64,000 nucleotides of DNA, taken from contig NZ_CP077639.1 in NCBI RefSeq assembly GCF_019056395.1, positions 2,482,001 through 2,546,000 of the forward strand, given 5' to 3'. This document shows positions 1 through 64,000 of the stretch, piece by piece (position 1 is the first letter of the stretch; each line of letters begins with the position of its first letter). The DNA comes from Terribacillus sp. DMT04. Lineage in GTDB: Bacteria; Bacillota; Bacilli; Bacillales; Amphibacillaceae. The position numbers and the translations under genes are program-made. The notes under the pieces were generated by a model that was not told the origin of the DNA, ran no database searches, and saw nothing but the letters and a program-made list of their open reading frames with translations.

Positions 1-1
1 T

Positions 2-409
2 CCTGATCCTGTATTTGCGGAAAGAATGATGGGCGACGGTGTAGCGATTGAACCGTCCGATGACACCATCGTCAGTCCCATTGACGCAGAAGTCATCCAA
101 GTCTTCGAAACAAAGCATGCCATTGGCTTGAAAACTGAAATGGGCTTAGAGCTGCTTGTGCATGTCGGACTTGATACTGTTAACTTAAAAGGAGAAGGCT
201 TCGAAACATTTGTCAAAGCCGGAGATAAAGTTTCTGCCGGAGACAAACTAGTTCGTTTTGAAAAGCCAGTAATCGAAGCAAAAGCAAAAAGCAGCATCAC
301 ACCAGTCATTGTTACAAACTTTGAAGAAAGTAATGTCACCCTAGAAGCACTCTTCCCTGAGCAAGCCATCGCAGGTGAAACGCAGATTTTCCAAGTGAAA
401 AAGAAGTGA
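2..409 (+). CDS. PTS glucose-type EIIA domain (3' part; start lies upstream)
   Basis: Carries phosphate from HPr to a sugar-specific EIIB in the PEP:sugar phosphotransferase system, in the cytoplasm. The frame is open from base 2 and has no start in the window, so the N-terminus is missing. The EIIA-Glc signature MMGDGVAIEP begins at base 26. The two active-site histidines appear 15 residues apart: the H in ETKHAIG and the phosphorylated H in LLVHVGLDTV, followed by NLKGEGF. The protein ends just after the domain, so it is either a stand-alone Crr-like EIIA or the last domain of a fused EIICBA permease; the window cannot tell which. MurP, encoded about 51 kb downstream, has no EIIA of its own and could use a protein of this type (inference). 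Confidence 0.93.
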   Translation, partial: PDPVFAERMMGDGVAIEPSDDTIVSPIDAEVIQVFETKHAIGLKTEMGLELLVHVGLDTVNLKGEGFETFVKAGDKVSAGDKLVRFEKPVIEAKAKSSITPVIVTNFEESNVTLEALFPEQAIAGETQIFQVKKK

Positions 410-416
410 GTTTAAG

Positions 417-443
417 ACGGCAGTTATACGCTGCCGTTTTTTA
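417..443 (+). terminator. Terminator after the EIIA gene
   Basis: A 7-bp perfect stem (acggcag/ctgccgt) with a 7-nt loop is followed by a run of T, directly after the EIIA stop codon. Confidence 0.85.
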
Positions 444-525
444 TTATGCCTGGTTGGGGAAGGCTATTGTCATATCTGTTATAATGATAGGATAATGAAT
501 TTTTTAGACTGGAGACTGGGCTTTT

Positions 526-3500
526 ATGCAATCTTATTTTCTCGATAAACAAGATATCATCAAAGTGACAGGTGATCGTTTCTACCGCAGAGGGTTGGAC
601 TATGCCAACAAAGGCCGTGTACAGGGGCTTAGCTTTACACCTTCCATCAATCAGTGGAAGGCTGTTGTTCGTGGCACGGAAAACTATCCTGTACGGATCT
701 TTTTCTTTGAGGACGATGACCTTGATGGTGTTTGTTCTTGTCCGGCATATCACACCCACTACACGTGCAAGCATATCGCCGCTGTCTTAATCGCAATCAG
801 TAAAAACCGTTTTGACAGCAACGGTTATACGATAACGGAAGATACATCTGCCCCTGCAGCAGCTCAGCAGACAGATTTCACGGATCGGCTCGTACAAACC
901 TTTGCTTCCTCGGATGAACGCCTGCCATCGAAACAGCCGGAAACATTAAAGCTGGAGTATAAAGTAGAACAGCGCTTTTTGCAGACAAATGGCAATACGG
1001 TGCTGGAGGTGGAGCTCAAAGCTGGAACTTCCCGTACGTATATCGTCCGTCTGGCAGAGGATTTTCTCCGGAGTGTGCTGCACCATACGCGCTATCAGCT
1101 GACACCAAGCTTTGCTTTTGATCCGAATGTACATATTGTCTCACCAGAAGACAGACACATACTGGGACAATTACTGGAGGCTTGTGAAAACAGTTTTATC
1201 CATGAGTTCGGAGCGTCTTCCCTTCAGTCGGAAAAACGCGCGGTTAAACTGACACCTTCTTTGGCCAAAGATTTGCTGCCCGAGCTTGCGGAAGCTGGTG
1301 CATCTCTTCATCTTCTCCATACAGATGCGATGCGTGCATTTCATGTGAGCAGCCAGCCGGCGCGTTTGGATTTTTACTTATCAACAGACGAACAAGAAAT
1401 GCTGCAATTTGGTGTCCAAGATATCGCCGCTTATGAATACATGAAAAACTATCATTATCTCGTTAAAGATGATGTGCTTTACCCGGTTCCGCCTGAGCAG
1501 CGTGAACTAATCAAAGAACTGTTCTCCATCCTGCCTTATCGGCATGATACGCCGCAGACGGTTGCCGATAAAAACGTGAATCAATTTGTATCCCAAGTCG
1601 TTGGGAAGCTCGAACAAATTGGTCATGTACATATCGCTGAAACAGTCCGCAGCAAAGTAGAACTGGCGCCTCTTACAGCAAAGGTGTACTTGGATGAAAC
1701 AGATGATGTGCTGCATGCCAGTGTCGCTTTCCATTATGGGGAGCATGTGATTCAACCGGGACAGAAGCAGACAAATCTTCCGGTTATCAAACGGCAGTCT
1801 GCTCAGGAAGATGCTGTTCTGCAGCATCTTCACACATCCGGCTTCCGTTTTTCCAAAGGTCGCTTTCACTTGCTTAACATGGAGTATATTTATCAATTCC
1901 TTCATGAGCACTTGCCTGCTTTACAGCAAGTAGCGGAAGTGTATATATCTGACCGAGTACAGGTGATGAAGGCAGACGACCAGCATGAAGTGTCTTCTTC
2001 TGTTCGCTTGCAGCAGGAAAAAGGTATGCTGGAAATCAGCTTTGATATAAACGGTATATCCGAAACGCATATTAGCAATGTTTTGCAAGCAATGATTGAG
2101 AAGAAAAAATATTACCGCATCCCTGACGGCGCCTTACTCGATTTGCAACAGGATTCGATGGAAAACTTCCAAGACTTTCTGGAGCAGCTGCAAATACGGA
2201 AAAGTCAGCTGGATAAGCAGCATATTTTTGTCCCAGTGGCACAGAGCATGCAAGTCGAAGAGGCACTTCAAGGAGCCGAAATGGAAGCTGCCTTTCAAAC
2301 ACTTATAGAACGGCTTCGCAACCCGGAGCAAATCGATTTCGACCTGCCAGCCGGGCTGAACGCTGAATTGCGTGACTATCAGCTGACAGGCTTCAAATGG
2401 ATGAAGACACTCGCTTATTATGGCCTTGGCGGTATTCTTGCTGATGATATGGGTCTTGGGAAGACATTGCAGACGATTACTTATCTCACATCTGAACGTG
2501 AAAACAATCCTGCATCCCGTCCATCGCTGATTATTGTGCCTTCTTCCCTGCTTTATAACTGGCAGAAAGAATTCGAGAAATTTGCACCTCATATGCGCAC
2601 ATTGGTGATTTCCGGATCAGTAACAGAACGGCAAAGTCAGCTTGCTCACATGACGGATTATGATATTGTCATTACTTCTTATCCCTTATTGCGTGTGGAT
2701 CATCATGTGTATGCAGGGCAGTTGTTTGACAGCTTAGTGTTAGATGAAGCGCAAGCAATTAAAAACCATAATACGCAAACGGCGAAAGCGGTCGGACTTA
2801 TCCAGGCTGGCAAACGATTTGCTTTGAGCGGAACACCGATTGAAAACAGATTGGATGAGCTTTGGTCCATTTTCCATACAATATCACCAGGGTTGTTCCG
2901 CAGCCGCAAAACGTTCACAGAATTTGAACCAGAGAAGATTGCACAAATTACTCGCCCGTTCATTTTGAGACGAGTAAAAACTGACGTGCTCCATGAACTG
3001 CCAGAAAAGATTGAAACAACAACATATTCGGATTTGACACAAGAACAAAAAGAAATTTACGTTGGCTATCTCGAACGAATACGACGTAAAATTGACCAGA
3101 CAATTGCTGAAAAAGGCTTTGACCGAGGTAAATTGGAGATACTCGCTGGACTGACCAGGCTGCGGCAGATCTGCTGTCACCCGTCGCTATTTATTGAAAA
3201 CTATACAGGGCAATCCGGTAAACTGGAACAGCTACTGGAAGTTATTCGCGAACTGAAGCAAAATAACAAACGCTTCCTCATCTTCTCGCAATTTGCCAGC
3301 ATGCTGCAAATTATCCGGGAAGCACTGGATGATACCGACGTCTTTTATCTGGACGGCAGCACCCCTTCCAAAGAAAGAATGCAGATGGCAGAAGCTTTCA
3401 ACGAAGGAGAAAACGATGGCTTCCTGATTAGTTTGAAAGCCGGAGGCACCGGCTTGAATTTGACTGGAGCAGATACTGTTATACTCTTTGACCTGTGGTG

Positions 3501-3726
3501 GAATCCTGCAGTTGAAGAACAAGCAGCGGGGCGTGCTCACCGAATTGGACAGAAAAATGTCGTGCAAGTTATTCGCCTGCTAACCCGGGGAACAATCGAG
3601 GAACGAATTTTCGAACTGCAGCAGCGCAAACGCGCATTAGTAGATCAGATTATTCAACCCGGCGAAACAATGCTGAACACTTTAACAGAAGAAGAAATAC
3701 GCAGCCTGCTATCCATGCAGGAATAG
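526..3726 (+). CDS. SWIM zinc finger-SNF2 family helicase
   Basis: ATP-dependent DNA translocase/helicase-like protein of 1066 aa. The N-terminus holds a SWIM zinc finger (C70, C72, C81, H83) that probably binds nucleic acid. A long SNF2-associated middle region follows. The SNF2 motor has Walker A (DDMGLGKT, about residue 640), a DEAQ motif (about 739) and the helicase C lobe with the motif VI arginines in AGRAHRIGQ (about 1000). It resembles B. subtilis YwqA with the SWIM domain, separate there as YwqB as I recall, fused in front. The ATG at 526 follows a weak site (ctggag). It is monocistronic between two terminators. The cellular role is unknown; repair or recombination is only a guess. 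Confidence 0.93.
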   Translation: MQSYFLDKQDIIKVTGDRFYRRGLDYANKGRVQGLSFTPSINQWKAVVRGTENYPVRIFFFEDDDLDGVCSCPAYHTHYTCKHIAAVLIAISKNRFDSNGYTITEDTSAPAAAQQTDFTDRLVQTFASSDERLPSKQPETLKLEYKVEQRFLQTNGNTVLEVELKAGTSRTYIVRLAEDFLRSVLHHTRYQLTPSFAFDPNVHIVSPEDRHILGQLLEACENSFIHEFGASSLQSEKRAVKLTPSLAKDLLPELAEAGASLHLLHTDAMRAFHVSSQPARLDFYLSTDEQEMLQFGVQDIAAYEYMKNYHYLVKDDVLYPVPPEQRELIKELFSILPYRHDTPQTVADKNVNQFVSQVVGKLEQIGHVHIAETVRSKVELAPLTAKVYLDETDDVLHASVAFHYGEHVIQPGQKQTNLPVIKRQSAQEDAVLQHLHTSGFRFSKGRFHLLNMEYIYQFLHEHLPALQQVAEVYISDRVQVMKADDQHEVSSSVRLQQEKGMLEISFDINGISETHISNVLQAMIEKKKYYRIPDGALLDLQQDSMENFQDFLEQLQIRKSQLDKQHIFVPVAQSMQVEEALQGAEMEAAFQTLIERLRNPEQIDFDLPAGLNAELRDYQLTGFKWMKTLAYYGLGGILADDMGLGKTLQTITYLTSERENNPASRPSLIIVPSSLLYNWQKEFEKFAPHMRTLVISGSVTERQSQLAHMTDYDIVITSYPLLRVDHHVYAGQLFDSLVLDEAQAIKNHNTQTAKAVGLIQAGKRFALSGTPIENRLDELWSIFHTISPGLFRSRKTFTEFEPEKIAQITRPFILRRVKTDVLHELPEKIETTTYSDLTQEQKEIYVGYLERIRRKIDQTIAEKGFDRGKLEILAGLTRLRQICCHPSLFIENYTGQSGKLEQLLEVIRELKQNNKRFLIFSQFASMLQIIREALDDTDVFYLDGSTPSKERMQMAEAFNEGENDGFLISLKAGGTGLNLTGADTVILFDLWWNPAVEEQAAGRAHRIGQKNVVQVIRLLTRGTIEERIFELQQRKRALVDQIIQPGETMLNTLTEEEIRSLLSMQE

Positions 3727-3734
3727 CACAAAAG

Positions 3735-3763
3735 GAGCAAGCCAAATCGGCTTGCTCTTTTTA
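3735..3763 (+). terminator. Terminator after the SNF2 helicase gene
   Basis: Perfect 9-bp stem (gagcaagcc/ggcttgctc), 5-nt loop, then TTTTTAT. The T run also contains the stop codon of the convergent small membrane gene. Confidence 0.9.
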
Positions 3764-4021
3764 TGGTCCGCTCCAAATTATTCGGATAACAATAGGATAA
3801 AGGATGGTAACAGCTAGAAGAAGTAGGTTTCCTGCTATCCCCGTAACCCGCAGCTTGTTTTTCTCTGCGAATAAACCAAGTAAAAGTCCAATTAATGGGA
3901 AAACATAAACAATATAAATAAGGAGCGAATCGACAATATGCAATCCCCTAAGCCACAGAACGATAGCGGCAGAACACAAAAGTAAAATAAAAACCGACGC
4001 TATTCCAAACACTTTCCTCAT
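3761..4021 (-). CDS. Small hydrophobic membrane protein of unknown function
   Basis: 86 aa with three probable membrane segments (about residues 5-23, 30-50 and 60-80) separated by a short basic loop (EKNKLR). I do not recognise the family. The ATG at 4021 is preferred over a TTG nine codons upstream, because the TTG has no ribosome site and the ATG follows a weak ttggga. Convergent with the SNF2 helicase gene and not part of an obvious operon. The hydrophobicity pattern and codon use support a real gene; nothing in the sequence points to a function. Confidence 0.6.
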   Translation of the reverse strand: MRKVFGIASVFILLLCSAAIVLWLRGLHIVDSLLIYIVYVFPLIGLLLGLFAEKNKLRVTGIAGNLLLLAVTILYPIVIRIIWSGP

Positions 4022-4104
4022 ATAATTTTCCCAACTTTCAGAATACAAACCAGGATTAAGTATCTTTATTTACGAGATAGAGGAATAACGAGTTTCATAA
4101 TTCT

Positions 4105-4145
4105 GCCAAAACTAAAACCACTTATCCTTGATAAGATAAGTGGTT
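4105..4145 (-). terminator. Terminator of minJ
   Basis: An 11-bp inverted repeat (aaccacttatc/gataagtggtt) with an 8-nt loop lies just after the minJ stop. On the minus strand a T-rich tract (tttagtttt) follows. Confidence 0.7.
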
Positions 4146-4149
4146 CAAC

Positions 4150-5343
4150 TCAGCTGCTAATTGGTGCAGCTTGCTTATGCTGTTCTTGTACAAAGATAAT
4201 GCCCAATTCATGTGGTTCACCTTCGTACATGGCGCGTTGTTTGATTCGTATTTCGCCTTGCTCGTCGCGAATCTCCATTTTGCAATATTGGCTGTTTGAT
4301 TGAATTGCTTCATAAAAGGAACGTTCTGTCGCGATGCGGATGCCGTTCACTTTTTCAATTCGTTCACCAGGAAGCAGGCCAAGTCTGTCAGCCGGACTAT
4401 CTGGTATAACAGCTAACACAAACATGCCTTCGCTGCTTTCCGTGTAATAAAAAGCTCGTTTCCGATCTTTGTTTCGGAAGTAAAGTGTAATAGCTTCTCT
4501 GCCGATAAGTGCTGCAACAAACGCAGCAATAGATAAGTAGTACATGTAAATGCCGGCAGCACTTAATGCGAGTGTAAACAAAGCTAATATGAAGATTGCC
4601 TTTCCTTGCTGGCGTGCTTCGACAAAAGCTGGACGCCCTTTCGCAATACCATTTATGCCTGTGAGCAATGGTACGAGCAGCAAGCCGTAGCTTGTTCCGT
4701 TCAGATGGAAGAATGGCCACCAAGGCGCAAACGGTTCAATTGCACCGGCAGGAACGAGCAGAAAGAACGGAATGAACAGCAGCTTACGAAAGCGATGCTG
4801 GCCAATCCAGCGGCCGCGCGGTCCTCTTACGAGTTCTGGCAGTGTATCTTCCCGTTTGGTTCGTAACAGCAAAACTGCTTCCGCTAGCATGATAATGCTC
4901 ATAATGAGTGCAAAACTAATCCAATTTAATCCTGCAATATCCTCTGCCCAGCCTGCCGGCAAATAATCGCTAGCGTATGGCGCGGCACCTACAGCAAGCA
5001 GAAAACTGAATCCAAATATGTAAGCTGCCGACAGCCATGTGAATTGCAGCAGTATTGTAAGCACAATGGTCACAACGCTTACGAGCAGCATAACAGGCGG
5101 CGCAATCACAATTCCAGCTCCGATACTCACTGCTGTGAGCAAGATAGCAAAAATGACGGAGAGAGGCCAAGTACCTGTCCATTCTTTACGGAATCCAAAC
5201 ACCTTTGTACCGAAGTTGATACGCTCTTTACGGATTCTGCGACTTGATACAATTAGCGTTATCAGTATTGCCCAATAAAGCAGCGGATTCAAAAAGAAGT
5301 TCCCGACCCCATACAGAAGTTCGGTTAACCAATCATTCACCAT
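4150..5343 (-). CDS. minJ: MinJ-like division-site topology protein (PDZ, polytopic membrane)
   Basis: Bridges DivIVA and MinD at the septum and poles in B. subtilis, so that division is blocked at used sites; also needed for swarming there. At 397 aa it has the length I recall for B. subtilis MinJ (YvjD). About eight hydrophobic segments lie between residues 15 and 285. A C-terminal PDZ-like domain (about 300-380) contains IPDSPADRLGL and the GERIEKVNGI strand. Its position next to ctpB and ftsEX matches the B. subtilis order. The swrA gene often found between minJ and ctpB is not present here. It probably forms its own transcription unit, since ctpB upstream has a terminator. Confidence 0.88.
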   Translation of the reverse strand: MVNDWLTELLYGVGNFFLNPLLYWAILITLIVSSRRIRKERINFGTKVFGFRKEWTGTWPLSVIFAILLTAVSIGAGIVIAPPVMLLVSVVTIVLTILLQFTWLSAAYIFGFSFLLAVGAAPYASDYLPAGWAEDIAGLNWISFALIMSIIMLAEAVLLLRTKREDTLPELVRGPRGRWIGQHRFRKLLFIPFFLLVPAGAIEPFAPWWPFFHLNGTSYGLLLVPLLTGINGIAKGRPAFVEARQQGKAIFILALFTLALSAAGIYMYYLSIAAFVAALIGREAITLYFRNKDRKRAFYYTESSEGMFVLAVIPDSPADRLGLLPGERIEKVNGIRIATERSFYEAIQSNSQYCKMEIRDEQGEIRIKQRAMYEGEPHELGIIFVQEQHKQAAPISS

Positions 5344-5420
5344 TATGTGTCTCTCCCTATAACCATCTCATATGTATACTATCTATTTTAACATGCTACG
5401 CAGTGTTTTCCTATGTACAA

Positions 5421-5449
5421 CAGAAAAAGCCTCCCATATTGGAAGGCTT
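5421..5449 (-). terminator. Terminator of ctpB
   Basis: On the minus strand the stem aagccttcc/gggaggctt with an AATAT loop is followed by TTTTCT, just after the ctpB stop. Confidence 0.8.
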
Positions 5450-5453
5450 CCTC

Positions 5454-6884
5454 TTATTCCGCGAACAGTTCTTGCAACGCTTTGTCCATTTGGTTATCAT
5501 GTTTGCCATCGCGTACTTGCTCGATGATTTTCGTTTGCAGCAGATCTGCTGTTTCCTGGTTCACTTCTCCTGTAGCTTGAAGGTTCTGATCCTGTTGGAA
5601 CTGCTTGACTGCTGTTTCTGTCTTTTCGTTAAAGAAGCCATCTTTCCGGCTTGGATCGTAGCCTATACCATCCAGCATGATCTGCAAGTTCTTAATCTTG
5701 TCATTATTATCATTGAATTTTAATGTCTCATTGTCGTCTAACTGAATTGGTGAACTATAGAAGTATTCCGGCTGCTCCACTTTCACTGTCGGCTTGATAC
5801 CTTTTTCATGAATCCAATCGCCGTTCGGTGTCAGCCACTTGTACAACGTCAGCTTCAACATTGATTCGTTCTCTAAAGGCACTGTCTGCTGCACCGTACC
5901 TTTACCGAATGAAGTCTTGCCGATCAGTTCATAGCCACCAGCCTGATTCATTGCACCAGCTAGAATTTCCGATGCAGACGCACTGCCTTCATCAATAAGC
6001 ACATTAATTGGATAGTCTTTCTTCTTATCTAGTTCTGTATAAAACTTTTGTGTCTTGCCATCTTTATTTTCAATCTGTAAATACGGCTTCTCACTTGGCA
6101 CAAAGTTTTTCAGTATTTCTTCCACCGTTGTCAAAATGCCGCCTGGATTACCACGTACATCAATAATTAGTCCATCAATGTTATCGGCCTCCAGCTTTTT
6201 CAAAGCTGTCTCAAATTCACCAGCTGTGTTCTCTGAGAAGGAAGTAATCTCAATAATACCAGCTGTTTGACCATTTAATTCCTTTGTATCCGTATAAACA
6301 GTCTCGACTGGTATTTCATCGCGTGTTACATCAATTTGCAACTCTTCGGATACCCCAGGGCGTTTTACCGATAGCGTAACAGTTGTCCCCTTTTCACCGC
6401 GAATCTTGCCAACAGCTTCCTGTAAATCCAGTCCTTGCAGAGAATCACCGTCTACTTCAAGCACTTGATCATTCGGCCGCAAGCCTGCATCTTCTGCCGG
6501 TGAATCTTTAATTGGCGCTACAATTGTCACATTGTCCTCGACCATGCTTACCTCAGCACCGATACCTTCAAACGAAGACTCCAGCTGCTGATTCAGCTGC
6601 GTAGAAGATGCTTCATCCAGGAAAGAACTATAAGGATCGTTCAGTGTTTCGAGCATTCCTTTAATAGCTCCATTCTGCAGCTGCTGCGCATCTGGCTTAG
6701 CCAGTGCATTATCTTTAATGAGCTCATAAGCATTCTCCACTTCAGAAAGGTTCCCCGAATCCTGTGAAGCCGACTGTAAGCCCGCCTCGTCACCTGCATA
6801 TGATGTATAGGCATAGCTGCCTCCTGCCCCAACAACCAATGCCACGATAATCGCAATGATAAATGTTGCTTTTTTTATCTGCAC
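5454..6884 (-). CDS. ctpB: Carboxy-terminal processing protease CtpB (S41)
   Basis: Secreted serine protease anchored by one N-terminal membrane helix (about residues 7-24). In B. subtilis CtpB cleaves SpoIVFA and so activates sigma-K processing during sporulation. Domains in order: helical region, PDZ (about 105-190), S41 protease (190-370), and a C-terminal peptidoglycan-binding domain (about 395-460). The catalytic triad is visible: S303 in DEGSASASE, K328 in SFGKGT, and Q332, with the Ser-Lys and Lys-Gln spacings of known CtpB. The start is GTG at 6884, behind a gagagg-like site; no better ATG precedes the signal anchor. Confidence 0.95.
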   Translation of the reverse strand: MQIKKATFIIAIIVALVVGAGGSYAYTSYAGDEAGLQSASQDSGNLSEVENAYELIKDNALAKPDAQQLQNGAIKGMLETLNDPYSSFLDEASSTQLNQQLESSFEGIGAEVSMVEDNVTIVAPIKDSPAEDAGLRPNDQVLEVDGDSLQGLDLQEAVGKIRGEKGTTVTLSVKRPGVSEELQIDVTRDEIPVETVYTDTKELNGQTAGIIEITSFSENTAGEFETALKKLEADNIDGLIIDVRGNPGGILTTVEEILKNFVPSEKPYLQIENKDGKTQKFYTELDKKKDYPINVLIDEGSASASEILAGAMNQAGGYELIGKTSFGKGTVQQTVPLENESMLKLTLYKWLTPNGDWIHEKGIKPTVKVEQPEYFYSSPIQLDDNETLKFNDNNDKIKNLQIMLDGIGYDPSRKDGFFNEKTETAVKQFQQDQNLQATGEVNQETADLLQTKIIEQVRDGKHDNQMDKALQELFAE

Positions 6885-6980
6885 GTTCGCCTCTCACCCT
6901 TTCCTCACTTGTCCCATCCGTTACTCCTACTACTATGCTGCTCTCCCTCTATCTTATCACTAAAAGAGAAAGATGATGTG

Positions 6981-7015
6981 AAAAAGGCACCTCCGTATTG
7001 GAGAATGCCTTTTTT
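6981..7015 (-). terminator. Terminator of the ftsEX-hydrolase operon
   Basis: On the minus strand an A-rich/T-rich stem (aaaaaggcattctcc pairing with ggaggtgccttttt) lies just after the M23 gene. It separates the operon from ctpB. Confidence 0.8.
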
Positions 7016-7024
7016 AATTGCTTA

Positions 7025-8377
7025 TTAGAAAAACTTCATTGGGTCAACTGCGTTACTTTTCGCACCGTTCCAAGAACCATCTACATGAATTTCGAAGTGC
7101 AGGTGAGAACCTGTAGATACGCCACTGTTACCCATTTTCGCGATTTCCTGTCCGCGAGAAACACTCTCCCCAACAGATACTTCACGCTTACTCAAATGTC
7201 CATAAAGTGTACCATATGCACGGCCATTGATAGAATGTTCTACGATAATCACATTTCCGTACCCGTTCATTTCACCGCTGTAGGATACACGACCACTTGC
7301 AGCTGCATGAACGGGTGTTCCAATTGCGTTAGCGATATCAACACCGTAATGGAACGTTCCCCAGCGAGGTCCGAATCCAGATGATTTACTTCCAGATGCT
7401 GGCCAAGAGAAGATACCAGCTTGTGCTGACTTCACCGCGGAAGTATTTGCAGAACTGCTCTCTGTTGCTGATTTGGAAGTAGATGCTTTAGAGCTTGAAG
7501 AGCTTTCTGTGCTCTCGGCAGCTTTTTGTGCTGCAGCTTTAGCTTCTGCCGCAGCTTTTTTCTCTGCTTCTAAATCAGATTTTTGAGATTGTGCATCTTC
7601 TTTTGCTACACGAAGGGCTTCAGCTTGGTTTCTTACAAGCTCCTCTTGCTCTTCAGCAGACAAAATTTGATCCTCAAGCTCTGCATATTCATCTTCAAGC
7701 TGCTGCTTCAAGTCTTCTTGTTCTGCTGCTTGAGATTTTAGATCCTTTTTAATAGATACTAGTTTATCTTTTTGATCTTGCAAGTTTTGCTTTTCATCTT
7801 CGCGTTCTTGCTTCTGAGTTTCGAGCTTTTGCTTAGCTTCTAGATAACCGTTCAATAGTTCTTTGTCAGAATCCATGATCGTTGTAACAGCATTCAAACG
7901 GTTGATCATGTCGCCAAAGTTTTTAGAACCCATCAATACTTGCAAGTACTGTACGTCGCCGCCGTTTTGCTGCAGGCTGACAAGGCGGTCAGATAGTTTA
8001 TCCTCACGCTTATCGATATCTTTTTCTGTATCAACGATTTCACCAGAAATTTTTTCGATCTTTTGGTTTGTCTCGTCGATTTCTGTTTCTTTATCATCTA
8101 ATGCATTTTCATTTTTATCAATCTTGTTATTCAAATTGTCCAGTTCTGCTCTTAAGTTATCTTGCTCAGCCTGGTTATCAGCTTGTTTAGATTCTGCACT
8201 GTCGATCTGGCTTTGCAATTCACTTTGCTTACTGTTAGTCTCCTGCTGCTTCTCTGTTAATTCATTAATCTCACTCTGCAGTTCAGAAGAGGATTTTGCG
8301 GACGTTTGAATCGGAGTATGTAGGATTGCTCCTGCAGCTAATACAGCTACAAGAACAGGTTTGATTGTCTTCTTCAT
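7025..8377 (-). CDS. Secreted coiled-coil M23 peptidase (EnvC/PcsB-like murein hydrolase)
   Basis: 450 aa. A signal peptide (MKKTIKPVLVAVLAAG) is followed by a very long coiled coil (about 30-265), a low-complexity Ala/Ser linker, and a C-terminal M23 endopeptidase domain. The M23 metal ligands are visible: H and D in HYGVD, and the HLHFE motif near the C-terminus. The start at 8377 replaces a longer frame because it opens on the signal peptide. The gene sits 50 bp after ftsX and ends in a terminator, so it is probably an FtsEX-controlled cell-wall hydrolase. The coiled coil would contact the FtsX loop, the role CwlO plays in B. subtilis and PcsB or EnvC elsewhere. The partnership is inferred from context. 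Confidence 0.9.
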   Translation of the reverse strand: MKKTIKPVLVAVLAAGAILHTPIQTSAKSSSELQSEINELTEKQQETNSKQSELQSQIDSAESKQADNQAEQDNLRAELDNLNNKIDKNENALDDKETEIDETNQKIEKISGEIVDTEKDIDKREDKLSDRLVSLQQNGGDVQYLQVLMGSKNFGDMINRLNAVTTIMDSDKELLNGYLEAKQKLETQKQEREDEKQNLQDQKDKLVSIKKDLKSQAAEQEDLKQQLEDEYAELEDQILSAEEQEELVRNQAEALRVAKEDAQSQKSDLEAEKKAAAEAKAAAQKAAESTESSSSSKASTSKSATESSSANTSAVKSAQAGIFSWPASGSKSSGFGPRWGTFHYGVDIANAIGTPVHAAASGRVSYSGEMNGYGNVIIVEHSINGRAYGTLYGHLSKREVSVGESVSRGQEIAKMGNSGVSTGSHLHFEIHVDGSWNGAKSNAVDPMKFF

Positions 8378-8426
8378 TCTTCTCTCATTCCCTTTCCTTC
8401 TAAATAAGCTTCGTATAGTAGTTGAT

Positions 8427-9314
8427 TTAGACTTTAAGAAATTTACGGACACTCATAACGCTGCCCCAGACTCCAATTACTGCGCCAATTGCCAGCAGTA
8501 ATCCAGAGAGCTGGAAAGCGAATGGTGCATAAGGGAGTATTTCTACAAAACCTATGTCTATATTATTTGAAACATTGTTTGACAAGTAATAATAGCCGCC
8601 GAGCACTAAAGCAATCGGTATAATCGCACCAAGTACGCCTAGCATTAACCCTTCAATGAAGAACGGCCAGCGAATAAACGAGTTTGTTGCTCCAACCAGC
8701 TTCATGATGCCGATTTCTCTGCTTCTGGCGATGATAGTGATTTTAATGGTGTTTGAGATCAAGAAGATAGCTGTAAACACCAATCCAACGATTAATACCC
8801 CACCGATAATGCGGGAGTACTTACTTACAGTAAAGAGATTGTTTACCGTTGATTCACCGTAATCTACTTTCTCCACGCCCTCCAGTTTGCTGACTTCATC
8901 AGCTACTGAAGTGATATCCCGTGGATTGGACGTTTTCACAACATACGTATCACTTAACGGGTTATCCTGTTCGAACAAATCCCATTCTGTTTGCCCCATA
9001 TCTTCCATCAGCTGGTTTAGCTGTTCTTCTTTTGAGGAATACGTTACTGTACCAACTTTATCTACTGATTCCAGCTTTTCTTGAAATGCTTCTACTTGAT
9101 CTTTTTCAAGCGTTGGCTCGAGGTATACACTCATCTCAACGTCTGATTCTACATTGGAAGCGAAATTATTCAAGTTGAAAACAAGAGCTAAGAATACGCC
9201 AACTAAAATGAGCGTCACCGTTACCGCTCCAATAGAAGCAATGGTCATCCAGCCGTTACGGAATATGTTCTTGGATCCTTCACGCAGATGGCGTTTTGCA
9301 GTGTTAAGCTTCAT
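8427..9314 (-). CDS. ftsX: Cell division ABC transporter permease FtsX
   Basis: Membrane half of the FtsEX complex, which senses ATP hydrolysis by FtsE and switches on wall hydrolases outside the membrane. 295 aa with four membrane helices (about 22-45, 170-192, 215-240 and 265-290) and a large external loop between TM1 and TM2. The ATG at 9314 is chosen because a perfect AGGAGGTGAT lies eight bases before it, inside the last codons of ftsE; the longer frame starting at 9374 would overlap ftsE by 71 bp. The 11-bp ftsE-ftsX overlap implies translational coupling. Confidence 0.95.
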   Translation of the reverse strand: MKLNTAKRHLREGSKNIFRNGWMTIASIGAVTVTLILVGVFLALVFNLNNFASNVESDVEMSVYLEPTLEKDQVEAFQEKLESVDKVGTVTYSSKEEQLNQLMEDMGQTEWDLFEQDNPLSDTYVVKTSNPRDITSVADEVSKLEGVEKVDYGESTVNNLFTVSKYSRIIGGVLIVGLVFTAIFLISNTIKITIIARSREIGIMKLVGATNSFIRWPFFIEGLMLGVLGAIIPIALVLGGYYYLSNNVSNNIDIGFVEILPYAPFAFQLSGLLLAIGAVIGVWGSVMSVRKFLKV

Positions 9315-9990
9315 ATCCGTAATCACCTCCTGCTTCATCACGGACAATACGGCCGTTTTCCAGGGCGATGACACGTTTCTTGATTGTGTTTACAATCTCT
9401 TGGCTGTGTGTAGCCATGATGATTGTTGTGCCTGTCTGATTGATATCTTCTAATATTTTCATGATTCCCCATGATGTATCAGGATCTAAGTTACCTGTCG
9501 GCTCATCAGCAATCACGACTTTAGGCTTGTTTGCAATGGCCCGGGCAATTGCAACACGCTGCTGTTCTCCTCCAGAAAGTTCATCTGGAATCGATCTAGC
9601 TTTATGCTTAATTCCGACAAGATCCAGCACTTCCATGACACGGTCCCGAATCAACTTAGGAGACTCTTCTATTACTTCAAGCGCAAAAGCGACATTTTCA
9701 TAGACTGTTAGTTTTGGCAGCAACTTAAAATCTTGGTATACGACGCCGATCTTTCTTCTGATCTGCGGTATTTGACGTTCTTTATATGTGCTTAAATCAA
9801 TATTATCTATTTTCACAGTTCCTGTGTTCGGCTTTTCTCCACGGAAGATCATTTTGACGAATGTGGATTTACCAGCTCCACTTGGGCCAACTAGGTACAC
9901 AAATTCCCCACTATCGATATGCACGTTGACTCCATTCAGCGCAGATACGCCATTGGCATAATCTTTATGCACATCTTTCATATCTATCAT
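9304..9990 (-). CDS. ftsE: Cell division ATP-binding protein FtsE
   Basis: Cytoplasmic ATPase of FtsEX, 228 aa. Walker A is GPSGAGKST (35-43), the ABC signature [10 protein letters not shown] starts at 138, and Walker B VVIADEP starts near 158. It is the first gene of ftsE-ftsX-M23 hydrolase. In B. subtilis FtsEX governs CwlO activity and the timing of asymmetric division. The gene is of usual length and intact. The 285 bp before it hold the cccB terminator and AT-rich sequence where its promoter should lie. Confidence 0.97.
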
Positions 9991-10227
9991 GTTTAACTCA
10001 CCTTTTTTATTATTTCATAATCTGCTAAGTATCAGTTGTTTTATGTCGAACATTGTTGAAAGCAATCGAACTAGCTCTCAAACCCAAAACTATTATAACA
10101 TCTTCTTTCTATTTTTTTAGACATAATAATATTACATTTGTGTTTCAATATATGACAATAGGCTCGCTTTTTGAAACAATTGATGCAGTTTTCTGTCGTT
10201 TCCACTTGTTCCCATAGCTGGATACAC

Positions 10228-10263
10228 AACAAAATACCCATACAGCCGTCTGTATGGGTATTT
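10228..10263 (-). terminator. Terminator of cccB
   Basis: Perfect 14-bp stem (aaatacccatacag/ctgtatgggtattt) with a 4-nt loop, followed on the minus strand by TTGTTGTG. The stem is symmetric and A/T-flanked, so it may act on both strands. Confidence 0.85.
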
Positions 10264-10275
10264 GCACGATTGCTC

Positions 10276-10572
10276 TTATTGCTGTTTTAGCAGCCAGTCG
10301 GCGATTTTCTCTGCCTCTTCTCCTTCAGCTTGCCCGGCAGGCATGCCGCCCTTGCCGTTTTCCATAATATCGACCAGTTCTTCTTGGGTATAATCAGAAC
10401 CAAGGTTATCCAACGCTGGGCCACCATTTCCGCCGCTCAAGTCTTGGCCGTGACACATAGCGCAGTTGTTTTCAAACGCTTCTGCAGGAGTCTCTGCCTC
10501 CTCGCTGCCACCGCAAGCGGTTAAGAGAAGGAGAATTAGCAGGCTGCTACTAACTATTACCTGTTTTTTCAA
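10276..10572 (-). CDS. cccB: Cytochrome c-551 lipoprotein CccB
   Basis: Membrane-anchored electron carrier on the outer face of the cytoplasmic membrane, probably passing electrons to terminal oxidases. 98 aa with a lipoprotein signal and lipobox LTAC (C20), then an acidic linker. The single haem site is C37-A-M-C40-H41, and M77 in GGMPAG is the probable sixth haem ligand. It lies between prfB and ftsE as in B. subtilis, and has its own strong terminator. The distance from prfB (about 70 bp) leaves cotranscription open. Confidence 0.94.
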   Translation of the reverse strand: MKKQVIVSSSLLILLLLTACGGSEEAETPAEAFENNCAMCHGQDLSGGNGGPALDNLGSDYTQEELVDIMENGKGGMPAGQAEGEEAEKIADWLLKQQ

Positions 10573-10645
10573 GAGAATCGCATCCTTTTCTGTAAGGTGG
10601 AATAACGGTTCAGCTTGTTATGTTACAAAAGTGTTACAAAAATGC

Positions 10646-11744
10646 TTATAATGTGGAACGCAAGTATGCATTGATAAATGGATCCAGCTGTCCGTCCATT
10701 ACAGCTTGTGTATTTCCAGACTCTACATTCGTTCTGTGATCTTTTACCATTGAATATGGGTGGAACACGTAAGAACGAATTTGACTTCCCCAGCCGATTT
10801 CCTTTTGCTCACCACGGATTTCGTTCAGCTCTTGCTGCTGCTTTTCAATTTCAAGCTGATACAGCTTCGCTTTCAGCATCTTCATCGCGTGTTCCCGGTT
10901 TTTAATCTGAGAACGCTCAGATTGACACGTTACAACGGTGTTTGTCGGAAGGTGCGTAATCCGAACCGCCGAATCCGTTGTATTGACGTGCTGTCCGCCG
11001 GCACCGCTGGAACGATACGTATCAATTTTGAGATCTTCTGTACGGATGTCTACATCAATATCGTCATCAAATTCAGGCATCACATCACAAGAAACGAAGG
11101 ACGTATGACGTCGGCCTGAGCTGTCGAATGGTGAAATACGGACAAGACGATGCACGCCTTTTTCCGCTTTCAAATATCCATATGCGTTAAGCCCTTTAAT
11201 CAAGAGCGTTACACTTTTCACGCCAGCTTCCTCACCTGGAAGATAATCTAGTGTTTCTACTTTGAAATCACGCTGTTCTGCCCACCGCGTATACATACGA
11301 AGCAGCATGCTCGCCCAGTCTTGGGATTCTGTACCGCCTGCACCTGGATGCAGTTCCAAAATCGCATTGTTTCTATCATACGGTTCGCTCAATAGCATAA
11401 GCAGTTCAAATTCATCAACTGATGTGCGCATTGCAACGATTTCTTCCTCTAATTCCGCGCGAAGATCTTCATCTGCTTCTTCCTTTACCAATTCAAGGGA
11501 AACTTCCAAGTCTTCATGACGAGAAACGAGTTTTTCATAGCCGTCGACTGTTTCTTTCAAGCCGTTCGACTCATTGATTACTTTTTGCGCTGTCTCTTGA
11601 TTATCCCAAAATGTTGGGTCCAGCATTAGATCTTCCAGTTCAGCAATACGAGCTTTCTTCTGATCTAAGTCAAAGAGACCCCCTAAAGTCTGTTAGTTGT
11701 GTTTCCATCCGGTCAATTTCATTTCTAATTTCTGCTAATTCCAT
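10646..11744 (-). CDS. prfB: Peptide chain release factor 2 (programmed +1 frameshift)
   Basis: Recognises UGA and UAA stop codons and triggers peptide release. Translation starts at the ATG at 11744 (SD gaggtg) and reads 24 codons to an in-frame TGA at 11672-11670. A +1 shift at CTT TGA C moves into the main frame, giving about 365 aa. The stop-recognition motif SPF falls at about 204-206 and the peptidyl-transferase motif GGQ at about 249-251, both at the usual positions. The frame therefore looks like two ORFs but is one gene. It lies downstream of secA as in B. subtilis, where the two are cotranscribed. Confidence 0.97.
11669..11684 (-). promoter_or_regulatory. prfB programmed frameshift signal
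   Basis: On the minus strand the sequence AGGGGG TCT CTT TGA C contains the internal SD-like element, the slippery CTT, the in-frame UGA and the following C that define RF2 autoregulation: low RF2 means slow termination and more +1 shifting. Confidence 0.95.
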
Positions 11745-11799
11745 ATTCTTCACCTCATTAGTTTCTCTGACAAATCTTATTATACGCTATGACCGCGAC

Positions 11800-11829
11800 A
11801 GAACCTGTGCAACAACCAGCACAGGTTCT
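11800..11829 (-). other. Stem-loop between secA and prfB
   Basis: Perfect 11-bp stem (agaacctgtgc/gcacaggttct) with an 8-nt loop right after the secA stop. No T run follows on the minus strand, so it is not a normal terminator. It may be a processing or stability element in a secA-prfB transcript. Confidence 0.5.
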
Positions 11830-11835
11830 TCGGCG

Positions 11836-14352
11836 TCACTGCCCGTGGCAGTTTTTGTATTTCTTGCCGCTGCCGCATGGGCACGGATCATTCCGTCCCA
11901 CCGTATCAGCTTTCACGGCTGGTGTTTTTTTCTTTTTCTTCTCAGCCTGTGTATCGTCTCCGCTGACAGCTTGCACGCCTTTGGCAACTTGCTCACGCTG
12001 CAAGTTATCGCGGATTTCTGCTTTCAGCACATATCGAGTTACTTCTTCTTTAATAGATGTTACCATCTCTTCGAACATGTTGTACCCTTCCAGCTGATAT
12101 TCACGGAGCGGATCATTTTGACCGTAAGCGCGCAAATGAATACCTTGACGCAGCTGGTCCATCTGATCAATATGATCCATCCATTTCGTATCGACTGTAC
12201 GAAGCAGAATAACCTTCTCAAATTCACGCATTTGATCTGGCGTCATTTCTTCTTCTTTTTGTTTCAAGTGCGCTTGGATTTTCTCCATGAGCAGTTCTTC
12301 GATTTCTTCTTCGTCTTTGTTTTTCAGTTCATCAACCGTCAGCTTGTCCTGCGGTAATAAGTTAGCATGTGTGTATTCTGCTAATGCGTCTAATGCCCAT
12401 GCTTCCTCCGATTCTTCTGCTGTATGCGCACGTACAACCATATGAACCGTATCTCTCACCATCTCATCAATAATTGCATGAAGATCTTGGCTGTCGATTA
12501 CTTCGAAACGCTGCTTGTAGATGATCTCACGCTGTTCACGAAGCACATCATCATAAGATAGAACCGTTTTACGAGAATCGAAGTTATTTCCTTCTACTCG
12601 TTTCTGAGCAGATTCTACTGCACGAGATACCATCTTGCTCTCAATCGGTGTATCGTCATCCATACCTAGACGGTCCATCATATTGCGCATATTATCTGAT
12701 CCAAAACGACGCATCAGTTCATCTTCCATTGATAAGTAGAACTGCGTTACACCAGGATCTCCCTGACGACCGGCACGACCGCGCAGCTGGTTATCAATTC
12801 GGCGAGACTCATGACGCTCTGTTCCGATAACAGCAAGACCGCCAAGTTCCAGCACACCATCTCCCAGTTTAATATCTGTACCACGACCGGCCATATTGGT
12901 TGCAATGGTTACTGCACCTTTTTGTCCAGCGTCCTCGATAATTTCCGCCTCTCGGTGGTGGTTCTTCGCGTTCAAGACATTATGCGGCACACGCGCACGA
13001 GTCAGCATTTTGCTAATCAGTTCCGATGTTTCAACTGCTACAGTACCGACAAGCACGGGCTGTCCCGTTTCATGACGCGCCTTGATTTCTTCAACTACCG
13101 CACGGAACTTGCCTTCCATCGATTTGAAAATATAGTCCGATTTATCTTGGCGTGTAATTTCTTTATTCGTTGGAATAACAAGCACGTCCATGTTGTAGAT
13201 ATTACGGAACTCTTCTTCCTCTGTTTTCGCTGTACCCGTCATACCAGCAAGCTTATTGTACATACGGAAGTAGTTCTGGAATGTGATGGAAGCGAGTGTC
13301 ATGCTTTCATTCTGGATCTGCAAGCCTTCCTTCGCCTCAATGGACTGGTGCAAACCATCGCTGTATCGGCGGCCTTTCATCAGACGACCAGTAAAGCTGT
13401 CGACGATTACTACTTCGCCTTCTTCTACCACGTAATCCGTATCCCGGTGCATCGTCACATGTGCTTTCAACGCTTGATTAATATGGTGCGTGATGGCAAC
13501 ATTTTTCAAGTCGAATAAGTTTTCAATACCAAAAAACTTCTCTGCTTTGTTGATGCCTTCTTCTGTCAGCAAAACCGATTTCGTTTTAATATCATTCGTA
13601 TAATCTTCTTCATTTTTCAGCACACGCACAAAGGAGTTCGCCTGTGCGTATAAACTAGCTGACTTCGCTGCTGAACCGGAAATAATTAGCGGTGTACGCG
13701 CTTCATCGATTAAGATAGAATCGACCTCATCGACAATCGCAAAATTAAGCGGCCGCTGGACCATCTGGTCTTTATACAGCACCATATTATCACGAAGATA
13801 GTCGAATCCTAGTTCATTGTTCGTGCTGTAGGTGATATCCGCTGCATATGCTTCTTGTTTTTGTTCACGCGTCATACCGACACTATTCAGTCCAACAGTC
13901 AATCCAAGAAATTCGAATAAAGGACGGTTATTCTCTGCATCACGGCCAGCCAAGTAGTCGTTGACTGTCACGATGTGCACGCCGTCGCTGGATAATGCAT
14001 TCAAATACGCCGGCAGGGAACTGGCAAGTGTTTTACCTTCCCCTGTCTTCATCTCGGCAATATTCCCATTATGAATAGCAATACCGCCAAGCAGCTGCAC
14101 GTGGAACGGACGCATGCCAAGCACACGTTCTGCTGCTTCTCTTACTGTTGCAAATGCTTCTGGCAGCAAGTCATCCAATGTTTCGCCTTTTTGGTAGCGA
14201 TTCTTGAATTCTGTCGTTTTTTCTTTTAATTGTTCATCTGTATATGCTCTATATTCATCCGCTAAACTTTCAATTTGTTCGGCTGTTTTCTGGGCACGGC
14301 TGACTTGTTTTTGCGTACCGTCACCAAACACCCGTTTCAGTAGTCCACGCAT
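11836..14352 (-). CDS. secA: Preprotein translocase ATPase SecA
   Basis: Motor that pushes unfolded preproteins through SecYEG. 838 aa, the usual length. Walker A MKTGEGKT is at 101-108, the DEVD box at 208-211, helicase-type motifs include GRAGRQGD, and the C-terminal zinc site is [13 protein letters not shown] (C824, C826, C835, H836). The ATG at 14352 has an agaggag site seven bases upstream; the longer upstream frame lacks one. A promoter is visible at 14396-14424. It is read together with, or just before, prfB. Confidence 0.97.
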
Positions 14353-14395
14353 TATAACGCTCCTCTTTAAATCAAAAAAGTATAGTCCAAAAATA

Positions 14396-14424
14396 ATAAT
14401 AACACTAGGTTTCACGGTTTACAA
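14396..14424 (-). promoter_or_regulatory. Probable SigA promoter of secA
   Basis: On the minus strand TTGTAA is followed by a 17-bp spacer and TATTAT. The start point would give a leader of about 35-40 nt before the secA ribosome site. It lies just downstream of an intrinsic terminator, so secA starts its own transcript. Confidence 0.6.
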
Positions 14425-14452
14425 GAAAGGGAAATCGACCCATCTGCAAAAT

Positions 14453-14488
14453 AAAAAAATCAGCGACACCCAGTCCCGGGAGCGTCGC
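14453..14488 (-). terminator. Terminator of the small transcription unit upstream of secA
   Basis: On the minus strand the stem gcgac/gtcgc is extended by G-U pairs around a GC-rich loop, and then comes TGATTTTTTTA. It marks the end of a transcript that begins before secA and after hpf. Confidence 0.7.
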
Positions 14489-14559
14489 CTTCATTTAAGG
14501 AGTAATGATGAATATAAGCAGTACTTGTAATCCTTGACATCGCTACATCTCCGCTTGAA

Positions 14560-14640
14560 TCCACCGTTATGGGAATGCGCAGCCTCAAGAGGGAAAGGCT
14601 GCGGCATTCAGGTGGAGTCTTGCGGGGGAAAAGGAAGACT
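14560..14640 (-). other. Two adjacent strong RNA hairpins in the 3' region of the small unit
   Basis: Hairpin 1 (14560-14616) has an outer 6-bp stem tccacc/ggtgga and an inner stem gaatgc plus gcagcct pairing with aggctgc plus gcattc (one bulged G). Hairpin 2 (14616-14640) has agtctt/aagact around a G-rich loop. A further stem cgtgat/atcacg (14656-14678) lies in the 3' end of the ORF. The strand is assigned from the terminator and ORF; the stems themselves are symmetric. Confidence 0.55.
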
Positions 14641-14645
14641 GTCCC

Positions 14646-14846
14646 TCAGAAGACACGTGATCTGGAGGACAAATCACGCTGCATTTGTTCGATGCACCAG
14701 CGCTCAAGCTGCTGCTGCTTCCATTGAAGTTCCGCGAGTCTTCGATTGGTCGCCGCAATTATCTCAAGCAGCTGTGTGATCGTCTGCTCATGCTGTGTGA
14801 GTTGTGGATGAGAGACTCGGTCGACAGCATAATCTGAATGTCTGAT
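14646..14846 (-). CDS. 66-codon ORF with ATC start, unknown function
   Basis: An open frame of 66 codons has no ATG, GTG or TTG start, but an AGGAGGT ribosome site at 14854-14860 lies eight bases before ATC at 14846. An in-frame TAA further upstream, with no conventional start after it, makes ATC the likely initiator; rare AUU/AUC starts are known, infC being the classic AUU case. The product begins M(I)RHSDYAVDRV and is a Leu/Gln/Arg-rich helix with heptad-like spacing (QLTQHEQTITQLLEII) and one Cys. I do not recognise it. It lies in its own unit between the hpf and secA terminators. It could instead be a gene disabled by loss of its ATG. Confidence 0.5.
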   Translation of the reverse strand: MRHSDYAVDRVSHPQLTQHEQTITQLLEIIAATNRRLAELQWKQQQLERWCIEQMQRDLSSRSRVF

Positions 14847-14877
14847 GGTCAGTACCTCCTTTGTTGTAGCTAACTTA

Positions 14878-15031
14878 TTTATACCATCTGTGTTTCCAAA
14901 CGAAAAACAGCCGTTTTACGAAAACGATGAAAGCTTTTCTCCAGAAAATACGTAAATTCGGCACTATCCGACAGATTTCATCTCAATTTTCAAGCAATAT
15001 TGAGATATTCATCCTCCGTTTTCGTAAAACG
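14878..15031. promoter_or_regulatory. Control region upstream of the ATC-start ORF: paired palindromic sites
   Basis: Two 15-bp sites, CGTTTTACGAAAACG at 14912-14926 and its exact reverse complement at 15017-15031, each have the dyad form CGTTTT-N3-AAAACG. Between them lies a stem-loop atctcaat/attgagat (14980-15006). A TATAAA-like -10 for the minus strand is at 14878-14883, with only a weak -35. The layout suggests a regulator operator or a looping site. Confidence 0.4.
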
Positions 15032-15050
15032 AGTTAAATTTTTGTTGGCT

Positions 15051-15080
15051 TATGAAAAAAGACAGACGCATATGCGTCTG
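15051..15080 (-). terminator. Terminator of hpf
   Basis: The perfect 18-bp palindrome cagacgcatatgcgtctg is followed on the minus strand by TCTTTTTTCATA. Confidence 0.85.
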
Positions 15081-15099
15081 CCCCTTCTATATGTTTTCA

Positions 15100-15687
15100 T
15101 TAACTAGGCTCAATCAGCCCATATCTTCCATCTTTTCGTTTATAGACGACATTTGTATCGTTCGTCGCCGAGTTTGTGTAAACGAAGAAGCTATGACCCA
15201 GCATATCCATCTGTAAAATTGCTTCTTCTGAATCCATTGGTTTCAAGTCAAAACGCTTGTTTCGTACAATTTCGAATGAGCTATCATCAGCTTCCTCATC
15301 CGGCTCCGTCGTCACAACGGCATTCGTTGCACTCACAGCACCTTCATTTTCCATCTCAGCAAATGCATGCTTCGGTGCAGAGCCATTCTGCCGGGACCGG
15401 CGGTTCACTCTCGTCTTATGCTTTCTGATTTGACGCTCCAGCTTCGTCACAACCAAATCAATTGCAGCATACAGATCAACATGATTATCCTCAGCCCGTA
15501 AGAGCAAGTTCTTCATTGGAATCGTCACTTCAATCTTCGACTCATTGTTGTGCACACTCAAGTTCACGTGAACCTCGGAATTGACCGGGGAATCAAAATA
15601 TCTCTCCAGCTTGCCAACCTTTTTCTCAATGTAGTCTTTGATTGCCTGTGTTGCCTCGACATTCTCGCCACGAATATTGTACTTCAT
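15100..15687 (-). CDS. hpf: Ribosome hibernation promoting factor, long form
   Basis: Binds the 30S decoding centre and dimerises 70S ribosomes into inactive 100S particles in stationary phase and stress. 195 aa: N-terminal S30AE domain (about 1-100), a variable linker rich in Ala and acidic residues, and the C-terminal dimerisation domain (about 135-192, with the SEEAILQMDMLGHSFFVY region). SD aaaggagg lies nine bases before the ATG. It has a SigB-type promoter and its own terminator. Orthologue of B. subtilis YvyD, which is also under general stress control. Confidence 0.96.
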   Translation of the reverse strand: MKYNIRGENVEATQAIKDYIEKKVGKLERYFDSPVNSEVHVNLSVHNNESKIEVTIPMKNLLLRAEDNHVDLYAAIDLVVTKLERQIRKHKTRVNRRSRQNGSAPKHAFAEMENEGAVSATNAVVTTEPDEEADDSSFEIVRNKRFDLKPMDSEEAILQMDMLGHSFFVYTNSATNDTNVVYKRKDGRYGLIEPS

Positions 15688-15728
15688 AACAAGTGTCCTC
15701 CTTTCATCCTTATGAGGATACTTTCTAC

Positions 15729-15754
15729 ATTCCCTTTACAATTCCTTCATAAAC
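15729..15754 (-). promoter_or_regulatory. Probable SigB promoter of hpf
   Basis: On the minus strand GTTTAT-N14-GGGAAT closely fits the SigB consensus GTTTAA-N12-15-GGGTAT and lies about 45 bp before the hpf start. B. subtilis yvyD is a known SigB and SigH target. Confidence 0.65.
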
Positions 15755-15825
15755 CAAGAAAGTAATCAGAAAAATAAGAAATATAGTCGAATACCGTCAC
15801 AAGTTGGACAAGGAAACTTTACATG

Positions 15826-15851
15826 AGAAAACGCCCGGACGTAGTCCGAGC
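15826..15851 (-). terminator. Terminator of the flaG-fliD-fliS-fliT operon
   Basis: On the minus strand the stem gctcggac/gtccgggc with a 3-nt loop is followed by GTTTTCTC, directly after fliT. Confidence 0.75.
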
Positions 15852-15855
15852 GCGC

Positions 15856-16209
15856 TTATTTGCGTTTATCTAAAAATCTTCCATCAAGTGTCTGCATGCT
15901 CGCGTACGGATTGATATACTTCTTGCCTGATTGTTTCTGCTTTTTAATCGTCCGCATATCAATTTTAAGCTGTTCAAAAATCTGCTCAACTTGAGAGCTG
16001 ATTCGCTCATTCAGAGGCAGCAACGCTTTGCCCAGTTTCTCTTCTTCTGGAGAGAAAGGCGCCTGCAGCCCCTCCATTTGCTGAGAGCGAACTTCCATCA
16101 GCTTTGTTAAGGATTGCACAACCTCTTCTCGATTTTCCGCCGTTACCTGCTGCGAAACGAGCGTATCGAGCTGGAGCGTCGTATCATACAATGCCTGTAC
16201 ACGGTTCAT
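15856..16209 (-). CDS. fliT: Flagellar protein FliT
   Basis: Small helical export chaperone of the flagellar type III system, thought to hold the cap protein FliD. 117 aa and almost wholly helical, with a basic C-terminal tail (KKQKQSGKK). The start at 16209 forms an ATGA overlap with the fliS stop and has a ggagcc site inside fliS. A longer frame exists but would overlap fliS by 61 bp. Family assignment rests largely on position after fliD and fliS, because FliT sequences diverge fast. Confidence 0.85.
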   Translation of the reverse strand: MNRVQALYDTTLQLDTLVSQQVTAENREEVVQSLTKLMEVRSQQMEGLQAPFSPEEEKLGKALLPLNERISSQVEQIFEQLKIDMRTIKKQKQSGKKYINPYASMQTLDGRFLDKRK

Positions 16210-16607
16210 CAGACGCTGGCTCCATTTCCAAACTGCTGCTGACGAGTTTGTTTTACAACTTCTTTCCATGTGTCGCGGAAATCCGTAACAAACTCTAAGG
16301 CCGTGCTTAGAGCCTGCTCATCATTGTTTGTATTTGCTTGGATCAGCTGCTGGTTGATAAAATCATATAAAGGCATAATCTCTTTAGAAATGGGCACCTC
16401 TTGATCCAGCGTAATCATTAACTCACGAATGATGTTTTGCGCCTTTTGGATGTTCGTGTTTTTTGATTCGATATCTTGCTTTTGCATCGCTTGTTGAGCA
16501 AATTTAATGAATTTGATACAGCCGTTATACAGCATGAGCGTGAGCTCTCCAGGGGAAGCAGTTTGCACGGAATTCTGCTGATATGCTTGGTAATTTTGTA
16601 CGGACAT
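16209..16607 (-). CDS. fliS: Flagellin export chaperone FliS
   Basis: Binds the C-terminus of newly made flagellin and prevents premature polymerisation in the cytoplasm; in B. subtilis it works with FliW-CsrA homeostasis. 132 aa, four-helix protein with the family N-terminus (NYQAYQQNSVQTASPGEL) and the LMLYNGCIKFIK segment. It sits 20 bp after fliD and overlaps fliT by four bases. Confidence 0.95.
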   Translation of the reverse strand: MSVQNYQAYQQNSVQTASPGELTLMLYNGCIKFIKFAQQAMQKQDIESKNTNIQKAQNIIRELMITLDQEVPISKEIMPLYDFINQQLIQANTNNDEQALSTALEFVTDFRDTWKEVVKQTRQQQFGNGASV

Positions 16608-16627
16608 TTGTATTACTCCTTTAGCGC

Positions 16628-18160
16628 TTATCCACTAAATTGTGAAGTCAGATAAGCGGATTGTTGGTTCATTTGGCTGATAGCTTGCTCCATGGCTGAG
16701 AATTGGCGCCAGTAACGATCCTCTGTTTGTGTTAAATAGTCTTGAAAGTCGTCGATACGGTCCTGAACATCATTTAGTTGCTTACCTAGAGTAAACTGTT
16801 CATTGGTGTATGTTGATTTACCGGCCTTTTCATAGATATTATCCATTGTTGCACTCAATGTATCTTCTATTCTATTTACAATCCCTCTACCGGCACCTTC
16901 TACATCATTAGAGAAGAGCTTATAGACTCCCTCTGGATTTTCTCTTAGGCTTTTTTTGAGATCTTCCTCATCGATAATAAGTTTACCATGTTCTAAATAA
17001 TCGTTAGAGGTGTTAATACCAATCTGGGACAGGTGTGTATAATCGCCTCCATTTTCTATATTGTTGTACCAAGCAGATCGCAAAGAGTATAGACTGTTTT
17101 GTAATACGGAATCACCTTTCAGCAAACCACTCTTAGCTTTCTCATTCCATAGTTTGATTTCGTCTTCTGACATTTCTTTTTTCTGGTCATCAGTCAGTGG
17201 TGGATAGTCACGATATCGCTTTTCATCAAGCTTACCGTTAACATCCTCAATTATCTTATTGTAGGAATCGACAAACGCTTTAATTTTCTCAAAGGCAGCG
17301 TCGACATCATTTTCAACTTTCACTTTCACAGGGTTTGTGGTTTCTGCCGTAAAGTTGAATGTAACACCGCCCAAGGTATAGTTGTTACTGTGTGAAGTGA
17401 TTTTTAATGCTCCATTGTATGTGAATTCGGCATTTTTCCCTGGTGTTTCCTCTGTAGCATCTAATTGTAAAAACTTAGTTAGGAAATTATTTTCAAACTT
17501 GATTTCTGGTCCGTTTACTTCGGGGTTAAAATCACCCGTATCCTTCTTCTCTAATATAACTTTTCGTGATTCTCCATCATAAAATGCTCTTACACCTGCA
17601 TCAGAATCGGTTATTTTTTTTAGAATATCATTTAGACTGTCACTTTTTTCAAATGTGATTTGATGTGGAGGATCCTGTTCAATTCCATCTTCGTTAAAGG
17701 TTGTAAACGAAAACGTTAAGTCATCGTTTGTAATTTCAGCAGTGTTTGTAAACTCTTGTCCTTCAATAGGGGCATCCGGATCAAAATCTGCACTAGCAAT
17801 CGGTTGTAGACTGTAGTTTATTGCAGCAGTTGCCACCTTTTCAACACTAATAGAGTAGGTTCCATTCGCACTACTAGAAGAGGCAGTCGCAGTCACTCCA
17901 GAGCCAGTAATGGAAGTTGACTTATTATTATAAGTAGTCGATAATTTCATATCTAAGATACTATCGTCCAGCTTTGATAAAGACGTATTGATCTCCCGAT
18001 AAGAATCTTGCTGCCAATTCAATTTTGTTTCTTCCTGCTCCATCTTATATAACTTCTGTCTTTCAGCATTCATCAGCTGTTCCACCAGAGAGTCTGTATC
18101 CATTCCAGATGCAAGTCCTCCGACACGCATCGAATTGCTGCCTGATATACTATCTACCAT
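16628..18160 (-). CDS. fliD: Flagellar filament capping protein FliD
   Basis: Forms the cap at the filament tip under which exported flagellin folds. 510 aa. The conserved N-terminal D0 segment contains RVGGLASGMDTDSLVEQLM, the middle D2-D3 part is acidic and variable, and the C-terminal coiled segment (TQTEDRYWRQFSAMEQAISQ) matches the family. Second gene of the SigD-type flaG operon, 15 bp after flaG. Confidence 0.96.
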   Translation of the reverse strand: MVDSISGSNSMRVGGLASGMDTDSLVEQLMNAERQKLYKMEQEETKLNWQQDSYREINTSLSKLDDSILDMKLSTTYNNKSTSITGSGVTATASSSSANGTYSISVEKVATAAINYSLQPIASADFDPDAPIEGQEFTNTAEITNDDLTFSFTTFNEDGIEQDPPHQITFEKSDSLNDILKKITDSDAGVRAFYDGESRKVILEKKDTGDFNPEVNGPEIKFENNFLTKFLQLDATEETPGKNAEFTYNGALKITSHSNNYTLGGVTFNFTAETTNPVKVKVENDVDAAFEKIKAFVDSYNKIIEDVNGKLDEKRYRDYPPLTDDQKKEMSEDEIKLWNEKAKSGLLKGDSVLQNSLYSLRSAWYNNIENGGDYTHLSQIGINTSNDYLEHGKLIIDEEDLKKSLRENPEGVYKLFSNDVEGAGRGIVNRIEDTLSATMDNIYEKAGKSTYTNEQFTLGKQLNDVQDRIDDFQDYLTQTEDRYWRQFSAMEQAISQMNQQSAYLTSQFSG

Positions 18161-18175
18161 TTTATCACCTGCTCC

Positions 18176-18529
18176 TTATATCTTCTCGTCAACGAGTAGT
18201 CCCATGAATTCTGCCATTTTTGCATAAGCATCTAATAATTGCTTTGGCGGGATTTCTTTTATAACTTCCTGGGTTTCGGAATCTATCACGGCCACATAAT
18301 ATTCTTTTAGCTTTTCATGCATTTCGAACTTTAAATTGGTGTGGGTCGGTTCCAGAAACGTATTCATTGTATCGATTTTCTTTTCTATTTCCGTTTTGTC
18401 GTAATCACTATACGGGTTGCTTGCTTCTTTTACAGTGTCCTGTTTATGTACGTTTTCTGCTGCTGTGGGATGATCGGTTCCCGACGGTTGTAAAACATGT
18501 TGTGAAGCAGAAGGTAATTTCTCTATCAT
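18176..18529 (-). CDS. flaG: FlaG family flagellar protein
   Basis: Small accessory protein that affects filament length or assembly in other bacteria. 117 aa. The N-terminal third is polar and low in structure; the conserved FlaG core follows (LKFEMHEKLKEYYVAVID, then EVIKEIPPKQLLD). First gene of the fliD operon, with SD aaggag before the ATG and a SigD-type promoter about 40 bp upstream. Corresponds in position to B. subtilis yvyC. Confidence 0.93.
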   Translation of the reverse strand: MIEKLPSASQHVLQPSGTDHPTAAENVHKQDTVKEASNPYSDYDKTEIEKKIDTMNTFLEPTHTNLKFEMHEKLKEYYVAVIDSETQEVIKEIPPKQLLDAYAKMAEFMGLLVDEKI

Positions 18530-18563
18530 TACAAGCCAGCTCCTTGCACATGCATTTCTTTTT

Positions 18564-18590
18564 ATATCGGCAAATTGAAGAAGAAGTGTA
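18564..18590 (-). promoter_or_regulatory. Probable SigD promoter of flaG-fliD-fliS-fliT
   Basis: On the minus strand TACA-N15-GCCGATAT has a perfect SigD -10 and a one-mismatch -35 (consensus TAAA-N15-GCCGATAT), about 35 bp before the flaG start. Confidence 0.75.
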
Positions 18591-18611
18591 GATAGGAAAG
18601 CAAAAAATCGA

Positions 18612-18644
18612 ATAAAAAAACAGGCACAGCAATCTGTACCTGTT
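18612..18644 (-). terminator. Terminator of the acetoin reductase-like gene
   Basis: On the minus strand aacaggtacag/ctgtgcctgtt with a 4-nt loop is followed by a T run. It keeps this transcript out of the flagellar operon. Confidence 0.85.
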
Positions 18645-18652
18645 TATAACCA

Positions 18653-19426
18653 TTAATTAAATACAATACCACCATCGATAAGGACAGACTGACCTGTCAT
18701 ATAGCCAGCGTCATCAGAAGCTAGATAAGAAACGAACTTCGCAACATCTTCAGGTTCCTCGCTGCGGCCAAGTGCAATGTCACCCGTGAATTTCTCGAAT
18801 GCTTGTCCTTTTTCCAGTCCCATGTAATCGACCATCTTATCATCAATTCGTTCCCACATGCTTGTGCCTACAACACCTGGGCAATAGGCGTTCACGGTAA
18901 TCTTATCTTGTGCTAACTCTTGCGAGGCTACTTGGGTTAACCCGCGGATGGCGAATTTTGTCGCCGAATACGCGCCTAGCAGACTGAAACCTTTATGCCC
19001 AGCTATGGAGCAAGCATTGATAATCTTCCCGCCGCCTTGTTTTTTCATCTGTTCTGCTGCTGCCTGTATACCGAATACCGTACCGTTTACGTTAATAGCG
19101 AAAATTTTATTCAAGTCCTCTTCGGTTACTTCAAGAAGTGGTGCTACTTGGTCAGTACCAGCATTATTGACGAATACATCAACCGATCCGTAAGCCTCTG
19201 TTGCTTGCTCAACAAGCTGAAACATCTCATCACGCCTGCTGACGTTCGCCGGAATACTTGTTGCTTCAATGCCTTTATCCTTTAATTCTTGTGCTGTTTC
19301 AGATGCTTTGTCTTCTTGTAAATCACTGATGACAATGTTGTACCCATCATTGCCAAGACGCATTGCGATCGCTTTACCGATACCTTGTGCTGAACCTGTA
19401 ATTACTGCTGTTTTTGCCACTTTCAT
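18653..19426 (-). CDS. Short-chain dehydrogenase, acetoin(diacetyl) reductase-like
   Basis: NAD(P)-dependent oxidoreductase of the SDR family, 257 aa. Cofactor motif TGSAQGIG (G11, G15, G17), NNAG at 87-90, catalytic S140, Y153 and K157. The ends of the sequence and the [12 protein letters not shown] region resemble meso-2,3-butanediol dehydrogenase/diacetyl reductase (BudC/ButA), so interconversion of diacetyl, acetoin and butanediol is the best guess; substrate is not proven by sequence. SD aaggag lies three bases before the ATG. The gene lies inside the flagellar region, together with the RsbR paralogue, where B. subtilis has neither. Confidence 0.8.
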
Positions 19427-19504
19427 CAGCTCCTTTTCAAGTAGTCACTCATTTTTTTCCACTAGGAGCAAAGGATGAAACGAAAAACTGAAAGCAGTTG
19501 CAAG

Positions 19505-20350
19505 TTAATTAATTGAAATCTGGCTGCTTGTTCGGATTGCTTGCGTTAATGTTGCTGTTGTTTTGGCATTAAAAGTTACACCTAGCTGTACTGCTGTTTG
19601 GGCAATTTCCGGGCGCATACCGGAGATGACTGTTTCGACACCAATCAGTTTTAGTGCATCAACTAAATAAAAAATCTGCTGTGCAACCATTGTATCAATA
19701 ATAATAACGCCAGAAAGATCGATAAATAATAAATCCACATCCATCTCGGTACATTCACGAAGTGAGTTTTCTAAAATAAGCTTTGCACGGTTTGTATCAA
19801 TATCCCCAACTAATGGCAATAAAGCTGTCGTATCATTCAATAAGATAATTGGCGAGCTAAGTTCATTAATCATTTCCTGCTGCGCCTTTAGCTTTTGATT
19901 GGAGTAATAATGCGTTTCCTCGGTAAATTTCAGAATCACCTCGTCAAATGCTTTAATAATAACACGATTCCACAGCTCAAACGTATCCTGTGTGGTTGTT
20001 TCTTTATGTAGGTCATAAAACTCCCGAATTAAATCCAAATGCTGCCCGCGTGTCACCATAAACTCACGGATAATCTCATGAATAGGCGTATTCAAATGAT
20101 TTTCATCCCGCGCAGTGTCCATAATCCACGCTTGGAAATTCTTTTCAAACGTCCCTTTGTCTTCAATAAAGATGCGGAAAAAATGAAGATGAAATTCGTA
20201 GTTTTGTTGTTTGAGGTGCTTAATGGTCTCCATATCTGTAGCAGCATAGACACCAGAGCTGCTTGACTTATCCAACTGTTCATACCATTTCTCATTAAGC
20301 TCTTTCGCTTTTTGCTCTAAAAACACATATAAGTCTTTATTCCTATGCAT
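19505..20350 (-). CDS. RsbR paralogue, stressosome STAS protein
   Basis: Subunit of the cytoplasmic stressosome that senses environmental stress and, through RsbS/RsbT, releases SigB. 281 aa. The N-terminal half (about 1-150) is a helical non-haem-globin-like sensor domain and the C-terminal half a STAS domain. The two phosphorylatable threonines of RsbR are conserved with the RsbRA spacing of 34: T186 (GDIDTNRAK) and T220 (VIIIDTMVA). The ATG at 20350 is chosen because AGGAGG lies nine bases before it. A near-consensus SigB promoter lies upstream, so the gene is probably under feedback control by the pathway it feeds. Confidence 0.9.
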   Translation of the reverse strand: MHRNKDLYVFLEQKAKELNEKWYEQLDKSSSSGVYAATDMETIKHLKQQNYEFHLHFFRIFIEDKGTFEKNFQAWIMDTARDENHLNTPIHEIIREFMVTRGQHLDLIREFYDLHKETTTQDTFELWNRVIIKAFDEVILKFTEETHYYSNQKLKAQQEMINELSSPIILLNDTTALLPLVGDIDTNRAKLILENSLRECTEMDVDLLFIDLSGVIIIDTMVAQQIFYLVDALKLIGVETVISGMRPEIAQTAVQLGVTFNAKTTATLTQAIRTSSQISIN

Positions 20351-20486
20351 AGTTCTGTTCCTCCTGGCATTCATTTAGCAACTAACACTTCATTAAATAT
20401 AAATAAATTCAGTAAGTTTGTAAATTTATAACTAGTTTTTGGAAAAAGTCTATTTCTCACGCACTAGGCATAATAGACTTCTGTCT

Positions 20487-20511
20487 ATACCCGTTATCGC
20501 TATGGCTAAAC
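20487..20511 (-). promoter_or_regulatory. Probable SigB promoter of the RsbR paralogue
   Basis: On the minus strand GTTTAG-N13-GGGTAT differs from the SigB consensus at one base. It lies about 140 bp before the start codon. The rest of 20351-20860 is AT-rich and shows no ORF or other clear signal apart from the leg operon terminator. Confidence 0.75.
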
Positions 20512-20770
20512 CTCTTTTTTATCGAATTTAAAAATTGATTCACCTTACATAACAACAGTTCTACTCTGGATTTAATGTGGGCTTGTGCTGAATTCAACGA
20601 TCTTGCAGTTGACTGGCTATCTTGTTAATCAAGTAAGTATACCTGCCTATACCAAAAAGCATTTTCAGTGATTGATGCTAATGCATTTTAAAACGCTTTC
20701 CTTATAATAAGTCACCCAGATAAGCTAGCAATAGTCTAAAGATTTAACACTAACGGAAAAATATTAGTAT

Positions 20771-20818
20771 ATATACAAAAAGGAATATGAACACATAAAA
20801 AATAAGTTCATACTCCTT
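20771..20818 (-). terminator. Terminator of the legionaminic acid operon
   Basis: On the minus strand a 13-bp stem (aaggagtatgaac/gttcatattcctt, one mismatch) with a 13-nt loop is followed by TTTGTATAT. Confidence 0.75.
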
Positions 20819-20860
20819 ATAAGTTTTAACTGCACAAGCACTAGTTCAATACCTTTACTG

Positions 20861-21553
20861 TTATATAGTCAAATTTTTAAGCAAGTAATCACAGTAATAA
20901 AAATCATTTAAATCGTCTATATCAACTGACCTTTCTTTCGGCATCACATAAGCCACGGTATCATTTTGAATAAATGATTTATGTTCGATTAAGGACTTAC
21001 TTACAACAACATATACTGCTCCGTTCAATACATATGTTGTTTCAGCTTTTTGACGTTGGTACGGAAAATATTCATTGTTAAATAGATTAGTCAGTCTGCT
21101 ATCATTATTCATTTTGTATATCCATTGAAACGGTGTACTATTTTCAACAACTGAAATACACGATGTAGCATTATTGGTAATACATAATTTTATAGCATTA
21201 TCTATATCTTCTGACCGTCTTAGAGGAGACGTTGGCTGCAATAAAACAACGTACTCGTAGTCTTTGAAGTTTTCGAGTGCATGCAGAATTGGATCTATTC
21301 CAGGTGTATCATCTTGAGCCAAATTCGTCGGTCTTTTAAATGGAACTTCAGCCCCAAATTTTTTTGAGATATCCATGATTTCCTCATCGTCTGACGATAC
21401 TATCACCTTATCAAGAAAGGCAGATCTTCTAGCAGATTCAATTGTCCAGGTGATCAATGGCTTTCCATTGAGAAGTTTTATATTCTTTTTCTTTATTCCC
21501 TTTGATCCTCCTCTTGCAGGGATTATACCTAGAACTTTTTTTCCGTTAATCAA
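20861..21553 (-). CDS. legF: CMP-nonulosonate (legionaminic/neuraminic acid) synthetase
   Basis: Activates the nine-carbon sugar with CTP, giving CMP-legionaminate, the donor for glycosyl transfer. 230 aa. CTP-binding motif GIIPARGGSKGI (9-20), then the VVLLQPTSPLRR segment typical of acylneuraminate cytidylyltransferases. The start is TTG at 21553, overlapping the ptmE stop (TTGA); a weak G-rich ribosome site precedes it. Last gene of the operon. NeuA and LegF cannot be separated by motif; the LegB/LegC/PtmE context favours legionaminic acid. Confidence 0.88.
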   Translation of the reverse strand: MINGKKVLGIIPARGGSKGIKKKNIKLLNGKPLITWTIESARRSAFLDKVIVSSDDEEIMDISKKFGAEVPFKRPTNLAQDDTPGIDPILHALENFKDYEYVVLLQPTSPLRRSEDIDNAIKLCITNNATSCISVVENSTPFQWIYKMNNDSRLTNLFNNEYFPYQRQKAETTYVLNGAVYVVVSKSLIEHKSFIQNDTVAYVMPKERSVDIDDLNDFYYCDYLLKNLTI

Positions 21554-22599
21554 CCAAATACCCCCATATACTCTGAATTTGCTCTTTCAAAATCATTCAT
21601 TCTCCCAATGTCCATCCAGTACTCACGAATAGGAAAAACACTTGTTGGAAGCTGACGTTCCATTAACTCCTCAAATAAGGATGGCATATCAAGATACGCT
21701 CCATTAGGAATTAAATCTAAAACTTCGGGGTTTATTAAATAAATACCAGCGTTCACAAAATAGCTTTCTGTTGGTTTTTCTACTATTGATCGCAAAGCTG
21801 TACCTTCCGTTTTCACGACACCATAAGGTATGTTGTATTGAATTTCTCTAACGCACATAGTTGCTACAGAGTTATTTTCATTATGAAAATCTAACAGCTG
21901 CTGATAGTTTACCTTAGTTAGAATATCTCCGTTCATAACAAAGAAAGGTTCTGCAGGTCTCTTATTAACTAGAGACAGTGCTCCTGCTGTTCCCAATTTC
22001 TGATTCTCTTCAAGATAATCTATAGCAACGCCCCAGTTGGTTCCATCGCCGAAATGAGACTTGATTAGTTCCTTTTTATAATTTACAGAATAATAAAATT
22101 GCCGGAAACCATAATCGATAAAGCTCTCTAAAATAGTCTGCAGAATCGGTTTATTTCCTACAGTGAGCATTGGTTTTGGTATACTTTCAGTTAAAGGACG
22201 AAGGCGTGTTCCTAAACCACCAGCCATAATAACTACCTTATTGCTCAAAACTGATTGATTTGTATAAGCATCCGATACATATAGATCCGTTACTTGTTCA
22301 AATTTATTCAACACAGGTATGTAACGTACACTGTTTTCCTTGAATAGCTTTCTGATAGCTGACCTTCTATGTTCTTGGGTTATTGTGATCGGATTTCTAT
22401 TCATAATCTTGCTCGTTGATTCTTCCAAGGACAGTCCTTTTAAGATCCCTCTGCGTATATCCCCGTCTGTAATTGTCCCTAAAAGTTTTAACTTCTCATC
22501 CGTTACTATAGCAAATTGCGAAGAGTTTTGATCAATAATCTTCATTGTTTCAAAGATAGAGGTCGAAGCAGTTACTACCAATCTTCCCCAATTCTTCAT
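21550..22599 (-). CDS. ptmE: CBS-domain nucleotidyltransferase (PtmE-like)
   Basis: 349 aa. A pair of CBS domains (about 8-115) is fused to a sugar-nucleotide transferase domain with MAGGLGTRLRPLTES (125-139) and the PKPML element. In the Campylobacter legionaminic pathway PtmE makes the GDP-activated glucosamine used as starting substrate, which fits the neighbours here. ATGA overlaps on both sides show tight coupling with the acetyltransferase gene before it and legF after it. Confidence 0.85.
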   Translation of the reverse strand: MKNWGRLVVTASTSIFETMKIIDQNSSQFAIVTDEKLKLLGTITDGDIRRGILKGLSLEESTSKIMNRNPITITQEHRRSAIRKLFKENSVRYIPVLNKFEQVTDLYVSDAYTNQSVLSNKVVIMAGGLGTRLRPLTESIPKPMLTVGNKPILQTILESFIDYGFRQFYYSVNYKKELIKSHFGDGTNWGVAIDYLEENQKLGTAGALSLVNKRPAEPFFVMNGDILTKVNYQQLLDFHNENNSVATMCVREIQYNIPYGVVKTEGTALRSIVEKPTESYFVNAGIYLINPEVLDLIPNGAYLDMPSLFEELMERQLPTSVFPIREYWMDIGRMNDFERANSEYMGVFG

Positions 22600-23228
22600 C
22601 TACTCACTTCCTTAGCTGGTGTTCCAAACACTTTACTATGTGCTGAGATATCATTTAAAACTAATGACCCTGCACCAATCAGTACATTGTTTCCTACTTT
22701 TACATTTTGTACAATTGTTGATCCAGTGCCTATATGTGTTCCGTCACCCACTTGAACACTTCCAGAAATCACACTTCCAGGCGCAACGTGAATGTGTTTC
22801 CCTAACTCACAGTCATGGTCGACACTGGATAAAGTATTTACAATAGTATTATCGTCAACTTTCGCAAAAGGTTGAATAACTACTCCTGCCAATATTTGTA
22901 CTCCATTCCCTAAGACTGCAGAATCTGCAACAATTGCTCTTGGATGAATTAAAGTTAAGAATTCAAAGTTTTTTGTTCGAAAAAAATTATATACATCTTT
23001 TCGGACACTTGTATTTGAAACAGAACCGATAGCATTAACTAATTTTATATCGGTAGGAGAATAATTTAAAAGTTCTCTATCATCTCCTAAATATGGAATG
23101 TTATATATATTCCTCTCGTTGACTGGTGCAGTAAATCCTAAGATTTTCGTATTTTGCTGGAGAAGAATTTCCGTCAATACTCTTGAATGGCCGCCATTCC
23201 CAATAATTACAACAGCTCTCTTACTCAT
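22596..23228 (-). CDS. Sugar O/N-acetyltransferase, NeuD/LegH family
   Basis: 210 aa. The N-terminus has a Rossmann-like nucleotide fold (VVIIGNGGHSRVLTEIL) and the C-terminal half a left-handed beta-helix of hexapeptide repeats ending in VFGTPAKEVSR. The family contains PglD-type N-acetyltransferases and NeuD O-acetyltransferases. In this operon no other N-acetyltransferase is present, so it is the best candidate for the N-acetylation step between LegC and LegG (inference). Overlaps both neighbours by four bases. Confidence 0.85.
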   Translation of the reverse strand: MSKRAVVIIGNGGHSRVLTEILLQQNTKILGFTAPVNERNIYNIPYLGDDRELLNYSPTDIKLVNAIGSVSNTSVRKDVYNFFRTKNFEFLTLIHPRAIVADSAVLGNGVQILAGVVIQPFAKVDDNTIVNTLSSVDHDCELGKHIHVAPGSVISGSVQVGDGTHIGTGSTIVQNVKVGNNVLIGAGSLVLNDISAHSKVFGTPAKEVSR

Positions 23229-24298
23229 TGATGAATTACCTCATCCTCTTCGTAATTATCATTAGAGACATTACCTATATAGTCCCAATAATAATAGGGA
23301 GATACACCCGTTCCAGGACGTTTAACTGTAAGATTTTCAGTCGTAAAAATTTCGCCTTTCTTGATTTGCTTAGATGCCACTAAACTCTTTCTTACAATAT
23401 CCTTATTTTTAACTTCAACCTGAGTTGGTTTTTTCTCACCCTTACCTAATGCTTTTTCAATCAATCGGATAGACTGAATCATTTCCTTTAATTCATTCGG
23501 TTCTAACGATGCTTTATGGTCTGGTCCCGGCAATGTCTTATTTAAAGTGAAATGTTTTTCAATAATTTGAGCCCCTTTTGCAGCTGCTGCTACAGGAATT
23601 TCTATACCTTTTGAATGATCAGACAATCCTACATTTACATGGAACTCTTTCTTAATACTGTCCATTGCATTTAAATTGATATCTTCTGGTGGAGTAGGGT
23701 ACTCAGATGTACAGTGCAGAATGTGCACATTATCAGATAATAATAACTTTGCTTCAGCTGTATTGTAAAAGTGAGTAACATTCGAAAAGTTCACCTGCTC
23801 TTTTTGAGCATATCCATACGCTAAAAATGCCAACGCCTGATGAATTTCTTCCATACTTGCCATACCGGTTGATACAATCGTTTTGACATTGTATTTAGCG
23901 ATACGATGCAAATAAGGAGCATTTGTTATCTCTCCAGAAGGGATTTTAATCAACTTGACTTCCAAATCCTTAATTAAAAAATCTACACTATCGAAATCGA
24001 ATGGTGTAGATAAGAATAGTATTCTTTTTTCTTCGCAGTAATTCTTCAGTTGTCTAAAATTCTCATAACTCAATTCAAGTCTTTTTAACATATCGAATTG
24101 AGAAGAAGCAGCACCTATATTTTTCACTTGGTAATCAGCTTGTTTTGCCGTACGGGTAACTAATTTCTCAGTCTTGAAAGTCTGAAACTTAATCGCATCT
24201 GCCCCTGCATCAACTGCAGCATCAATTAACTTATATGCTAAGTCTAGTGAGCCATTATGATTAACACCAGCCTCAGCAATTATAAAGGTTTTTATCAT
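23225..24298 (-). CDS. legI: N,N'-diacetyllegionaminate synthase (NeuB family)
   Basis: Condenses a six-carbon 2,4-diacetamido sugar with phosphoenolpyruvate to form the nonulosonic acid. 357 aa. NeuB TIM-barrel from the N-terminal FIIAEAGVNHNGS, through DAIKFQTFKTEKLV and the HCTSEYPTPPEDINL motif to the SDHSKGIEIPVAA and EKHFTL segments. A C-terminal SAF/antifreeze-like domain follows (about 295-350). The start overlaps the legG end by 26 bp, with ggagag as ribosome site. Confidence 0.92.
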   Translation of the reverse strand: MIKTFIIAEAGVNHNGSLDLAYKLIDAAVDAGADAIKFQTFKTEKLVTRTAKQADYQVKNIGAASSQFDMLKRLELSYENFRQLKNYCEEKRILFLSTPFDFDSVDFLIKDLEVKLIKIPSGEITNAPYLHRIAKYNVKTIVSTGMASMEEIHQALAFLAYGYAQKEQVNFSNVTHFYNTAEAKLLLSDNVHILHCTSEYPTPPEDINLNAMDSIKKEFHVNVGLSDHSKGIEIPVAAAAKGAQIIEKHFTLNKTLPGPDHKASLEPNELKEMIQSIRLIEKALGKGEKKPTQVEVKNKDIVRKSLVASKQIKKGEIFTTENLTVKRPGTGVSPYYYWDYIGNVSNDNYEEDEVIHQ

Positions 24299-25454
24299 TT
24301 AATATCTCTCCGTCATAGAATTCTTTACCTGGCGAATTGATTTCCAGATTTCTTAAAACATCTACTATCTTTTTAGAAGTACTTCCATCTCCAAATATCT
24401 CATGTGATTTTTCAATTTCAAAATCATAGTTTAATGATTTATCTATTGCTCTGCGAATGCTTGCAGTATCAGCAAGACTATCAATCACACACACTGGCCT
24501 CGCTCTGCCTTTTTGTCTATTGCCAATATTAACTGCCGGGGTTTTTAAATAGGGGGCTTCAATTAGCGCGCTGGAAGAATTCCCGATAACAACACTTGCA
24601 TGTTTAAGTAAACTTAAATAACGCATCTGTCCTAAAGAAGAGAAAAGTTTTCGCTTTATTGGATCTCCACTTACAAATCCTGAAATTAGATTGTTAATTT
24701 TTCGACCATGATCGTCAGCATTTGCTTTTGTAAATATCATGGTTATATCTTTATAGTCATCCAAGGCATCCAGTAGCTCTTTTGTCCCCTCTATTGGATC
24801 CTGCGCTAATGTTGTAGGATGATGAGTGATTAAAAAAATTGGTCTGTCTAGAGAGACATTCAGTGATACTTCTAAATCCTTTTTGTTCATTAAATTCAGC
24901 TTCTTTATACTCTCTATTCCAGGTGCTCCTACGTTATAAACTCTATCCGGATATTCACCTAATTGGATAACTCTTCTTCTGTGTTCTTCTGTAGAAGTAA
25001 AATGCAAGTAACTCATTTTCGTAATAGCATGTCTAATAGAATCGTCATATGCTCCAAACGTCTTTTCTCCACCGTGAATATGTGCAATTGGAATTTTCAG
25101 AAGCAAGGCTGTTTGGGTCACTGATAACAATTCAAATCTATCACCTAAAATCACAATCAAATCAGGGTTTAGCCGAGCTAAGGCATCTGCAAATCCAATG
25201 GTACCCAATCCGACAGACTTCGCTATAGCAACCTCAGAATCAGACGATAATAACATTTCTATTTTCTCATTAATAGTATATCCATCTCCTTCAATTTGTC
25301 TGTATGTAGAACCAAATTCGGGTGATAGATGTGTTCCAGTAGCGATAATTTGCAACTCTAAATCCGTATCCTGCTGTATTTCTTTCATGAGCCAATATAA
25401 TAAACCATACTCTGCTCTGGTTCCTGTAACTATACAAATTTTTCTTTTTGACAT
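24273..25454 (-). CDS. legG: UDP/GDP-sugar 2-epimerase, hydrolysing (NeuC/LegG family)
   Basis: Removes the nucleotide and epimerises C2 to give the free sugar for LegI. 393 aa. It opens with KICIVTGTRAEYGLLYWLM, contains HIHGGEKTFGAYDDSIRHAI, VIGNSSSALIEAP and NIGNRQKGRARP, all diagnostic of this epimerase group. Of two adjacent ATG codons (25457 and 25454) the second has the better spacing from AGGAG. Its start region overlaps the legC stop. Confidence 0.9.
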   Translation of the reverse strand: MSKRKICIVTGTRAEYGLLYWLMKEIQQDTDLELQIIATGTHLSPEFGSTYRQIEGDGYTINEKIEMLLSSDSEVAIAKSVGLGTIGFADALARLNPDLIVILGDRFELLSVTQTALLLKIPIAHIHGGEKTFGAYDDSIRHAITKMSYLHFTSTEEHRRRVIQLGEYPDRVYNVGAPGIESIKKLNLMNKKDLEVSLNVSLDRPIFLITHHPTTLAQDPIEGTKELLDALDDYKDITMIFTKANADDHGRKINNLISGFVSGDPIKRKLFSSLGQMRYLSLLKHASVVIGNSSSALIEAPYLKTPAVNIGNRQKGRARPVCVIDSLADTASIRRAIDKSLNYDFEIEKSHEIFGDGSTSKKIVDVLRNLEINSPGKEFYDGEILNDKNLYNC

Positions 25455-25456
25455 CA

Positions 25457-26617
25457 TTACTCTCCTAAGTAAGGGCTGCTCGCAATATTGATAATCTGTT
25501 TGGATAACTTATTAGTGACAGTCAAATCAGAATGTGGACAATGTTTAAAAGGCTCAAGCTCATGTAATGGTGTCCAAACAGGCCTCGCCATTATTCCACT
25601 TTGATTCAATACCCCTAGTACATCCTCATGTATATACGTTTTAGGATCTATGATTAATGTCTGCAGCCAATAATTGCTTGTTGCAAATGAAGGTTCCTTA
25701 TACAATTGTATACCTTCATAACCTTTGAGAATCTGTTCATATCTGTAGAAGATTCTTCGTTTATTTTTGATAAAGCCATCTAATTGTTCAAGCTGCGCGA
25801 CACCCAATGCAGCATTTAAATTAGGCATTCTGTAATTGTAACCTACTTCATCATGTACATATTTCCACCGGTGAGGAACTTTTGCAGTAGTGGTCAAATG
25901 CTTTGCTCTATCAGCTAGGTTGTCATCATTTGTAAGGATGGCACCGCCACCACCTGTGGTGATTATCTTGTTACCATTAAAACTCATTGCAGATATCTTG
26001 CCAAAGTTACCTGTATGCTTTCCTTTATAAAAGGATCCTAACGATTCAGCTGCATCTTCCACTACTACAATATTGTAACGGTCACAAAGCTCAATTAATG
26101 GATCCATATCTACAGGATGTCCAAAAGTGTGCATCGGAACAATTGCTTTAATTATTTTCCCGGTATATTTATTCATACATAGATTGTTTCTGACAGTAGT
26201 CATTTCTTGGAGATAAGACGCTAGTTTCTGTACATCAACACCCAATGTTTCATTTGAAATATCTATAAAGTGCGGAATTGCCCCACAATAGGATATAGCA
26301 TTTGCAGTTGCGATGAACGTCAAGGATGGAGTGAGCACCTCATCTTCTATTTGCACTCCTGCAACTTCTAATGCCACATGTAAAGCAGCTGTACCATTCA
26401 CAACAGCAACAGCTCTTTTTACTCCAGTGTATTCTGCTAATGACTTTTCAAATTCGCTAACATACTTCCCTACGGATGAGACCCATCCTGTTTCAATACA
26501 GTCATTGACATAAACTTTTTCATTACCACTAAATGTCGGTTCATGTAAAGGTAGAAAATCTTTCACAGGATAGAGTTCCTTTATTTTCTTTGAGATATCA
26601 ATCCAAACATTATTCAT
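25457..26617 (-). CDS. legC: PLP aminotransferase, LegC family
   Basis: Transfers an amino group to C4 of the 4-keto-6-deoxy sugar made by LegB. 386 aa, fold type I. The catalytic lysine is K217 in FNGNKIITTGGGG, with the PLP-contacting EDAAES motif at 187-192 and VNGTAAL near residue 73. The N-terminal sequence before FLPLHEPTFSGNEK is typical of LegC-type enzymes. ATGA overlap with legB. Confidence 0.92.
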   Translation of the reverse strand: MNNVWIDISKKIKELYPVKDFLPLHEPTFSGNEKVYVNDCIETGWVSSVGKYVSEFEKSLAEYTGVKRAVAVVNGTAALHVALEVAGVQIEDEVLTPSLTFIATANAISYCGAIPHFIDISNETLGVDVQKLASYLQEMTTVRNNLCMNKYTGKIIKAIVPMHTFGHPVDMDPLIELCDRYNIVVVEDAAESLGSFYKGKHTGNFGKISAMSFNGNKIITTGGGGAILTNDDNLADRAKHLTTTAKVPHRWKYVHDEVGYNYRMPNLNAALGVAQLEQLDGFIKNKRRIFYRYEQILKGYEGIQLYKEPSFATSNYWLQTLIIDPKTYIHEDVLGVLNQSGIMARPVWTPLHELEPFKHCPHSDLTVTNKLSKQIINIASSPYLGE

Positions 26618-27624
26618 ATATTATACACATCTGCCTTATAACGATTTAGATTATGTTTATTACTAAACCATTCTACCGTTTCTTTCAGCCCCCGTTTCAA
26701 GCCTTCTTTTCCGCTAAATTGCGGTTCCCACCCTAATAGTTCTTTTGCTTTCCTATTCTCTGCCCACAAACGCTCTACTTCACTTTTTTCCGGTCGTAAA
26801 CGTACATCCTCTGTTTCGATTTCTACGTTAACTCCCATCACTTCCGCAATCAATTTAGCTGTTTCTCCTATGGAAACCTCAAAATTACTGCCGATATTTA
26901 TTACCTCACCTAGCGCATAAGTACCGTTCATGATTGAAATAAAACCAGCCACTGTATCTTTTACATAATTAAAGTCACGAGTAGGATGCAAGGAACCTAA
27001 CTTAATACTTCTTTTACCTGCAGCAAGTTGGGTAATAATCGTTGGAATAACAGCACGAGCAGACTGCCTAGGACCATACGTATTAAAAGGGCGAATGATA
27101 GACACCGGCGTCTCAAAGGAACGATAAAACGATAATGCCATTTGGTCTGCACCTATTTTGGAAGCAGAGTAGGGTGATTGTCCTGCCAAGGGATGGTTTT
27201 CGTCTATTGGTACATATTGAGCCGTTCCATAAACTTCACTAGTTGAAGTATGGACAACTTTTTTGATTCCCAACTCTCTTGCTGCCTGCAATACATTTAG
27301 CGTTCCTTTAATATTCGTGTCGATATAAGTGTCAGGTGAATGATATGAATAAGGTATAGCAATTAATGAAGCCAGATGTAAAACAACATCGCATCCCTTC
27401 ATTGCCTCCTTTACGCCATAAGGGTCACGAATATCACCAGCAAAAACTTCAAGCTCATTCTTTATCTCTTCTGGAGATGAATCGAGCCATCCCCAGGAAT
27501 TAAAGGAATTATAGTAGACAAAAGCCTTTACTTTATATCCTTGGCGGATAAGTTCTTCCACTAAATGTGAACCGATAAAACCATCTGCACCCGTAACTAA
27601 AATTTTACTCTTTTTATGACTCAT
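26614..27624 (-). CDS. legB: NAD-dependent sugar-nucleotide 4,6-dehydratase, LegB family
   Basis: First committed enzyme of legionaminate synthesis: makes the 4-keto-6-deoxy nucleotide sugar. 336 aa extended SDR. NAD motif TGADGFIGSH (G12, G15, G18), catalytic Y152 and K156 in SPYSASK, and the NTYGPRQSARAVIP segment. It begins 12 bp after the Maf gene in the same transcript. Confidence 0.92.
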   Translation of the reverse strand: MSHKKSKILVTGADGFIGSHLVEELIRQGYKVKAFVYYNSFNSWGWLDSSPEEIKNELEVFAGDIRDPYGVKEAMKGCDVVLHLASLIAIPYSYHSPDTYIDTNIKGTLNVLQAARELGIKKVVHTSTSEVYGTAQYVPIDENHPLAGQSPYSASKIGADQMALSFYRSFETPVSIIRPFNTYGPRQSARAVIPTIITQLAAGKRSIKLGSLHPTRDFNYVKDTVAGFISIMNGTYALGEVINIGSNFEVSIGETAKLIAEVMGVNVEIETEDVRLRPEKSEVERLWAENRKAKELLGWEPQFSGKEGLKRGLKETVEWFSNKHNLNRYKADVYNI

Positions 27625-27636
27625 GCTCCTACACCT

Positions 27637-29313
27637 CTATTCGAGATAATACTCAATACGCGGATCACATAGTACTTCTATGAGGTATATGTGAATTTCT
27701 CGAGTTAATTTAATAATATCATTTACCATTTCAACGCGGTCTTGGTTTGTTATAACCTCTTTTTCAAAGTTATATTCGAATTTGTTATTAATTCTTTGAA
27801 CATAAAAAGATAACTGATTCAAAAAGATTTCTTCAATCATTTTATTCTTTCTAATCTCTTTAAATAGCTTTAATACTTTTCTTAAATCATTTAGCGATAC
27901 TGCCCTGGCATTAATTTTATTTAGTTTCTTTAATATCGCATCAATTTCATTCTTTACCTGGCTAATTTCACTTACAAAATTCTTAATTACATTAACATCT
28001 TGGTGTGTACTTTTAATGGGAATATTTTTTATACTTTTTTTGTCTTTTATCCCCATTATATCTACTGACTCTGGATTTATATATTCCGTACCCTTTATTC
28101 TAGCACCATTTTTTGAAAGGTTAAATATTTTCATCTTCTCTTTATCAAAGAGTCCTATTAGGTTATTAAAAGACTCTAAATGGGCAAATAATGAAAAAAG
28201 GGTGCCTACTTTGCTCCCGTTATTACTATCAACTAATAATTGAGATTCATAATTATTGGTGCTGTCGTGTTGTCTTACACCCTCTGCATAATATTCCCCG
28301 TTTAATAAGGCCAGATCTTGCCCAACAAGATACACGTTCGAAAAACCTAGGTAATATAAGATTTGCAACGAGAATACAGCAACAGATGGTACTCCTGGAA
28401 AACAAGGTACTTCTTTTCGAAATCTAGGTGTGATACTATCAGTATCAATATTAGCAAGAATAGAATTTCCTTTATGCATTTTAAATATTTTTGAATTTAT
28501 AATACCACTTACAATTAACGGTCCCGAATAATTGACACCCTGAAAATGAGCAGTATAGTTTTTTATGCTTGAATCAATAACTGTAACATAGTCTGGTACA
28601 ATATTATGGCTAAGTAAACCATTTAAAGCAGATCCAACTGAGAACAAGTGAGCTTTATCCTTCATTTTTTTTATAAAGGGTATATTCTCTTTCATGGAAG
28701 GTCCAGAAGCTACTAAGAGTGCTGTTTCCCCTCTAAACTTGTTTTTGTACACATCAATTGATGTTGATTCGAGCGTATATTCTAAATTTAACAAAGGCTG
28801 AATAATCCAGTCCTTCTTAAAGTATTTTTCAGTATTCTTATTGAGTTGTAACATTAAAAGTCCGTTTTTTATCGTGTCTAAGATTTCGTTAACTTGTTCC
28901 ACATTTGTCTTTTCATATCGAGGGTGGATAAGCAAGTTAGATTTTACTCCTAAAAACTTTTTAATATAGCCATTTATTATGAGAGGATTAATATTTTCAT
29001 AATGATAGAATGTCATTTTATTATTATTGTCAATAATATCTTGTGTTCTTTCGCTTAACTTCACATCAGTATATGGTTCTATAATTAAGCAGTGTATAAA
29101 TTCCAACTTATTTAACTGCTCAATTATAGTGCCGTTTCCAACTCCAATAATAATATTAAGCTCTTCCGACTTAATTTGTTTGACAAATTTTTCAGCTTCC
29201 TTCTCTGAGGAAAAATTCGAGTTCAAATATACTTTCTTTCCTGCATCCGGTTGATTGTATATAAAAAAAGTCTTATTAAGTTCAATTACTTTTTTAATGA
29301 AGAAATTTTCCAT
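27637..29313 (-). CDS. Motility-associated (Maf/DUF115) flagellin glycosyltransferase
   Basis: 558 aa. The central DUF115/MAF_flag10 domain (about 190-350) contains TALLVASGPSMKENIPFI, DYVTVIDSS and the YLVGQDLALL motif seen in Maf proteins, flanked by family-variable N- and C-terminal parts. Maf enzymes transfer nonulosonic acids to Ser/Thr of flagellin in Campylobacter, Aeromonas, Clostridium and Geobacillus. Its place between hag and the leg genes fits transfer of legionaminate to Hag. The gene is clearly richer in A+T than the flagellar genes around it, suggesting later acquisition. Confidence 0.87.
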   Translation of the reverse strand: MENFFIKKVIELNKTFFIYNQPDAGKKVYLNSNFSSEKEAEKFVKQIKSEELNIIIGVGNGTIIEQLNKLEFIHCLIIEPYTDVKLSERTQDIIDNNNKMTFYHYENINPLIINGYIKKFLGVKSNLLIHPRYEKTNVEQVNEILDTIKNGLLMLQLNKNTEKYFKKDWIIQPLLNLEYTLESTSIDVYKNKFRGETALLVASGPSMKENIPFIKKMKDKAHLFSVGSALNGLLSHNIVPDYVTVIDSSIKNYTAHFQGVNYSGPLIVSGIINSKIFKMHKGNSILANIDTDSITPRFRKEVPCFPGVPSVAVFSLQILYYLGFSNVYLVGQDLALLNGEYYAEGVRQHDSTNNYESQLLVDSNNGSKVGTLFSLFAHLESFNNLIGLFDKEKMKIFNLSKNGARIKGTEYINPESVDIMGIKDKKSIKNIPIKSTHQDVNVIKNFVSEISQVKNEIDAILKKLNKINARAVSLNDLRKVLKLFKEIRKNKMIEEIFLNQLSFYVQRINNKFEYNFEKEVITNQDRVEMVNDIIKLTREIHIYLIEVLCDPRIEYYLE

Positions 29314-29317
29314 GTTC

Positions 29318-29830
29318 TCAGTATAGCCTTTCAGGCAGTTTATTCTTAAAATGAACCAACGAAGGTACTAATTCATATTCCATTACATCTACTAAAAAGT
29401 CATAATCACCATCTTCGATACGCGAAATAGCACGTGTAGCAAGTTCATTAATATATTCTATATCAATAATCTCAATTTCGAAATATCCCGCAGTAGCTTG
29501 AATCTCAATCAATGAATTAATAAGATTAATAAAGCCGTTAATAATTAGTTCTTTATCATTAGATTTTGAAAATGAATCAACTTTATCTTTAACTTTTTCT
29601 ATATAAATTACCAGTTCTTCAATAAATTCTTTCTCAATTGTAGATATTTGTTTCACAGAAAAACTGTACGAAGAATGAGAAGCTATTATTTCCATAAATG
29701 CTTTCTCAGATAAAGGCGCCCCACTCTCATCATTAATAATAAATTGCTTTTCATGCAGGTATACCTTTATTTCCTCATATAAGTCTTCTTTATTATTATT
29801 TAAAAACTCCATATCTCCGATTTTATACAA
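29318..29830 (-). CDS. Unknown 170-aa acidic protein between flagellin and Maf
   Basis: Not recognised. 170 aa, acidic, mostly helical by composition, no signal peptide, membrane segment or cysteine. The start is TTG at 29830 with GGGGAG seven bases before it; the ATG six codons later has poor spacing. Its stop lies 4 bp before the Maf start, so the two are cotranscribed, and the strong A+T bias matches Maf. Context suggests a partner of Maf or of flagellin before export, for example a chaperone or a factor holding the acceptor (inference only). Confidence 0.75.
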   Translation of the reverse strand: MYKIGDMEFLNNNKEDLYEEIKVYLHEKQFIINDESGAPLSEKAFMEIIASHSSYSFSVKQISTIEKEFIEELVIYIEKVKDKVDSFSKSNDKELIINGFINLINSLIEIQATAGYFEIEIIDIEYINELATRAISRIEDGDYDFLVDVMEYELVPSLVHFKNKLPERLY

Positions 29831-29844
29831 TTACATACTCCCCT

Positions 29845-29882
29845 TTAAACAAATGATAGATAGCCAATTGTGGCTATCTATC
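29845..29882 (-). terminator. Terminator of hag
   Basis: A perfect 12-bp stem (gatagatagcca/tggctatctatc) with a 4-nt loop is followed on the minus strand by ATTTGTTTAAA. It is only moderately T-rich, so some read-through into the glycosylation genes is plausible; no other promoter for them is obvious. Confidence 0.75.
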
Positions 29883-29903
29883 AAATTATCATTCATTCAA
29901 TTA

Positions 29904-30716
29904 TTATTGTAGTAACTGAAGCACTCCCTGAGGCTGCTGGTTCGCTTTAGCTAACATAGACTGCGCTGCCTGAGAAAGAATGTTATTCTTCGTAAATTCC
30001 ATCATTTCTTTTGCCATGTCAACGTCACGGATACGAGACTCTGCAGCAGTAAGGTTTTCAGAAGATGTGTTCAAGTTGTTGATAGTGTGATCTAGGCGGT
30101 TCTGAATCGCTCCGAGGCTTGAACGCTGTCCGGAAACAGCAGATATAGCTTTATCGATTGCATCAATTGATGCATTCGCACCAGACTGAGAACTAATCGT
30201 CGCTGTAGAAATACCTAATGCAGAAGCATTCATTGTAGAAATACTCACAGACAAAGTTTGACCTGTATTAGCCCCAATTTGAATCAATTTACCAGAGAAA
30301 CTCCCGTCTAACAGGTTCTGTGTATTAAATTCTGTGTCATTTGAGATACGATCAATCTCTGTAGACAATGCTTCCATCTCTTTTTGAAGTTCTGCGCGAT
30401 CTTCATCCGTGTTAGTGTCGTTCGCAGACTGAACAGAAAGTTCACGCATACGCTGTAGGATAGAGTGCGTTTCGTTCAAAGCACCCTCAGCTGTTTGGAT
30501 CAAAGAGATACCATCTTGTGCGTTTTTAGAAGCCATATCCAAACCACGGATTTGACCACGCATTTTTTCGGAGATTGCTAGACCTGCAGCATCGTCTCCA
30601 GCTTTGTTGATTTTAAGACCAGAAGATAGTTTTTCCAAAGATCCTGAAGTTGCAGCTGAGTTAGAGCTTAGTTTGTTGTATGTGTTGATAGCTGCGATAT
30701 TGTGATTGATTCTCAT
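29904..30716 (-). CDS. hag: Flagellin
   Basis: Filament subunit. 271 aa, a short flagellin with little more than the conserved D0/D1 helices: N-terminal [16 protein letters not shown] and C-terminal [17 protein letters not shown] short middle part rich in Ser and Thr (about 160-200) is the likely O-glycosylation site for the Maf/leg system. The ATG at 30716 follows AAGGAGG by eight bases; the longer frame upstream would read through the leader and promoter. Regulated by SigD and, from the leader, by CsrA. Confidence 0.97.
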
Positions 30717-30719
30717 TAT

Positions 30720-30761
30720 AAAATTCCTCCTTGAGTGTAAGTACAGCCCACATCCTTGTGG
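30720..30761 (-). promoter_or_regulatory. CsrA-binding sites in the hag leader
   Basis: On the minus strand CCACAAGGATGTGG at 30761-30748 forms a short stem presenting AGGA in the loop, and ACAAGGATGT matches the CsrA SELEX consensus ACARGGAUGU fully. A second GGA lies in the ribosome site AAGGAGG about 20 nt downstream. This two-site layout is how CsrA blocks hag translation in B. subtilis until FliW sequesters it. Confidence 0.8.
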
Positions 30762-30814
30762 TTTCTTTGGTCCGCAGGGTCGGCCGCCCGCTGCTTTCCT
30801 TTGCTGTACTATAT

Positions 30815-30841
30815 ATATCGGAGGGTATAACAAATTGTTTA
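30815..30841 (-). promoter_or_regulatory. SigD promoter of hag
   Basis: On the minus strand TAAA-N15-TCCGATAT has one mismatch from the SigD consensus. The -35 overlaps the csrA stop codon. The leader to the hag start is about 90 nt. Confidence 0.88.
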
Positions 30842-31069
30842 GCTTTTTTCTCCATTATTTTTCAATAAATTGAGTAAATCGATGGAGGTGTCTGCTGCTG
30901 CACTATTTTCCTGCTCTATTGCTAAATAGACTTCTTTCCGGTGAATAGCTATTTCCTTTGGCGCGTCAATACCAAGCTTGATTTGCTCGCCATCTATACT
31001 AAGAATCTTCAACTCAATATCAGCGCCTATTTTAACTGACTCGCCAACTTTCCTCGTTAATACCAGCAT
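30839..31069 (-). CDS. csrA: Carbon storage regulator CsrA
   Basis: RNA-binding dimer that blocks hag translation and is held inactive by FliW. 76 aa; starts [15 protein letters not shown], with the conserved [19 protein letters not shown] core. It overlaps the fliW stop (TAATG) and ends at the -35 of the hag promoter. The C-terminal tail after the core is Ser/Ala rich and variable, as usual. Confidence 0.96.
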
Positions 31070-31506
31070 TATTCCACCTTCGCTTTCTCGGGCTGTAAAG
31101 GAGTACGAGGTGAAATATCCTCAGAAACAATAACCTGCTGGCCTTTTAACACATCAGCATTAATAATCAGCGGAGCTTGCAAATTAATTGTGCTTTGATC
31201 AAACGGATCACGCAAAGTTAAGATGGATAGAACTTTAACCTGCTTAACCTTACTAATTCCGAGTTCATCTTTCACCTGCTCACTCAAATCGAACTCATAG
31301 TCTTTATGAAAGTGATACGGATTAGTAACAACAAATGCCACGTGAGCTGCAGTTACACTCTGCAAAATCTGAAATACTGGGTTATCCGGAAAATCAATTA
31401 ATGCAAAAGCTTTTTCATCATAAAAACCTGGCAACCCATTTTCAAATCGGATAACCTTCTTTTCGTCTATATTCATATTACCAAAGTATTTTGTTTCTAT
31501 ATCCAT
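31069..31506 (-). CDS. fliW: Flagellar assembly factor FliW
   Basis: Binds either flagellin or CsrA; when flagellin is exported FliW is free to trap CsrA and relieve hag repression. 145 aa beta-barrel protein with the family features [17 protein letters not shown] near the N-terminus and the [18 protein letters not shown] segment. Translationally coupled to csrA. Confidence 0.95.
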
Positions 31507-31517
31507 TAATAAGCTCC

Positions 31518-32111
31518 TTATATATTCATCTCAAACCCATTCACACCATAAAACTTCAAGTTCTCAAAATCTACCTTCAAAGATTGATACTGAGCAATCC
31601 CAACATCTACTTGTCCGCGCTGATACTGATACTCCGGCTGGCGCGGGGTATTCCTAATTTCAGGCGCATTTACCTTCACATTAATATCCAGCTCAGAAGG
31701 CTGATAATCAATTTTGACAGAAAAGTTTGATGGAACCCACCCAATAGCAAAGTCCTTTAAATTTCGTTCTGCAATCCGTTTTGCTTGGGCAACAATCGGA
31801 TCGCCGCCTTTTTCAATTTGCATCAATTCTTTGCCTTCTTGAACTGTTCGAGCAATACCTTCTAAATAAGATTTCTTTCCGAGTTCTGCAAAATCATCAA
31901 TCCGCTTCATAACAGACTTCAAATCCATATCATTCCAGGCCTGTGTCTGGTCAATTGTCAGCTTGGATGGTGTCGTGCGCATGGTTATTTCCGCATCTGG
32001 CTGACGGATGATTTGCTCTGCTTCTGGCTGTTGGATGCTTAACTTAGCATCTGTTGTATGAAGACTGATTTTAGCTTGCTGTGACTGGAGTCGCACCTGT
32101 GGCATGTCCAT
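31518..32111 (-). CDS. yviE: YviE-like DUF6470 protein
   Basis: 197 aa protein of unknown function conserved between flgL and fliW in Bacillaceae. The N-terminal part has repeated short beta-type segments (VRLQSQQAKISLHT and variants), followed by a helical middle (KSVMKRIDDFAELGKKSYLEG) and a C-terminal beta-rich part. No signal or membrane segment. 11 bp upstream of fliW. Function is not known. Confidence 0.87.
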   Translation of the reverse strand: MDMPQVRLQSQQAKISLHTTDAKLSIQQPEAEQIIRQPDAEITMRTTPSKLTIDQTQAWNDMDLKSVMKRIDDFAELGKKSYLEGIARTVQEGKELMQIEKGGDPIVAQAKRIAERNLKDFAIGWVPSNFSVKIDYQPSELDINVKVNAPEIRNTPRQPEYQYQRGQVDVGIAQYQSLKVDFENLKFYGVNGFEMNI

Positions 32112-32129
32112 GTCGATTACTCCTTTCTA

Positions 32130-32160
32130 TACAAAAAGCCCCGCCATCTGGCAGAGCTTT
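32130..32160 (-). terminator. Terminator-like hairpin between flgL and yviE
   Basis: On the minus strand aaagctctgcc/ggcggggcttt with an AGAT loop is followed by TTTTTGTA. It stands inside the flgL-yviE-fliW-csrA gene row and may attenuate or separate transcription. Confidence 0.7.
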
Positions 32161-32166
32161 ATACGT

Positions 32167-33051
32167 TTATCTTAGAAAATCCATCAGCGTCGGCTGAATA
32201 ATACGTGCACCAGCTGACATTGCTGCACGGTGCACCGCTTCTTGAGAAGTCAGATTCATAATAACTTCTTCCATATCAGCATCTTCGTTATCAGACATTA
32301 ACTTTGTTGCGGAAAGTTCTTGATCGTCCAAGCGAGATGCTACTAAGTCCATTCGGTTCATACGCGCGCCCAGATCAGCACGTTCATTAATAAGATTGTC
32401 TATATTCTCATCAAGTGCTCCTATATACTGATCCAAATCTTCATCAGAACCGTCCGAACGAAGTGCAGTTGAGAAACTCTCCAAATCATCGAATAGCTTC
32501 TCCCCAAATGCTGCATCACCGTCAGCGTTCATCTTTACCTCGACGCCTTTGGATAAAGTAAGGCTAACGGCATTGGTATTAAAATCTACTGTGGAACTGC
32601 CATCATCGTTAATTACGACAGGTTTCGTATCTGTCGCAGATCCATTAAAGATATACTTACCATTAACTTGTGTATTCGCAATAGAAGCCAGCTGTTCTTT
32701 CAGCTGATCAACCTCTTGGGCAATATTGCCGCGCTGACCTTCATCATACGTGCCATTGCTTGCTTGAACGGCTAATTCGCGGATACGTTGCAAAGCACTT
32801 GTTGCATTGCCCAATGCAGAATCAGAGTTGTCAATCCAAGTCTGTGCCTCGGATAAGTTACGTTTGTACTGTTCCACATCACGAACCTCGGTACGATAGC
32901 TCATTCCTTTGGTCGCAACAACCGGGTCGTCGGAAGGTTTTGTAATCTTTTTCCCTGAAGATAGCTGTTCAGAGTACTTATTCAAGTCGCCATAGCTGTT
33001 ACTTAAGTTACTAAGCATTCTGTTAGACATCATACTTTGTGTTATGCGCAT
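32167..33051 (-). CDS. flgL: Flagellar hook-associated protein 3 FlgL
   Basis: Junction protein between FlgK and the flagellin filament. 294 aa. Flagellin-like N-terminus (MRITQSMMSNRMLSNL, KLSSGKKITKPSDD-type segment) and C-terminal helix (EAVHRAAMSAGARIIQPTLMDFLR). It starts 7 bp after flgK ends. Confidence 0.96.
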   Translation of the reverse strand: MRITQSMMSNRMLSNLSNSYGDLNKYSEQLSSGKKITKPSDDPVVATKGMSYRTEVRDVEQYKRNLSEAQTWIDNSDSALGNATSALQRIRELAVQASNGTYDEGQRGNIAQEVDQLKEQLASIANTQVNGKYIFNGSATDTKPVVINDDGSSTVDFNTNAVSLTLSKGVEVKMNADGDAAFGEKLFDDLESFSTALRSDGSDEDLDQYIGALDENIDNLINERADLGARMNRMDLVASRLDDQELSATKLMSDNEDADMEEVIMNLTSQEAVHRAAMSAGARIIQPTLMDFLR

Positions 33052-33058
33052 GTATTAC

Positions 33059-34576
33059 TTACCTCCCTACTAATCCCATGTTGTTGATTATTCTATCAAG
33101 CATCTCGTCAACAGCAGTCATGCTGCGGGCTGCAGCGTTGTATGCGTGCTGGAACTTGATCATGTTTGTCATTTCTTCATCAAGTGACACGCTCGATACA
33201 GATTGGCGCTGTAAGTCAGCTTGATCTACTAGAGAAATAGAGTTGGCTGCTTGTCTGTTTGCTTCTTGTGCTTTCACACCTAATGTTCCGATCATACCTT
33301 CGTAAAAGCTGCTGACAGACGTATTACCTAATCCTTCCATCGGCGTACGCATCGCTTCGGATAGTTTCTTCGCATTTTCACCGTTTCCAGAAGTTCCATC
33401 AGCGCTTGCCGCGATAAGATCTGGGTTGCCATCAATCGTATTGGAAAGACTGATGTTCGCTGCTGCCCCGGAAACCTCGTTACCAGCATCAAAGAAATCA
33501 ATACCAGATACTTCTCCGGCTTTTGTAAAGCCAGTTTGCTGCACTTCATTTATCGCACTAGCAAAACTAAATGCCATTTTATCAAGATTCTGCATCATTT
33601 CCGGATATGTGCCTTTAACAGAACCATTCTCCAAGTAGCCGTAAGAATCTATAAGTCCTTTGAGCTCACCTTTGGATGTAAACTCTTCTACTGGGATTGC
33701 TGTATCGCCAAATGTTACACTCTTTACTGCTTGCATACCATTTTCGTCTTCTCCATATTGCACAGAAAGTTCCTGGAACGTTTTTGTTTCCGGGTCAACC
33801 AAAACTGCTTGTGCCGCACCTTGCTCATCAACCAATGTAATCCTAGCAATTCCCTGCGCTGCCTGGGGTGCTAACCCGCCTGATTTCTCATAATCCACCT
33901 TAATATTAACCATGGTTGATAGCTCATCAATCAGCACATCACGTTTATCATACAAGTCATTCGACACCATGCCATGTGGTTCCATGTCAGCAATCTGCTT
34001 GTTCAATTCATTAATCTGATTCATATAAGAATTGATGCTTTTTACAGACACATTATCCATTTGGTCTTTCAAATCCGTACGTACGTTACTAAGGCTGTTT
34101 GAGATATAATTAAATGATTCCGCTACAGCTTGTCCTTTCTGCAAAGCGACAGAACGCGCTCCGGATTCTTCTGGCATAGCAGATAAATCCTGAAGTGAGC
34201 TCCAGAAGTCATCCATGACAGCTGAAAGTCCCGTATCAGAAGGTTCGTTGATAATACCTTCCATGCGGCTGAGTGCGTCAGCCTTTGTACTCCAATATGA
34301 TGCTGTACCTGTTTGCGAACGGTACTGGGCATCTAAGTATGTATTTCGAATTCGTTCAATTGAGCCTGCTTCCACACCCGTTCCTTGCTGGCCGACAACT
34401 TGCGGTCGATTCAGTCCTGGAGATGGATATGGAGATGCTTGCTCAAAGTTAACACGCTGTCTTGTATAACCATCCGTATTGGCATTGGCTATGTTATTGC
34501 TTGTTGTATATAGTGCTGTTTGCTGCGCAAATAGCGCAGATCGAGCAATTTCTAATCCTTGGAATGTAGATCCCAT
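33059..34576 (-). CDS. flgK: Flagellar hook-associated protein 1 FlgK
   Basis: Joins hook and filament. 505 aa. N-terminal rod/hook motif (FQGLEIARSALFAQQTALYT, then TSNNIANANTDGYTRQRV) and the C-terminal region (LVDQADLQRQSVSSVSLDEE, MIKFQHAYNAAARSM) are diagnostic. Export is helped by FlgN, encoded just upstream. Confidence 0.97.
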   Translation of the reverse strand: MGSTFQGLEIARSALFAQQTALYTTSNNIANANTDGYTRQRVNFEQASPYPSPGLNRPQVVGQQGTGVEAGSIERIRNTYLDAQYRSQTGTASYWSTKADALSRMEGIINEPSDTGLSAVMDDFWSSLQDLSAMPEESGARSVALQKGQAVAESFNYISNSLSNVRTDLKDQMDNVSVKSINSYMNQINELNKQIADMEPHGMVSNDLYDKRDVLIDELSTMVNIKVDYEKSGGLAPQAAQGIARITLVDEQGAAQAVLVDPETKTFQELSVQYGEDENGMQAVKSVTFGDTAIPVEEFTSKGELKGLIDSYGYLENGSVKGTYPEMMQNLDKMAFSFASAINEVQQTGFTKAGEVSGIDFFDAGNEVSGAAANISLSNTIDGNPDLIAASADGTSGNGENAKKLSEAMRTPMEGLGNTSVSSFYEGMIGTLGVKAQEANRQAANSISLVDQADLQRQSVSSVSLDEEMTNMIKFQHAYNAAARSMTAVDEMLDRIINNMGLVGR

Positions 34577-34616
34577 CTATTTTTCCCCTTTTACCGATAG
34601 CTTTTCCGTATCTGTG

Positions 34617-35108
34617 TTATGCTTTGGAGTCGAATAATGAGCGATTTTGCGGTCGCTGCTCGTGTTGATTTGGTGTACCGTAATTCAATGATGAGATGGA
34701 GGGAGCAAGCATATCCAGAGAGATTTGCACAAATTGCATCGACTGCTCCAGCAGCTGCTGATTGAGCGCTTCCTGTGTTTTGAGTTCGGTTACGGCTTGT
34801 GTCAGTCCGATTAGTTCAGCTTCCAATTGTTTAGCAGCTGTTATATCGTTTATTGTCTCCAATAGCTCTGTCACCGTCTCAGGTACCGGAATACCGGCAG
34901 CTGCTGCCCATATCTCTGTCTGCTTGATGCGCAGCTGTTCGAGCTGCGCCGTTGCTTGCACATGCTTCTTTTCAGCCAGCAATTGCTTTTGCAAGCTGTC
35001 CATATCATTTGCTTTCAGATGCTCTGTCTTCAAGCGGCTGATTTCCAGCAGACTGCGGTGCAAGGTGTGCAATTTATTAATCGTCTCTAGTAAAACTTGT
35101 AAAGCCAT
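34617..35108 (-). CDS. flgN: Flagellar export chaperone FlgN
   Basis: Cytoplasmic chaperone for the hook-associated proteins FlgK and FlgL. 163 aa, all-helical, Leu/Gln/Glu-rich with coiled-coil pattern; starts MALQVLLETINKLHTLH behind a ggaggagc ribosome site. Corresponds to B. subtilis YvyG. Assignment rests on family-like composition plus its fixed position between flgM and flgK. Confidence 0.9.
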   Translation of the reverse strand: MALQVLLETINKLHTLHRSLLEISRLKTEHLKANDMDSLQKQLLAEKKHVQATAQLEQLRIKQTEIWAAAAGIPVPETVTELLETINDITAAKQLEAELIGLTQAVTELKTQEALNQQLLEQSMQFVQISLDMLAPSISSLNYGTPNQHEQRPQNRSLFDSKA

Positions 35109-35126
35109 GGTTGCTCCTCCTTGGTC

Positions 35127-35384
35127 TTATGACCAAAAATCCATCATTTTCTTGGCGGTTTTCTCTGCATCGACTTTGTAATCGCCATTTTGTACTGCGG
35201 CTTTTATCTGTTCCACATAGCTCTGACGGCTCGCCTGAATTTTGTCGCCTTCCTGAAGCCGTTTTGCTTCCGAGGAAATCTCCAATTTATCCTGACGCTG
35301 ACTTGCTTTATGCAAGTCAGCCTGCTGTTTGAGCTGTTTTGTGTACGGATTGAAACCGGATTGGTTCGGACCTTGTATTTTCAA
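35127..35384 (-). CDS. flgM: Anti-sigma factor FlgM
   Basis: Holds SigD inactive until the hook is complete. 85 aa; the N-terminal half is disordered and the C-terminal half carries the helical SigD-binding core (SYVEQIKAAVQNGDYKVDA, ending KTAKKMMDFWS). A candidate SigD promoter precedes it, which would give the usual negative feedback. Confidence 0.94.
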   Translation of the reverse strand: MKIQGPNQSGFNPYTKQLKQQADLHKASQRQDKLEISSEAKRLQEGDKIQASRQSYVEQIKAAVQNGDYKVDAEKTAKKMMDFWS

Positions 35385-35436
35385 AGATCAGCACCCCTTT
35401 CCAACTTCTTAACACTCTTACAGATAGTATCGGTTC

Positions 35437-35462
35437 ATATCGAGGAAATGTTAAGCAATTTA
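35437..35462 (-). promoter_or_regulatory. Candidate SigD promoter before flgM
   Basis: On the minus strand TAAA-N14-CTCGATAT keeps the -35 and the CGATAT part of the -10, with a spacer one base short. It lies about 53 bp before flgM, where B. subtilis also has a SigD promoter. Confidence 0.5.
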
Positions 35463-35477
35463 GCTGATTTATTTCAC

Positions 35478-35885
35478 TTATCGGTTTCCATTATAATATA
35501 CGCGCTGTTCATTCGCTTTAGCTGTTTCCCGTTTCCGGTCTAATTCAAGCGTTACATCTAGTTCCTTGCGCATGTTATCTTTGCAGTCCGTACACATTTC
35601 GCCTTCGGTGATCTGGTTGCTGCAGCTGCGGCAAGAATAAGAAAGCATCGGGAATTGACTCGGCTGCAGTCTTTTTTCTCGAACGAATTTAATAATCAAC
35701 GATTCTGGAACTGTTGTTACTTCTGTAATCTGCTGAATCGTCGCTTGGCGATTCTCTCGTTTACGCAAGTATTGGTGCACCATTTGGAAGGAACGTTCTT
35801 CCTCTCGATGACAGTTTGGACAAATATCCCGGTAATCTCTTGCGAATACGCTTCCGCATCGGACACAATTTGCTAGTTCTAACAT
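35478..35885 (-). CDS. yvyF: YvyF-like flagellar operon protein (zinc ribbon)
   Basis: 135 aa. Two zinc-ribbon-like cysteine clusters flank a helical middle: C7/C10 and C22/C25 near the N-terminus, and CRSC...CTDC in the C-terminal third. The middle (QATIQQITEVTTVPESLIIKF) looks like a winged-helix type segment. In B. subtilis YvyF has been linked to control of FlgM/SigD activity. Starts MLELANCVRCG; first gene of yvyF-flgM-flgN-flgK-flgL. An extended -10 (TGCTATAAT) lies about 60 bp upstream. Confidence 0.88.
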   Translation of the reverse strand: MLELANCVRCGSVFARDYRDICPNCHREEERSFQMVHQYLRKRENRQATIQQITEVTTVPESLIIKFVREKRLQPSQFPMLSYSCRSCSNQITEGEMCTDCKDNMRKELDVTLELDRKRETAKANEQRVYYNGNR

Positions 35886-36002
35886 AGGCTAACGCCCTCC
35901 TCCTAGTATAATAGGAACACCGGAAAGTGTCCTGTTTAGTATAATTATAGCACGTTAAGGTACTTAAGCCGCGGTTTCCGCGACATTTGGCATATGGGAA
36001 AG

Positions 36003-36680
36003 TTACCCCCTGATTAAGGTACAGGCCGCTATTTTTTGCGCGCCATTTTCCTTGAGAACCTGCGCTGCGTGTCTCAATGTGGTACCTGTTGTATAAATAT
36101 CATCAATGAGTACCACAGATCGCGGAACATCTCCTGACAGATAAAATGGGTTATCTGCCTTCATCCTGCTCCACTTGCTGCGTTTGGACTGTTTTTCCCC
36201 ATGCTTTCTTGCTAGTGCATCTAATGTGGTAGCTCCTGTAAAATCCGCCAGCTCGGCAGCCTGATTGAAGCCCCTCTCTTGCATACGTTCGTCGCTCAAC
36301 GGAATCGGCACAGACACATACTTCTGATTGCTGAAGTGTTGCTGAAAAAGCTGCCGAAAAGCTTGCTCAAACACTTTTCCAAGTGCATAATCACCGCGAT
36401 ATTTCCATTGCGCGACATAATCTCGCATAAAATCATCATAACCATACAGCGATACATTCTTATCTAATACAGCTTGGTAGTCTGAAGTTTCCCATTGCGA
36501 ACAATCCCTGCATATATCCGACTCTGCTTGCTTCATGCAACTTGGGCAACCTTGCTCTGTTAGCAGCGGAAAAGCACTTTCGCAGCTTGTACACAAAGAC
36601 GTGAGGTGTTCCGGCCAGAAAAAGGTTGACCACATTGGTCTGGCACTTTTTGGTTCACCGCAGTATATACAGCTGTTCAT
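36003..36680 (-). CDS. comFC: Competence protein ComFC (phosphoribosyltransferase fold)
   Basis: Cytoplasmic partner of ComFA in DNA uptake. 225 aa. Zinc-finger-like N-terminus (C4, C7 and later Cys pairs) and a phosphoribosyltransferase motif VVLIDDIYTTGTT near the C-terminus. The start overlaps the comFA stop by four bases (ATGA). No comFB gene lies between comFA and comFC. Confidence 0.94.
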   Translation of the reverse strand: MNSCIYCGEPKSARPMWSTFFWPEHLTSLCTSCESAFPLLTEQGCPSCMKQAESDICRDCSQWETSDYQAVLDKNVSLYGYDDFMRDYVAQWKYRGDYALGKVFEQAFRQLFQQHFSNQKYVSVPIPLSDERMQERGFNQAAELADFTGATTLDALARKHGEKQSKRSKWSRMKADNPFYLSGDVPRSVVLIDDIYTTGTTLRHAAQVLKENGAQKIAACTLIRG

Positions 36681-38071
36681 AATTTGCTCGCTCGGCGGTT
36701 CATCTTTTGAATTGCTTGAACGGCTTGATCCATCGCTGTGCTTCTTCCTTCATGAAAAAAGACTACTTCCCCTGTCGGATCTGCAGGACTGCGGCCAGCT
36801 CGGCCGGCTATTTGCACAAGTGCTGCTTCATCGAACACCTCATGCGCGGCATCTACAATTGCCACATCAACAGACGGGAATGTGACACCGCGTTCCAGGA
36901 TAGTAGTCGTTAAGATGATGGCAATTTCTCGATTCCGGAAGGCCTGAACCTTCTCCTCTCTTTCTTTATCGGCAGCATGTACCGTCCTGATAAGCGTTTC
37001 TGCTGTATTTTTTGATAGGATTTTTTTAGCAAAGGGTTGTAATGCTAGGATAGCATCCTTCTGCAGATTATCAGCAAGTGCAACCGTCGGCAAAAACAGA
37101 AGCAGCTGACGTGTTGGATTTTTACGTTTTTGCAGCCACTTAAGCAACTGTTTCGGCAAAAGTCCCTGCTTCAGTTTCTTGTGTAACCCAAAGCAAATTT
37201 TAGAAGACGGTACGGGAAGCGGCTGACCGTGGAAGCGCAGCGGAACAAACACAGATGGCAGCGTTTTGGCTTTTATGGCCCGCTTTTCTTTTTTTCGAGG
37301 AGTTGCGGTGAGAAAAATAGAGGCACATACTGTTTTCTTTGCTTTATCAGAGGCAAAGTGAAGCATAGCTTCAGCATGGTAAGGAAAGGCGTCAATTTCA
37401 TCGATGATAAGCACATCAAAGGCTTGGTAAAAACGAAGCAGCTGGTGGGTTGTAGCTAAAATAAGCTGACCATCTCCCGTTTTATCCAGGCTGCCGCTGT
37501 ATAAAGCCTGCATCGTAACAGTGGGAAAAGCTTCACGAAAGCGCGGCAGCAATTCCCGTACTACATCGGCACGCGGTGTTGCCAAACAGACGCGTTTGCC
37601 TTGCTGGAGGGCACTTGTGATACCTTGGAAAAGCATTTCGGTTTTACCTGCACCGCAAACAGCATGCGTTAATAATCTTTTATTCTGCTGGATCGCCTGA
37701 TCAATCGCATCTGCTGCGACTTGCTGATGCACAGTCAGCTCCCCGTCCCAAGCACAAGGAGCAGCATGAGTTGGCCATTCCGGTTCAGGTCCTGCCCATT
37801 CATAAAGCTGCTCACAGGCACTGACTCTGCCCATTAGAATACAGTTTCGGCAATATAAATGAGTTTGGTTACATTTTTGACAGGTAATGCTTTGCAGGTG
37901 CGCGTCACTAGCATTACAGCGGCTGCAGTATGAGTGTCCTTTTTCGTTACGGATACCGGGGATTTTCTTGAAAAAGCGCTGGTGAAGCGCCTGTTCAAAG
38001 AGAGGGGATGGGAGAGGGATTTCACGGCGCAATAGCCTTTTCCCGCTATAGCGCTTTGGATCAATTTCCAT
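36677..38071 (-). CDS. comFA: Competence DNA-uptake ATPase ComFA
   Basis: DEAD-box-type translocase that pulls transforming DNA through ComEC. 464 aa. N-terminal four-cysteine zinc site (CSRCNAS and CQKCN, CRNC), Walker A CGAGKTEM, Walker B IIDEIDAFPY, and helicase motif VI QIAGRAGRSPADP. SD aaaggag precedes the ATG. It begins after the degV terminator, so its own competence-controlled promoter must lie in the roughly 50 bp between. Confidence 0.95.
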   Translation of the reverse strand: MEIDPKRYSGKRLLRREIPLPSPLFEQALHQRFFKKIPGIRNEKGHSYCSRCNASDAHLQSITCQKCNQTHLYCRNCILMGRVSACEQLYEWAGPEPEWPTHAAPCAWDGELTVHQQVAADAIDQAIQQNKRLLTHAVCGAGKTEMLFQGITSALQQGKRVCLATPRADVVRELLPRFREAFPTVTMQALYSGSLDKTGDGQLILATTHQLLRFYQAFDVLIIDEIDAFPYHAEAMLHFASDKAKKTVCASIFLTATPRKKEKRAIKAKTLPSVFVPLRFHGQPLPVPSSKICFGLHKKLKQGLLPKQLLKWLQKRKNPTRQLLLFLPTVALADNLQKDAILALQPFAKKILSKNTAETLIRTVHAADKEREEKVQAFRNREIAIILTTTILERGVTFPSVDVAIVDAAHEVFDEAALVQIAGRAGRSPADPTGEVVFFHEGRSTAMDQAVQAIQKMNRRASKL

Positions 38072-38088
38072 ATAACTGCTCCTTTCTT

Positions 38089-38120
38089 ATTAAAAAAAGG
38101 GAAGATATACTCTTCCCTTT
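38089..38120 (-). terminator. Terminator of degV
   Basis: On the minus strand aaagggaaga/tcttccctttt, a short loop, then a run of T. The degV stop is part of the 5' arm. Confidence 0.85.
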
Positions 38121-38962
38121 TACACTTTATACCATGTCAGACCAATGGCACCTTCTCCAAGATGGGTACCGATGACTGGGCCAAAATAAGATACATCTAT
38201 TTCGGAGTTTGGATATTCTGCCTGCATCTCTGCTCGAAGTGCTTCCGCTTCTTCGGGACGATTGGCATGAATAAAACAAGCTCTCATTTTGTCTCCGCTT
38301 GCAGCTTGTTCAGCGAATAAAGACTTGATTCGGCTAAGTGCTTTTTTCTTGGTGCGAATCTTTTCAAATGGGACAATCACTTTATCTTCAAAATGAAGCA
38401 CTGGCTTCACTTGAAGCAAACTGCCGATAAGCGCTTGGGCACCATTCAAACGGCCTCCACGCTGCAAGTTGGATAAATCGTCCACCATAAAGTAAGCAAT
38501 CATCGTTTGTTTCATCTCATCGAGACGTTCCAGAATTGCTTCAACAGATGCGCCTTGTTTTGCCATTTGCGCAGCTTCCATTGCATAATACGCTTGCGGC
38601 ATACAGCTCAATTCCGAATCATACGCATACACATCAATTCCTTCGACCATATCATCAGCCGCTACCATCGATTGGTATGTTCCGCTAATACCGCTGGAAA
38701 GGTGAATACTGATCACAGCATCATATGTTTTGCTCAGTTCCTCCAGCTTTTCAATCACTTTCCCTACAACTGGCTGCGACGTCTTCGGCAAGCTTTTCTG
38801 CTGTTTGATTTTCTCATAAAATTCAGCAGTACTAATATCAACTTCTTCCTCATACGTTGCATCGTCAAAGACGACCTGCAATGGAATCATATGTATATCA
38901 AAAGCTTCTCGCTGTTCTGGCGTAAGATATGCTGTACTATCAGTCATGACAGCAATTTTCAT
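38120..38962 (-). CDS. degV: DegV family fatty-acid-binding protein
   Basis: Binds a fatty acid between two alpha/beta domains; FakB-type members present it to the FakA kinase. 280 aa. N-terminal IAVMTDSTAYLTPEQ and the Ser/Thr motif TSQPVVGKVIE, with IHLSSGISGTYQS contacting the carboxylate. Same position as B. subtilis yviA/degV between degU and comFA. Which fatty acid it binds cannot be read from sequence. Confidence 0.93.
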   Translation of the reverse strand: MKIAVMTDSTAYLTPEQREAFDIHMIPLQVVFDDATYEEEVDISTAEFYEKIKQQKSLPKTSQPVVGKVIEKLEELSKTYDAVISIHLSSGISGTYQSMVAADDMVEGIDVYAYDSELSCMPQAYYAMEAAQMAKQGASVEAILERLDEMKQTMIAYFMVDDLSNLQRGGRLNGAQALIGSLLQVKPVLHFEDKVIVPFEKIRTKKKALSRIKSLFAEQAASGDKMRACFIHANRPEEAEALRAEMQAEYPNSEIDVSYFGPVIGTHLGEGAIGLTWYKV

Positions 38963-39392
38963 ACTTATCGGTCTCCCTTACATTTTTTCATTCTTTCTTT
39001 TCATCTTACCTTATGCATGCCCTTTTTGCATCTATCTGATGACCAATTCATTCTCTGCAAGCCGTGTATTTTTTGGATTTTTCTACAGGAAATGCGCGAT
39101 CTTACGTCTATTCTGTTGTAAAAAAGAGAAAAGACTCTGGGACTAAACAAGATTCATGCTTCCCAAAAACGAATGATCACCACAATCATACTTTTTTATG
39201 CAGTCCTCTGATAGTAGCTGCCTTTCCAACTCTAGCGGTCATAATTGGACGAGAACAGCTTCTAAAGTAGACACCGACAAGAAAATCGCTTTGTATCTTC
39301 GAGTTTCCGTTAACACTAATGAAGGTTTCCCACACACAATCAGCGCAGGAAAGCGGAGTGTATTTCCGAAGCGGCGCTCTCATTTCAAAAGC
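38963..39392. other. Long gene-free stretch between degV and degU
   Basis: About 430 bp with no convincing gene on either strand. Short open frames end quickly and lack ribosome sites. The piece around 39120-39390 reads like protein debris in several frames and is less AT-rich than the first half, so it may be the remnant of an interspersed repeat or a dead gene. Not resolved. Confidence 0.35.
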
Positions 39393-39440
39393 AAAAAATC
39401 CAAACAATACTGCAATCAACAGCAGTTGTTTGGATTTTTA
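39393..39440 (-). terminator. Terminator of degU
   Basis: Inverted repeat aatccaaacaa/ttgtttggatt, extended by ctgc/gcag, flanked by A and T runs. It can work on both strands. Confidence 0.85.
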
Positions 39441-39477
39441 TCCAACTTAAACAGTTATGTCTAAGCCTCTTCCCATT

Positions 39478-40158
39478 TTATAAAACTTCAACCCAGCCGT
39501 TGCGAATTGCCGTTACAACTGCCTGCGTACGGTCGTTTACGTTCATTTTCTGCAAAATATTACTCACATGGTTTTTGACTGTTTTTTCGCTAATATATAA
39601 AGATTCCGCTACGCCGCGGTTGCTCTTGCCATCTGCAAGCAGCTGCAGCACTTCACATTCTCTGCGTGTAAGCAAATGCAGCGGACGGCGATGCTCGCCA
39701 ATTTTACTGGAGATAGAAGAGTTGTTTTCCTCTGCTAAGCGACGGTATTCTTTTACAAGGTTATGTGTTACTTTCGGGTGCAGATAAGATCCGCCTTCAC
39801 TTACAACCTTAATCGCATCAATCAAAGAATCCGCATCCATTTCTTTCAGCAAATAACCTTGTGCTCCTGTTTTCAAAGCATGTGTGACGTAGTTTTCATC
39901 ATCATGGATAGAAAGGATAATAACATTAATATCCGGTCGGTGCTTGATGAGATCTGCTGTTGCTTGTACACCGTTTGTAGTAGGCATGTTGATGTCCATT
40001 AGCACGACATCAGGATTGTATTTCTCGACGAGTTCAAGTGCCTCTGAACCGTCATCCCCCTCTGCGACAACCTGGAAAGCTGGTTCGAACTCGAGAATAC
40101 GCTTTACTCCCTCTCGAAATAGCTTGTGGTCATCAATCAATAATATCCCAGTACTCAT
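39478..40158 (-). CDS. degU: Two-component response regulator DegU
   Basis: Controls exoenzymes, competence and motility according to its phosphorylation by DegS. 226 aa: receiver domain with phosphoacceptor D55 in VVLMDINMP and a LuxR-type helix-turn-helix at the C-terminus ([34 protein letters not shown]). The ATG at 40158 has AGGAGG upstream; an earlier start lacks one. 167 bp downstream of degS. Confidence 0.97.
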
Positions 40159-40325
40159 GTGGTTTGCTCCTCCTACAAGTTCATGTCTTTTTTCTTTTAA
40201 CTGCATGTTTAAAATTGTTTAAAGTATTAATTGTTTAAAATAAGTCCGTTAACCAGTCTCGCGTATTGGATGACGTTAGTGACATGCTTCTAATTATAAG
40301 CATAATTACCTGTTTCCTGCCACTC

Positions 40326-41465
40326 TTATCCGTCTGCGAGCGGGACTTTGATCAAAACGCGAGTGCCTTTCCCGACTTCGGTATAAAAATTAATGGATCC
40401 ATCGAGCATTTCCACTCGTTCCCGCATTCCAATAATGCCGAATGAATTCTCTTTCTTCTGGGTGATATCAAAGCCTCTTCCATCATCGATGATACTGATG
40501 ACGACGAGTTCCTGCATCACTTCTAAGCGAACTTTAATTGTTGTGGGTTCGGCATGTTTAACAGCATTTTGGACCGCTTCTTGCGTCAAACGGAACAGCG
40601 CCACCTCGTACTTCGGATCCAAACGCTTATCTGCTTTCAGAGCGGTAAACTCAATGTGAATATTATTAAATTCCTCAATATTGTTCAAATATTTTTTGAT
40701 GGTAGGCAAAAGTCCAAGATCATCAAGCGCCATTGGACGAAGATCATAAATGATACGGCGAACCTCATATAGTGAGCTGCGGACCATTTTACGCATATTC
40801 TGAATCTCCAGCAGCGCCTCTTCCGTGCTCCTTTCGCGAAATGTCCGATCAACCAGCTCAGATCGAAGCAAGATATTGGCTAGCATCTGTGCCGGACCAT
40901 CATGCATTTCTCTGGAAAGGCGGCGCCGCTCTTCCTCTTGTGCTTCAATAATTTTCAATCCAAATTCCTGCTTCTCTTTCGCATCATGAATCAGCTGGGA
41001 AACTTGTTTGAAGTCATCATTCAGATAGTTGAGAACAACACTGATTTTGCCGACAAGTCCTTCGGCGCGCTTCATTTTCAATTCCAGGCTTTGCAGCCGT
41101 CGATGCATTTCATCGCGCCGCTCTCGGAGAAATTTTTCCTTCTCACGAGACATCCGAAGCTCACTTTGCAGTTTATGCGTCTGCTCGTATACTTCACGGA
41201 TTTCCTCTTCTGAATAGCGGTCAAAATCGCGGCTCACATCAGACAGACGCATCTTGGAATAGCGGACCTTCTGTTCGAGCTGATCGCCTACTTTAATGAT
41301 GTCAGCCACTTTTTCCTTTGTGAGCTGCAAATCAGCAAGAAGCTGTTCATACTCTATGCGCGATTCTTCTCCTATGTAAAAAATCTCATCCTTGCTATTC
41401 TCGACAGCTTCCACCATTTCACTAATGATGGAATCGAGCGCTTTGTCTTCGATTTTTTTTGCCAT
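40326..41465 (-). CDS. degS: Two-component sensor kinase DegS
   Basis: Cytoplasmic histidine kinase of the HisKA_3 class. 379 aa. Long coiled-coil sensor region (about 35-175), phosphorylated H188 in SREMHDGPAQML, ATP-binding domain with DDGRGFD and SFGIIGMRERVEML. The ATG at 41465 follows ggtggag by nine bases; the TTG six codons earlier has no site. Divergent from yvyE. Confidence 0.96.
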   Translation of the reverse strand: MAKKIEDKALDSIISEMVEAVENSKDEIFYIGEESRIEYEQLLADLQLTKEKVADIIKVGDQLEQKVRYSKMRLSDVSRDFDRYSEEEIREVYEQTHKLQSELRMSREKEKFLRERRDEMHRRLQSLELKMKRAEGLVGKISVVLNYLNDDFKQVSQLIHDAKEKQEFGLKIIEAQEEERRRLSREMHDGPAQMLANILLRSELVDRTFRERSTEEALLEIQNMRKMVRSSLYEVRRIIYDLRPMALDDLGLLPTIKKYLNNIEEFNNIHIEFTALKADKRLDPKYEVALFRLTQEAVQNAVKHAEPTTIKVRLEVMQELVVISIIDDGRGFDITQKKENSFGIIGMRERVEMLDGSINFYTEVGKGTRVLIKVPLADG

Positions 41466-41608
41466 TTTTATTTTCTCCACCAATCTATTATGCTATATCA
41501 TTCGAATTACCTAACTGCTTTTGGGGGTTAACGGAATACTTTTCTGTGTAATTCGACACATTTTCTGCTATCTTTATATAATGAGTCCTCAAGGAGGTAA
41601 AACGCAAG

Positions 41609-42241
41609 ATGCTCACTACTTATTTTACCGTAAAAACGGAAGGCGCACACGAAATTGTCATCCAAAAATCCCGTTTTATTGGTCATGTAAAGCGTGTCGA
41701 GACGGAAGAAGAAGCCATCGCTTTTGTGCAAAAGATAAAAAAGGAACATAAAGATGCTACCCATAACTGCTCTGCTTACATGATTGGCGAGCATGATTTA
41801 ATTCAAAAAGCCAGTGACGATGGCGAACCGAGTGGTACTGCAGGTGTGCCTATATTAGAAGTTCTGAAGAAAAAAGGGCTGAAGGATACAGCTGTAGTGG
41901 TAACAAGGTATTTCGGCGGTATTAAACTTGGAACCGGCGGTCTTATCCGTGCTTATTCGGGTTCTGCCTCTCAATCGATTGATACAATCGGCGTAGTACA
42001 AAGGCAGCTCATGCAGCTAGCGGAGATTCATATCGATTACACATTACTTGGGAAAGTCGAGAATGATTTGCGACAGTCTGCTTATACATTGCAAAATATT
42101 GATTACGCCGACCGCGTTATTCTGCATACTGCAATGGAATCAGGCCAAGAGCAAGAGTTTGAAGCATATATAACCGATTTGACCAACGCCCAAGCTGAAA
42201 TCAAATTCGGCGGGCAAGAGTATGTAGAAAAAGATGTGTAA
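41609..42241 (+). CDS. yvyE: YigZ/IMPACT family protein YvyE
   Basis: 210 aa. UPF0029/IMPACT N-terminal domain with KSRFIGHVKRVETEEEA, SDDGEPSGTAGVPILE and the VTRYFGGIKLGTGGLIRAY signature, followed by a small ferredoxin-like C-terminal domain. Molecular role in bacteria is unsettled; related proteins affect translation control in eukaryotes. SD aaggagg lies before the ATG. Same place, next to degS, as in B. subtilis. Confidence 0.93.
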   Translation: MLTTYFTVKTEGAHEIVIQKSRFIGHVKRVETEEEAIAFVQKIKKEHKDATHNCSAYMIGEHDLIQKASDDGEPSGTAGVPILEVLKKKGLKDTAVVVTRYFGGIKLGTGGLIRAYSGSASQSIDTIGVVQRQLMQLAEIHIDYTLLGKVENDLRQSAYTLQNIDYADRVILHTAMESGQEQEFEAYITDLTNAQAEIKFGGQEYVEKDV

Positions 42242-42271
42242 ACGTCGTCGGACGTCTGCACATCTTTTTTT
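42233..42271. terminator. Bidirectional terminator between yvyE and nagB
   Basis: The stem gatgtg...acgtc/gacgt...cacatc is followed by seven T on the plus strand and by five T on the minus strand. The 5' arm includes the yvyE stop. Confidence 0.85.
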
Positions 42272-42299
42272 CGACAAAAATTATTCCCCGGGAAATTTA

Positions 42300-43055
42300 T
42301 CAGTTCCCAGCTTGATAATCAGCAGCTTTTAACCCGCTCAAAGCTCCTTGATCCGCTATAACCGTTACATTCGGATGTTCCTTAAGGATTGAAGCCGGAA
42401 ATGCTTCCGTTACATCCCCATATACAAGTCGTTCCAATACCGCGGCTTTTTGTTCGCCAGCTACAAGCAGCAGCACTTCTTTGCTTTCCATAATGTTTTG
42501 AATCCCCATTGTAATAGCATGTGTCGGTACAGCATCCAAGTTGGGAAAGAATCGAGCATTTGCTTCCCTTGTTGTTTTGTCGAGTTCAACGACATGCGTC
42601 CGCTGCTCAAAAGGTGTGTGTGGTTCGTTAAAACCGATATGCCCGTTCAGTCCGATTCCAATCACCTGCAAATCAATTCCGCCAGCAGAAGTTATTTGCT
42701 GTTCATACGTTGCGCAAGCTGCATCTAAATTTGCTGTCTCACCATTCGGAAGATGCGCTGCCGTTTCCGGCAAATCGACTTGGCTGAACAAATGCTGATT
42801 CATATAATAAGCATAACTATTCGCATCGCTCGGATGAATGCCAACATACTCATCCAAGTTAAAAGTCGTCGCTTTTGCCATAGAAAACCGTTTTTCTTTG
42901 TAAGCCGCAACTAAAGCTTCGTACAAACCGACTGGTGTTGAACCAGTTGCAAGCCCAAGTACTGCTTCGGGCTTATGAGAAAGTTTTGTAATAATCTTTT
43001 TAGCTGCCATTTGGCTTAATTCTTTATAATCTTGTGCTTTTTCCATAGTGAGCAT
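42300..43055 (-). CDS. nagB: Glucosamine-6-phosphate deaminase
   Basis: Converts GlcN-6-P to fructose-6-P and ammonia. 251 aa. LGLATGSTPVGLYEAL near the N-terminus, active-site segment FNLDEYVGI and GIGLNGHIGFNEP. The ATG at 43055 is eight bases after AAGGAG and two bases after the nagA stop; the longer frame overlaps nagA. No NagR/YvoA regulator gene follows, unlike B. subtilis. Confidence 0.96.
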   Translation of the reverse strand: MLTMEKAQDYKELSQMAAKKIITKLSHKPEAVLGLATGSTPVGLYEALVAAYKEKRFSMAKATTFNLDEYVGIHPSDANSYAYYMNQHLFSQVDLPETAAHLPNGETANLDAACATYEQQITSAGGIDLQVIGIGLNGHIGFNEPHTPFEQRTHVVELDKTTREANARFFPNLDAVPTHAITMGIQNIMESKEVLLLVAGEQKAAVLERLVYGDVTEAFPASILKEHPNVTVIADQGALSGLKAADYQAGN

Positions 43056-43057
43056 TG

Positions 43058-44215
43058 TCATTTCTCCTTCTGATAAGCCAATTTTCCTCTGCAATAGGTT
43101 GCCTGTAATGCCAGCTCGTCATCCAGCAGTACAATATCCGCATCCTTCCCAACCTCAAGAGAACCTTTTCGCGCATAAATGCCAAATTGTTTTGCCGGAT
43201 TTTCAGCTGTCATCTTCACGATATCCGCAACTGACGCACCTGCAAAGTCAGCCATATTTCGAATTGCATCCTTCATTTGCAGCATACTGCCCGCGAGCGT
43301 TCCATCAGGCAAGAGCGCTTTGCCATCTGCCACGGTTACAGCTTGTCCGCCCAGATCATACGTGCCATCTTCCAGGCCTTTTCCTCGTAACGAATCTGTA
43401 ATAAGCAGCAATCTATCTGCACCGACATTTTGGTAAATTAAGCGTAGCATCTCTGGTGCAACGTGAATGCCGTCAGCGATAAGCTCACAAGTTAACGAAG
43501 TAAGCAGAAATCCTGCTCCTACCGCTCCAATATCACGATGATGAATGCCATTCATTTGATTGCACAAATGCGTCAGCTGACTAACGCCATGCACAGAAGC
43601 TTCTTTTATTTCTTCAAAAGAGCTGTCTGTGTGCCCTGCCGTAGCAATAACATTTTCTGAAGCCAGTTTTTTTGTAAGCTGGTAGTTGTCGTCACGTTCC
43701 GGTGCCAATGTCACAACTTTGATCTTACCTCCCGCTGTTTCTTGCCAGTTAGAAAACAGCGTCGTATCAGGTTTTTGAATATGCTGCAGCGGTTGTGCGC
43801 CAGCTTTTCTTTCGTTCACAAATGGACCTTCTAAGTGCACACCAATCAATTCAGCCTCACCTTGCTTGTTCTGGAACAAGCGCACCTGTTCCAAGGCAGA
43901 TGTGATAGCTGATTGACTTTGGGTAATTGTTGTAGCTAAGAAGGTTGTTGTACCTTCATTCGGCAGCCATGCTGCTATTCTATGCAAGCTTTCCTGCGTG
44001 GCATCCATTGTATCGGCACCCGCCGCTCCATGAATATGCCCATCAATAAATCCCGGTAATGCCAAGCGGTGCTCTCCATCCACTTCTTGCGCATATTCCA
44101 TAGCAGGATTCTTTTCGCCTATCTCTACTATTTCCCCATTTGCTATACCGATATAACCGTCAATGATGTGATTAGGTGTGCAAATACGGATATTCCGAAG
44201 CAATATGTCACCCAT
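43058..44215 (-). CDS. nagA: N-acetylglucosamine-6-phosphate deacetylase
   Basis: Removes the acetyl group from GlcNAc-6-P in amino-sugar and cell-wall recycling. 385 aa amidohydrolase. Metal-binding GFIDGHIHGAAGADTMD, a second site in GVHLEGPFVN, TAGHTDSSFE and the catalytic D in LLITDSLRG. First gene of nagA-nagB. Also the downstream step for GlcNAc-6-P made by MurQ in the murRQP-mupG operon. Confidence 0.96.
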   Translation of the reverse strand: MGDILLRNIRICTPNHIIDGYIGIANGEIVEIGEKNPAMEYAQEVDGEHRLALPGFIDGHIHGAAGADTMDATQESLHRIAAWLPNEGTTTFLATTITQSQSAITSALEQVRLFQNKQGEAELIGVHLEGPFVNERKAGAQPLQHIQKPDTTLFSNWQETAGGKIKVVTLAPERDDNYQLTKKLASENVIATAGHTDSSFEEIKEASVHGVSQLTHLCNQMNGIHHRDIGAVGAGFLLTSLTCELIADGIHVAPEMLRLIYQNVGADRLLLITDSLRGKGLEDGTYDLGGQAVTVADGKALLPDGTLAGSMLQMKDAIRNMADFAGASVADIVKMTAENPAKQFGIYARKGSLEVGKDADIVLLDDELALQATYCRGKLAYQKEK

Positions 44216-44310
44216 TTCCGTTTCCCTTCTTTCCTTATTATCATTTACAGCCTAGCATATTGCGAAAGAGAAAGAAACGAGAATGTAAACGCATACGCCA
44301 GCTTTGATAG

Positions 44311-44353
44311 ATAAATAAAAAGAGCAGCGCCGATTGTCGGTTCGCTGCTCTTT
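44311..44353. terminator. Terminator after the 46-aa gene, possibly bidirectional
   Basis: The 11-bp stem aaagagcagcg/cgctgctcttt is followed by T runs on both strands. Confidence 0.8.
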
Positions 44354-44493
44354 CAATTATGGCTCGCTGTTCGATATGATTGTAATTCTTGAATTAGCTT
44401 TGTCATCATGTCAGTTGTGTCGTTGATTTGCTGGTTCTCCGTTTGTGAGATTAATTTCACAAGGATATTCTTGTAGATTTCCTGCTCTTTCAC
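44353..44493 (-). CDS. Small helical protein of unknown function
   Basis: 46 aa. GTG start at 44493 with GAGGTGA five bases upstream. The longer frame begins with a TTG that has no ribosome site. Product starts VKEQEIYKNILVKLIS and is a single polar helix with no Cys or membrane segment. It has its own terminator. I do not recognise it. Confidence 0.55.
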   Translation of the reverse strand: MKEQEIYKNILVKLISQTENQQINDTTDMMTKLIQELQSYRTASHN

Positions 44494-44622
44494 TATGTCA
44501 CCTCGTTTGGTAATCGATACTATACGATATGTACGCAAACTGTATCGCGTTACACTTAGTGACTATACCACATTTCATGCAAGAAGATGTCCAAACTTGT
44601 AAAAATAAGCATATTGATGCAA

Positions 44623-45126
44623 TTAGGATTGTTTCCAGAAGAGATGGTACAAGTTTCTCCCGATAATCACCGCAATTAGCCCTGCACATGCACCGATCGT
44701 ATCAATTACTACATCCCCAACATAAGGTGTCCTGCCAGGCGTCAGGCTTTGGTGAAACTCATCAAAGCACGCATAAAGAACAGAAATAATTAGTGCCAGC
44801 TGCAGTGATAAGCGGTACTTAAAGCCAAACCCTTTATATAGTGCCGTGCACGCCAAAATGGCTAGAAAGAAATAAACAGTGAAATGAGCTCCTTTTCGGA
44901 TGAAGAACTCTACAAAGGAATAAATGCCCACTGCCTCCACACTAACTTCGTTTCCATGATAGGTAAACTGGATAGGTGACAAATAAGGCACAAGCGGACT
45001 CAAATCGATGTGAGAAGATAGCATCGGTTTGATATCCTGTTCCTGATAGGGGGTGGCGGAAAATAGGTAGATAATGATGATGCATGCCAGCGGCAGCAAC
45101 CCATAAACCCATTTTTTCATGCTCAT
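44623..45126 (-). CDS. VanZ family membrane protein
   Basis: 167 aa with four or five membrane helices. The VanZ core is clear: FIRKGAHFTVYFFLAIL, then YACFDEFHQSLTPGR and the YVGDVVIDTIGA segment. VanZ itself gives low-level teicoplanin resistance; most relatives have unknown roles in the envelope. Start at 45126 with GGAGGGG seven bases upstream. Divergent from the sortase gene. Confidence 0.9.
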   Translation of the reverse strand: MSMKKWVYGLLPLACIIIIYLFSATPYQEQDIKPMLSSHIDLSPLVPYLSPIQFTYHGNEVSVEAVGIYSFVEFFIRKGAHFTVYFFLAILACTALYKGFGFKYRLSLQLALIISVLYACFDEFHQSLTPGRTPYVGDVVIDTIGACAGLIAVIIGRNLYHLFWKQS

Positions 45127-45308
45127 TCGTTCCCCTCCCTTTTTTTGGATAAGATTAGATTATAGCATAATCAATTGCATAAGGGCAGTGTATCCTATGT
45201 GTCTGTTTACTAAACCTTTACACGAAACAGCTTTTCCACTGGAAATTAATTAGCTATAATATAGTTAGAAAAGCTAGCCAATCATGCTTGTACACTAAAG
45301 GAGAACTT

Positions 45309-45905
45309 ATGAAACGATTTGCTGTCATATTAGTCATTGCTGGACTGCTGTTAGTCGGATACGGAGGCTTTGAATGGTATACCACCTCCCAAGCGCAAAA
45401 AGAGTCCTTGTCAGCTGCTAAATCCATGCTGCATGAAGCACACGCGGCAGAAAAGCTCACTCCCGAGGAAGAGAAAGCGGAAGCAAGCACCTTTGAACCG
45501 GGTCAAGGCGATGTTGCAGGTGTTCTGCACGTCCCGAAGATCGATGCGGAATTACCCATTGTGGAAGGAACAGATGCCAACGACTTGGCGAAGGGAGTCG
45601 GCCATTATAAAGGAACGGCTTATCCACTTCAAAATGATCAGATTGTTTTATCGGGCCACCGCGATACAGTATTCCGCAATATGGGCGAAGTAAAAGTAGG
45701 CGATACATTCGTTGTCGAAATGCCATACGGTTCTTTTACCTATAAAGTTGAAAACACAAAAATTGTCGATAAAGACGATCTAACTGTTATTGTGCCAACT
45801 GCGCCTGATGAAGTATTGACAGTAACAACTTGCTATCCATTTTCATACGTAGGTGATGCACCAGAACGATTTGTCTGGACAGCAGTACCTGTAGAAACAG
45901 AATAA
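45309..45905 (+). CDS. Class D-like sortase
   Basis: Membrane-anchored transpeptidase that cleaves a sorting signal and links proteins to peptidoglycan. 198 aa. N-terminal signal anchor (about 5-22), a Glu-rich linker, then the sortase fold with H117 (LSGHRDT), C175 (TVTTCYPF) and R187 (APERFVW). The ATG at 45309 follows AAAGGAG. No gene with an LPxTG-type signal is present in the window, so the substrate is unknown. TATAAT lies about 55 bp before the start. Confidence 0.92.
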   Translation: MKRFAVILVIAGLLLVGYGGFEWYTTSQAQKESLSAAKSMLHEAHAAEKLTPEEEKAEASTFEPGQGDVAGVLHVPKIDAELPIVEGTDANDLAKGVGHYKGTAYPLQNDQIVLSGHRDTVFRNMGEVKVGDTFVVEMPYGSFTYKVENTKIVDKDDLTVIVPTAPDEVLTVTTCYPFSYVGDAPERFVWTAVPVETE

Positions 45906-45935
45906 ACCGAGCAGCCTCAGCTGTTCGGTTTTACG
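45905..45935 (+). terminator. Terminator of the sortase gene
   Basis: Stem aaccgagcagc/gctgttcggtt, short loop, then TTTTA. Confidence 0.7.
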
Positions 45936-45958
45936 TTTAGTTCTTGCACCCCTGCGAT

Positions 45959-46648
45959 TCAGTTACCAGGATTTAATTTCTTCTCTACATTTCGCAAATG
46001 AATCAAACATTGCAGACGTGCTAACTCTGCTTCTCCAGTTTTAATGGCTTCATAGATTTCTTTATGCTCCATATAAATCACCTGTTTATTACGCAGTAAG
46101 TCTTCTTTATCTTCAAACGACAAAGCCAGTGCCCGCTTATATACTGTATCCAAATTAGCAAATGTTTGTATCATGACTGGATTATGCGTCGCCTTCATCA
46201 CAGCCAGATGAAAAGCAAAGTCCGCATCCCGTCCTTTATGCATTTCCGTACTATCCGCGTCCTGCATCAACTCCAACGCCGCGCGCATCTCAGCAAGTTC
46301 CTTTTCTGTCCGCCGATCTGCTGCCAGCATGGCTGCTTCTGGCTCCAGAATTTTGCGCATCTCAAACAAATATCGAAAACTGGCTAAGTCTGATTCATCT
46401 ACCATTACTTGATGAAAATATTCACCGTGAAATGCCTGCTCAACATATGTTCCGCCGCCTTGCTTTGAAGAAACAGCTCCTTGTGCTTTAAGTTCACTTA
46501 GCGCTTCTCGAATGGAAGCACGGCTTACACCGTATTTTTCACATAACTTCTTTTCAGTTGGAAGTTTTTGACCAGGTTCAATTTCCCCTTCGACAATTTG
46601 TCCCAAAATTTCGGCTGCAATTCGATGCGCCATTTTCTCCTTCTTCAT
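45959..46648 (-). CDS. FadR-type GntR family regulator
   Basis: Winged-helix N-terminus (EPGQKLPTEKKLCEKYGVS, RASIREALSELKAQGAV) and an all-helical FCD ligand domain (about 95-225, with AFHLAVMKATHNPVM). 229 aa from the ATG at 46648; ATG codons five codons later or 15 codons earlier are also possible, as the ribosome site is not decisive. Divergent from gltP, with about 450 bp between them, so it may control that transporter. FCD ligands are usually organic acids, which would fit a dicarboxylate/glutamate carrier (inference). Confidence 0.87.
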   Translation of the reverse strand: MKKEKMAHRIAAEILGQIVEGEIEPGQKLPTEKKLCEKYGVSRASIREALSELKAQGAVSSKQGGGTYVEQAFHGEYFHQVMVDESDLASFRYLFEMRKILEPEAAMLAADRRTEKELAEMRAALELMQDADSTEMHKGRDADFAFHLAVMKATHNPVMIQTFANLDTVYKRALALSFEDKEDLLRNKQVIYMEHKEIYEAIKTGEAELARLQCLIHLRNVEKKLNPGN

Positions 46649-46843
46649 GATTACGTTCTTTTTCTCCTTTTTTGTCTGACAAATATTCTTCATAGATTTT
46701 ATTAGTTACGGACTACTCTTTCTTTTCAACACTGAAACGCTGATATTTCGCTATTTTCTTTACTCATTTTCTATTTTATCATGCCTTTTACATACATCAA
46801 GATATTTTTGCCTTACAAATTTATCTTGCAAATTATCATTTAT

Positions 46844-46905
46844 ACCGTTTACAATCAGATTAGCGAAAGTCTTGTCCATCTGAGGACCGTTTACTAGATT
46901 AGCGA
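46844..46905 (+). repeat. Two direct repeats upstream of gltP
   Basis: ACCGTTTAC(AATC)AGATTAGCGA at 46844-46866 recurs as ACCGTTTACTAGATTAGCGA at 46886-46905. They lie in the 448-bp region between the GntR gene and gltP and look like paired binding sites. A further imperfect hairpin (agagaag/cttctct, 46981-47007) stands before the gltP promoter. Nothing else is clear in this stretch. Confidence 0.5.
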
Positions 46906-47024
46906 GATATTAGGCATTTGTGTTGTGTTATATTGTTCGTTGATTCATTATCAATGCATTCCAATACGTTCTAATATTCCAGAGAAGGCACATCTGTGTC
47001 TTCTCTCTCTGTCGGCTCACAAAA

Positions 47025-47054
47025 TTGACAAGACGCCAAAACTGTTTCTATCAT
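47025..47054 (+). promoter_or_regulatory. Probable SigA promoter of gltP
   Basis: TTGACA at 47025-47030, an 18-bp spacer and TATCAT at 47049-47054, giving a leader of about 35 nt. Confidence 0.6.
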
Positions 47055-47096
47055 TATTTTTATGTATTTTTATACTTACATCACGGAGGACATCAT

Positions 47097-48383
47097 ATGA
47101 AGCGTTTTAAGATTGGACTAGCCTACCAGATTCTAATTGGACTGGTGTTAGGTATTATTGTTGGTGCGATATTCTATGGCAGTGATACTGCCGTTAATGT
47201 ATTACAGCCCCTTGGAGACTTATTCCTGCGGGCAATTAAGATGATCGTTGTACCGATCGTTATCGCCTCTATCGTTGTAGGTATTGCTGGTGTCGGTGAC
47301 ATCAAGCAAGTTGGGAAACTAGGTTTTAAAACAATTTTGTATTTCGAAATTGTCACAACTATCGCATTAGTCGTTGGATTAGCTTTCGGTAACATCTTCC
47401 AGCCTGGTGCTGGTATTGATCGTTCCGAATTAGAAACAACTAGTATCTCGCAGTATGAGGAAACAGCCGCAACGCAAGAAGAACATACAGTTGTCGATAC
47501 ATTCCTTGAGATTATCCCGACAAATATTTTCCAATCGATGGCGGAAGGGGATATGCTCGCAATCGTATTCTTCTCTGTTTTATTCGGTGTTGGAGTTGCA
47601 GCAATCGGGGAGCGCGGGAAGCCAGTACTTTCCTTCTTCCAAGGTGTAAGCGAAACGATGTTCTGGATTACAAACCTTGTTATGAAACTAGCTCCAATTG
47701 GTGTATTTGGCTTGATTGGTGTCACAGTAGCCAAATTTGGTCTGGAATCACTAATTCCGCTAGGTAAACTTGCAATTATCACATATGGAAGCATGATCTT
47801 CTTCGTTGTCGTAGTCTTTTCAATTATTGCGAAGATCTGCGGCGTGAACTTATTCAAAATGCTGCGTATGCTGAAAGATGAATTGCTGCTTGCTTTCTCT
47901 ACAGCTAGCTCTGAAACAGTTCTTCCTAAAATCATGCAGAAAATGGAACACCTAGGTGCGCCAAAAGCGATTACATCTTTTGTTGTACCGACTGGTTACA
48001 CATTTAACTTGGACGGCTCTACGCTTTACCAAGCGTTAGCTACCCTATTCATCGCACAAATGTATGGTATTGATATGTCCATTTGGGATCAGCTGCTTGT
48101 ACTAGGTGTCCTCATTGTCACATCAAAAGGAATCGCCGCTGTACCTGGGACAAGCTTCGTTGTTCTGCTTGCAACATTGAGCGCAGTCGGACTTCCTGCA
48201 GAAGGCTTAGCCTTTATTGCTGGTATCGACCGTATTTTAGACATGGGACGTACTGCCGTGAACGTTGTCGGCAACTCCTTAGCTGTTGTTGTTATTTCCA
48301 AATGGGAAGGCAAATTCAAACTAAATGAAAAAGCACTAGAAAAACCACTTAAAAAGAGAGCGGGACAAAACCCCAAAAAATGA
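47097..48383 (+). CDS. Dicarboxylate/glutamate:cation symporter (GltP/GltT family)
   Basis: DAACS-family secondary carrier for glutamate, aspartate or C4-dicarboxylates. 428 aa. The Ser-rich re-entrant loop FSTASSETVLPKIM, the TM7 motif NLDGSTLY and the second re-entrant loop SKGIAAVPGTSFVVLLA are all present. The ATG at 47097 follows ggagga. About ten C-terminal residues (KKRAGQNPKK) are encoded by the terminal repeat of the adjacent IS element, so the native tail and terminator have been replaced; the transport core is intact. Confidence 0.93.
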   Translation: MKRFKIGLAYQILIGLVLGIIVGAIFYGSDTAVNVLQPLGDLFLRAIKMIVVPIVIASIVVGIAGVGDIKQVGKLGFKTILYFEIVTTIALVVGLAFGNIFQPGAGIDRSELETTSISQYEETAATQEEHTVVDTFLEIIPTNIFQSMAEGDMLAIVFFSVLFGVGVAAIGERGKPVLSFFQGVSETMFWITNLVMKLAPIGVFGLIGVTVAKFGLESLIPLGKLAIITYGSMIFFVVVVFSIIAKICGVNLFKMLRMLKDELLLAFSTASSETVLPKIMQKMEHLGAPKAITSFVVPTGYTFNLDGSTLYQALATLFIAQMYGIDMSIWDQLLVLGVLIVTSKGIAAVPGTSFVVLLATLSAVGLPAEGLAFIAGIDRILDMGRTAVNVVGNSLAVVVISKWEGKFKLNEKALEKPLKKRAGQNPKK

Positions 48384-48392
48384 GAAATTAAA

Positions 48393-48440
48393 ATGAGGCA
48401 GGCGTCTCCGAGAATTCGGAGATGCCTGCCTCATCTTTTT
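48393..48440 (+). terminator. Terminator hairpin at the left end of the IS
   Basis: 19-bp nearly perfect stem (atgaggcaggcgtctccga and its partner) with a GAAT loop, then CTTTTT. It now ends gltP transcripts and shields the transposase from read-through. Confidence 0.85.
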
Positions 48441-48470
48441 ATCGTTAATTTACTGTTTATAGAAGCAAAA

Positions 48471-48528
48471 AAAGGACCCCTCTGATAGAATTAAGTTACG
48501 ACACAAAACACAAAAGAGGAGGGTCCTT
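48471..48528 (+). promoter_or_regulatory. Hairpin hiding the transposase ribosome site
   Basis: AAGGACCC/GGGTCCTT plus CTCT/AGAG (one bulge) pairs the transposase SD GAGGAGG with upstream sequence. In transcripts entering from outside the stem would form and block translation, a common IS safeguard. Confidence 0.6.
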
Positions 48529-50298
48529 ATGTTTAAACATTATACCATGTGTGAAGTCGTTTTACCTCTAGATTTGGAAAGAAAATTACCTGAAAATGAT
48601 ATTGCTTTTACCGTTAACCATTTAGTAGAAAGTATTCCAGACGAAGCTTTTGACGGTTTCCGTCGGGAAACCGGACACCCTGCTTATCACCCTCGCATGA
48701 TGATGAAGATTATTTTATGTGCCTATACGCAATCCGTTTTCTCGGGCCGTAAAATTGAGTCATTACTTCAAGACAGCGTACGCATGATGTGGCTTGCCCA
48801 AGATTATCAGCCCAGCTATCGCACCATCAACCGATTCCGTGTGAACCCTCACGTAAAAGAACTCTTACGCCAGTGCTTTGTCCAATTTCGCAGCCAGCTG
48901 GTTCAAGAAAAAGTCATTGAAGAAGAAGCCATTTTTATTGATGGCACCAAAATCGAAGCAAATGCCAACAAGTTTACTTTTGTATGGCGGAAGTCCACTG
49001 AGAAATACAGTACGCAATTGGTGGAAAGATCGGCTCAGATGTATGAAGAACTGTTGGAGCAGGAAATTATCCCCGCAATCGAGCTGGAGAACCCCGAAGC
49101 CCTATCGGGCGAAGAGTTAACAAAAGTAGCAGAAAAACTGGACGAAAAGGTGCAGGAATACGATCGCCGCATAGAAGCAAGTGATGATACTGCCGAACGC
49201 AAGCAGCTTCGTTCCGAACGTAAAGCACCAAAACAGTACCGAAAGCAAGTCAATGATTTCATTAAACGGAAATCAAAATATCAGGTCGACATGGAAATCT
49301 TCGGAGACAGAAATAGCTACTCCAAAACTGACCATGGTGCCACTTTTATGCGCATGAAAGATGATTATATGAAAAATGGCCAACTTAAACCTGGGTACAA
49401 TGTGCAGCTGGCTACTGAAGGTCAATATGCCCTGGCCTATGATGTGTTCCCGAATCCTACGGATACGCGAACTTTCATCCCTTTCCTTGATAAGATTGAA
49501 CGGGACTTTTTTGAGCTGCCCGACTATATTGTCGCGGATGCCGGATATGGCAGTGAGCAAAATTATGATGATGTGGTAAATAATCGGAAGCGCATCCCTC
49601 TCATCACCTATAATCACTACCGAAAAGAAAAGCAAAAGAAATATAAACAAGATCCTTACCAAGTAGCTCACTGGGATTACGATGCCGAAGGCGACTTTTT
49701 CACTTGCCCGAATAACCGGAAATTAGCGTTTCGGTACCTATCCGAAAGATGCGACAAATTTGGATTTAAGCGTCATTATCGCGTGTATGAATGTGACGAT
49801 TGTACTGCTTGTCCCTTACGTGCAGAATGTACGAAAGCGAAAGAAGGAAACAACCGGAAAATCTATTACAACGAAAGATGGGAAAAACAAAAAGCATATA
49901 CCCAGCAATTACTCAGCGAAAAAGAAACAGGGAAAATTTACGGAAAACGTAAAATAGATGTCGAGCCAGTCTTCGGATTTCTGAAGGCTCATTTGTGTTT
50001 CACTCGTTTCTCGGTACGAAGTAAAGAGAAAGTGGAAAACGAATTAGGATTCGCCTTCATGGCGGTGAACATCAGGAAGTTCACCGCCAGATCAGCAAGT
50101 ATAGTAAGGAATTCAAAAAATATCAGATCAAAAAAGATCTCGGTCACCATTTTCCTGGTGACCGAGATCTTTTTTGTGTCAGAGAGGAGTTATGTCCCGC
50201 TCTCTTTTTTCATACCCACAAAACGCGAAAGTGTGTGCCGCCCATTATATAGTACAAAAGCGGTAAATCCTCACCGACTACCTGACCTATCACATTGA
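48529..50298 (+). CDS. IS1182 family transposase (reads past the IS end)
   Basis: DDE transposase of 589 aa. N-terminal DUF772-type domain (about 45-120, with HPRMMMKIILCAYTQSVFSG), catalytic D138 (AIFIDGTKIEAN), D337 (VADAGYG) and E479 (KIDVEPVFGFLKAH), and a four-cysteine cluster before the last acidic residue. There is no stop codon before the right inverted repeat. The last 30 or so residues therefore come from host DNA antisense to mupG and are not native. No frameshift is seen, so it may be active. Confidence 0.93.
   Translation: MFKHYTMCEVVLPLDLERKLPENDIAFTVNHLVESIPDEAFDGFRRETGHPAYHPRMMMKIILCAYTQSVFSGRKIESLLQDSVRMMWLAQDYQPSYRTINRFRVNPHVKELLRQCFVQFRSQLVQEKVIEEEAIFIDGTKIEANANKFTFVWRKSTEKYSTQLVERSAQMYEELLEQEIIPAIELENPEALSGEELTKVAEKLDEKVQEYDRRIEASDDTAERKQLRSERKAPKQYRKQVNDFIKRKSKYQVDMEIFGDRNSYSKTDHGATFMRMKDDYMKNGQLKPGYNVQLATEGQYALAYDVFPNPTDTRTFIPFLDKIERDFFELPDYIVADAGYGSEQNYDDVVNNRKRIPLITYNHYRKEKQKKYKQDPYQVAHWDYDAEGDFFTCPNNRKLAFRYLSERCDKFGFKRHYRVYECDDCTACPLRAECTKAKEGNNRKIYYNERWEKQKAYTQQLLSEKETGKIYGKRKIDVEPVFGFLKAHLCFTRFSVRSKEKVENELGFAFMAVNIRKFTARSASIVRNSKNIRSKKISVTIFLVTEIFFVSERSYVPLSFFIPTKRESVCRPLYSTKAVNPHRLPDLSH
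50130..50175. terminator. Bidirectional terminator hairpin at the right end of the IS
   Basis: Perfect 20-bp stem (gatctcggtcacca core with A/T arms) and a 6-nt loop. Works on either strand and now ends the murRQP-mupG transcript. It is also translated as part of the transposase frame. Confidence 0.85.
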
Positions 50299-51262
50299 CC
50301 TTATTGTCCTGTAGCAACGCACGTCTAGCAATTTGAATCTCGCCTTTATAGCGCAGATACAAATCATTGTCGATTGTAATAGCACCCTTTCTTCGCTCTA
50401 TACAATTGGAGGGCTCTATCTTTATATCCCTGAACATCCCACTCATACGAGATTCCTCCGAACGAATAACATCTCGCGCATTATCAGGGCGGTTATGTGT
50501 CCCTTTACCAAGCAGCTGATGCGCTCTGTTTCTATCACCAAAAGCATGTGCGCGGAGTGTAAGAATTCGCTCGGAATCTGTCAGCTGTTCTAACGCCTCC
50601 TCCGAAACATCTGAATCACCAATCAAAATCTTATCTACCCCATATGCTTTCAATTCTGTATAAGCAGCAAACGTACCATACGTGCGATGCTGCTCTAATG
50701 TTGGCAAACCCTGATACAGCGGACCACGTCGGTTGCAATCACCCGGAATAAATGCTTGCACCTTTAGTCCGTGCGACTGAAACATACGATTTTTATCTAA
50801 AAAGTCACCAAGAGACAATCCAGTTTCTGGTCGGGGATAAAAATTATGCCACACTTCTGTATGTGCTGTAGATAACCCATTTTCCAGTAAACGAACTAAT
50901 TGTGCTTCCGTCAGCGTGCTTGCGTTCAGTGCAATTGTCATCTGCTTCGATAACCGGACAATCACATCTTCTTCCAAGCCATAATCAATTCGCAAGCCCG
51001 TCAATCCCCAGTCCAATACTTTGTCGGCAGATTGCCAATCCAAACCGAGTTTCTCCATGCTAGCTGCAGAGATATCAGCAATAAACTCCATATCAAGTGA
51101 CGAAGCAATTGATCCGATGGCCTGCAATTTCGTTCGATACTGTGACGCATCGTCTTCCGGTATGTGCAAGGAAGTGAACATGCTTCGAAATCCTGCAGCA
51201 TAATACTTTTTGATTGTTTCTATCTCTACTGAATCATGTAAGTAGACAGCTATCCCTAACAT
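50210..51262 (-). CDS. mupG: 6-phospho-N-acetylmuramidase MupG (DUF871)
   Basis: Splits intracellular MurNAc-6-P-GlcNAc into MurNAc-6-P and GlcNAc, as shown for the Staphylococcus aureus protein in the murQ-mupG-murP-murR operon. 350 aa: N-terminal TIM barrel opening MLGIAVYLHDSVEIETIK with GLRIDYGLEED and HNFYPRPETGLSL, and a C-terminal small beta domain (about 235-350). The stop codon touches the IS end, so the last residues may differ from the native form; overall length is normal. Last gene of the operon. Confidence 0.92.
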   Translation of the reverse strand: MLGIAVYLHDSVEIETIKKYYAAGFRSMFTSLHIPEDDASQYRTKLQAIGSIASSLDMEFIADISAASMEKLGLDWQSADKVLDWGLTGLRIDYGLEEDVIVRLSKQMTIALNASTLTEAQLVRLLENGLSTAHTEVWHNFYPRPETGLSLGDFLDKNRMFQSHGLKVQAFIPGDCNRRGPLYQGLPTLEQHRTYGTFAAYTELKAYGVDKILIGDSDVSEEALEQLTDSERILTLRAHAFGDRNRAHQLLGKGTHNRPDNARDVIRSEESRMSGMFRDIKIEPSNCIERRKGAITIDNDLYLRYKGEIQIARRALLQDNKVNVIGQVVGEDLPLLYYIMGGTHFRVLWV

Positions 51263-51307
51263 CTTCGCCCTCCTATGTAGAAAAGGCGCCAGCCGACGCC
51301 TTTTACC

Positions 51308-52684
51308 TCAAATATCCTTTGCCATCTCTTCTTTAAAACCGAAGAAATAGGTGAAAAGAAACCCAGCAATGTACGCAGCAACGATTCCGATAATATATTG
51401 CAGATATTTTCCTTCTGCAATAAGGGGGATTAACGATAATCCCGATACCCCAATGGCTTTTGCACCTGTAGCAAACAAGGCCTGAACGGCACCGCCGACA
51501 GCTGCTCCTAAGCAAGCGGTTACGAATGGCCGGCCGAGTGGCAGTGTTACGCCGTAAAGCAGCGGTTCTCCAATCCCAAGAAAGCCAGCAGGCAGTGCGC
51601 CTTTAATAATGTTTCGTAGACGTTTGTTGCGTGTTTTTACAAAAATGGCAATCGAAGCACCAACCTGCCCGCCGCCAGCCATCGCCAATATCGGAAGTAA
51701 AGCCGTAAACGTGAATGTCTGAATCAGCTCAACGTGAATCGGCGTCAAACCGTGATGCAGTCCGACCATAACGAGCGGCAGGAAGAACCCAGCAAGCAAT
51801 GCACCAGCGACAACACCGCCCACATCCAAGACAGCATTAATACCAGTAGTAATGCCATCTGACAATACACCGGCAACCGGCATAATCACAAGCAAAGAAG
51901 CGACTCCGACGAACAGGACAGTCAAAATAGGTGTAAAAATAATATCAATACTATTTGGCATAAACTTGCGCACACGCTTCTCGATAAAACTCATCAGCCA
52001 AGCAGCGAAAATGACACCAAATAACCCGCCGCGTCCTGGTACAAGTGCCTCTCCGAATAACGTAATAGTCGCGAGAGCCGGGTTAAAGAGAATCATCCCG
52101 GCAATAGCTCCGAGCACTGGTGAGCCGCCAAACTCTTTGGCTGTGTTCCACCCGACTAAAATAGCGAGGAAACTGAATAAACTGCCGCCGATGAGCTGAA
52201 GAATCTGTACAATAGCAAGTGTCGGATCAGCCCCTGCATTGACCGCAAAGCTCACCCCGCCATTGATGATACCGGAAGCAATCAACCCAGGAATAAGCGG
52301 AATGAAAATATTTCCGATACGCCGCAGTAAAAACTTAAGCGGCGTTTTATTCTTTTCCTTCATCTTTTCGCGTTTGATTTGCGCCTTTTCTTCAAATGTC
52401 AGATTGTCCATATCAGCAGCTTCTTCTCCAACACCAAGTCCGGTCATACGGCTGATCTCATCTGTCACTTTATTCACAGTTCCGGGACCGACAACGATTT
52501 GCAGCGTATCATCTACGACAACACCCATGACGCCATCAATTTGTTTCAATGCATCAAAGTTAACTAATGCGTCATCCTTCACCCGCATGCGAACACGTGT
52601 CATACAGTGCGTTAAAGCAACCACATTATCCGAACCGCCAACCTCGCGCAGAATCTGCTCCGCCAATTGATTCATCTTCGCCAT
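51308..52684 (-). CDS. murP: PTS MurNAc(-GlcNAc) transporter EIIBC, MurP
   Basis: Imports and phosphorylates MurNAc-GlcNAc or MurNAc. 458 aa. EIIB domain with phosphocysteine C27 (ALTHCMTRVRMRV), then an EIIC domain of about ten helices with the conserved GIGEPLLYGVTLPL. There is no EIIA domain, so it relies on a separate EIIA-Glc type protein. Operon context with murQ and mupG supports the substrate assignment over other glucose-family permeases. Confidence 0.93.
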   Translation of the reverse strand: MAKMNQLAEQILREVGGSDNVVALTHCMTRVRMRVKDDALVNFDALKQIDGVMGVVVDDTLQIVVGPGTVNKVTDEISRMTGLGVGEEAADMDNLTFEEKAQIKREKMKEKNKTPLKFLLRRIGNIFIPLIPGLIASGIINGGVSFAVNAGADPTLAIVQILQLIGGSLFSFLAILVGWNTAKEFGGSPVLGAIAGMILFNPALATITLFGEALVPGRGGLFGVIFAAWLMSFIEKRVRKFMPNSIDIIFTPILTVLFVGVASLLVIMPVAGVLSDGITTGINAVLDVGGVVAGALLAGFFLPLVMVGLHHGLTPIHVELIQTFTFTALLPILAMAGGGQVGASIAIFVKTRNKRLRNIIKGALPAGFLGIGEPLLYGVTLPLGRPFVTACLGAAVGGAVQALFATGAKAIGVSGLSLIPLIAEGKYLQYIIGIVAAYIAGFLFTYFFGFKEEMAKDI

Positions 52685-52699
52685 CCTGATTCCCCCTCT

Positions 52700-53590
52700 T
52701 TACGCTTTTATCGCTGACCGAACAAACCCTCCTGCTTCTGCTAGCTTTTGTGCAGCATCTTCCTTTGACAAATCAAGCAGCAGCATAACAATAGCTGTTT
52801 TCACATGACCATCCGCTTTATGGAATGCATCTTCCGCAAGGCTGTAAGCAGAACCCGTCGCGTCCATAATGATTCGCTTGGAACGCTCCTGCAGCTTAGC
52901 GTTGGTCGGTTTTACATCGACCATTAAATTTTCATACACTTTTCCGATGCCGACCATACTGGCGGTCGAAATCATATTCAGCACCAGCTTTTGTGCTGTC
53001 CCAGCTTTTAATCGTGTGGAGCCAGCCAGCACCTCGGCGCCCGTTTCCACTTCAATTGCAATACGAGCGTGCTTGGAAACGGCCGCATCTAGATTACAAG
53101 CAATGCTGACTGTAGAAGCGCCCACAGCTGCTGCGTAATCGAGTGCACCGATTACATAAGGCGTCCTGCCGCTAGCTGCAATGCCAATGACCGTATCTTT
53201 TGCACATAATCCTATTTCCTCTAGCTCTTTTGCTCCAAGACTAGGATTATCTTCAGCTCCTTCTTTTGCCTTCCGAAAAGCCGACATTCCGCCTGCCAGC
53301 AAGCCTTGCACCATGTCTTCTGCTGTGCTGAACGTTGGCGGACATTCAACTGCGTCTAAGATACCAAGTCGGCCGCTTGTTCCCGCACCAGTGTAAATCA
53401 GTCTGCCGCCTGCCTGGAAAGTGCTAATCACTTGTTCCACTGCTGCTGTGATTTCTGGCAAAGCCGCTTCTACCGCTAGCGGTACCGTTTGATCTTCTTT
53501 GTTCATAAGCTGCAATACTTCTTTTACAGAAAGCTGATCCAGCTGCATACTGCTTGGATTCCGTTTTTCTGTCGTCAATTTATCTAGCAT
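52700..53590 (-). CDS. murQ: N-acetylmuramic acid 6-phosphate etherase
   Basis: Removes the lactyl ether from MurNAc-6-P, giving GlcNAc-6-P and D-lactate. 296 aa with a SIS domain. Signature LIYTGAGTSGRLGILDAVE followed by CPPTF; the Glu of DAVE is the probable catalytic base. GIAASGRTPYVIGAL and ACNLDAAVSKHARI also match. 9 bp after murR and 15 bp before murP. Confidence 0.96.
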   Translation of the reverse strand: MLDKLTTEKRNPSSMQLDQLSVKEVLQLMNKEDQTVPLAVEAALPEITAAVEQVISTFQAGGRLIYTGAGTSGRLGILDAVECPPTFSTAEDMVQGLLAGGMSAFRKAKEGAEDNPSLGAKELEEIGLCAKDTVIGIAASGRTPYVIGALDYAAAVGASTVSIACNLDAAVSKHARIAIEVETGAEVLAGSTRLKAGTAQKLVLNMISTASMVGIGKVYENLMVDVKPTNAKLQERSKRIIMDATGSAYSLAEDAFHKADGHVKTAIVMLLLDLSKEDAAQKLAEAGGFVRSAIKA

Positions 53591-53599
53591 ATGCTTCCC

Positions 53600-54460
53600 T
53601 CACTTTTGTTCTGTTTGGAATGTTTGCTGTATTGCCTGACGTGATTTTTCGAGTGCTTCGATAGTATGGTTATAATTTCTTCCGGCTACAGCCGTGTACA
53701 TAATGTCCATGACGTACATTTGCACAATGCGGGAACTTGTAGCTGCACTGCGGATCTGCGCTTCCCTGGCAACAGTAAAAAGCTTGATATCTGCTAGCTC
53801 CTGCAGCCGATTCTGCCCTACTTTCGTCATTGCAATCGTTGTGGCACCTGATTGCTTTGCCTGCTGCAAAACCGGAAGCAGCTGTTCTGTCTCCCCAGAA
53901 TAACTTATCGCAAAAGCAACATCATCTGCTGTTAAATTGGCAGCAGATGCCAGTTGCTGATGCGCATCACTATACGCCGTACACCATTTGCCAATCCGGC
54001 CAAATTTCTGTTCTCCATCTTCTGCAACTAAATAAGAAGCACCCACACCATAAAAATCAATTTTACGCGCATGTGCGATTGCCGATACCACCGCTTCCAT
54101 CGCCGCTTCATCATTAACCAGCAGCGTCTTTCTGATCGACTGCGTATGCTTCTCCGCAATTGCCTCCATTAAATGCGCAACCGTATCATTCGGCTTGATT
54201 TCATGGAACACCCCTTTGTCAGCGCTTACATTTTGTAAATCACCAACAATCTTCAACTTCAAATTTTTGTATCCTGTTACACCAATCGATTTACACAGAC
54301 GGATAACAGCCGCTTCACTTGATCCACTCCTATCTGCCAGCTCCTTCACCGTAAGCTGGACCACTTCAGCAGGATGTGCAAGTATGTAATTGGCTGCATG
54401 CTTTTCAGAAGGCTTAATTCTTTGCAAATTCTCTCGAAGCAGTGTTAAACCGCCCTTCAT
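53600..54460 (-). CDS. murR: RpiR family regulator MurR
   Basis: Transcription regulator of the mur operon, probably sensing MurNAc-6-P. 286 aa: N-terminal HTH_6 domain (about 1-77, SEAAVIRLCKSIGVTGYKNL) and C-terminal SIS domain (about 115-255, with FYGVGASYLVAEDGEQKF). The ATG at 54460 fits the ribosome site better than the GTG three codons earlier. First gene of murR-murQ-murP-mupG. TATACT about 55 bp upstream may be its -10. Confidence 0.92.
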   Translation of the reverse strand: MKGGLTLLRENLQRIKPSEKHAANYILAHPAEVVQLTVKELADRSGSSEAAVIRLCKSIGVTGYKNLKLKIVGDLQNVSADKGVFHEIKPNDTVAHLMEAIAEKHTQSIRKTLLVNDEAAMEAVVSAIAHARKIDFYGVGASYLVAEDGEQKFGRIGKWCTAYSDAHQQLASAANLTADDVAFAISYSGETEQLLPVLQQAKQSGATTIAMTKVGQNRLQELADIKLFTVAREAQIRSAATSSRIVQMYVMDIMYTAVAGRNYNHTIEALEKSRQAIQQTFQTEQK

Positions 54461-54764
54461 ATAGTTCACCTTCCTCTTTTTTAAAATTTAGATTCATAAT
54501 TAGAGTATATTACTAAAACAAAATTTCATGAAGGTGTTTGAAAAGATTGTTTAGTGAGTTTTTGATTGATGATTGAGATTCAGTTGATGTGGATAAAAAA
54601 ATAGCTTTATCATATGTAAACGAGAGCGTTGAACTAGGTAAATAGTTTTAGCAAGTGACTTCTAAACTATAAAAATGGGTTATTTCTTCCTGTTCATAAC
54701 AGCATTTACCATCTGGTATCATAACTATAGTAATACTATAATTTACCGACAGTAGGTGTTTGCT

Positions 54765-55112
54765 TTGTCTTATTTGGCATCTTTAATGACAGGACGTACT
54801 GAAAAATTAGAACAGCTTTCTCGACTCCGTCAAGCTAAATCCACTTTAGAAACTCTTCAAATGGACATGGTTCAACATAGCAGAGATATTACAGAACCTG
54901 AATTACCTCCTAACGCATGGAAAGGAACTACGGCAGATAAGTTTGAACAAAAACGTGATGCAGCTCTCCGCTCTTATAAAGACATCTCACATAACAAAAT
55001 GGATGATGCCGTGCAATTAATCAGCAGTAGAATGGGCGCACTACATAACAGCGTACAATCAACTGAAATACGAATAGAGCGGGAAAAGCAACGTATAAAG
55101 GACGAGAAGTGA
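54765..55112 (+). CDS. DUF5082-type (YwqH-like) helical T7SS partner protein
   Basis: 115 aa, helical hairpin of WXG100-like size, polar, no signal peptide. Such proteins precede LXG toxins and are thought to bind the LXG domain for export by the type VIIb system. The W in PPNAWKGTTADKFEQKR resembles the WxG turn. The start is TTG at 54765 (SYLASL...), eight bases after AGG; a GTG three codons upstream is the alternative. First gene of a seven-gene plus-strand cassette that is AT-richer than its flanks. TATAAT lies about 25 bp upstream. Confidence 0.82.
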   Translation: MSYLASLMTGRTEKLEQLSRLRQAKSTLETLQMDMVQHSRDITEPELPPNAWKGTTADKFEQKRDAALRSYKDISHNKMDDAVQLISSRMGALHNSVQSTEIRIEREKQRIKDEK

Positions 55113-55125
55113 GGGAGAAAACATT

Positions 55126-55410
55126 ATGAATGGAGAAATAAAAATAGCATACGAGGAGGCAAGTAAGTTAGTTAATAAGGTTGAAAAAAACATCGCTAAT
55201 ATTGAAGCTGACCTCCTACGTTCATTTGCTGATAAAAATGAACTAAACACTGTAAGAAAGATAAATGAATTTAATAATGCATTGGCCAAAGTGACAGAAG
55301 CTTATAAGCAGCTACTTATTAAAAATAACGAAAGTGTTCTCCAAACAATTGAAACTTTTCGCGAGATGGACAACTCTCTATCTAATTCATTTAAGGGAGA
55401 AAAGAAATGA
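55126..55410 (+). CDS. DUF5344-type (YwqI-like) helical T7SS partner protein
   Basis: 94 aa helical protein (MNGEIKIAYEEASKLVNKVE...) with the second position in ywqH-ywqI-LXG type loci. Probably forms part of the export complex with the LXG domain. SD gagggag before the ATG; its stop overlaps the toxin start (ATGA), so the two are translationally coupled. Confidence 0.82.
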   Translation: MNGEIKIAYEEASKLVNKVEKNIANIEADLLRSFADKNELNTVRKINEFNNALAKVTEAYKQLLIKNNESVLQTIETFREMDNSLSNSFKGEKK

Positions 55411-56831
55411 AACAATTACATAATCAGTCCCTTCATGCTGATATCAATCAATTGCTAACCAAGTTAGATACAAAATTAGACCAAATGGATCAACTTAAAA
55501 ATGCTATAGTAGATTTATCTCACAGTCAAGATTCTTTCACTGGCGCAACTGGTACTTCAATAAGAAGTTACTATCAAGATATTCATCAAACTTTTATTTC
55601 ATTTTATTGTGAGTCGATAAAAGGTTATAAATCTCTGCTTAAGAATTTGCGAGATACCTCGTTAGATTTAGAAGTTGATAAAACTGGGAGAATAAGGCAA
55701 GATTTCTTAGAAGGAGAATTGACCGATAGCTTGGATAGATCCAAAAAAATGACTATCGATAAAGTAGAGGAAGCTAATAATATATTTAGTTCAATTAATG
55801 ATATTATCCATCTTAGTAATTTAAATGCTGATGCATTTACTCATAAAATAAATGATGCGCAAAAGGTAACAAACGAAACAATAGAGGATTTAATTGAATT
55901 CGATACAAAAAATAATAAAGGATTAGAAACTTTCGGTGACGATATCCAATTGATGAAGCAGTATGTAACCGAAATGGAAAGTATGATTAAGGACGGCAAT
56001 TTGAGTGTTGAAAATTATTCACCAACTCAATTGAATCTATCAATACCGTACCAGGCAGCAAAGCATTCATTGGAAACCAGATCAAATACTGATAAGTTCT
56101 CCAATCCTACTCCTCATGATCTGGTTAAAGAAATTATGGAACTTGATATGACTAATAGTTCTTTATCTATTGGAAAAAAAGGAAACGCTGTATCAGCATA
56201 CAAAATCTCTACTCAACCCAACAAAAAATATGAACGTGAATTCAGTACAGAAGACGGCTGGGAGGACGGAGTTGGTAATGTCAGTTTATTAGCAAGCATG
56301 GATTTAGATGAGAAATATATTAGATTGGACACATCTGGATCAGTGGTTGATACAAAATACAAAGAAGAAGGTATAGATTCTCTTAGAGCAAGGGCTATCT
56401 ATGGTGAAACTAAGTCTTATCTGCCATATGGATTAGACACGTTAACGAGCAATATTTTGTATGGACAACACATAGGAGCAAAAGTCGAAGCTGGGATTGG
56501 CAAAATTGAAGCTACTCATGAGAACTCACCCCTATCTGGCACTGTGAACTTCGGACAGGCAGAAGGTAAAGCTAATTATGAAGATTATACAGTAAGTGCA
56601 GGTTTAAATGCATCAATAGCTAAGATAGAAATTAAATTAGAACCATTTAATTTCTTTGGATTTGAACCATTGGAAGAATGGTTTGGCCTTAAGAAAGATC
56701 CATACGTAGGCTTTGATGTTTTACTTGGCTCTGTGGGTGTCGGTGCTTCAGTAGGACAAGAAACCGGTGCCTATGCATCCTATGGTCTCGGCTATGGAGC
56801 AAAAATCGGCTTTATGCCAGAAGAAGACTAA
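55407..56831 (+). CDS. LXG-domain polymorphic toxin with glycine-rich C-terminus
   Basis: Predicted effector of the type VIIb (Ess/Yuk) secretion system acting on competing bacteria. 474 aa. The LXG domain fills about residues 1-200 (SFTGATGTSIRSYYQDIHQ, TGRIRQDFLEGELTDSL). A middle linker follows, then a C-terminal part (about 345-474) rich in Gly, Ala and alternating polar/hydrophobic residues (VEAGIGKIEATHENSPLSG; VGVGASVGQETGAYASYGL). No HNH, ADP-ribosyltransferase, lipid II phosphatase or nuclease motif is visible. The presence of membrane and lipoprotein genes downstream suggests a membrane or surface target (inference). Confidence 0.85.
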   Translation: MKQLHNQSLHADINQLLTKLDTKLDQMDQLKNAIVDLSHSQDSFTGATGTSIRSYYQDIHQTFISFYCESIKGYKSLLKNLRDTSLDLEVDKTGRIRQDFLEGELTDSLDRSKKMTIDKVEEANNIFSSINDIIHLSNLNADAFTHKINDAQKVTNETIEDLIEFDTKNNKGLETFGDDIQLMKQYVTEMESMIKDGNLSVENYSPTQLNLSIPYQAAKHSLETRSNTDKFSNPTPHDLVKEIMELDMTNSSLSIGKKGNAVSAYKISTQPNKKYEREFSTEDGWEDGVGNVSLLASMDLDEKYIRLDTSGSVVDTKYKEEGIDSLRARAIYGETKSYLPYGLDTLTSNILYGQHIGAKVEAGIGKIEATHENSPLSGTVNFGQAEGKANYEDYTVSAGLNASIAKIEIKLEPFNFFGFEPLEEWFGLKKDPYVGFDVLLGSVGVGASVGQETGAYASYGLGYGAKIGFMPEED

Positions 56832-56852
56832 TAAAAAGGAGCATAATGTTCT

Positions 56853-57089
56853 ATGTTACAAAATAAACAAGATATAAAGAAAATTTTACGTATTTCTTTA
56901 CTATTATATAGTATCCTTATTGGATTAGCCGGATCTGTGAGTATCATAGCTGCTCTTATACTAATTCCAAAAGAAGAGTTACAGTATTTTATTGAACCTT
57001 TTATAGTGTTGGGGTTATTTATATATGGTACCTGTGCTGTGGCATTATTTATAAGAACAAAAATTTTCAAGGAGAAAAAAAATGAGTAA
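56853..57089 (+). CDS. Two-TM membrane protein, candidate immunity protein (module copy 1)
   Basis: 78 aa with two membrane helices (about 12-35 and 45-65) and basic ends. It contains one copy of a module found twice more in the protein encoded at 57834-58334: R[IF]xL at the start, G at module position 17, P after helix 1, and [GS][TS]Cx2A[LW][FW][IY]R at the end of helix 2. The gene directly follows the toxin, the usual place for immunity. SD aaggag. Family not recognised. Confidence 0.75.
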   Translation: MLQNKQDIKKILRISLLLYSILIGLAGSVSIIAALILIPKEELQYFIEPFIVLGLFIYGTCAVALFIRTKIFKEKKNE

Positions 57090-57387
57090 TTCTAATACCA
57101 CATTAATCCCAATTGGAAGTGTAGTTAAACTTAAAAAGGTTGAAAAGCCCGTCATGATTTATGGAAGACATCAAATCCAAACTAGTTCAAAAAGAATATT
57201 CGATTACATAGCAGTCCCTTATCCAGAAGGAAACCTAACTGACGATTTTAATGTCTTTTTCAATAGGGAATCAATAGATAATATATTGTATAGAGGATAC
57301 GATTCGCCAATAGAACTAATACTTAGAGAACAAGTAGAAAAGGATCTAGAAAATAGCAAAAAGAAAGAGAAAACTGATGAAATTTAG
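57082..57387 (+). CDS. DUF4176 protein, cytosolic form
   Basis: 101 aa, no signal peptide. DUF4176 core: LIPIGSVVKLKKVEKPVMI, DYIAVPYPEG, FFNRESID, and RGYDSP. DUF4176 genes are typical of type VIIb/LXG loci, where some are reported as effector chaperones (from memory, not checked). Overlaps both neighbours by 8-11 bp. Close paralogue of the next gene's product. Confidence 0.83.
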   Translation: MSNSNTTLIPIGSVVKLKKVEKPVMIYGRHQIQTSSKRIFDYIAVPYPEGNLTDDFNVFFNRESIDNILYRGYDSPIELILREQVEKDLENSKKKEKTDEI

Positions 57388-57769
57388 AATGACTACAATC
57401 CACCTTATTTTAATTTCTACCCTGCTTCTTACAGGCTGCAGCTTTGAAGTGAGCTCTGGATCAGATAATACAACGGAACCAACAGAAACGACAGAAAATA
57501 TCAATACAGATAAACTTATACCTATAGGATCCGTTGTGAAATTAAAAAAAGCGGAGAAGCCTGTTATGATTCATGGTTACGAACAACAGGAGGTTGGCAC
57601 CGAAGAACTCTACGATTATATCTCTGTTCCATATCCAGAAGGTCATATCAGACCAGATTACAGCATCTTTTTTAATCGGGAGGATATTGAAGAAGTTCTG
57701 CATGTTGGCTACTCCACTCCAGAGGATAAAGAACTTCGAGAAGAAGCTGATAGCCGGTTAAAAGACTAA
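57377..57769 (+). CDS. DUF4176 lipoprotein
   Basis: 130 aa. Lipoprotein signal with lipobox LLTGC (C22), a Thr/Glu-rich spacer, then a full DUF4176 core (LIPIGSVVKLKKAEKPVMI, DYISVPYPEG, FFNREDIE, HVGYSTP). The core is clearly paralogous to that of the preceding gene, but here it would sit outside the membrane. An exported DUF4176 is unexpected for a cytosolic chaperone family; a surface immunity or toxin-capturing role is possible. Confidence 0.83.
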   Translation: MKFRMTTIHLILISTLLLTGCSFEVSSGSDNTTEPTETTENINTDKLIPIGSVVKLKKAEKPVMIHGYEQQEVGTEELYDYISVPYPEGHIRPDYSIFFNREDIEEVLHVGYSTPEDKELREEADSRLKD

Positions 57770-57833
57770 TTCTGTTACTTTATAGGAACAAAAATCTGCA
57801 ATAATTGTATTGTCAATAAAAGAAGGTGCTCAT

Positions 57834-58334
57834 ATGTTTCCGGAAAACTTAGGATTCCATACGGTAATACGTTTTGGTCTTTTTCTTTATATTATATTTG
57901 CTAGTATAGGCGGAACGATACCAGTTGCTACGATACTAATGTACGAACCGCCCAATGTTGGTTTTCTAAAAATGATTGCATTTGTTTCATTATTATTAGT
58001 ACCTCTATACAGTTCATGCCTCATTGCTTGGTGGATTAGAGCAAGATTTTTCAAACGACCAGCGACAACACCAGACATAGATATTCACATTAAAGATAAC
58101 AAATCTGTCATACAGCTGAAATCCTTTGTTAAGAAGGCTCTGCGGATTATCCTTCTTATTCATACCATCGTATTTAGTGTCTTTGGCATCGTCGTATTCC
58201 CCTTGTTTATTTTCTGGGTTATTCCGAATGGTTCTCTAGACACAGAATTAATGCCATTATCAATTGCTGCTTTCCTGCACTTTGGTACTTGTGTTTTGGC
58301 TCTTTGGTATCGATCTATGGTGCCTAAATATTAA
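57834..58334 (+). CDS. Four-TM protein made of two copies of the two-TM module
   Basis: 166 aa. Two halves (about 8-75 and 98-164) each repeat the module of the 78-aa protein; both end in a Cys-x2-A-[LW]-W-x-R pattern (SSCLIAWWIR and GTCVLALWYR). They are joined by a soluble linker of about 25 residues. The ATG at 57834 follows aaggtg; a TTG eight codons upstream is less likely. Probable second immunity protein of the cassette. Convergent by four bases with the next gene. Confidence 0.75.
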   Translation: MFPENLGFHTVIRFGLFLYIIFASIGGTIPVATILMYEPPNVGFLKMIAFVSLLLVPLYSSCLIAWWIRARFFKRPATTPDIDIHIKDNKSVIQLKSFVKKALRIILLIHTIVFSVFGIVVFPLFIFWVIPNGSLDTELMPLSIAAFLHFGTCVLALWYRSMVPKY

Positions 58335-58537
58335 TTCTTTTGTACTTTATCTACTTTCCGTCTGACTAATTCAATGATCACTATTAGTACAAAAGCGGAT
58401 ACAGGTACTATGTCTTTTAGTACCGTATTTTCTGACACTAGACCTGTAACCGCTGATATAACCAGTAAAATCAATATAAGACTATAACTATGTTTGGCTG
58501 TTAACTTCAAAAAAATCTCCTCCAAACAAGCATGCAT
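58331..58537 (-). CDS. Small two-TM membrane protein of unknown function
   Basis: 68 aa; two hydrophobic helices (about 17-35 and 40-60) with a basic C-terminal tail (RRKVDKVQKN). The ATG at 58537 follows GAGGAG by ten bases. It does not share the Cys/Arg signature of the neighbouring two-TM module. Overlaps the convergent gene by four bases. Not recognised. Confidence 0.6.
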   Translation of the reverse strand: MHACLEEIFLKLTAKHSYSLILILLVISAVTGLVSENTVLKDIVPVSAFVLIVIIELVRRKVDKVQKN

Positions 58538-58580
58538 ATGTTTAATTCTCCTCACAAATGATTAGAATTTTAATGAACGG

Positions 58581-59414
58581 TCATTTCATATAGCTTTCAA
58601 CTAGCTCATAGCATCTTTCTTTAGTTATAGTTGCTTTCGTCGCCACTAATTCTAACGTCTCCATCGTACCACCTTCATATTTTAGTGAAGCCTCTTTTGC
58701 TTCTGCGTCGCGTTCTTTGATCCAAGTTCGTTGATTTTCTTTTAACTCATTCATTTCGGTTGCGGACAATTGTTCATGAAGTACACTATATATCTCATTC
58801 AGTTTGTTATCCCATTTTTTATATTTTTCATTTGCTTGATCAATCATTGCTTGTGTTGTTGATTTAGTCTCTGCATTCTTATCTGCTTCTTCCATTGCTT
58901 TCAGTTCTTTGAGGTATTCGTCTTTCTTTGAAGCTTCATTATTTTCTGTAGCTGCGGCAGCCTGCAAATCTTCATAAGTCCCGTTTTGATAAACTTTATA
59001 ATATCCTAGGTTACCAGTTTTCCCAGAAACTCGCAGAGATACATCAACTAGTTGTATGACATAATAAGAACCTTTCTGATCGGTCAATAACTTTCCATCT
59101 GTACCAAAAGATATATCTTCGTCTTTTCCCTCTTCCATTTCTTCCTTCAGAAATTCTACAGCTTCATCTCCGCTAGAGATTTGAGCGTTATCTTCAGCAG
59201 ATGTGGAACTTTTCTTTTCAGACTCGTTTGTACTCGCTTCATCATTTACTGAACTGGTATCTGTTAAATTAGTTGATTTGTCTTGTACAGAAACATTGTT
59301 TGTTTCAGCTTCCCCACTATTTGATGCGGTCTGTTCATCTGCCGAACCACAAGCAGTTAATATAAGCATAGCTACAACAGACATTGATACAAAAATCACT
59401 TTTCTATTTTTCAT
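58581..59414 (-). CDS. Lipoprotein with C-terminal LprI-like (DUF1311) domain
   Basis: 277 aa. Lipobox LTAC, a long Ser/Thr/Asn/Glu-rich spacer (about 25-85), a beta-rich middle domain (about 85-150, SYYVIQLVDVSLRV), a Glu/Lys-rich helix, and a C-terminal LprI-type domain (WDNKLNEIYSVLHEQLS, QRTWIKERD, one conserved Cys near the end). LprI of Mycobacterium inhibits lysozyme; whether this protein does is unknown. The second of two adjacent ATGs is chosen by spacing from AGGAGG. Confidence 0.8.
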   Translation of the reverse strand: MKNRKVIFVSMSVVAMLILTACGSADEQTASNSGEAETNNVSVQDKSTNLTDTSSVNDEASTNESEKKSSTSAEDNAQISSGDEAVEFLKEEMEEGKDEDISFGTDGKLLTDQKGSYYVIQLVDVSLRVSGKTGNLGYYKVYQNGTYEDLQAAAATENNEASKKDEYLKELKAMEEADKNAETKSTTQAMIDQANEKYKKWDNKLNEIYSVLHEQLSATEMNELKENQRTWIKERDAEAKEASLKYEGGTMETLELVATKATITKERCYELVESYMK

Positions 59415-59500
59415 CTTCATTCCCCTCCTTTGAAAATATTACCATAATCACTATGATTTTTCACAAAGGAGCCCGTTAGCTTAACTTAAATTTGTAACCA

Positions 59501-59535
59501 CAAAAAGAGCACTTGCCGAGGCAAGTGCTCTTTTA
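59501..59535. terminator. Terminator of the sugar ABC operon (bidirectional)
   Basis: Perfect 13-bp stem aaagagcacttgc/gcaagtgctcttt with a short loop; T runs on both sides. Confidence 0.88.
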
Positions 59536-60504
59536 TCAACTCCACCACATCGTCGTAGCAGGTTCTGTAATCACAACGTTTTTCAAATTATCCACTGCTC
59601 GCTGAAAGCCTTCTTCGATGGACATGAGGGAATCTTCATGCTCGATGCTTACGACATAGTCATAGTCGTAGGTGCGGAGTGCGCTGATCATGTTATTCCA
59701 TTCTTCTATGCTGTGGCCGAGTCCGACGGTGCGGAAGTTCCATGCGCGTGTTTTAATGCTGCTGTATGGCTGCATGTCGGTTAGACCGTACATGTTGACA
59801 TTGTCGGGATCAATGAATGTGTCTTTAGCATGAAAGTGATGAATGGCGCCAGCTTTGCCGAGAATTTTAATGGCGGCGGTTGGGTCAATGCCTTGCCACC
59901 ACATATGACTTGGGTCAAAATTGGCTCCGATCGCTTCACTTGTGCGTTCGCGCAGCTTGAGCATCGTGTATGGCGTATGCACAAGAAAACCGCCATGCAA
60001 TTCTAAGGCAATCTTTACTTGATGCTCTTCAGCAAAGGTTCCGAGTTCTTTCCAATAAGGGACAAGCTTTTGTTCCCACTGCCAGTTTAAGATATCACCG
60101 TATTCAGTCGGCCACGCTGTGACTGGCCAGTTGGGCTTTGTGGCATTTTCCTCTGAACCCGCTACACCGGAGAAGCAGTTGACAACAGGAACGGCCATTT
60201 TGGCGGCAAGCTTGATCGTTTTACGCAACAGCCAATCTGATTCCTCTGCAAATGCTTTGTCCGGTGAAATTGGATTCCCATGACAGCTGAAAGCACCAAT
60301 GGTTACACCGTACTTCTCAAATGTATCTTGGTATTGCTTGAGCGCTTCCTCACTTTCCAGCAGCTCATCAATCGGGCAATGCGCATTACCGGGATACCCG
60401 CCAGTTCCGATTTCCACGGTATCTAATCCAGCTTGTGTGACGCGCTTGAGCATATCTTCTAAGGACAACTCTTGAAACAGAACGGTAAAGACGCCTAGCT
60501 TCAT
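59536..60504 (-). CDS. Sugar phosphate isomerase/epimerase, TIM barrel
   Basis: 322 aa of the xylose-isomerase-like/AP-endonuclease-2 fold. Metal ligand segments are visible: ALELHGG (Glu), NFDPSHMWWQG (Asp, His), HFHAKDT (His) and SIEHED (Glu). Works on an unknown sugar or sugar derivative. ATGA overlap with the Gfo/Idh gene, a pair that often acts together on 3-keto or inositol-like sugars. Last gene of the ABC operon. Confidence 0.88.
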   Translation of the reverse strand: MKLGVFTVLFQELSLEDMLKRVTQAGLDTVEIGTGGYPGNAHCPIDELLESEEALKQYQDTFEKYGVTIGAFSCHGNPISPDKAFAEESDWLLRKTIKLAAKMAVPVVNCFSGVAGSEENATKPNWPVTAWPTEYGDILNWQWEQKLVPYWKELGTFAEEHQVKIALELHGGFLVHTPYTMLKLRERTSEAIGANFDPSHMWWQGIDPTAAIKILGKAGAIHHFHAKDTFIDPDNVNMYGLTDMQPYSSIKTRAWNFRTVGLGHSIEEWNNMISALRTYDYDYVVSIEHEDSLMSIEEGFQRAVDNLKNVVITEPATTMWWS

Positions 60505-61562
60505 GCTTGTTCCTCCTTTTCTACCGCTTCGCCCGTCAGAGAGATAATCTTTTTCGTACTGTTAGAATCTAATGCAGCAAGAATGACCGCTAGTGCAGAG
60601 CGTCCTTTTTCTGCGGTAATCGGACAATTCGAATTGTTCTCCAGCACACAGCCGGCAAACGCGTCTACCACGCCTGAATTTGTTTGGGCGTCTGCGTCAT
60701 TCGTTTGAATTGCACCAAGCGAATGGTAGCTTCTATCGCCATTTTGATACTCGACTACCATGGAATAATCCGGGCTGTCTTCCAATCGGATTACACCTTT
60801 TTCGCCATAAATAATCGTAGAATTGTCTTCCTCTGCTACATACGACCAGCTTGCAGTGAGCGTTCCGATAATACCCGATTTGGTGCGCAGCACGGCTACT
60901 GCATTATCATCTACATTGGCATAAGGTTTTGCCAACGTGTCGACAAAAGCCGCTACCTCTTGAATGGGTTCATCCAGCAGGAACTCAATTAAGTGGGATT
61001 TATGCACGCCCAAATCACCTAGCGCGCCAATGTATGCTTTATCTTTCTCAAAGAACCAACTGTTTTTTCCATCAATACTCCATTGCTCAGGACCTCCATG
61101 ACCAAATGTTGTTCGGAAGCTGTAAATCTTGCCAAGTTCGCCGGCTTTAATCAGCTCACGCGCTTTTTTATGGGAAGGAACAAAGCTTTGGTTATGTCCA
61201 ATCAGCAGCAGCTTCCCGCTTTCCTTTTGCGCTGCAATCATGTCATCCGCTTCCGCAAGTGTCGTAGCCATTGGTTTCTCACATAGCACATGCTTTCCTG
61301 CCTGCAAAGCGGCAATGCTGATAGGCGCATGCAGATGGTTGGCTGCACAAACGATTACAGCATCAAGACGGGGATCTTCAATCAATTCTTCGTATTCGGT
61401 ATAAGCTGTTGCTTGATAATCTTTAGCAATTTCTTCTGAACGGCTTGGCACGACGTCACAGACGGCAGTGATTTCGGTATGCGGATTTTGGTCCAATTCT
61501 GGCAAGTGGCGGTTGCGTGCGATACTTCCTAGTCCGACAACTCCTACGCGTAATGTTTTCAT
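60501..61562 (-). CDS. Gfo/Idh/MocA family oxidoreductase
   Basis: 353 aa NAD(P)-dependent sugar dehydrogenase. N-terminal Rossmann motif VGLGSIARNRHLPEL, EKP motif in LCEKPMATTLAEADD and GALGDLGVHKSHLIEF with the catalytic-site His/Asp. The C-terminal half is the usual alpha/beta substrate domain. Coupled to the TIM-barrel gene. Substrate cannot be named. Confidence 0.92.
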   Translation of the reverse strand: MKTLRVGVVGLGSIARNRHLPELDQNPHTEITAVCDVVPSRSEEIAKDYQATAYTEYEELIEDPRLDAVIVCAANHLHAPISIAALQAGKHVLCEKPMATTLAEADDMIAAQKESGKLLLIGHNQSFVPSHKKARELIKAGELGKIYSFRTTFGHGGPEQWSIDGKNSWFFEKDKAYIGALGDLGVHKSHLIEFLLDEPIQEVAAFVDTLAKPYANVDDNAVAVLRTKSGIIGTLTASWSYVAEEDNSTIIYGEKGVIRLEDSPDYSMVVEYQNGDRSYHSLGAIQTNDADAQTNSGVVDAFAGCVLENNSNCPITAEKGRSALAVILAALDSNSTKKIISLTGEAVEKEEQA

Positions 61563-61587
61563 AAGTTAAACAATACCTCCAAGGTTA

Positions 61588-62409
61588 TTATTCTTTAACA
61601 GAGCCGCTTGTCAGTCCAGCAACAATTCGACGCTGGAACAAGAGAACGAGAACGACGATCGGGATGGTCACTATAACGGTAGCGGCAGTAATATCTCCCC
61701 AAGGAACACTAAATTGACTTTGATAGAAAGAAATGCCGACCGGAATCGTACGCCAGCTATCTTCGGTATTAATCGTCAGCGCAAATAGATATTCATTCCA
61801 AGCTGCGATAAATACAAGAATAGCGGTTGTAAATACGCCTGGTGCAGCCAGCGGAAAGATAATTTTCCGGAAAGTCTGGAAAGGAGTTGCTCCGTCTAGC
61901 TTTGCCGATTCTTCCAGCGAAAGCGGAATTTTAATAAAGAATGTCGACAATATCCAAATTGCCAGCGGCAGACTGATTGTAATATACGGAATGACTAAGC
62001 CGAGATAGCTGTTGCGCAACCCTGCATCCGTAACGAAATTAAAGATTGGTGATAGAACGGCAATTTGCGGAAACATGGATGCTGCCAAGACGAGTCCGAG
62101 GATTAATCCTTTAAACTTAATTGGCAGCCGGGTAACCGCGTAAGCTGTAAAAGATGCAACAATAATAGAGATAATGGTGGTGAGTGATGCGACAACAAAG
62201 CTATTCAGCATGTACAGCAGCAGCGGCCGTGTTTCCAAAGCCGATACATAGTTTTCAAAAGTCATGTTACTTGAAAACCATTGGAAGGAAGAAAAGATTT
62301 CTCCTTGTGGTTTGATTGATGTGAGAAACACCCATATGAACGGAAACATGACTAAGAACACGAAAATAATCAAGAAAATGTAGAAGCCGATACCGGCACG
62401 TTTTGTCAT
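61588..62409 (-). CDS. Carbohydrate ABC transporter permease (MalG type)
   Basis: 273 aa with six membrane helices. EAA loop ESAKLDGATPFQTFRKIIFP in the last third contacts the ATPase. Second permease gene, 19 bp after the MalF-type gene. The ATPase is not encoded in the window and is probably a shared MsmX-type protein. Confidence 0.93.
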   Translation of the reverse strand: MTKRAGIGFYIFLIIFVFLVMFPFIWVFLTSIKPQGEIFSSFQWFSSNMTFENYVSALETRPLLLYMLNSFVVASLTTIISIIVASFTAYAVTRLPIKFKGLILGLVLAASMFPQIAVLSPIFNFVTDAGLRNSYLGLVIPYITISLPLAIWILSTFFIKIPLSLEESAKLDGATPFQTFRKIIFPLAAPGVFTTAILVFIAAWNEYLFALTINTEDSWRTIPVGISFYQSQFSVPWGDITAATVIVTIPIVVLVLLFQRRIVAGLTSGSVKE

Positions 62410-62428
62410 TTTATTTTCCTCCTTTGTC

Positions 62429-63757
62429 TTATTGTTTTAACCTTCCGCTGAACAAATCAGAACCGATTAGCTTGATAAAGATCGTACTGAGCAAGGCAAC
62501 ACTCAAGAATACAATCACACTCAATGCAGAGCCGGCACCGAAATTCTGCTGTTCGAACAAAAGCTTATACGCGTAGACACTGATAGATTCCGTTGAGTTC
62601 GCTGGTCCGCCCCCAGTAAGAACGTAAATCAGATCAAACACACGGAAAGCGTCTAATGCGCGGAATAAGACAGCTACCAAAATTGCTGAACGAATCATTG
62701 GTAACGTAATGGAGAAAAATTGCTGGAACTTATTAGCTCCATCAACTGCCGCTGCTTCATACATCGAACGCGGGATAGTCTGCAAGCCAGCCAGCAGCAA
62801 AAGTGCCATATATGGCGTTGTTTTCCAGATATCAGCAAACATGACCGAAAACATACCGCCCGCTCCAGTAGAAAGCAAGACGCCTGGATCATCAATAATA
62901 CCAAGCTGGGCCATATAGTAGGCCATGATGCCAGATTGTCCGTCAAACAGGAATGTCCACATCATTGCAGCAACTGCTGTCGGTATTGCCCAAGGCACTA
63001 ATACAGCAGCCCGAACAAGTCCGCGTCCGATAAACACACGGTTAATCAGCAAGGCGACTAGCATACCGACGGCAAGCTCCACGCCAACTGTCACGACGGT
63101 GAACAACAGCGTGTTCAGCATTGCTGTCCATGTTCTGCCATTAGCAAGATAATCGGTATAATTTTGGACACCGACAAAGTTTGGTTCCAAGACGGCATTT
63201 TTCGTATTTGACAGCTGAGACTCTAAATCTGTCAGTGACTGAACGGCACCCTCGGGCGCATCTTCCCGCAATGCTTGAACAGCTGCGGTTTGCTCATCCA
63301 GTGTAGCAGTAAAGCCATCTGCCCATGCTTCCGGAATATCTGTCAGCCGGAGATCATCATCATTTACAGGCTGATAATTCTCCAGCATAGTGTTGACTTC
63401 TTCATAACGATCGGCAAGTCCTTCATCTGTTTTTAACAAAGTTTCGTGCTGTTCATCTAATGCGGAAGTGACGTTGTTTAATGTATTTGCTGCGCCGGGC
63501 ATTGTATCTCTGACATCTTCCATCGTGTCATAAACAAGATAGCGGTTATCAGCATATGTTTCGAGATTAATACTTAAAGAGGTAATTCTTTCCGCTTTGG
63601 AAGGGTCATTGAGGCGGTAATCGAATAAGCTGTTCCACGCGGATAACAGGATAGGCCAAATGATGATAACTGCAATAAGAATAATGGACGGCGCGACCAT
63701 CGCATAACCAAGCTGCCGTTCATTCAGCTGGAACCGTCTCTTTTTCGGTTGCTTCAT
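62429..63757 (-). CDS. Carbohydrate ABC transporter permease (MalF type) with large insertion
   Basis: 442 aa. TM1 lies at about 18-40, and the remaining five helices run from about 215 to 435. EAA loop YEAAAVDGANKFQQF. Between TM1 and TM2 is an external insertion of about 150 residues (about 50-200), strongly acidic and helical (ALDEQHETLLKTDEGLADRY, DEQTAAVQALRED). Most Gram-positive relatives are about 290-310 aa without it. The insertion probably contacts the binding protein or its ligand, as the P2 loop does in E. coli MalF, but shows no visible kinship to P2. Confidence 0.92.
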   Translation of the reverse strand: MKQPKKRRFQLNERQLGYAMVAPSIILIAVIIIWPILLSAWNSLFDYRLNDPSKAERITSLSINLETYADNRYLVYDTMEDVRDTMPGAANTLNNVTSALDEQHETLLKTDEGLADRYEEVNTMLENYQPVNDDDLRLTDIPEAWADGFTATLDEQTAAVQALREDAPEGAVQSLTDLESQLSNTKNAVLEPNFVGVQNYTDYLANGRTWTAMLNTLLFTVVTVGVELAVGMLVALLINRVFIGRGLVRAAVLVPWAIPTAVAAMMWTFLFDGQSGIMAYYMAQLGIIDDPGVLLSTGAGGMFSVMFADIWKTTPYMALLLLAGLQTIPRSMYEAAAVDGANKFQQFFSITLPMIRSAILVAVLFRALDAFRVFDLIYVLTGGGPANSTESISVYAYKLLFEQQNFGAGSALSVIVFLSVALLSTIFIKLIGSDLFSGRLKQ

Positions 63758-63770
63758 ACGCTCAGCTCCT

Positions 63771-64000
63771 TTATTGGTTTACGGATTCCAACGCAGCTTG
63801 CATTTTTGTCTCCATTCGTTCAACCGCTTCTTCTGCCGTAATTTCACCAGTTAGAGCACGGGAAATTTCAATTTGCATGATATCAGATATTTCTGGGTAG
63901 ATTGGTGTAATTGGTCGGGGTATCGCGTTTTGCAAGGAATTGTAAAAGTCCTCACTAGCAAGTACTGCACTAACATCGGTAATCTCTTTATCATCGTATA
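63771..64000 (-). CDS. Sugar ABC transporter substrate-binding protein (C-terminal part)
   Basis: Only the last 75 codons lie in the window; the gene continues beyond base 64000. The visible end (NAIPRPITPIYPEISDIM, then ALTGEITAEEAVERMETKM) is the typical C-terminus of family 1 sugar-binding lipoproteins, where the helical SALTGE..AEEA element closes the C lobe. First known gene of the operon binding protein-MalF-MalG-oxidoreductase-isomerase. Confidence 0.9.
   Translation of the reverse strand, partial: YDDKEITDVSAVLASEDFYNSLQNAIPRPITPIYPEISDIMQIEISRALTGEITAEEAVERMETKMQAALESVNQ

What the first reader, a model, noticed from the sequence alone, without database searches (positions are those of the whole stretch)
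54765..58334. LXG toxin cassette with four linked downstream genes from two duplicated families
Seen: two small helical genes, an LXG toxin, then two-TM protein, cytosolic DUF4176, lipoprotein DUF4176, double two-TM protein, all plus strand with overlaps or short gaps. Known: DUF5082/DUF5344/LXG trios belong to type VIIb secretion. Inference: the four downstream genes arose by duplicating a [two-TM + DUF4176] pair and form a layered immunity set in membrane and cell surface. I know of no described LXG system with this architecture.
Basis: partly seen in the sequence, partly recalled or inferred. Interest (0 to 1): 0.75.

Follow-up and report, generated by a model that had tools for sequence, protein, structure and literature searches.

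The report
LXG toxin cassette with surface chaperone-like immunity
A bacterial toxin gene cluster carries, besides the toxin's usual internal chaperone, a second copy of that chaperone domain anchored on the outside of the cell, which comparisons suggest is worn as armour against the toxin.

Summary
The seven-gene cassette is real and where stated. It lies in a Terribacillus-group genome and is a recurrent LXG toxin module of several Bacillales genera. The cytosolic DUF4176 belongs to the Ltc/Lcp toxin-chaperone family, so is probably not immunity. The lipoprotein DUF4176 has that fold but is exported. In 14 related loci whose toxin is broken or gone, the lipoprotein is intact in 11, the two-TM gene in 11, the cytosolic copy in 3; lipoprotein kept with cytosolic lost occurs 8 times, the reverse never. 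Two of these genomes also lack EssC. Orphan lipoproteins are under purifying selection. That is the pattern of immunity genes (two-TM + lipoprotein) versus a chaperone lost with its toxin, and parallels the published EsxX/ExiAB/ExiCD system with other parts. Exported DUF4176 copies arose more than once. Nothing was tested by experiment, and independent toxin losses are few (2 on well-supported branches, 5 on the best tree).

The parts
54765..55112 (+). YwqH-like/DUF5082 small helical protein (Lap-type targeting partner)
   Evidence: Pfam PF16888 E 5.4e-12
55126..55410 (+). DUF5344 small helical protein (Lap-type targeting partner)
   Evidence: Pfam PF17279 E 3e-14
55407..56831 (+). LXG toxin, 474 aa; LXG domain residues 3-200, variable linker about 200-280, conserved Gly-rich tip about 281-474 ending in a GxxxGxxxG at 460-468 found at the same place in 10 of 10 aligned toxins
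   Evidence: PF04740 E 1.2e-46; 10-sequence alignment and motif positions
56853..57089 (+). two-TM hairpin, predicted N-in/C-in with a short outer loop; proposed membrane immunity
   Evidence: charge pattern; intact in 10 of 10 toxin-intact and 11 of 14 toxin-defective loci (graded by hand)
57082..57387 (+). cytosolic DUF4176, proposed Ltc/Lcp-type toxin chaperone
   Evidence: PF13780 E 1.2e-24; intact in 10 of 10 toxin-intact and 3 of 14 toxin-defective loci (graded by hand)
57377..57769 (+). lipoprotein DUF4176 (lipobox LTGC, Cys21), proposed surface immunity
   Evidence: PF13780 E 1.4e-24; invariant Cys in 16 of 16 aligned; fold matches 9dcs; intact in 9 of 10 toxin-intact and 11 of 14 toxin-defective loci (graded by hand)
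57834..58334 (+). four-TM protein, two fused two-TM units; proposed further immunity member
   Evidence: 92% identical intact copy in the toxin-less Terribacillus-group locus L027; no counterpart in L025 (G007)

Best explanation
A T7SSb-exported LXG toxin with a Gly-zipper-like, probably membrane-damaging tip. The two small helical proteins dock on the LXG domain as the export signal. [quoted passage not shown] The two-TM hairpins and the lipoprotein DUF4176 protect the producer and its kin from toxin arriving from outside; the lipoprotein, a paralogue of the chaperone, captures the same or an overlapping part of the toxin at the outer face, and the TM proteins block insertion or assembly in the membrane. 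Shown here: gene content, export signal, fold of the lipoprotein domain, homology, co-occurrence, and retention of the two-TM and lipoprotein genes without the toxin. Inferred: toxin activity, binding partners, export of the toxin, and protection.
For: Toxin-intact loci (10): cytosolic DUF4176 intact in 10, two-TM in 10, lipoprotein in 9. Toxin broken or absent (14): lipoprotein intact 11, two-TM 11, cytosolic copy 3; lipoprotein-only 8 versus cytosolic-only 0, exact p 0.0078 if loci were independent. In G310 only the last 17 codons of the cytosolic gene remain, where it overlaps the lipoprotein start. G285 and G433 keep the lipoprotein although the genomes have no intact toxin tip (none in G285; fragments in G433) and no EssC over the family cut-off. 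Orphan lipoprotein pairs have Ka/Ks 0.107, 0.199, 0.085, 0.22 and 0.23, like toxin-intact pairs (0.02-0.20). The lipoprotein fold best matches solved LXG-associated DUF4176 proteins 9dcs, 9dct, 9dcr, 9mno. The membrane pair ExiCD protects from extracellular EsxX and occurs as orphans in genomes without esxX or T7SS genes, while ExiAB stays with the toxin (PMC12744356). TilA is a lipoprotein immunity for a T7SS toxin (PMC10730906).
Against: No functional data. Toxin losses are not independent: 2 toxin-differing pairs on well-supported branches, 5 on the best tree, too few for significance. Loci were found through DUF4176 searches, and in the order I fetched 20 stretches chosen for long frames or paired matches, so a toxin-less locus that kept only the cytosolic copy, or only TM genes, could be missed outside the genera searched with the lipoprotein profile (36, 18 and 10 genomes). 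In G001 the toxin-less locus keeps three TM genes but its lipoprotein is broken; G503 and G260 lipoproteins are broken too; G546 has an intact toxin without the lipoprotein, so the lipoprotein is not indispensable. G551 keeps the lipoprotein but has lost the first two-TM gene. G432, G190 and G268 have broken toxins but an intact cytosolic DUF4176. Ka/Ks values are pairwise and include time before toxin loss; with G551 Ks is near or past saturation. The toxin model is of low confidence (mean pLDDT 45), so membrane damage rests on composition and motif, and 1558 of 5000 shuffles of the window's tip also contain a GxxxGxxxG.
Confidence: 0.6

Rival explanations
1. The lipoprotein DUF4176 is an export or hand-over factor: a chaperone on the outer face that receives the toxin as it leaves the T7SSb channel.
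For: Same family and fold as cytosolic chaperones; beside the toxin in 9 of 10 toxin-intact loci.
Against: Kept in 11 of 14 toxin-defective loci, among them G285 and G433, which have neither an intact tip nor EssC over the cut-off; absent from toxin-intact G546.
Confidence: 0.12
2. All four downstream genes are immunity, the cytosolic DUF4176 included, for example by masking the tip before secretion as ExiAB does for EsxX.
For: EsxX precedent for a cytosolic immunity pair that co-occurs with the toxin; cytosolic DUF4176 present in 10 of 10 toxin-intact loci (loci found partly through DUF4176, but the tip searches added no genome).
Against: [quoted passage not shown] Chaperone and cytosolic masking are hard to tell apart by genomics.
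Confidence: 0.18
3. Orphan two-TM + lipoprotein genes are only relics that have not yet decayed, or were kept for some unrelated envelope function.
For: Few independent toxin losses; G001, G503 and G260 lipoproteins are broken.
Against: Cytosolic copies in the same loci decayed or vanished (8 versus 0); five orphan lipoprotein pairs have Ka/Ks 0.09-0.23.
Confidence: 0.1

Closest known systems
EsxX with ExiAB and ExiCD, Staphylococcus aureus (PMC12744356)
   Same: LXG toxin with Gly-zipper tip; soluble partner that stays with the toxin; membrane immunity that occurs as orphans in non-producers and in genomes without T7SS genes.
   Different: [quoted passage not shown] the words lipoprotein and DUF4176 do not occur in that paper's main text (term search).
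Ltc/Lcp DUF4176 chaperones (PDB 9dcs, 9dct, 9dcr, 9mno; Ltc named in PMC13355648)
   Same: Same Pfam domain; same fold for the lipoprotein model; the cytosolic member is encoded with its toxin.
   Different: The second member has a conserved lipoprotein signal and persists without toxin, cytosolic copy or, in two genomes, EssC.
TilA, immunity lipoprotein of TslA (PMC10730906)
   Same: Extracellular lipoprotein next to a T7SS toxin that acts outside.
   Different: DUF576 family and a lipase toxin with reversed domain order.
TelE/TipE (PMC10434224) and TspA/TsaI
   Same: Membrane-damaging LXG toxins; TelE has a C-terminal glycine zipper.
   Different: Immunity is DUF5085 (TipE) or a single membrane protein (TsaI, DUF443 per passage in PMC9600955).

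Membership tests
LXG polymorphic toxin of T7SSb | N-terminal LXG domain (PF04740) | tested here: met
   E 1.2e-46, residues 3-200
LXG polymorphic toxin of T7SSb | Two small helical Lap-type partners encoded upstream | tested here: met
   PF16888 and PF17279
LXG polymorphic toxin of T7SSb | T7SSb ATPase EssC in the genome | tested here: met
   G000:C1:1253364-1257227, 1919.7 bits, cut-off 778.4
LXG polymorphic toxin of T7SSb | Secreted and toxic | not testable with these tools
   needs expression
Ltc/Lcp DUF4176 chaperone (cytosolic gene 57082-57387) | DUF4176 domain, no export signal, encoded with an LXG toxin | tested here: met
   domain, no signal, present in 10 of 10 toxin-intact loci
Ltc/Lcp DUF4176 chaperone (cytosolic gene 57082-57387) | Chaperone fold | not tested
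   only the lipoprotein's fold was predicted
Ltc/Lcp DUF4176 chaperone (cytosolic gene 57082-57387) | Binds and stabilises the toxin before export | not testable with these tools
   no complex prediction or binding assay
Ltc/Lcp DUF4176 chaperone (lipoprotein 57377-57769) | DUF4176 fold | tested here: met
   9dcs E 7.5e-06, rmsd 2.0
Ltc/Lcp DUF4176 chaperone (lipoprotein 57377-57769) | Cytosolic location | tested here: not met
   predicted lipoprotein signal with invariant Cys in 16 of 16 aligned
Immunity protein of an LXG toxin (two-TM and lipoprotein genes) | Retained in genomes without the toxin | tested here: met
   each intact in 11 of 14 toxin-defective loci
Immunity protein of an LXG toxin (two-TM and lipoprotein genes) | Protects against the toxin | not testable with these tools
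   needs a survival assay
Gly-zipper LXG toxin (TelE, EsxX) | C-terminal GxxxGxxxG | tested here: met
   same place in 10 of 10 toxins; but 1558 of 5000 shuffles of the window's tip also have such a motif
Gly-zipper LXG toxin (TelE, EsxX) | Membrane depolarisation | not testable with these tools
   needs assay; model confidence too low

The most novel reading that the evidence does not exclude
Bacteria have repeatedly turned the intracellular chaperone of an LXG toxin into a surface-anchored immunity factor: copy the DUF4176 gene, add an export signal, and use the same toxin-binding fold outside as a trap that works with membrane hairpins. The window's lipoprotein is one origin; G015 (N-terminal membrane anchor, sister to its own cytosolic neighbour) is another beside an LXG toxin; L129 and L064 are lipoproteins of separate descent without an LXG gene in the DNA seen.
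Probability: 0.45. Interest if true: 0.75.

Novelty: new variant of a known kind. Interest (0 to 1): 0.6.

Why it matters
It would show that a toxin's chaperone and its immunity can be the same protein fold placed on the two sides of the membrane, a simple route by which new immunity could arise. It gives DUF4176 a second role and makes a testable prediction for every exported DUF4176. It also warns that reading 'DUF4176 = chaperone' in genome annotation may fail for exported copies.

Tried and rejected
Considered and set aside: the cassette as chance gene order (recurs in several genera); the lipoprotein signal as a misread start (invariant Cys); all exported DUF4176 as one lineage (AU p 5.9e-07 against one clade of 24 rows; the 20 main-group lipoproteins plus L128 as one clade not rejected, p 0.52); co-variation as evidence for the binding partner (tip versus cytosolic rho 0.84, versus lipoprotein 0.78, versus two-TM 0.58 over 45, 36 and 45 pairs, but the LXG domain correlates about as well with both DUF4176 copies, 0.83 and 0.74, so it does not discriminate).

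Led nowhere: the toxin structure (mean pLDDT 45) was too poor for a fold search, so none was run; NCBIfam gave nothing above a curated cut-off for the nine proteins; promoter and terminator scans were at chance level; the two papers that define DUF4176 chaperones are not held. The phylum sample gave 11 of 398 genomes with a match to the lipoprotein alignment, the window's own among them; of the ten others I fetched and read five (L224, L225, L226, L228, L229), which have cytosolic forms, and did not read the other five.

Limits of the counts: the 24 loci of the integrity table were graded by hand. They were found through DUF4176 searches; of the matches I fetched 20 stretches. Tip absence: G285, G310, G335, G445, G503 and G551 have none; G433, G392 and G260 have only fragments; G001 and G491 are not among the ten genomes with a match. 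Of the DUF4176 matches, those covering fewer than about 50 profile positions were dropped before the tree of 122. My gene caller is simple and missed some genes (for example the cytosolic DUF4176 of L188, added by coordinates). L128's broken lipoprotein carried the label 'cyt' in that tree because its open part lacks the signal.
Full report
What is there. The window is part of G000, a 3.5-Mb genome of the same genus group as G005; G005's contig 14 (61,088 bases) has the length of NZ_NPBJ01000014.1 of Terribacillus saccharophilus 7517-1, which holds the same match. Seven plus-strand genes at 54765-58334 encode YwqH-like, DUF5344, LXG, two-TM, DUF4176, lipoprotein DUF4176 and four-TM proteins. 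EssC lies elsewhere in the genome (G000:C1:1253364-1257227). The genome has two further LXG genes and one further DUF4176.

Relatives. DUF4176 was found in 10 of 10 genomes of the genus, 52 of 159 of the family and 59 of 397 of an order sample. The cassette with an intact toxin recurs in G005 and G007 (G007 without the four-TM gene) and in genus g72 (G484, G257, G404, G550, G543, G540, and G546 without the lipoprotein). Loci with a broken toxin but all downstream genes are in G190 and in G432 and G268 (genus g89); genus g91 (G433, G491, G392) has orphan loci. The toxin tip matched 10 of 397 order genomes and 7 of 36 g72 genomes; the ten order genomes all have members or remains of the set beside it. 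In g72 a full-length lipoprotein match was in 12 of 36 genomes, one of them with a stop: six with the tip and six without; one tip genome (G546) has no lipoprotein.

The cytosolic and the exported DUF4176. Passages in PMC13355648 and PMC13253547 report that DUF4176 proteins are chaperones (Ltc) that stabilise LXG toxins; the original papers were not held. The lipoprotein model (mean pLDDT 82) best matches solved LXG-associated DUF4176 proteins (9dcs E 7.5e-06; then 9dct, 9dcr, 9mno), and a 32-sequence profile of both forms finds the same four (9dcs E 7.8e-19). So both copies belong to the chaperone family, but one is exported: its lipobox cysteine is invariant in 16 of 16 aligned.

Natural experiment. 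I graded 24 loci by hand (with 28, 45, 50, 58). Toxin intact (10: G000, G005, G007, G484, G550, G257, G404, G543, G540, G546): cytosolic DUF4176 intact 10, first two-TM gene 10, lipoprotein 9. Toxin broken or absent (14: G001, G432, G190, G268, G285, G310, G551, G445, G335, G503, G433, G491, G392, G260): lipoprotein intact 11 (not G001, G503, G260; G392 has a small in-frame insertion), two-TM 11 (not G551, G503, G260), cytosolic 3 (G432, G190, G268; the shortened G392 copy is graded as not intact). Lipoprotein kept while cytosolic lost: 8; reverse: 0 (exact p 0.0078 treating loci as independent). They are not independent: a tree of 22 lipoproteins gives 2 toxin-differing pairs on well-supported branches, 5 on the best tree. 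G285, G310 and G551 share a downstream neighbour but keep different relics, which suggests separate deletions. G285 and G433 also lack EssC over the family cut-off (21 of 27 genomes pass it), so the kept lipoprotein cannot serve toxin export there. Orphan lipoprotein pairs have Ka/Ks 0.107 (L122-L123), 0.199 (L120-L121), 0.085 (L124-L125), 0.22 (L124-L126) and 0.23 (L125-L126); L123-L189 gives 0.056 at near-saturated Ks and L122-L189 cannot be computed. Against: in G001 three TM genes are intact and the lipoprotein is broken; and since loci were found by DUF4176 and only part of the order's matches was fetched, cytosolic-only orphans may have been missed.

Mechanism. The toxin tip ends in a GxxxGxxxG at the same place in 10 of 10, a motif described for TelE and EsxX, though one also appears in 1558 of 5000 shuffles of the window's tip. 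The two-TM proteins carry net positive charge on both ends around a short outer loop (13 of 13 examined). The working model is chaperone inside, immunity in the membrane and on the surface. EsxX is the close functional parallel: soluble ExiAB stays with the toxin; membrane ExiCD protects from outside and occurs as orphans even without T7SS genes (abstract, passages and sections 11 and 13 of PMC12744356). TilA shows that a surface lipoprotein can be immunity to a T7SS toxin (passages of PMC10730906). The parts here are different, so this is a parallel, not membership.

How often. In a tree of 122 DUF4176 domains (67 columns; many forks unresolved) exported forms are not one clade (AU p 5.9e-07). 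The G015 anchored copy pairs with its own cytosolic neighbour (100/87), the L129 lipoprotein with its own (96/88), and the L064 lipoprotein sits among other cytosolic forms (nearest fork 90/82, wider forks well supported). The main lipoprotein group may be one clade (p 0.52). G015's locus again has an LXG toxin and two two-TM proteins, so the layout may have evolved twice; L129 and L064 show no LXG gene in 12.5 kb and 4.8 kb, and their genomes have no EssC over the cut-off.

What is new. A search for DUF4176 in the held library found 10 papers. I saw passages of nine and none of these passages describes an exported DUF4176 gene; one lists a DUF4176 protein among vesicle proteins of Granulicatella adiacens (table rows), which may bear on this; PMC3628994 was seen in the listing only. 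DUF4176 with lipoprotein gave two papers, neither on this in the passages seen (the second was searched for DUF4176 and LXG). Two key papers are missing, so this is not proof of absence. Type VII secretion with Terribacillus gave none, and with chaperone and immunity lipoprotein gave only the TilA paper. I rate it a new variant of a known kind.

Noticed in passing
window 58581-59420, minus strand: A protein with an LprI (lysozyme-inhibitor) domain, PF07007 E 1.7e-20, and a lipoprotein-like start lies just downstream of the cassette.
   Followed up: no
L127 4408-7903, L131 4104-7574, L192 4839-8149, L193 6255-9565: Another LXG class with the order LXG, cytosolic DUF4176, two-TM (a sequence not matched by the window's TM profile), and a 176-186-aa lipoprotein without DUF4176: the two-TM + lipoprotein pairing recurs with other parts.
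   Followed up: partly
L028 7814-12486 (G002, same genus group): LXG gene followed by three tandem [3-4 TM + DUF4176] units, 98-aa DUF4176 each; similar arrays in L072 and L076.
   Followed up: no
L115 (G257): Intact toxin cassette in a one-contig genome with no EssC over the family cut-off: a toxin without its secretion ATPase.
   Followed up: no
L109 7706-8416, L110 8094-8798: DUF4176 proteins of 234-236 aa with a long N-terminal extension, each followed by a 74-aa ORF.
   Followed up: no
L027 9372-11427 (G001): Toxin-less locus with three intact TM genes beside decayed remains of both DUF4176 genes and of a further two-TM gene.
   Followed up: yes
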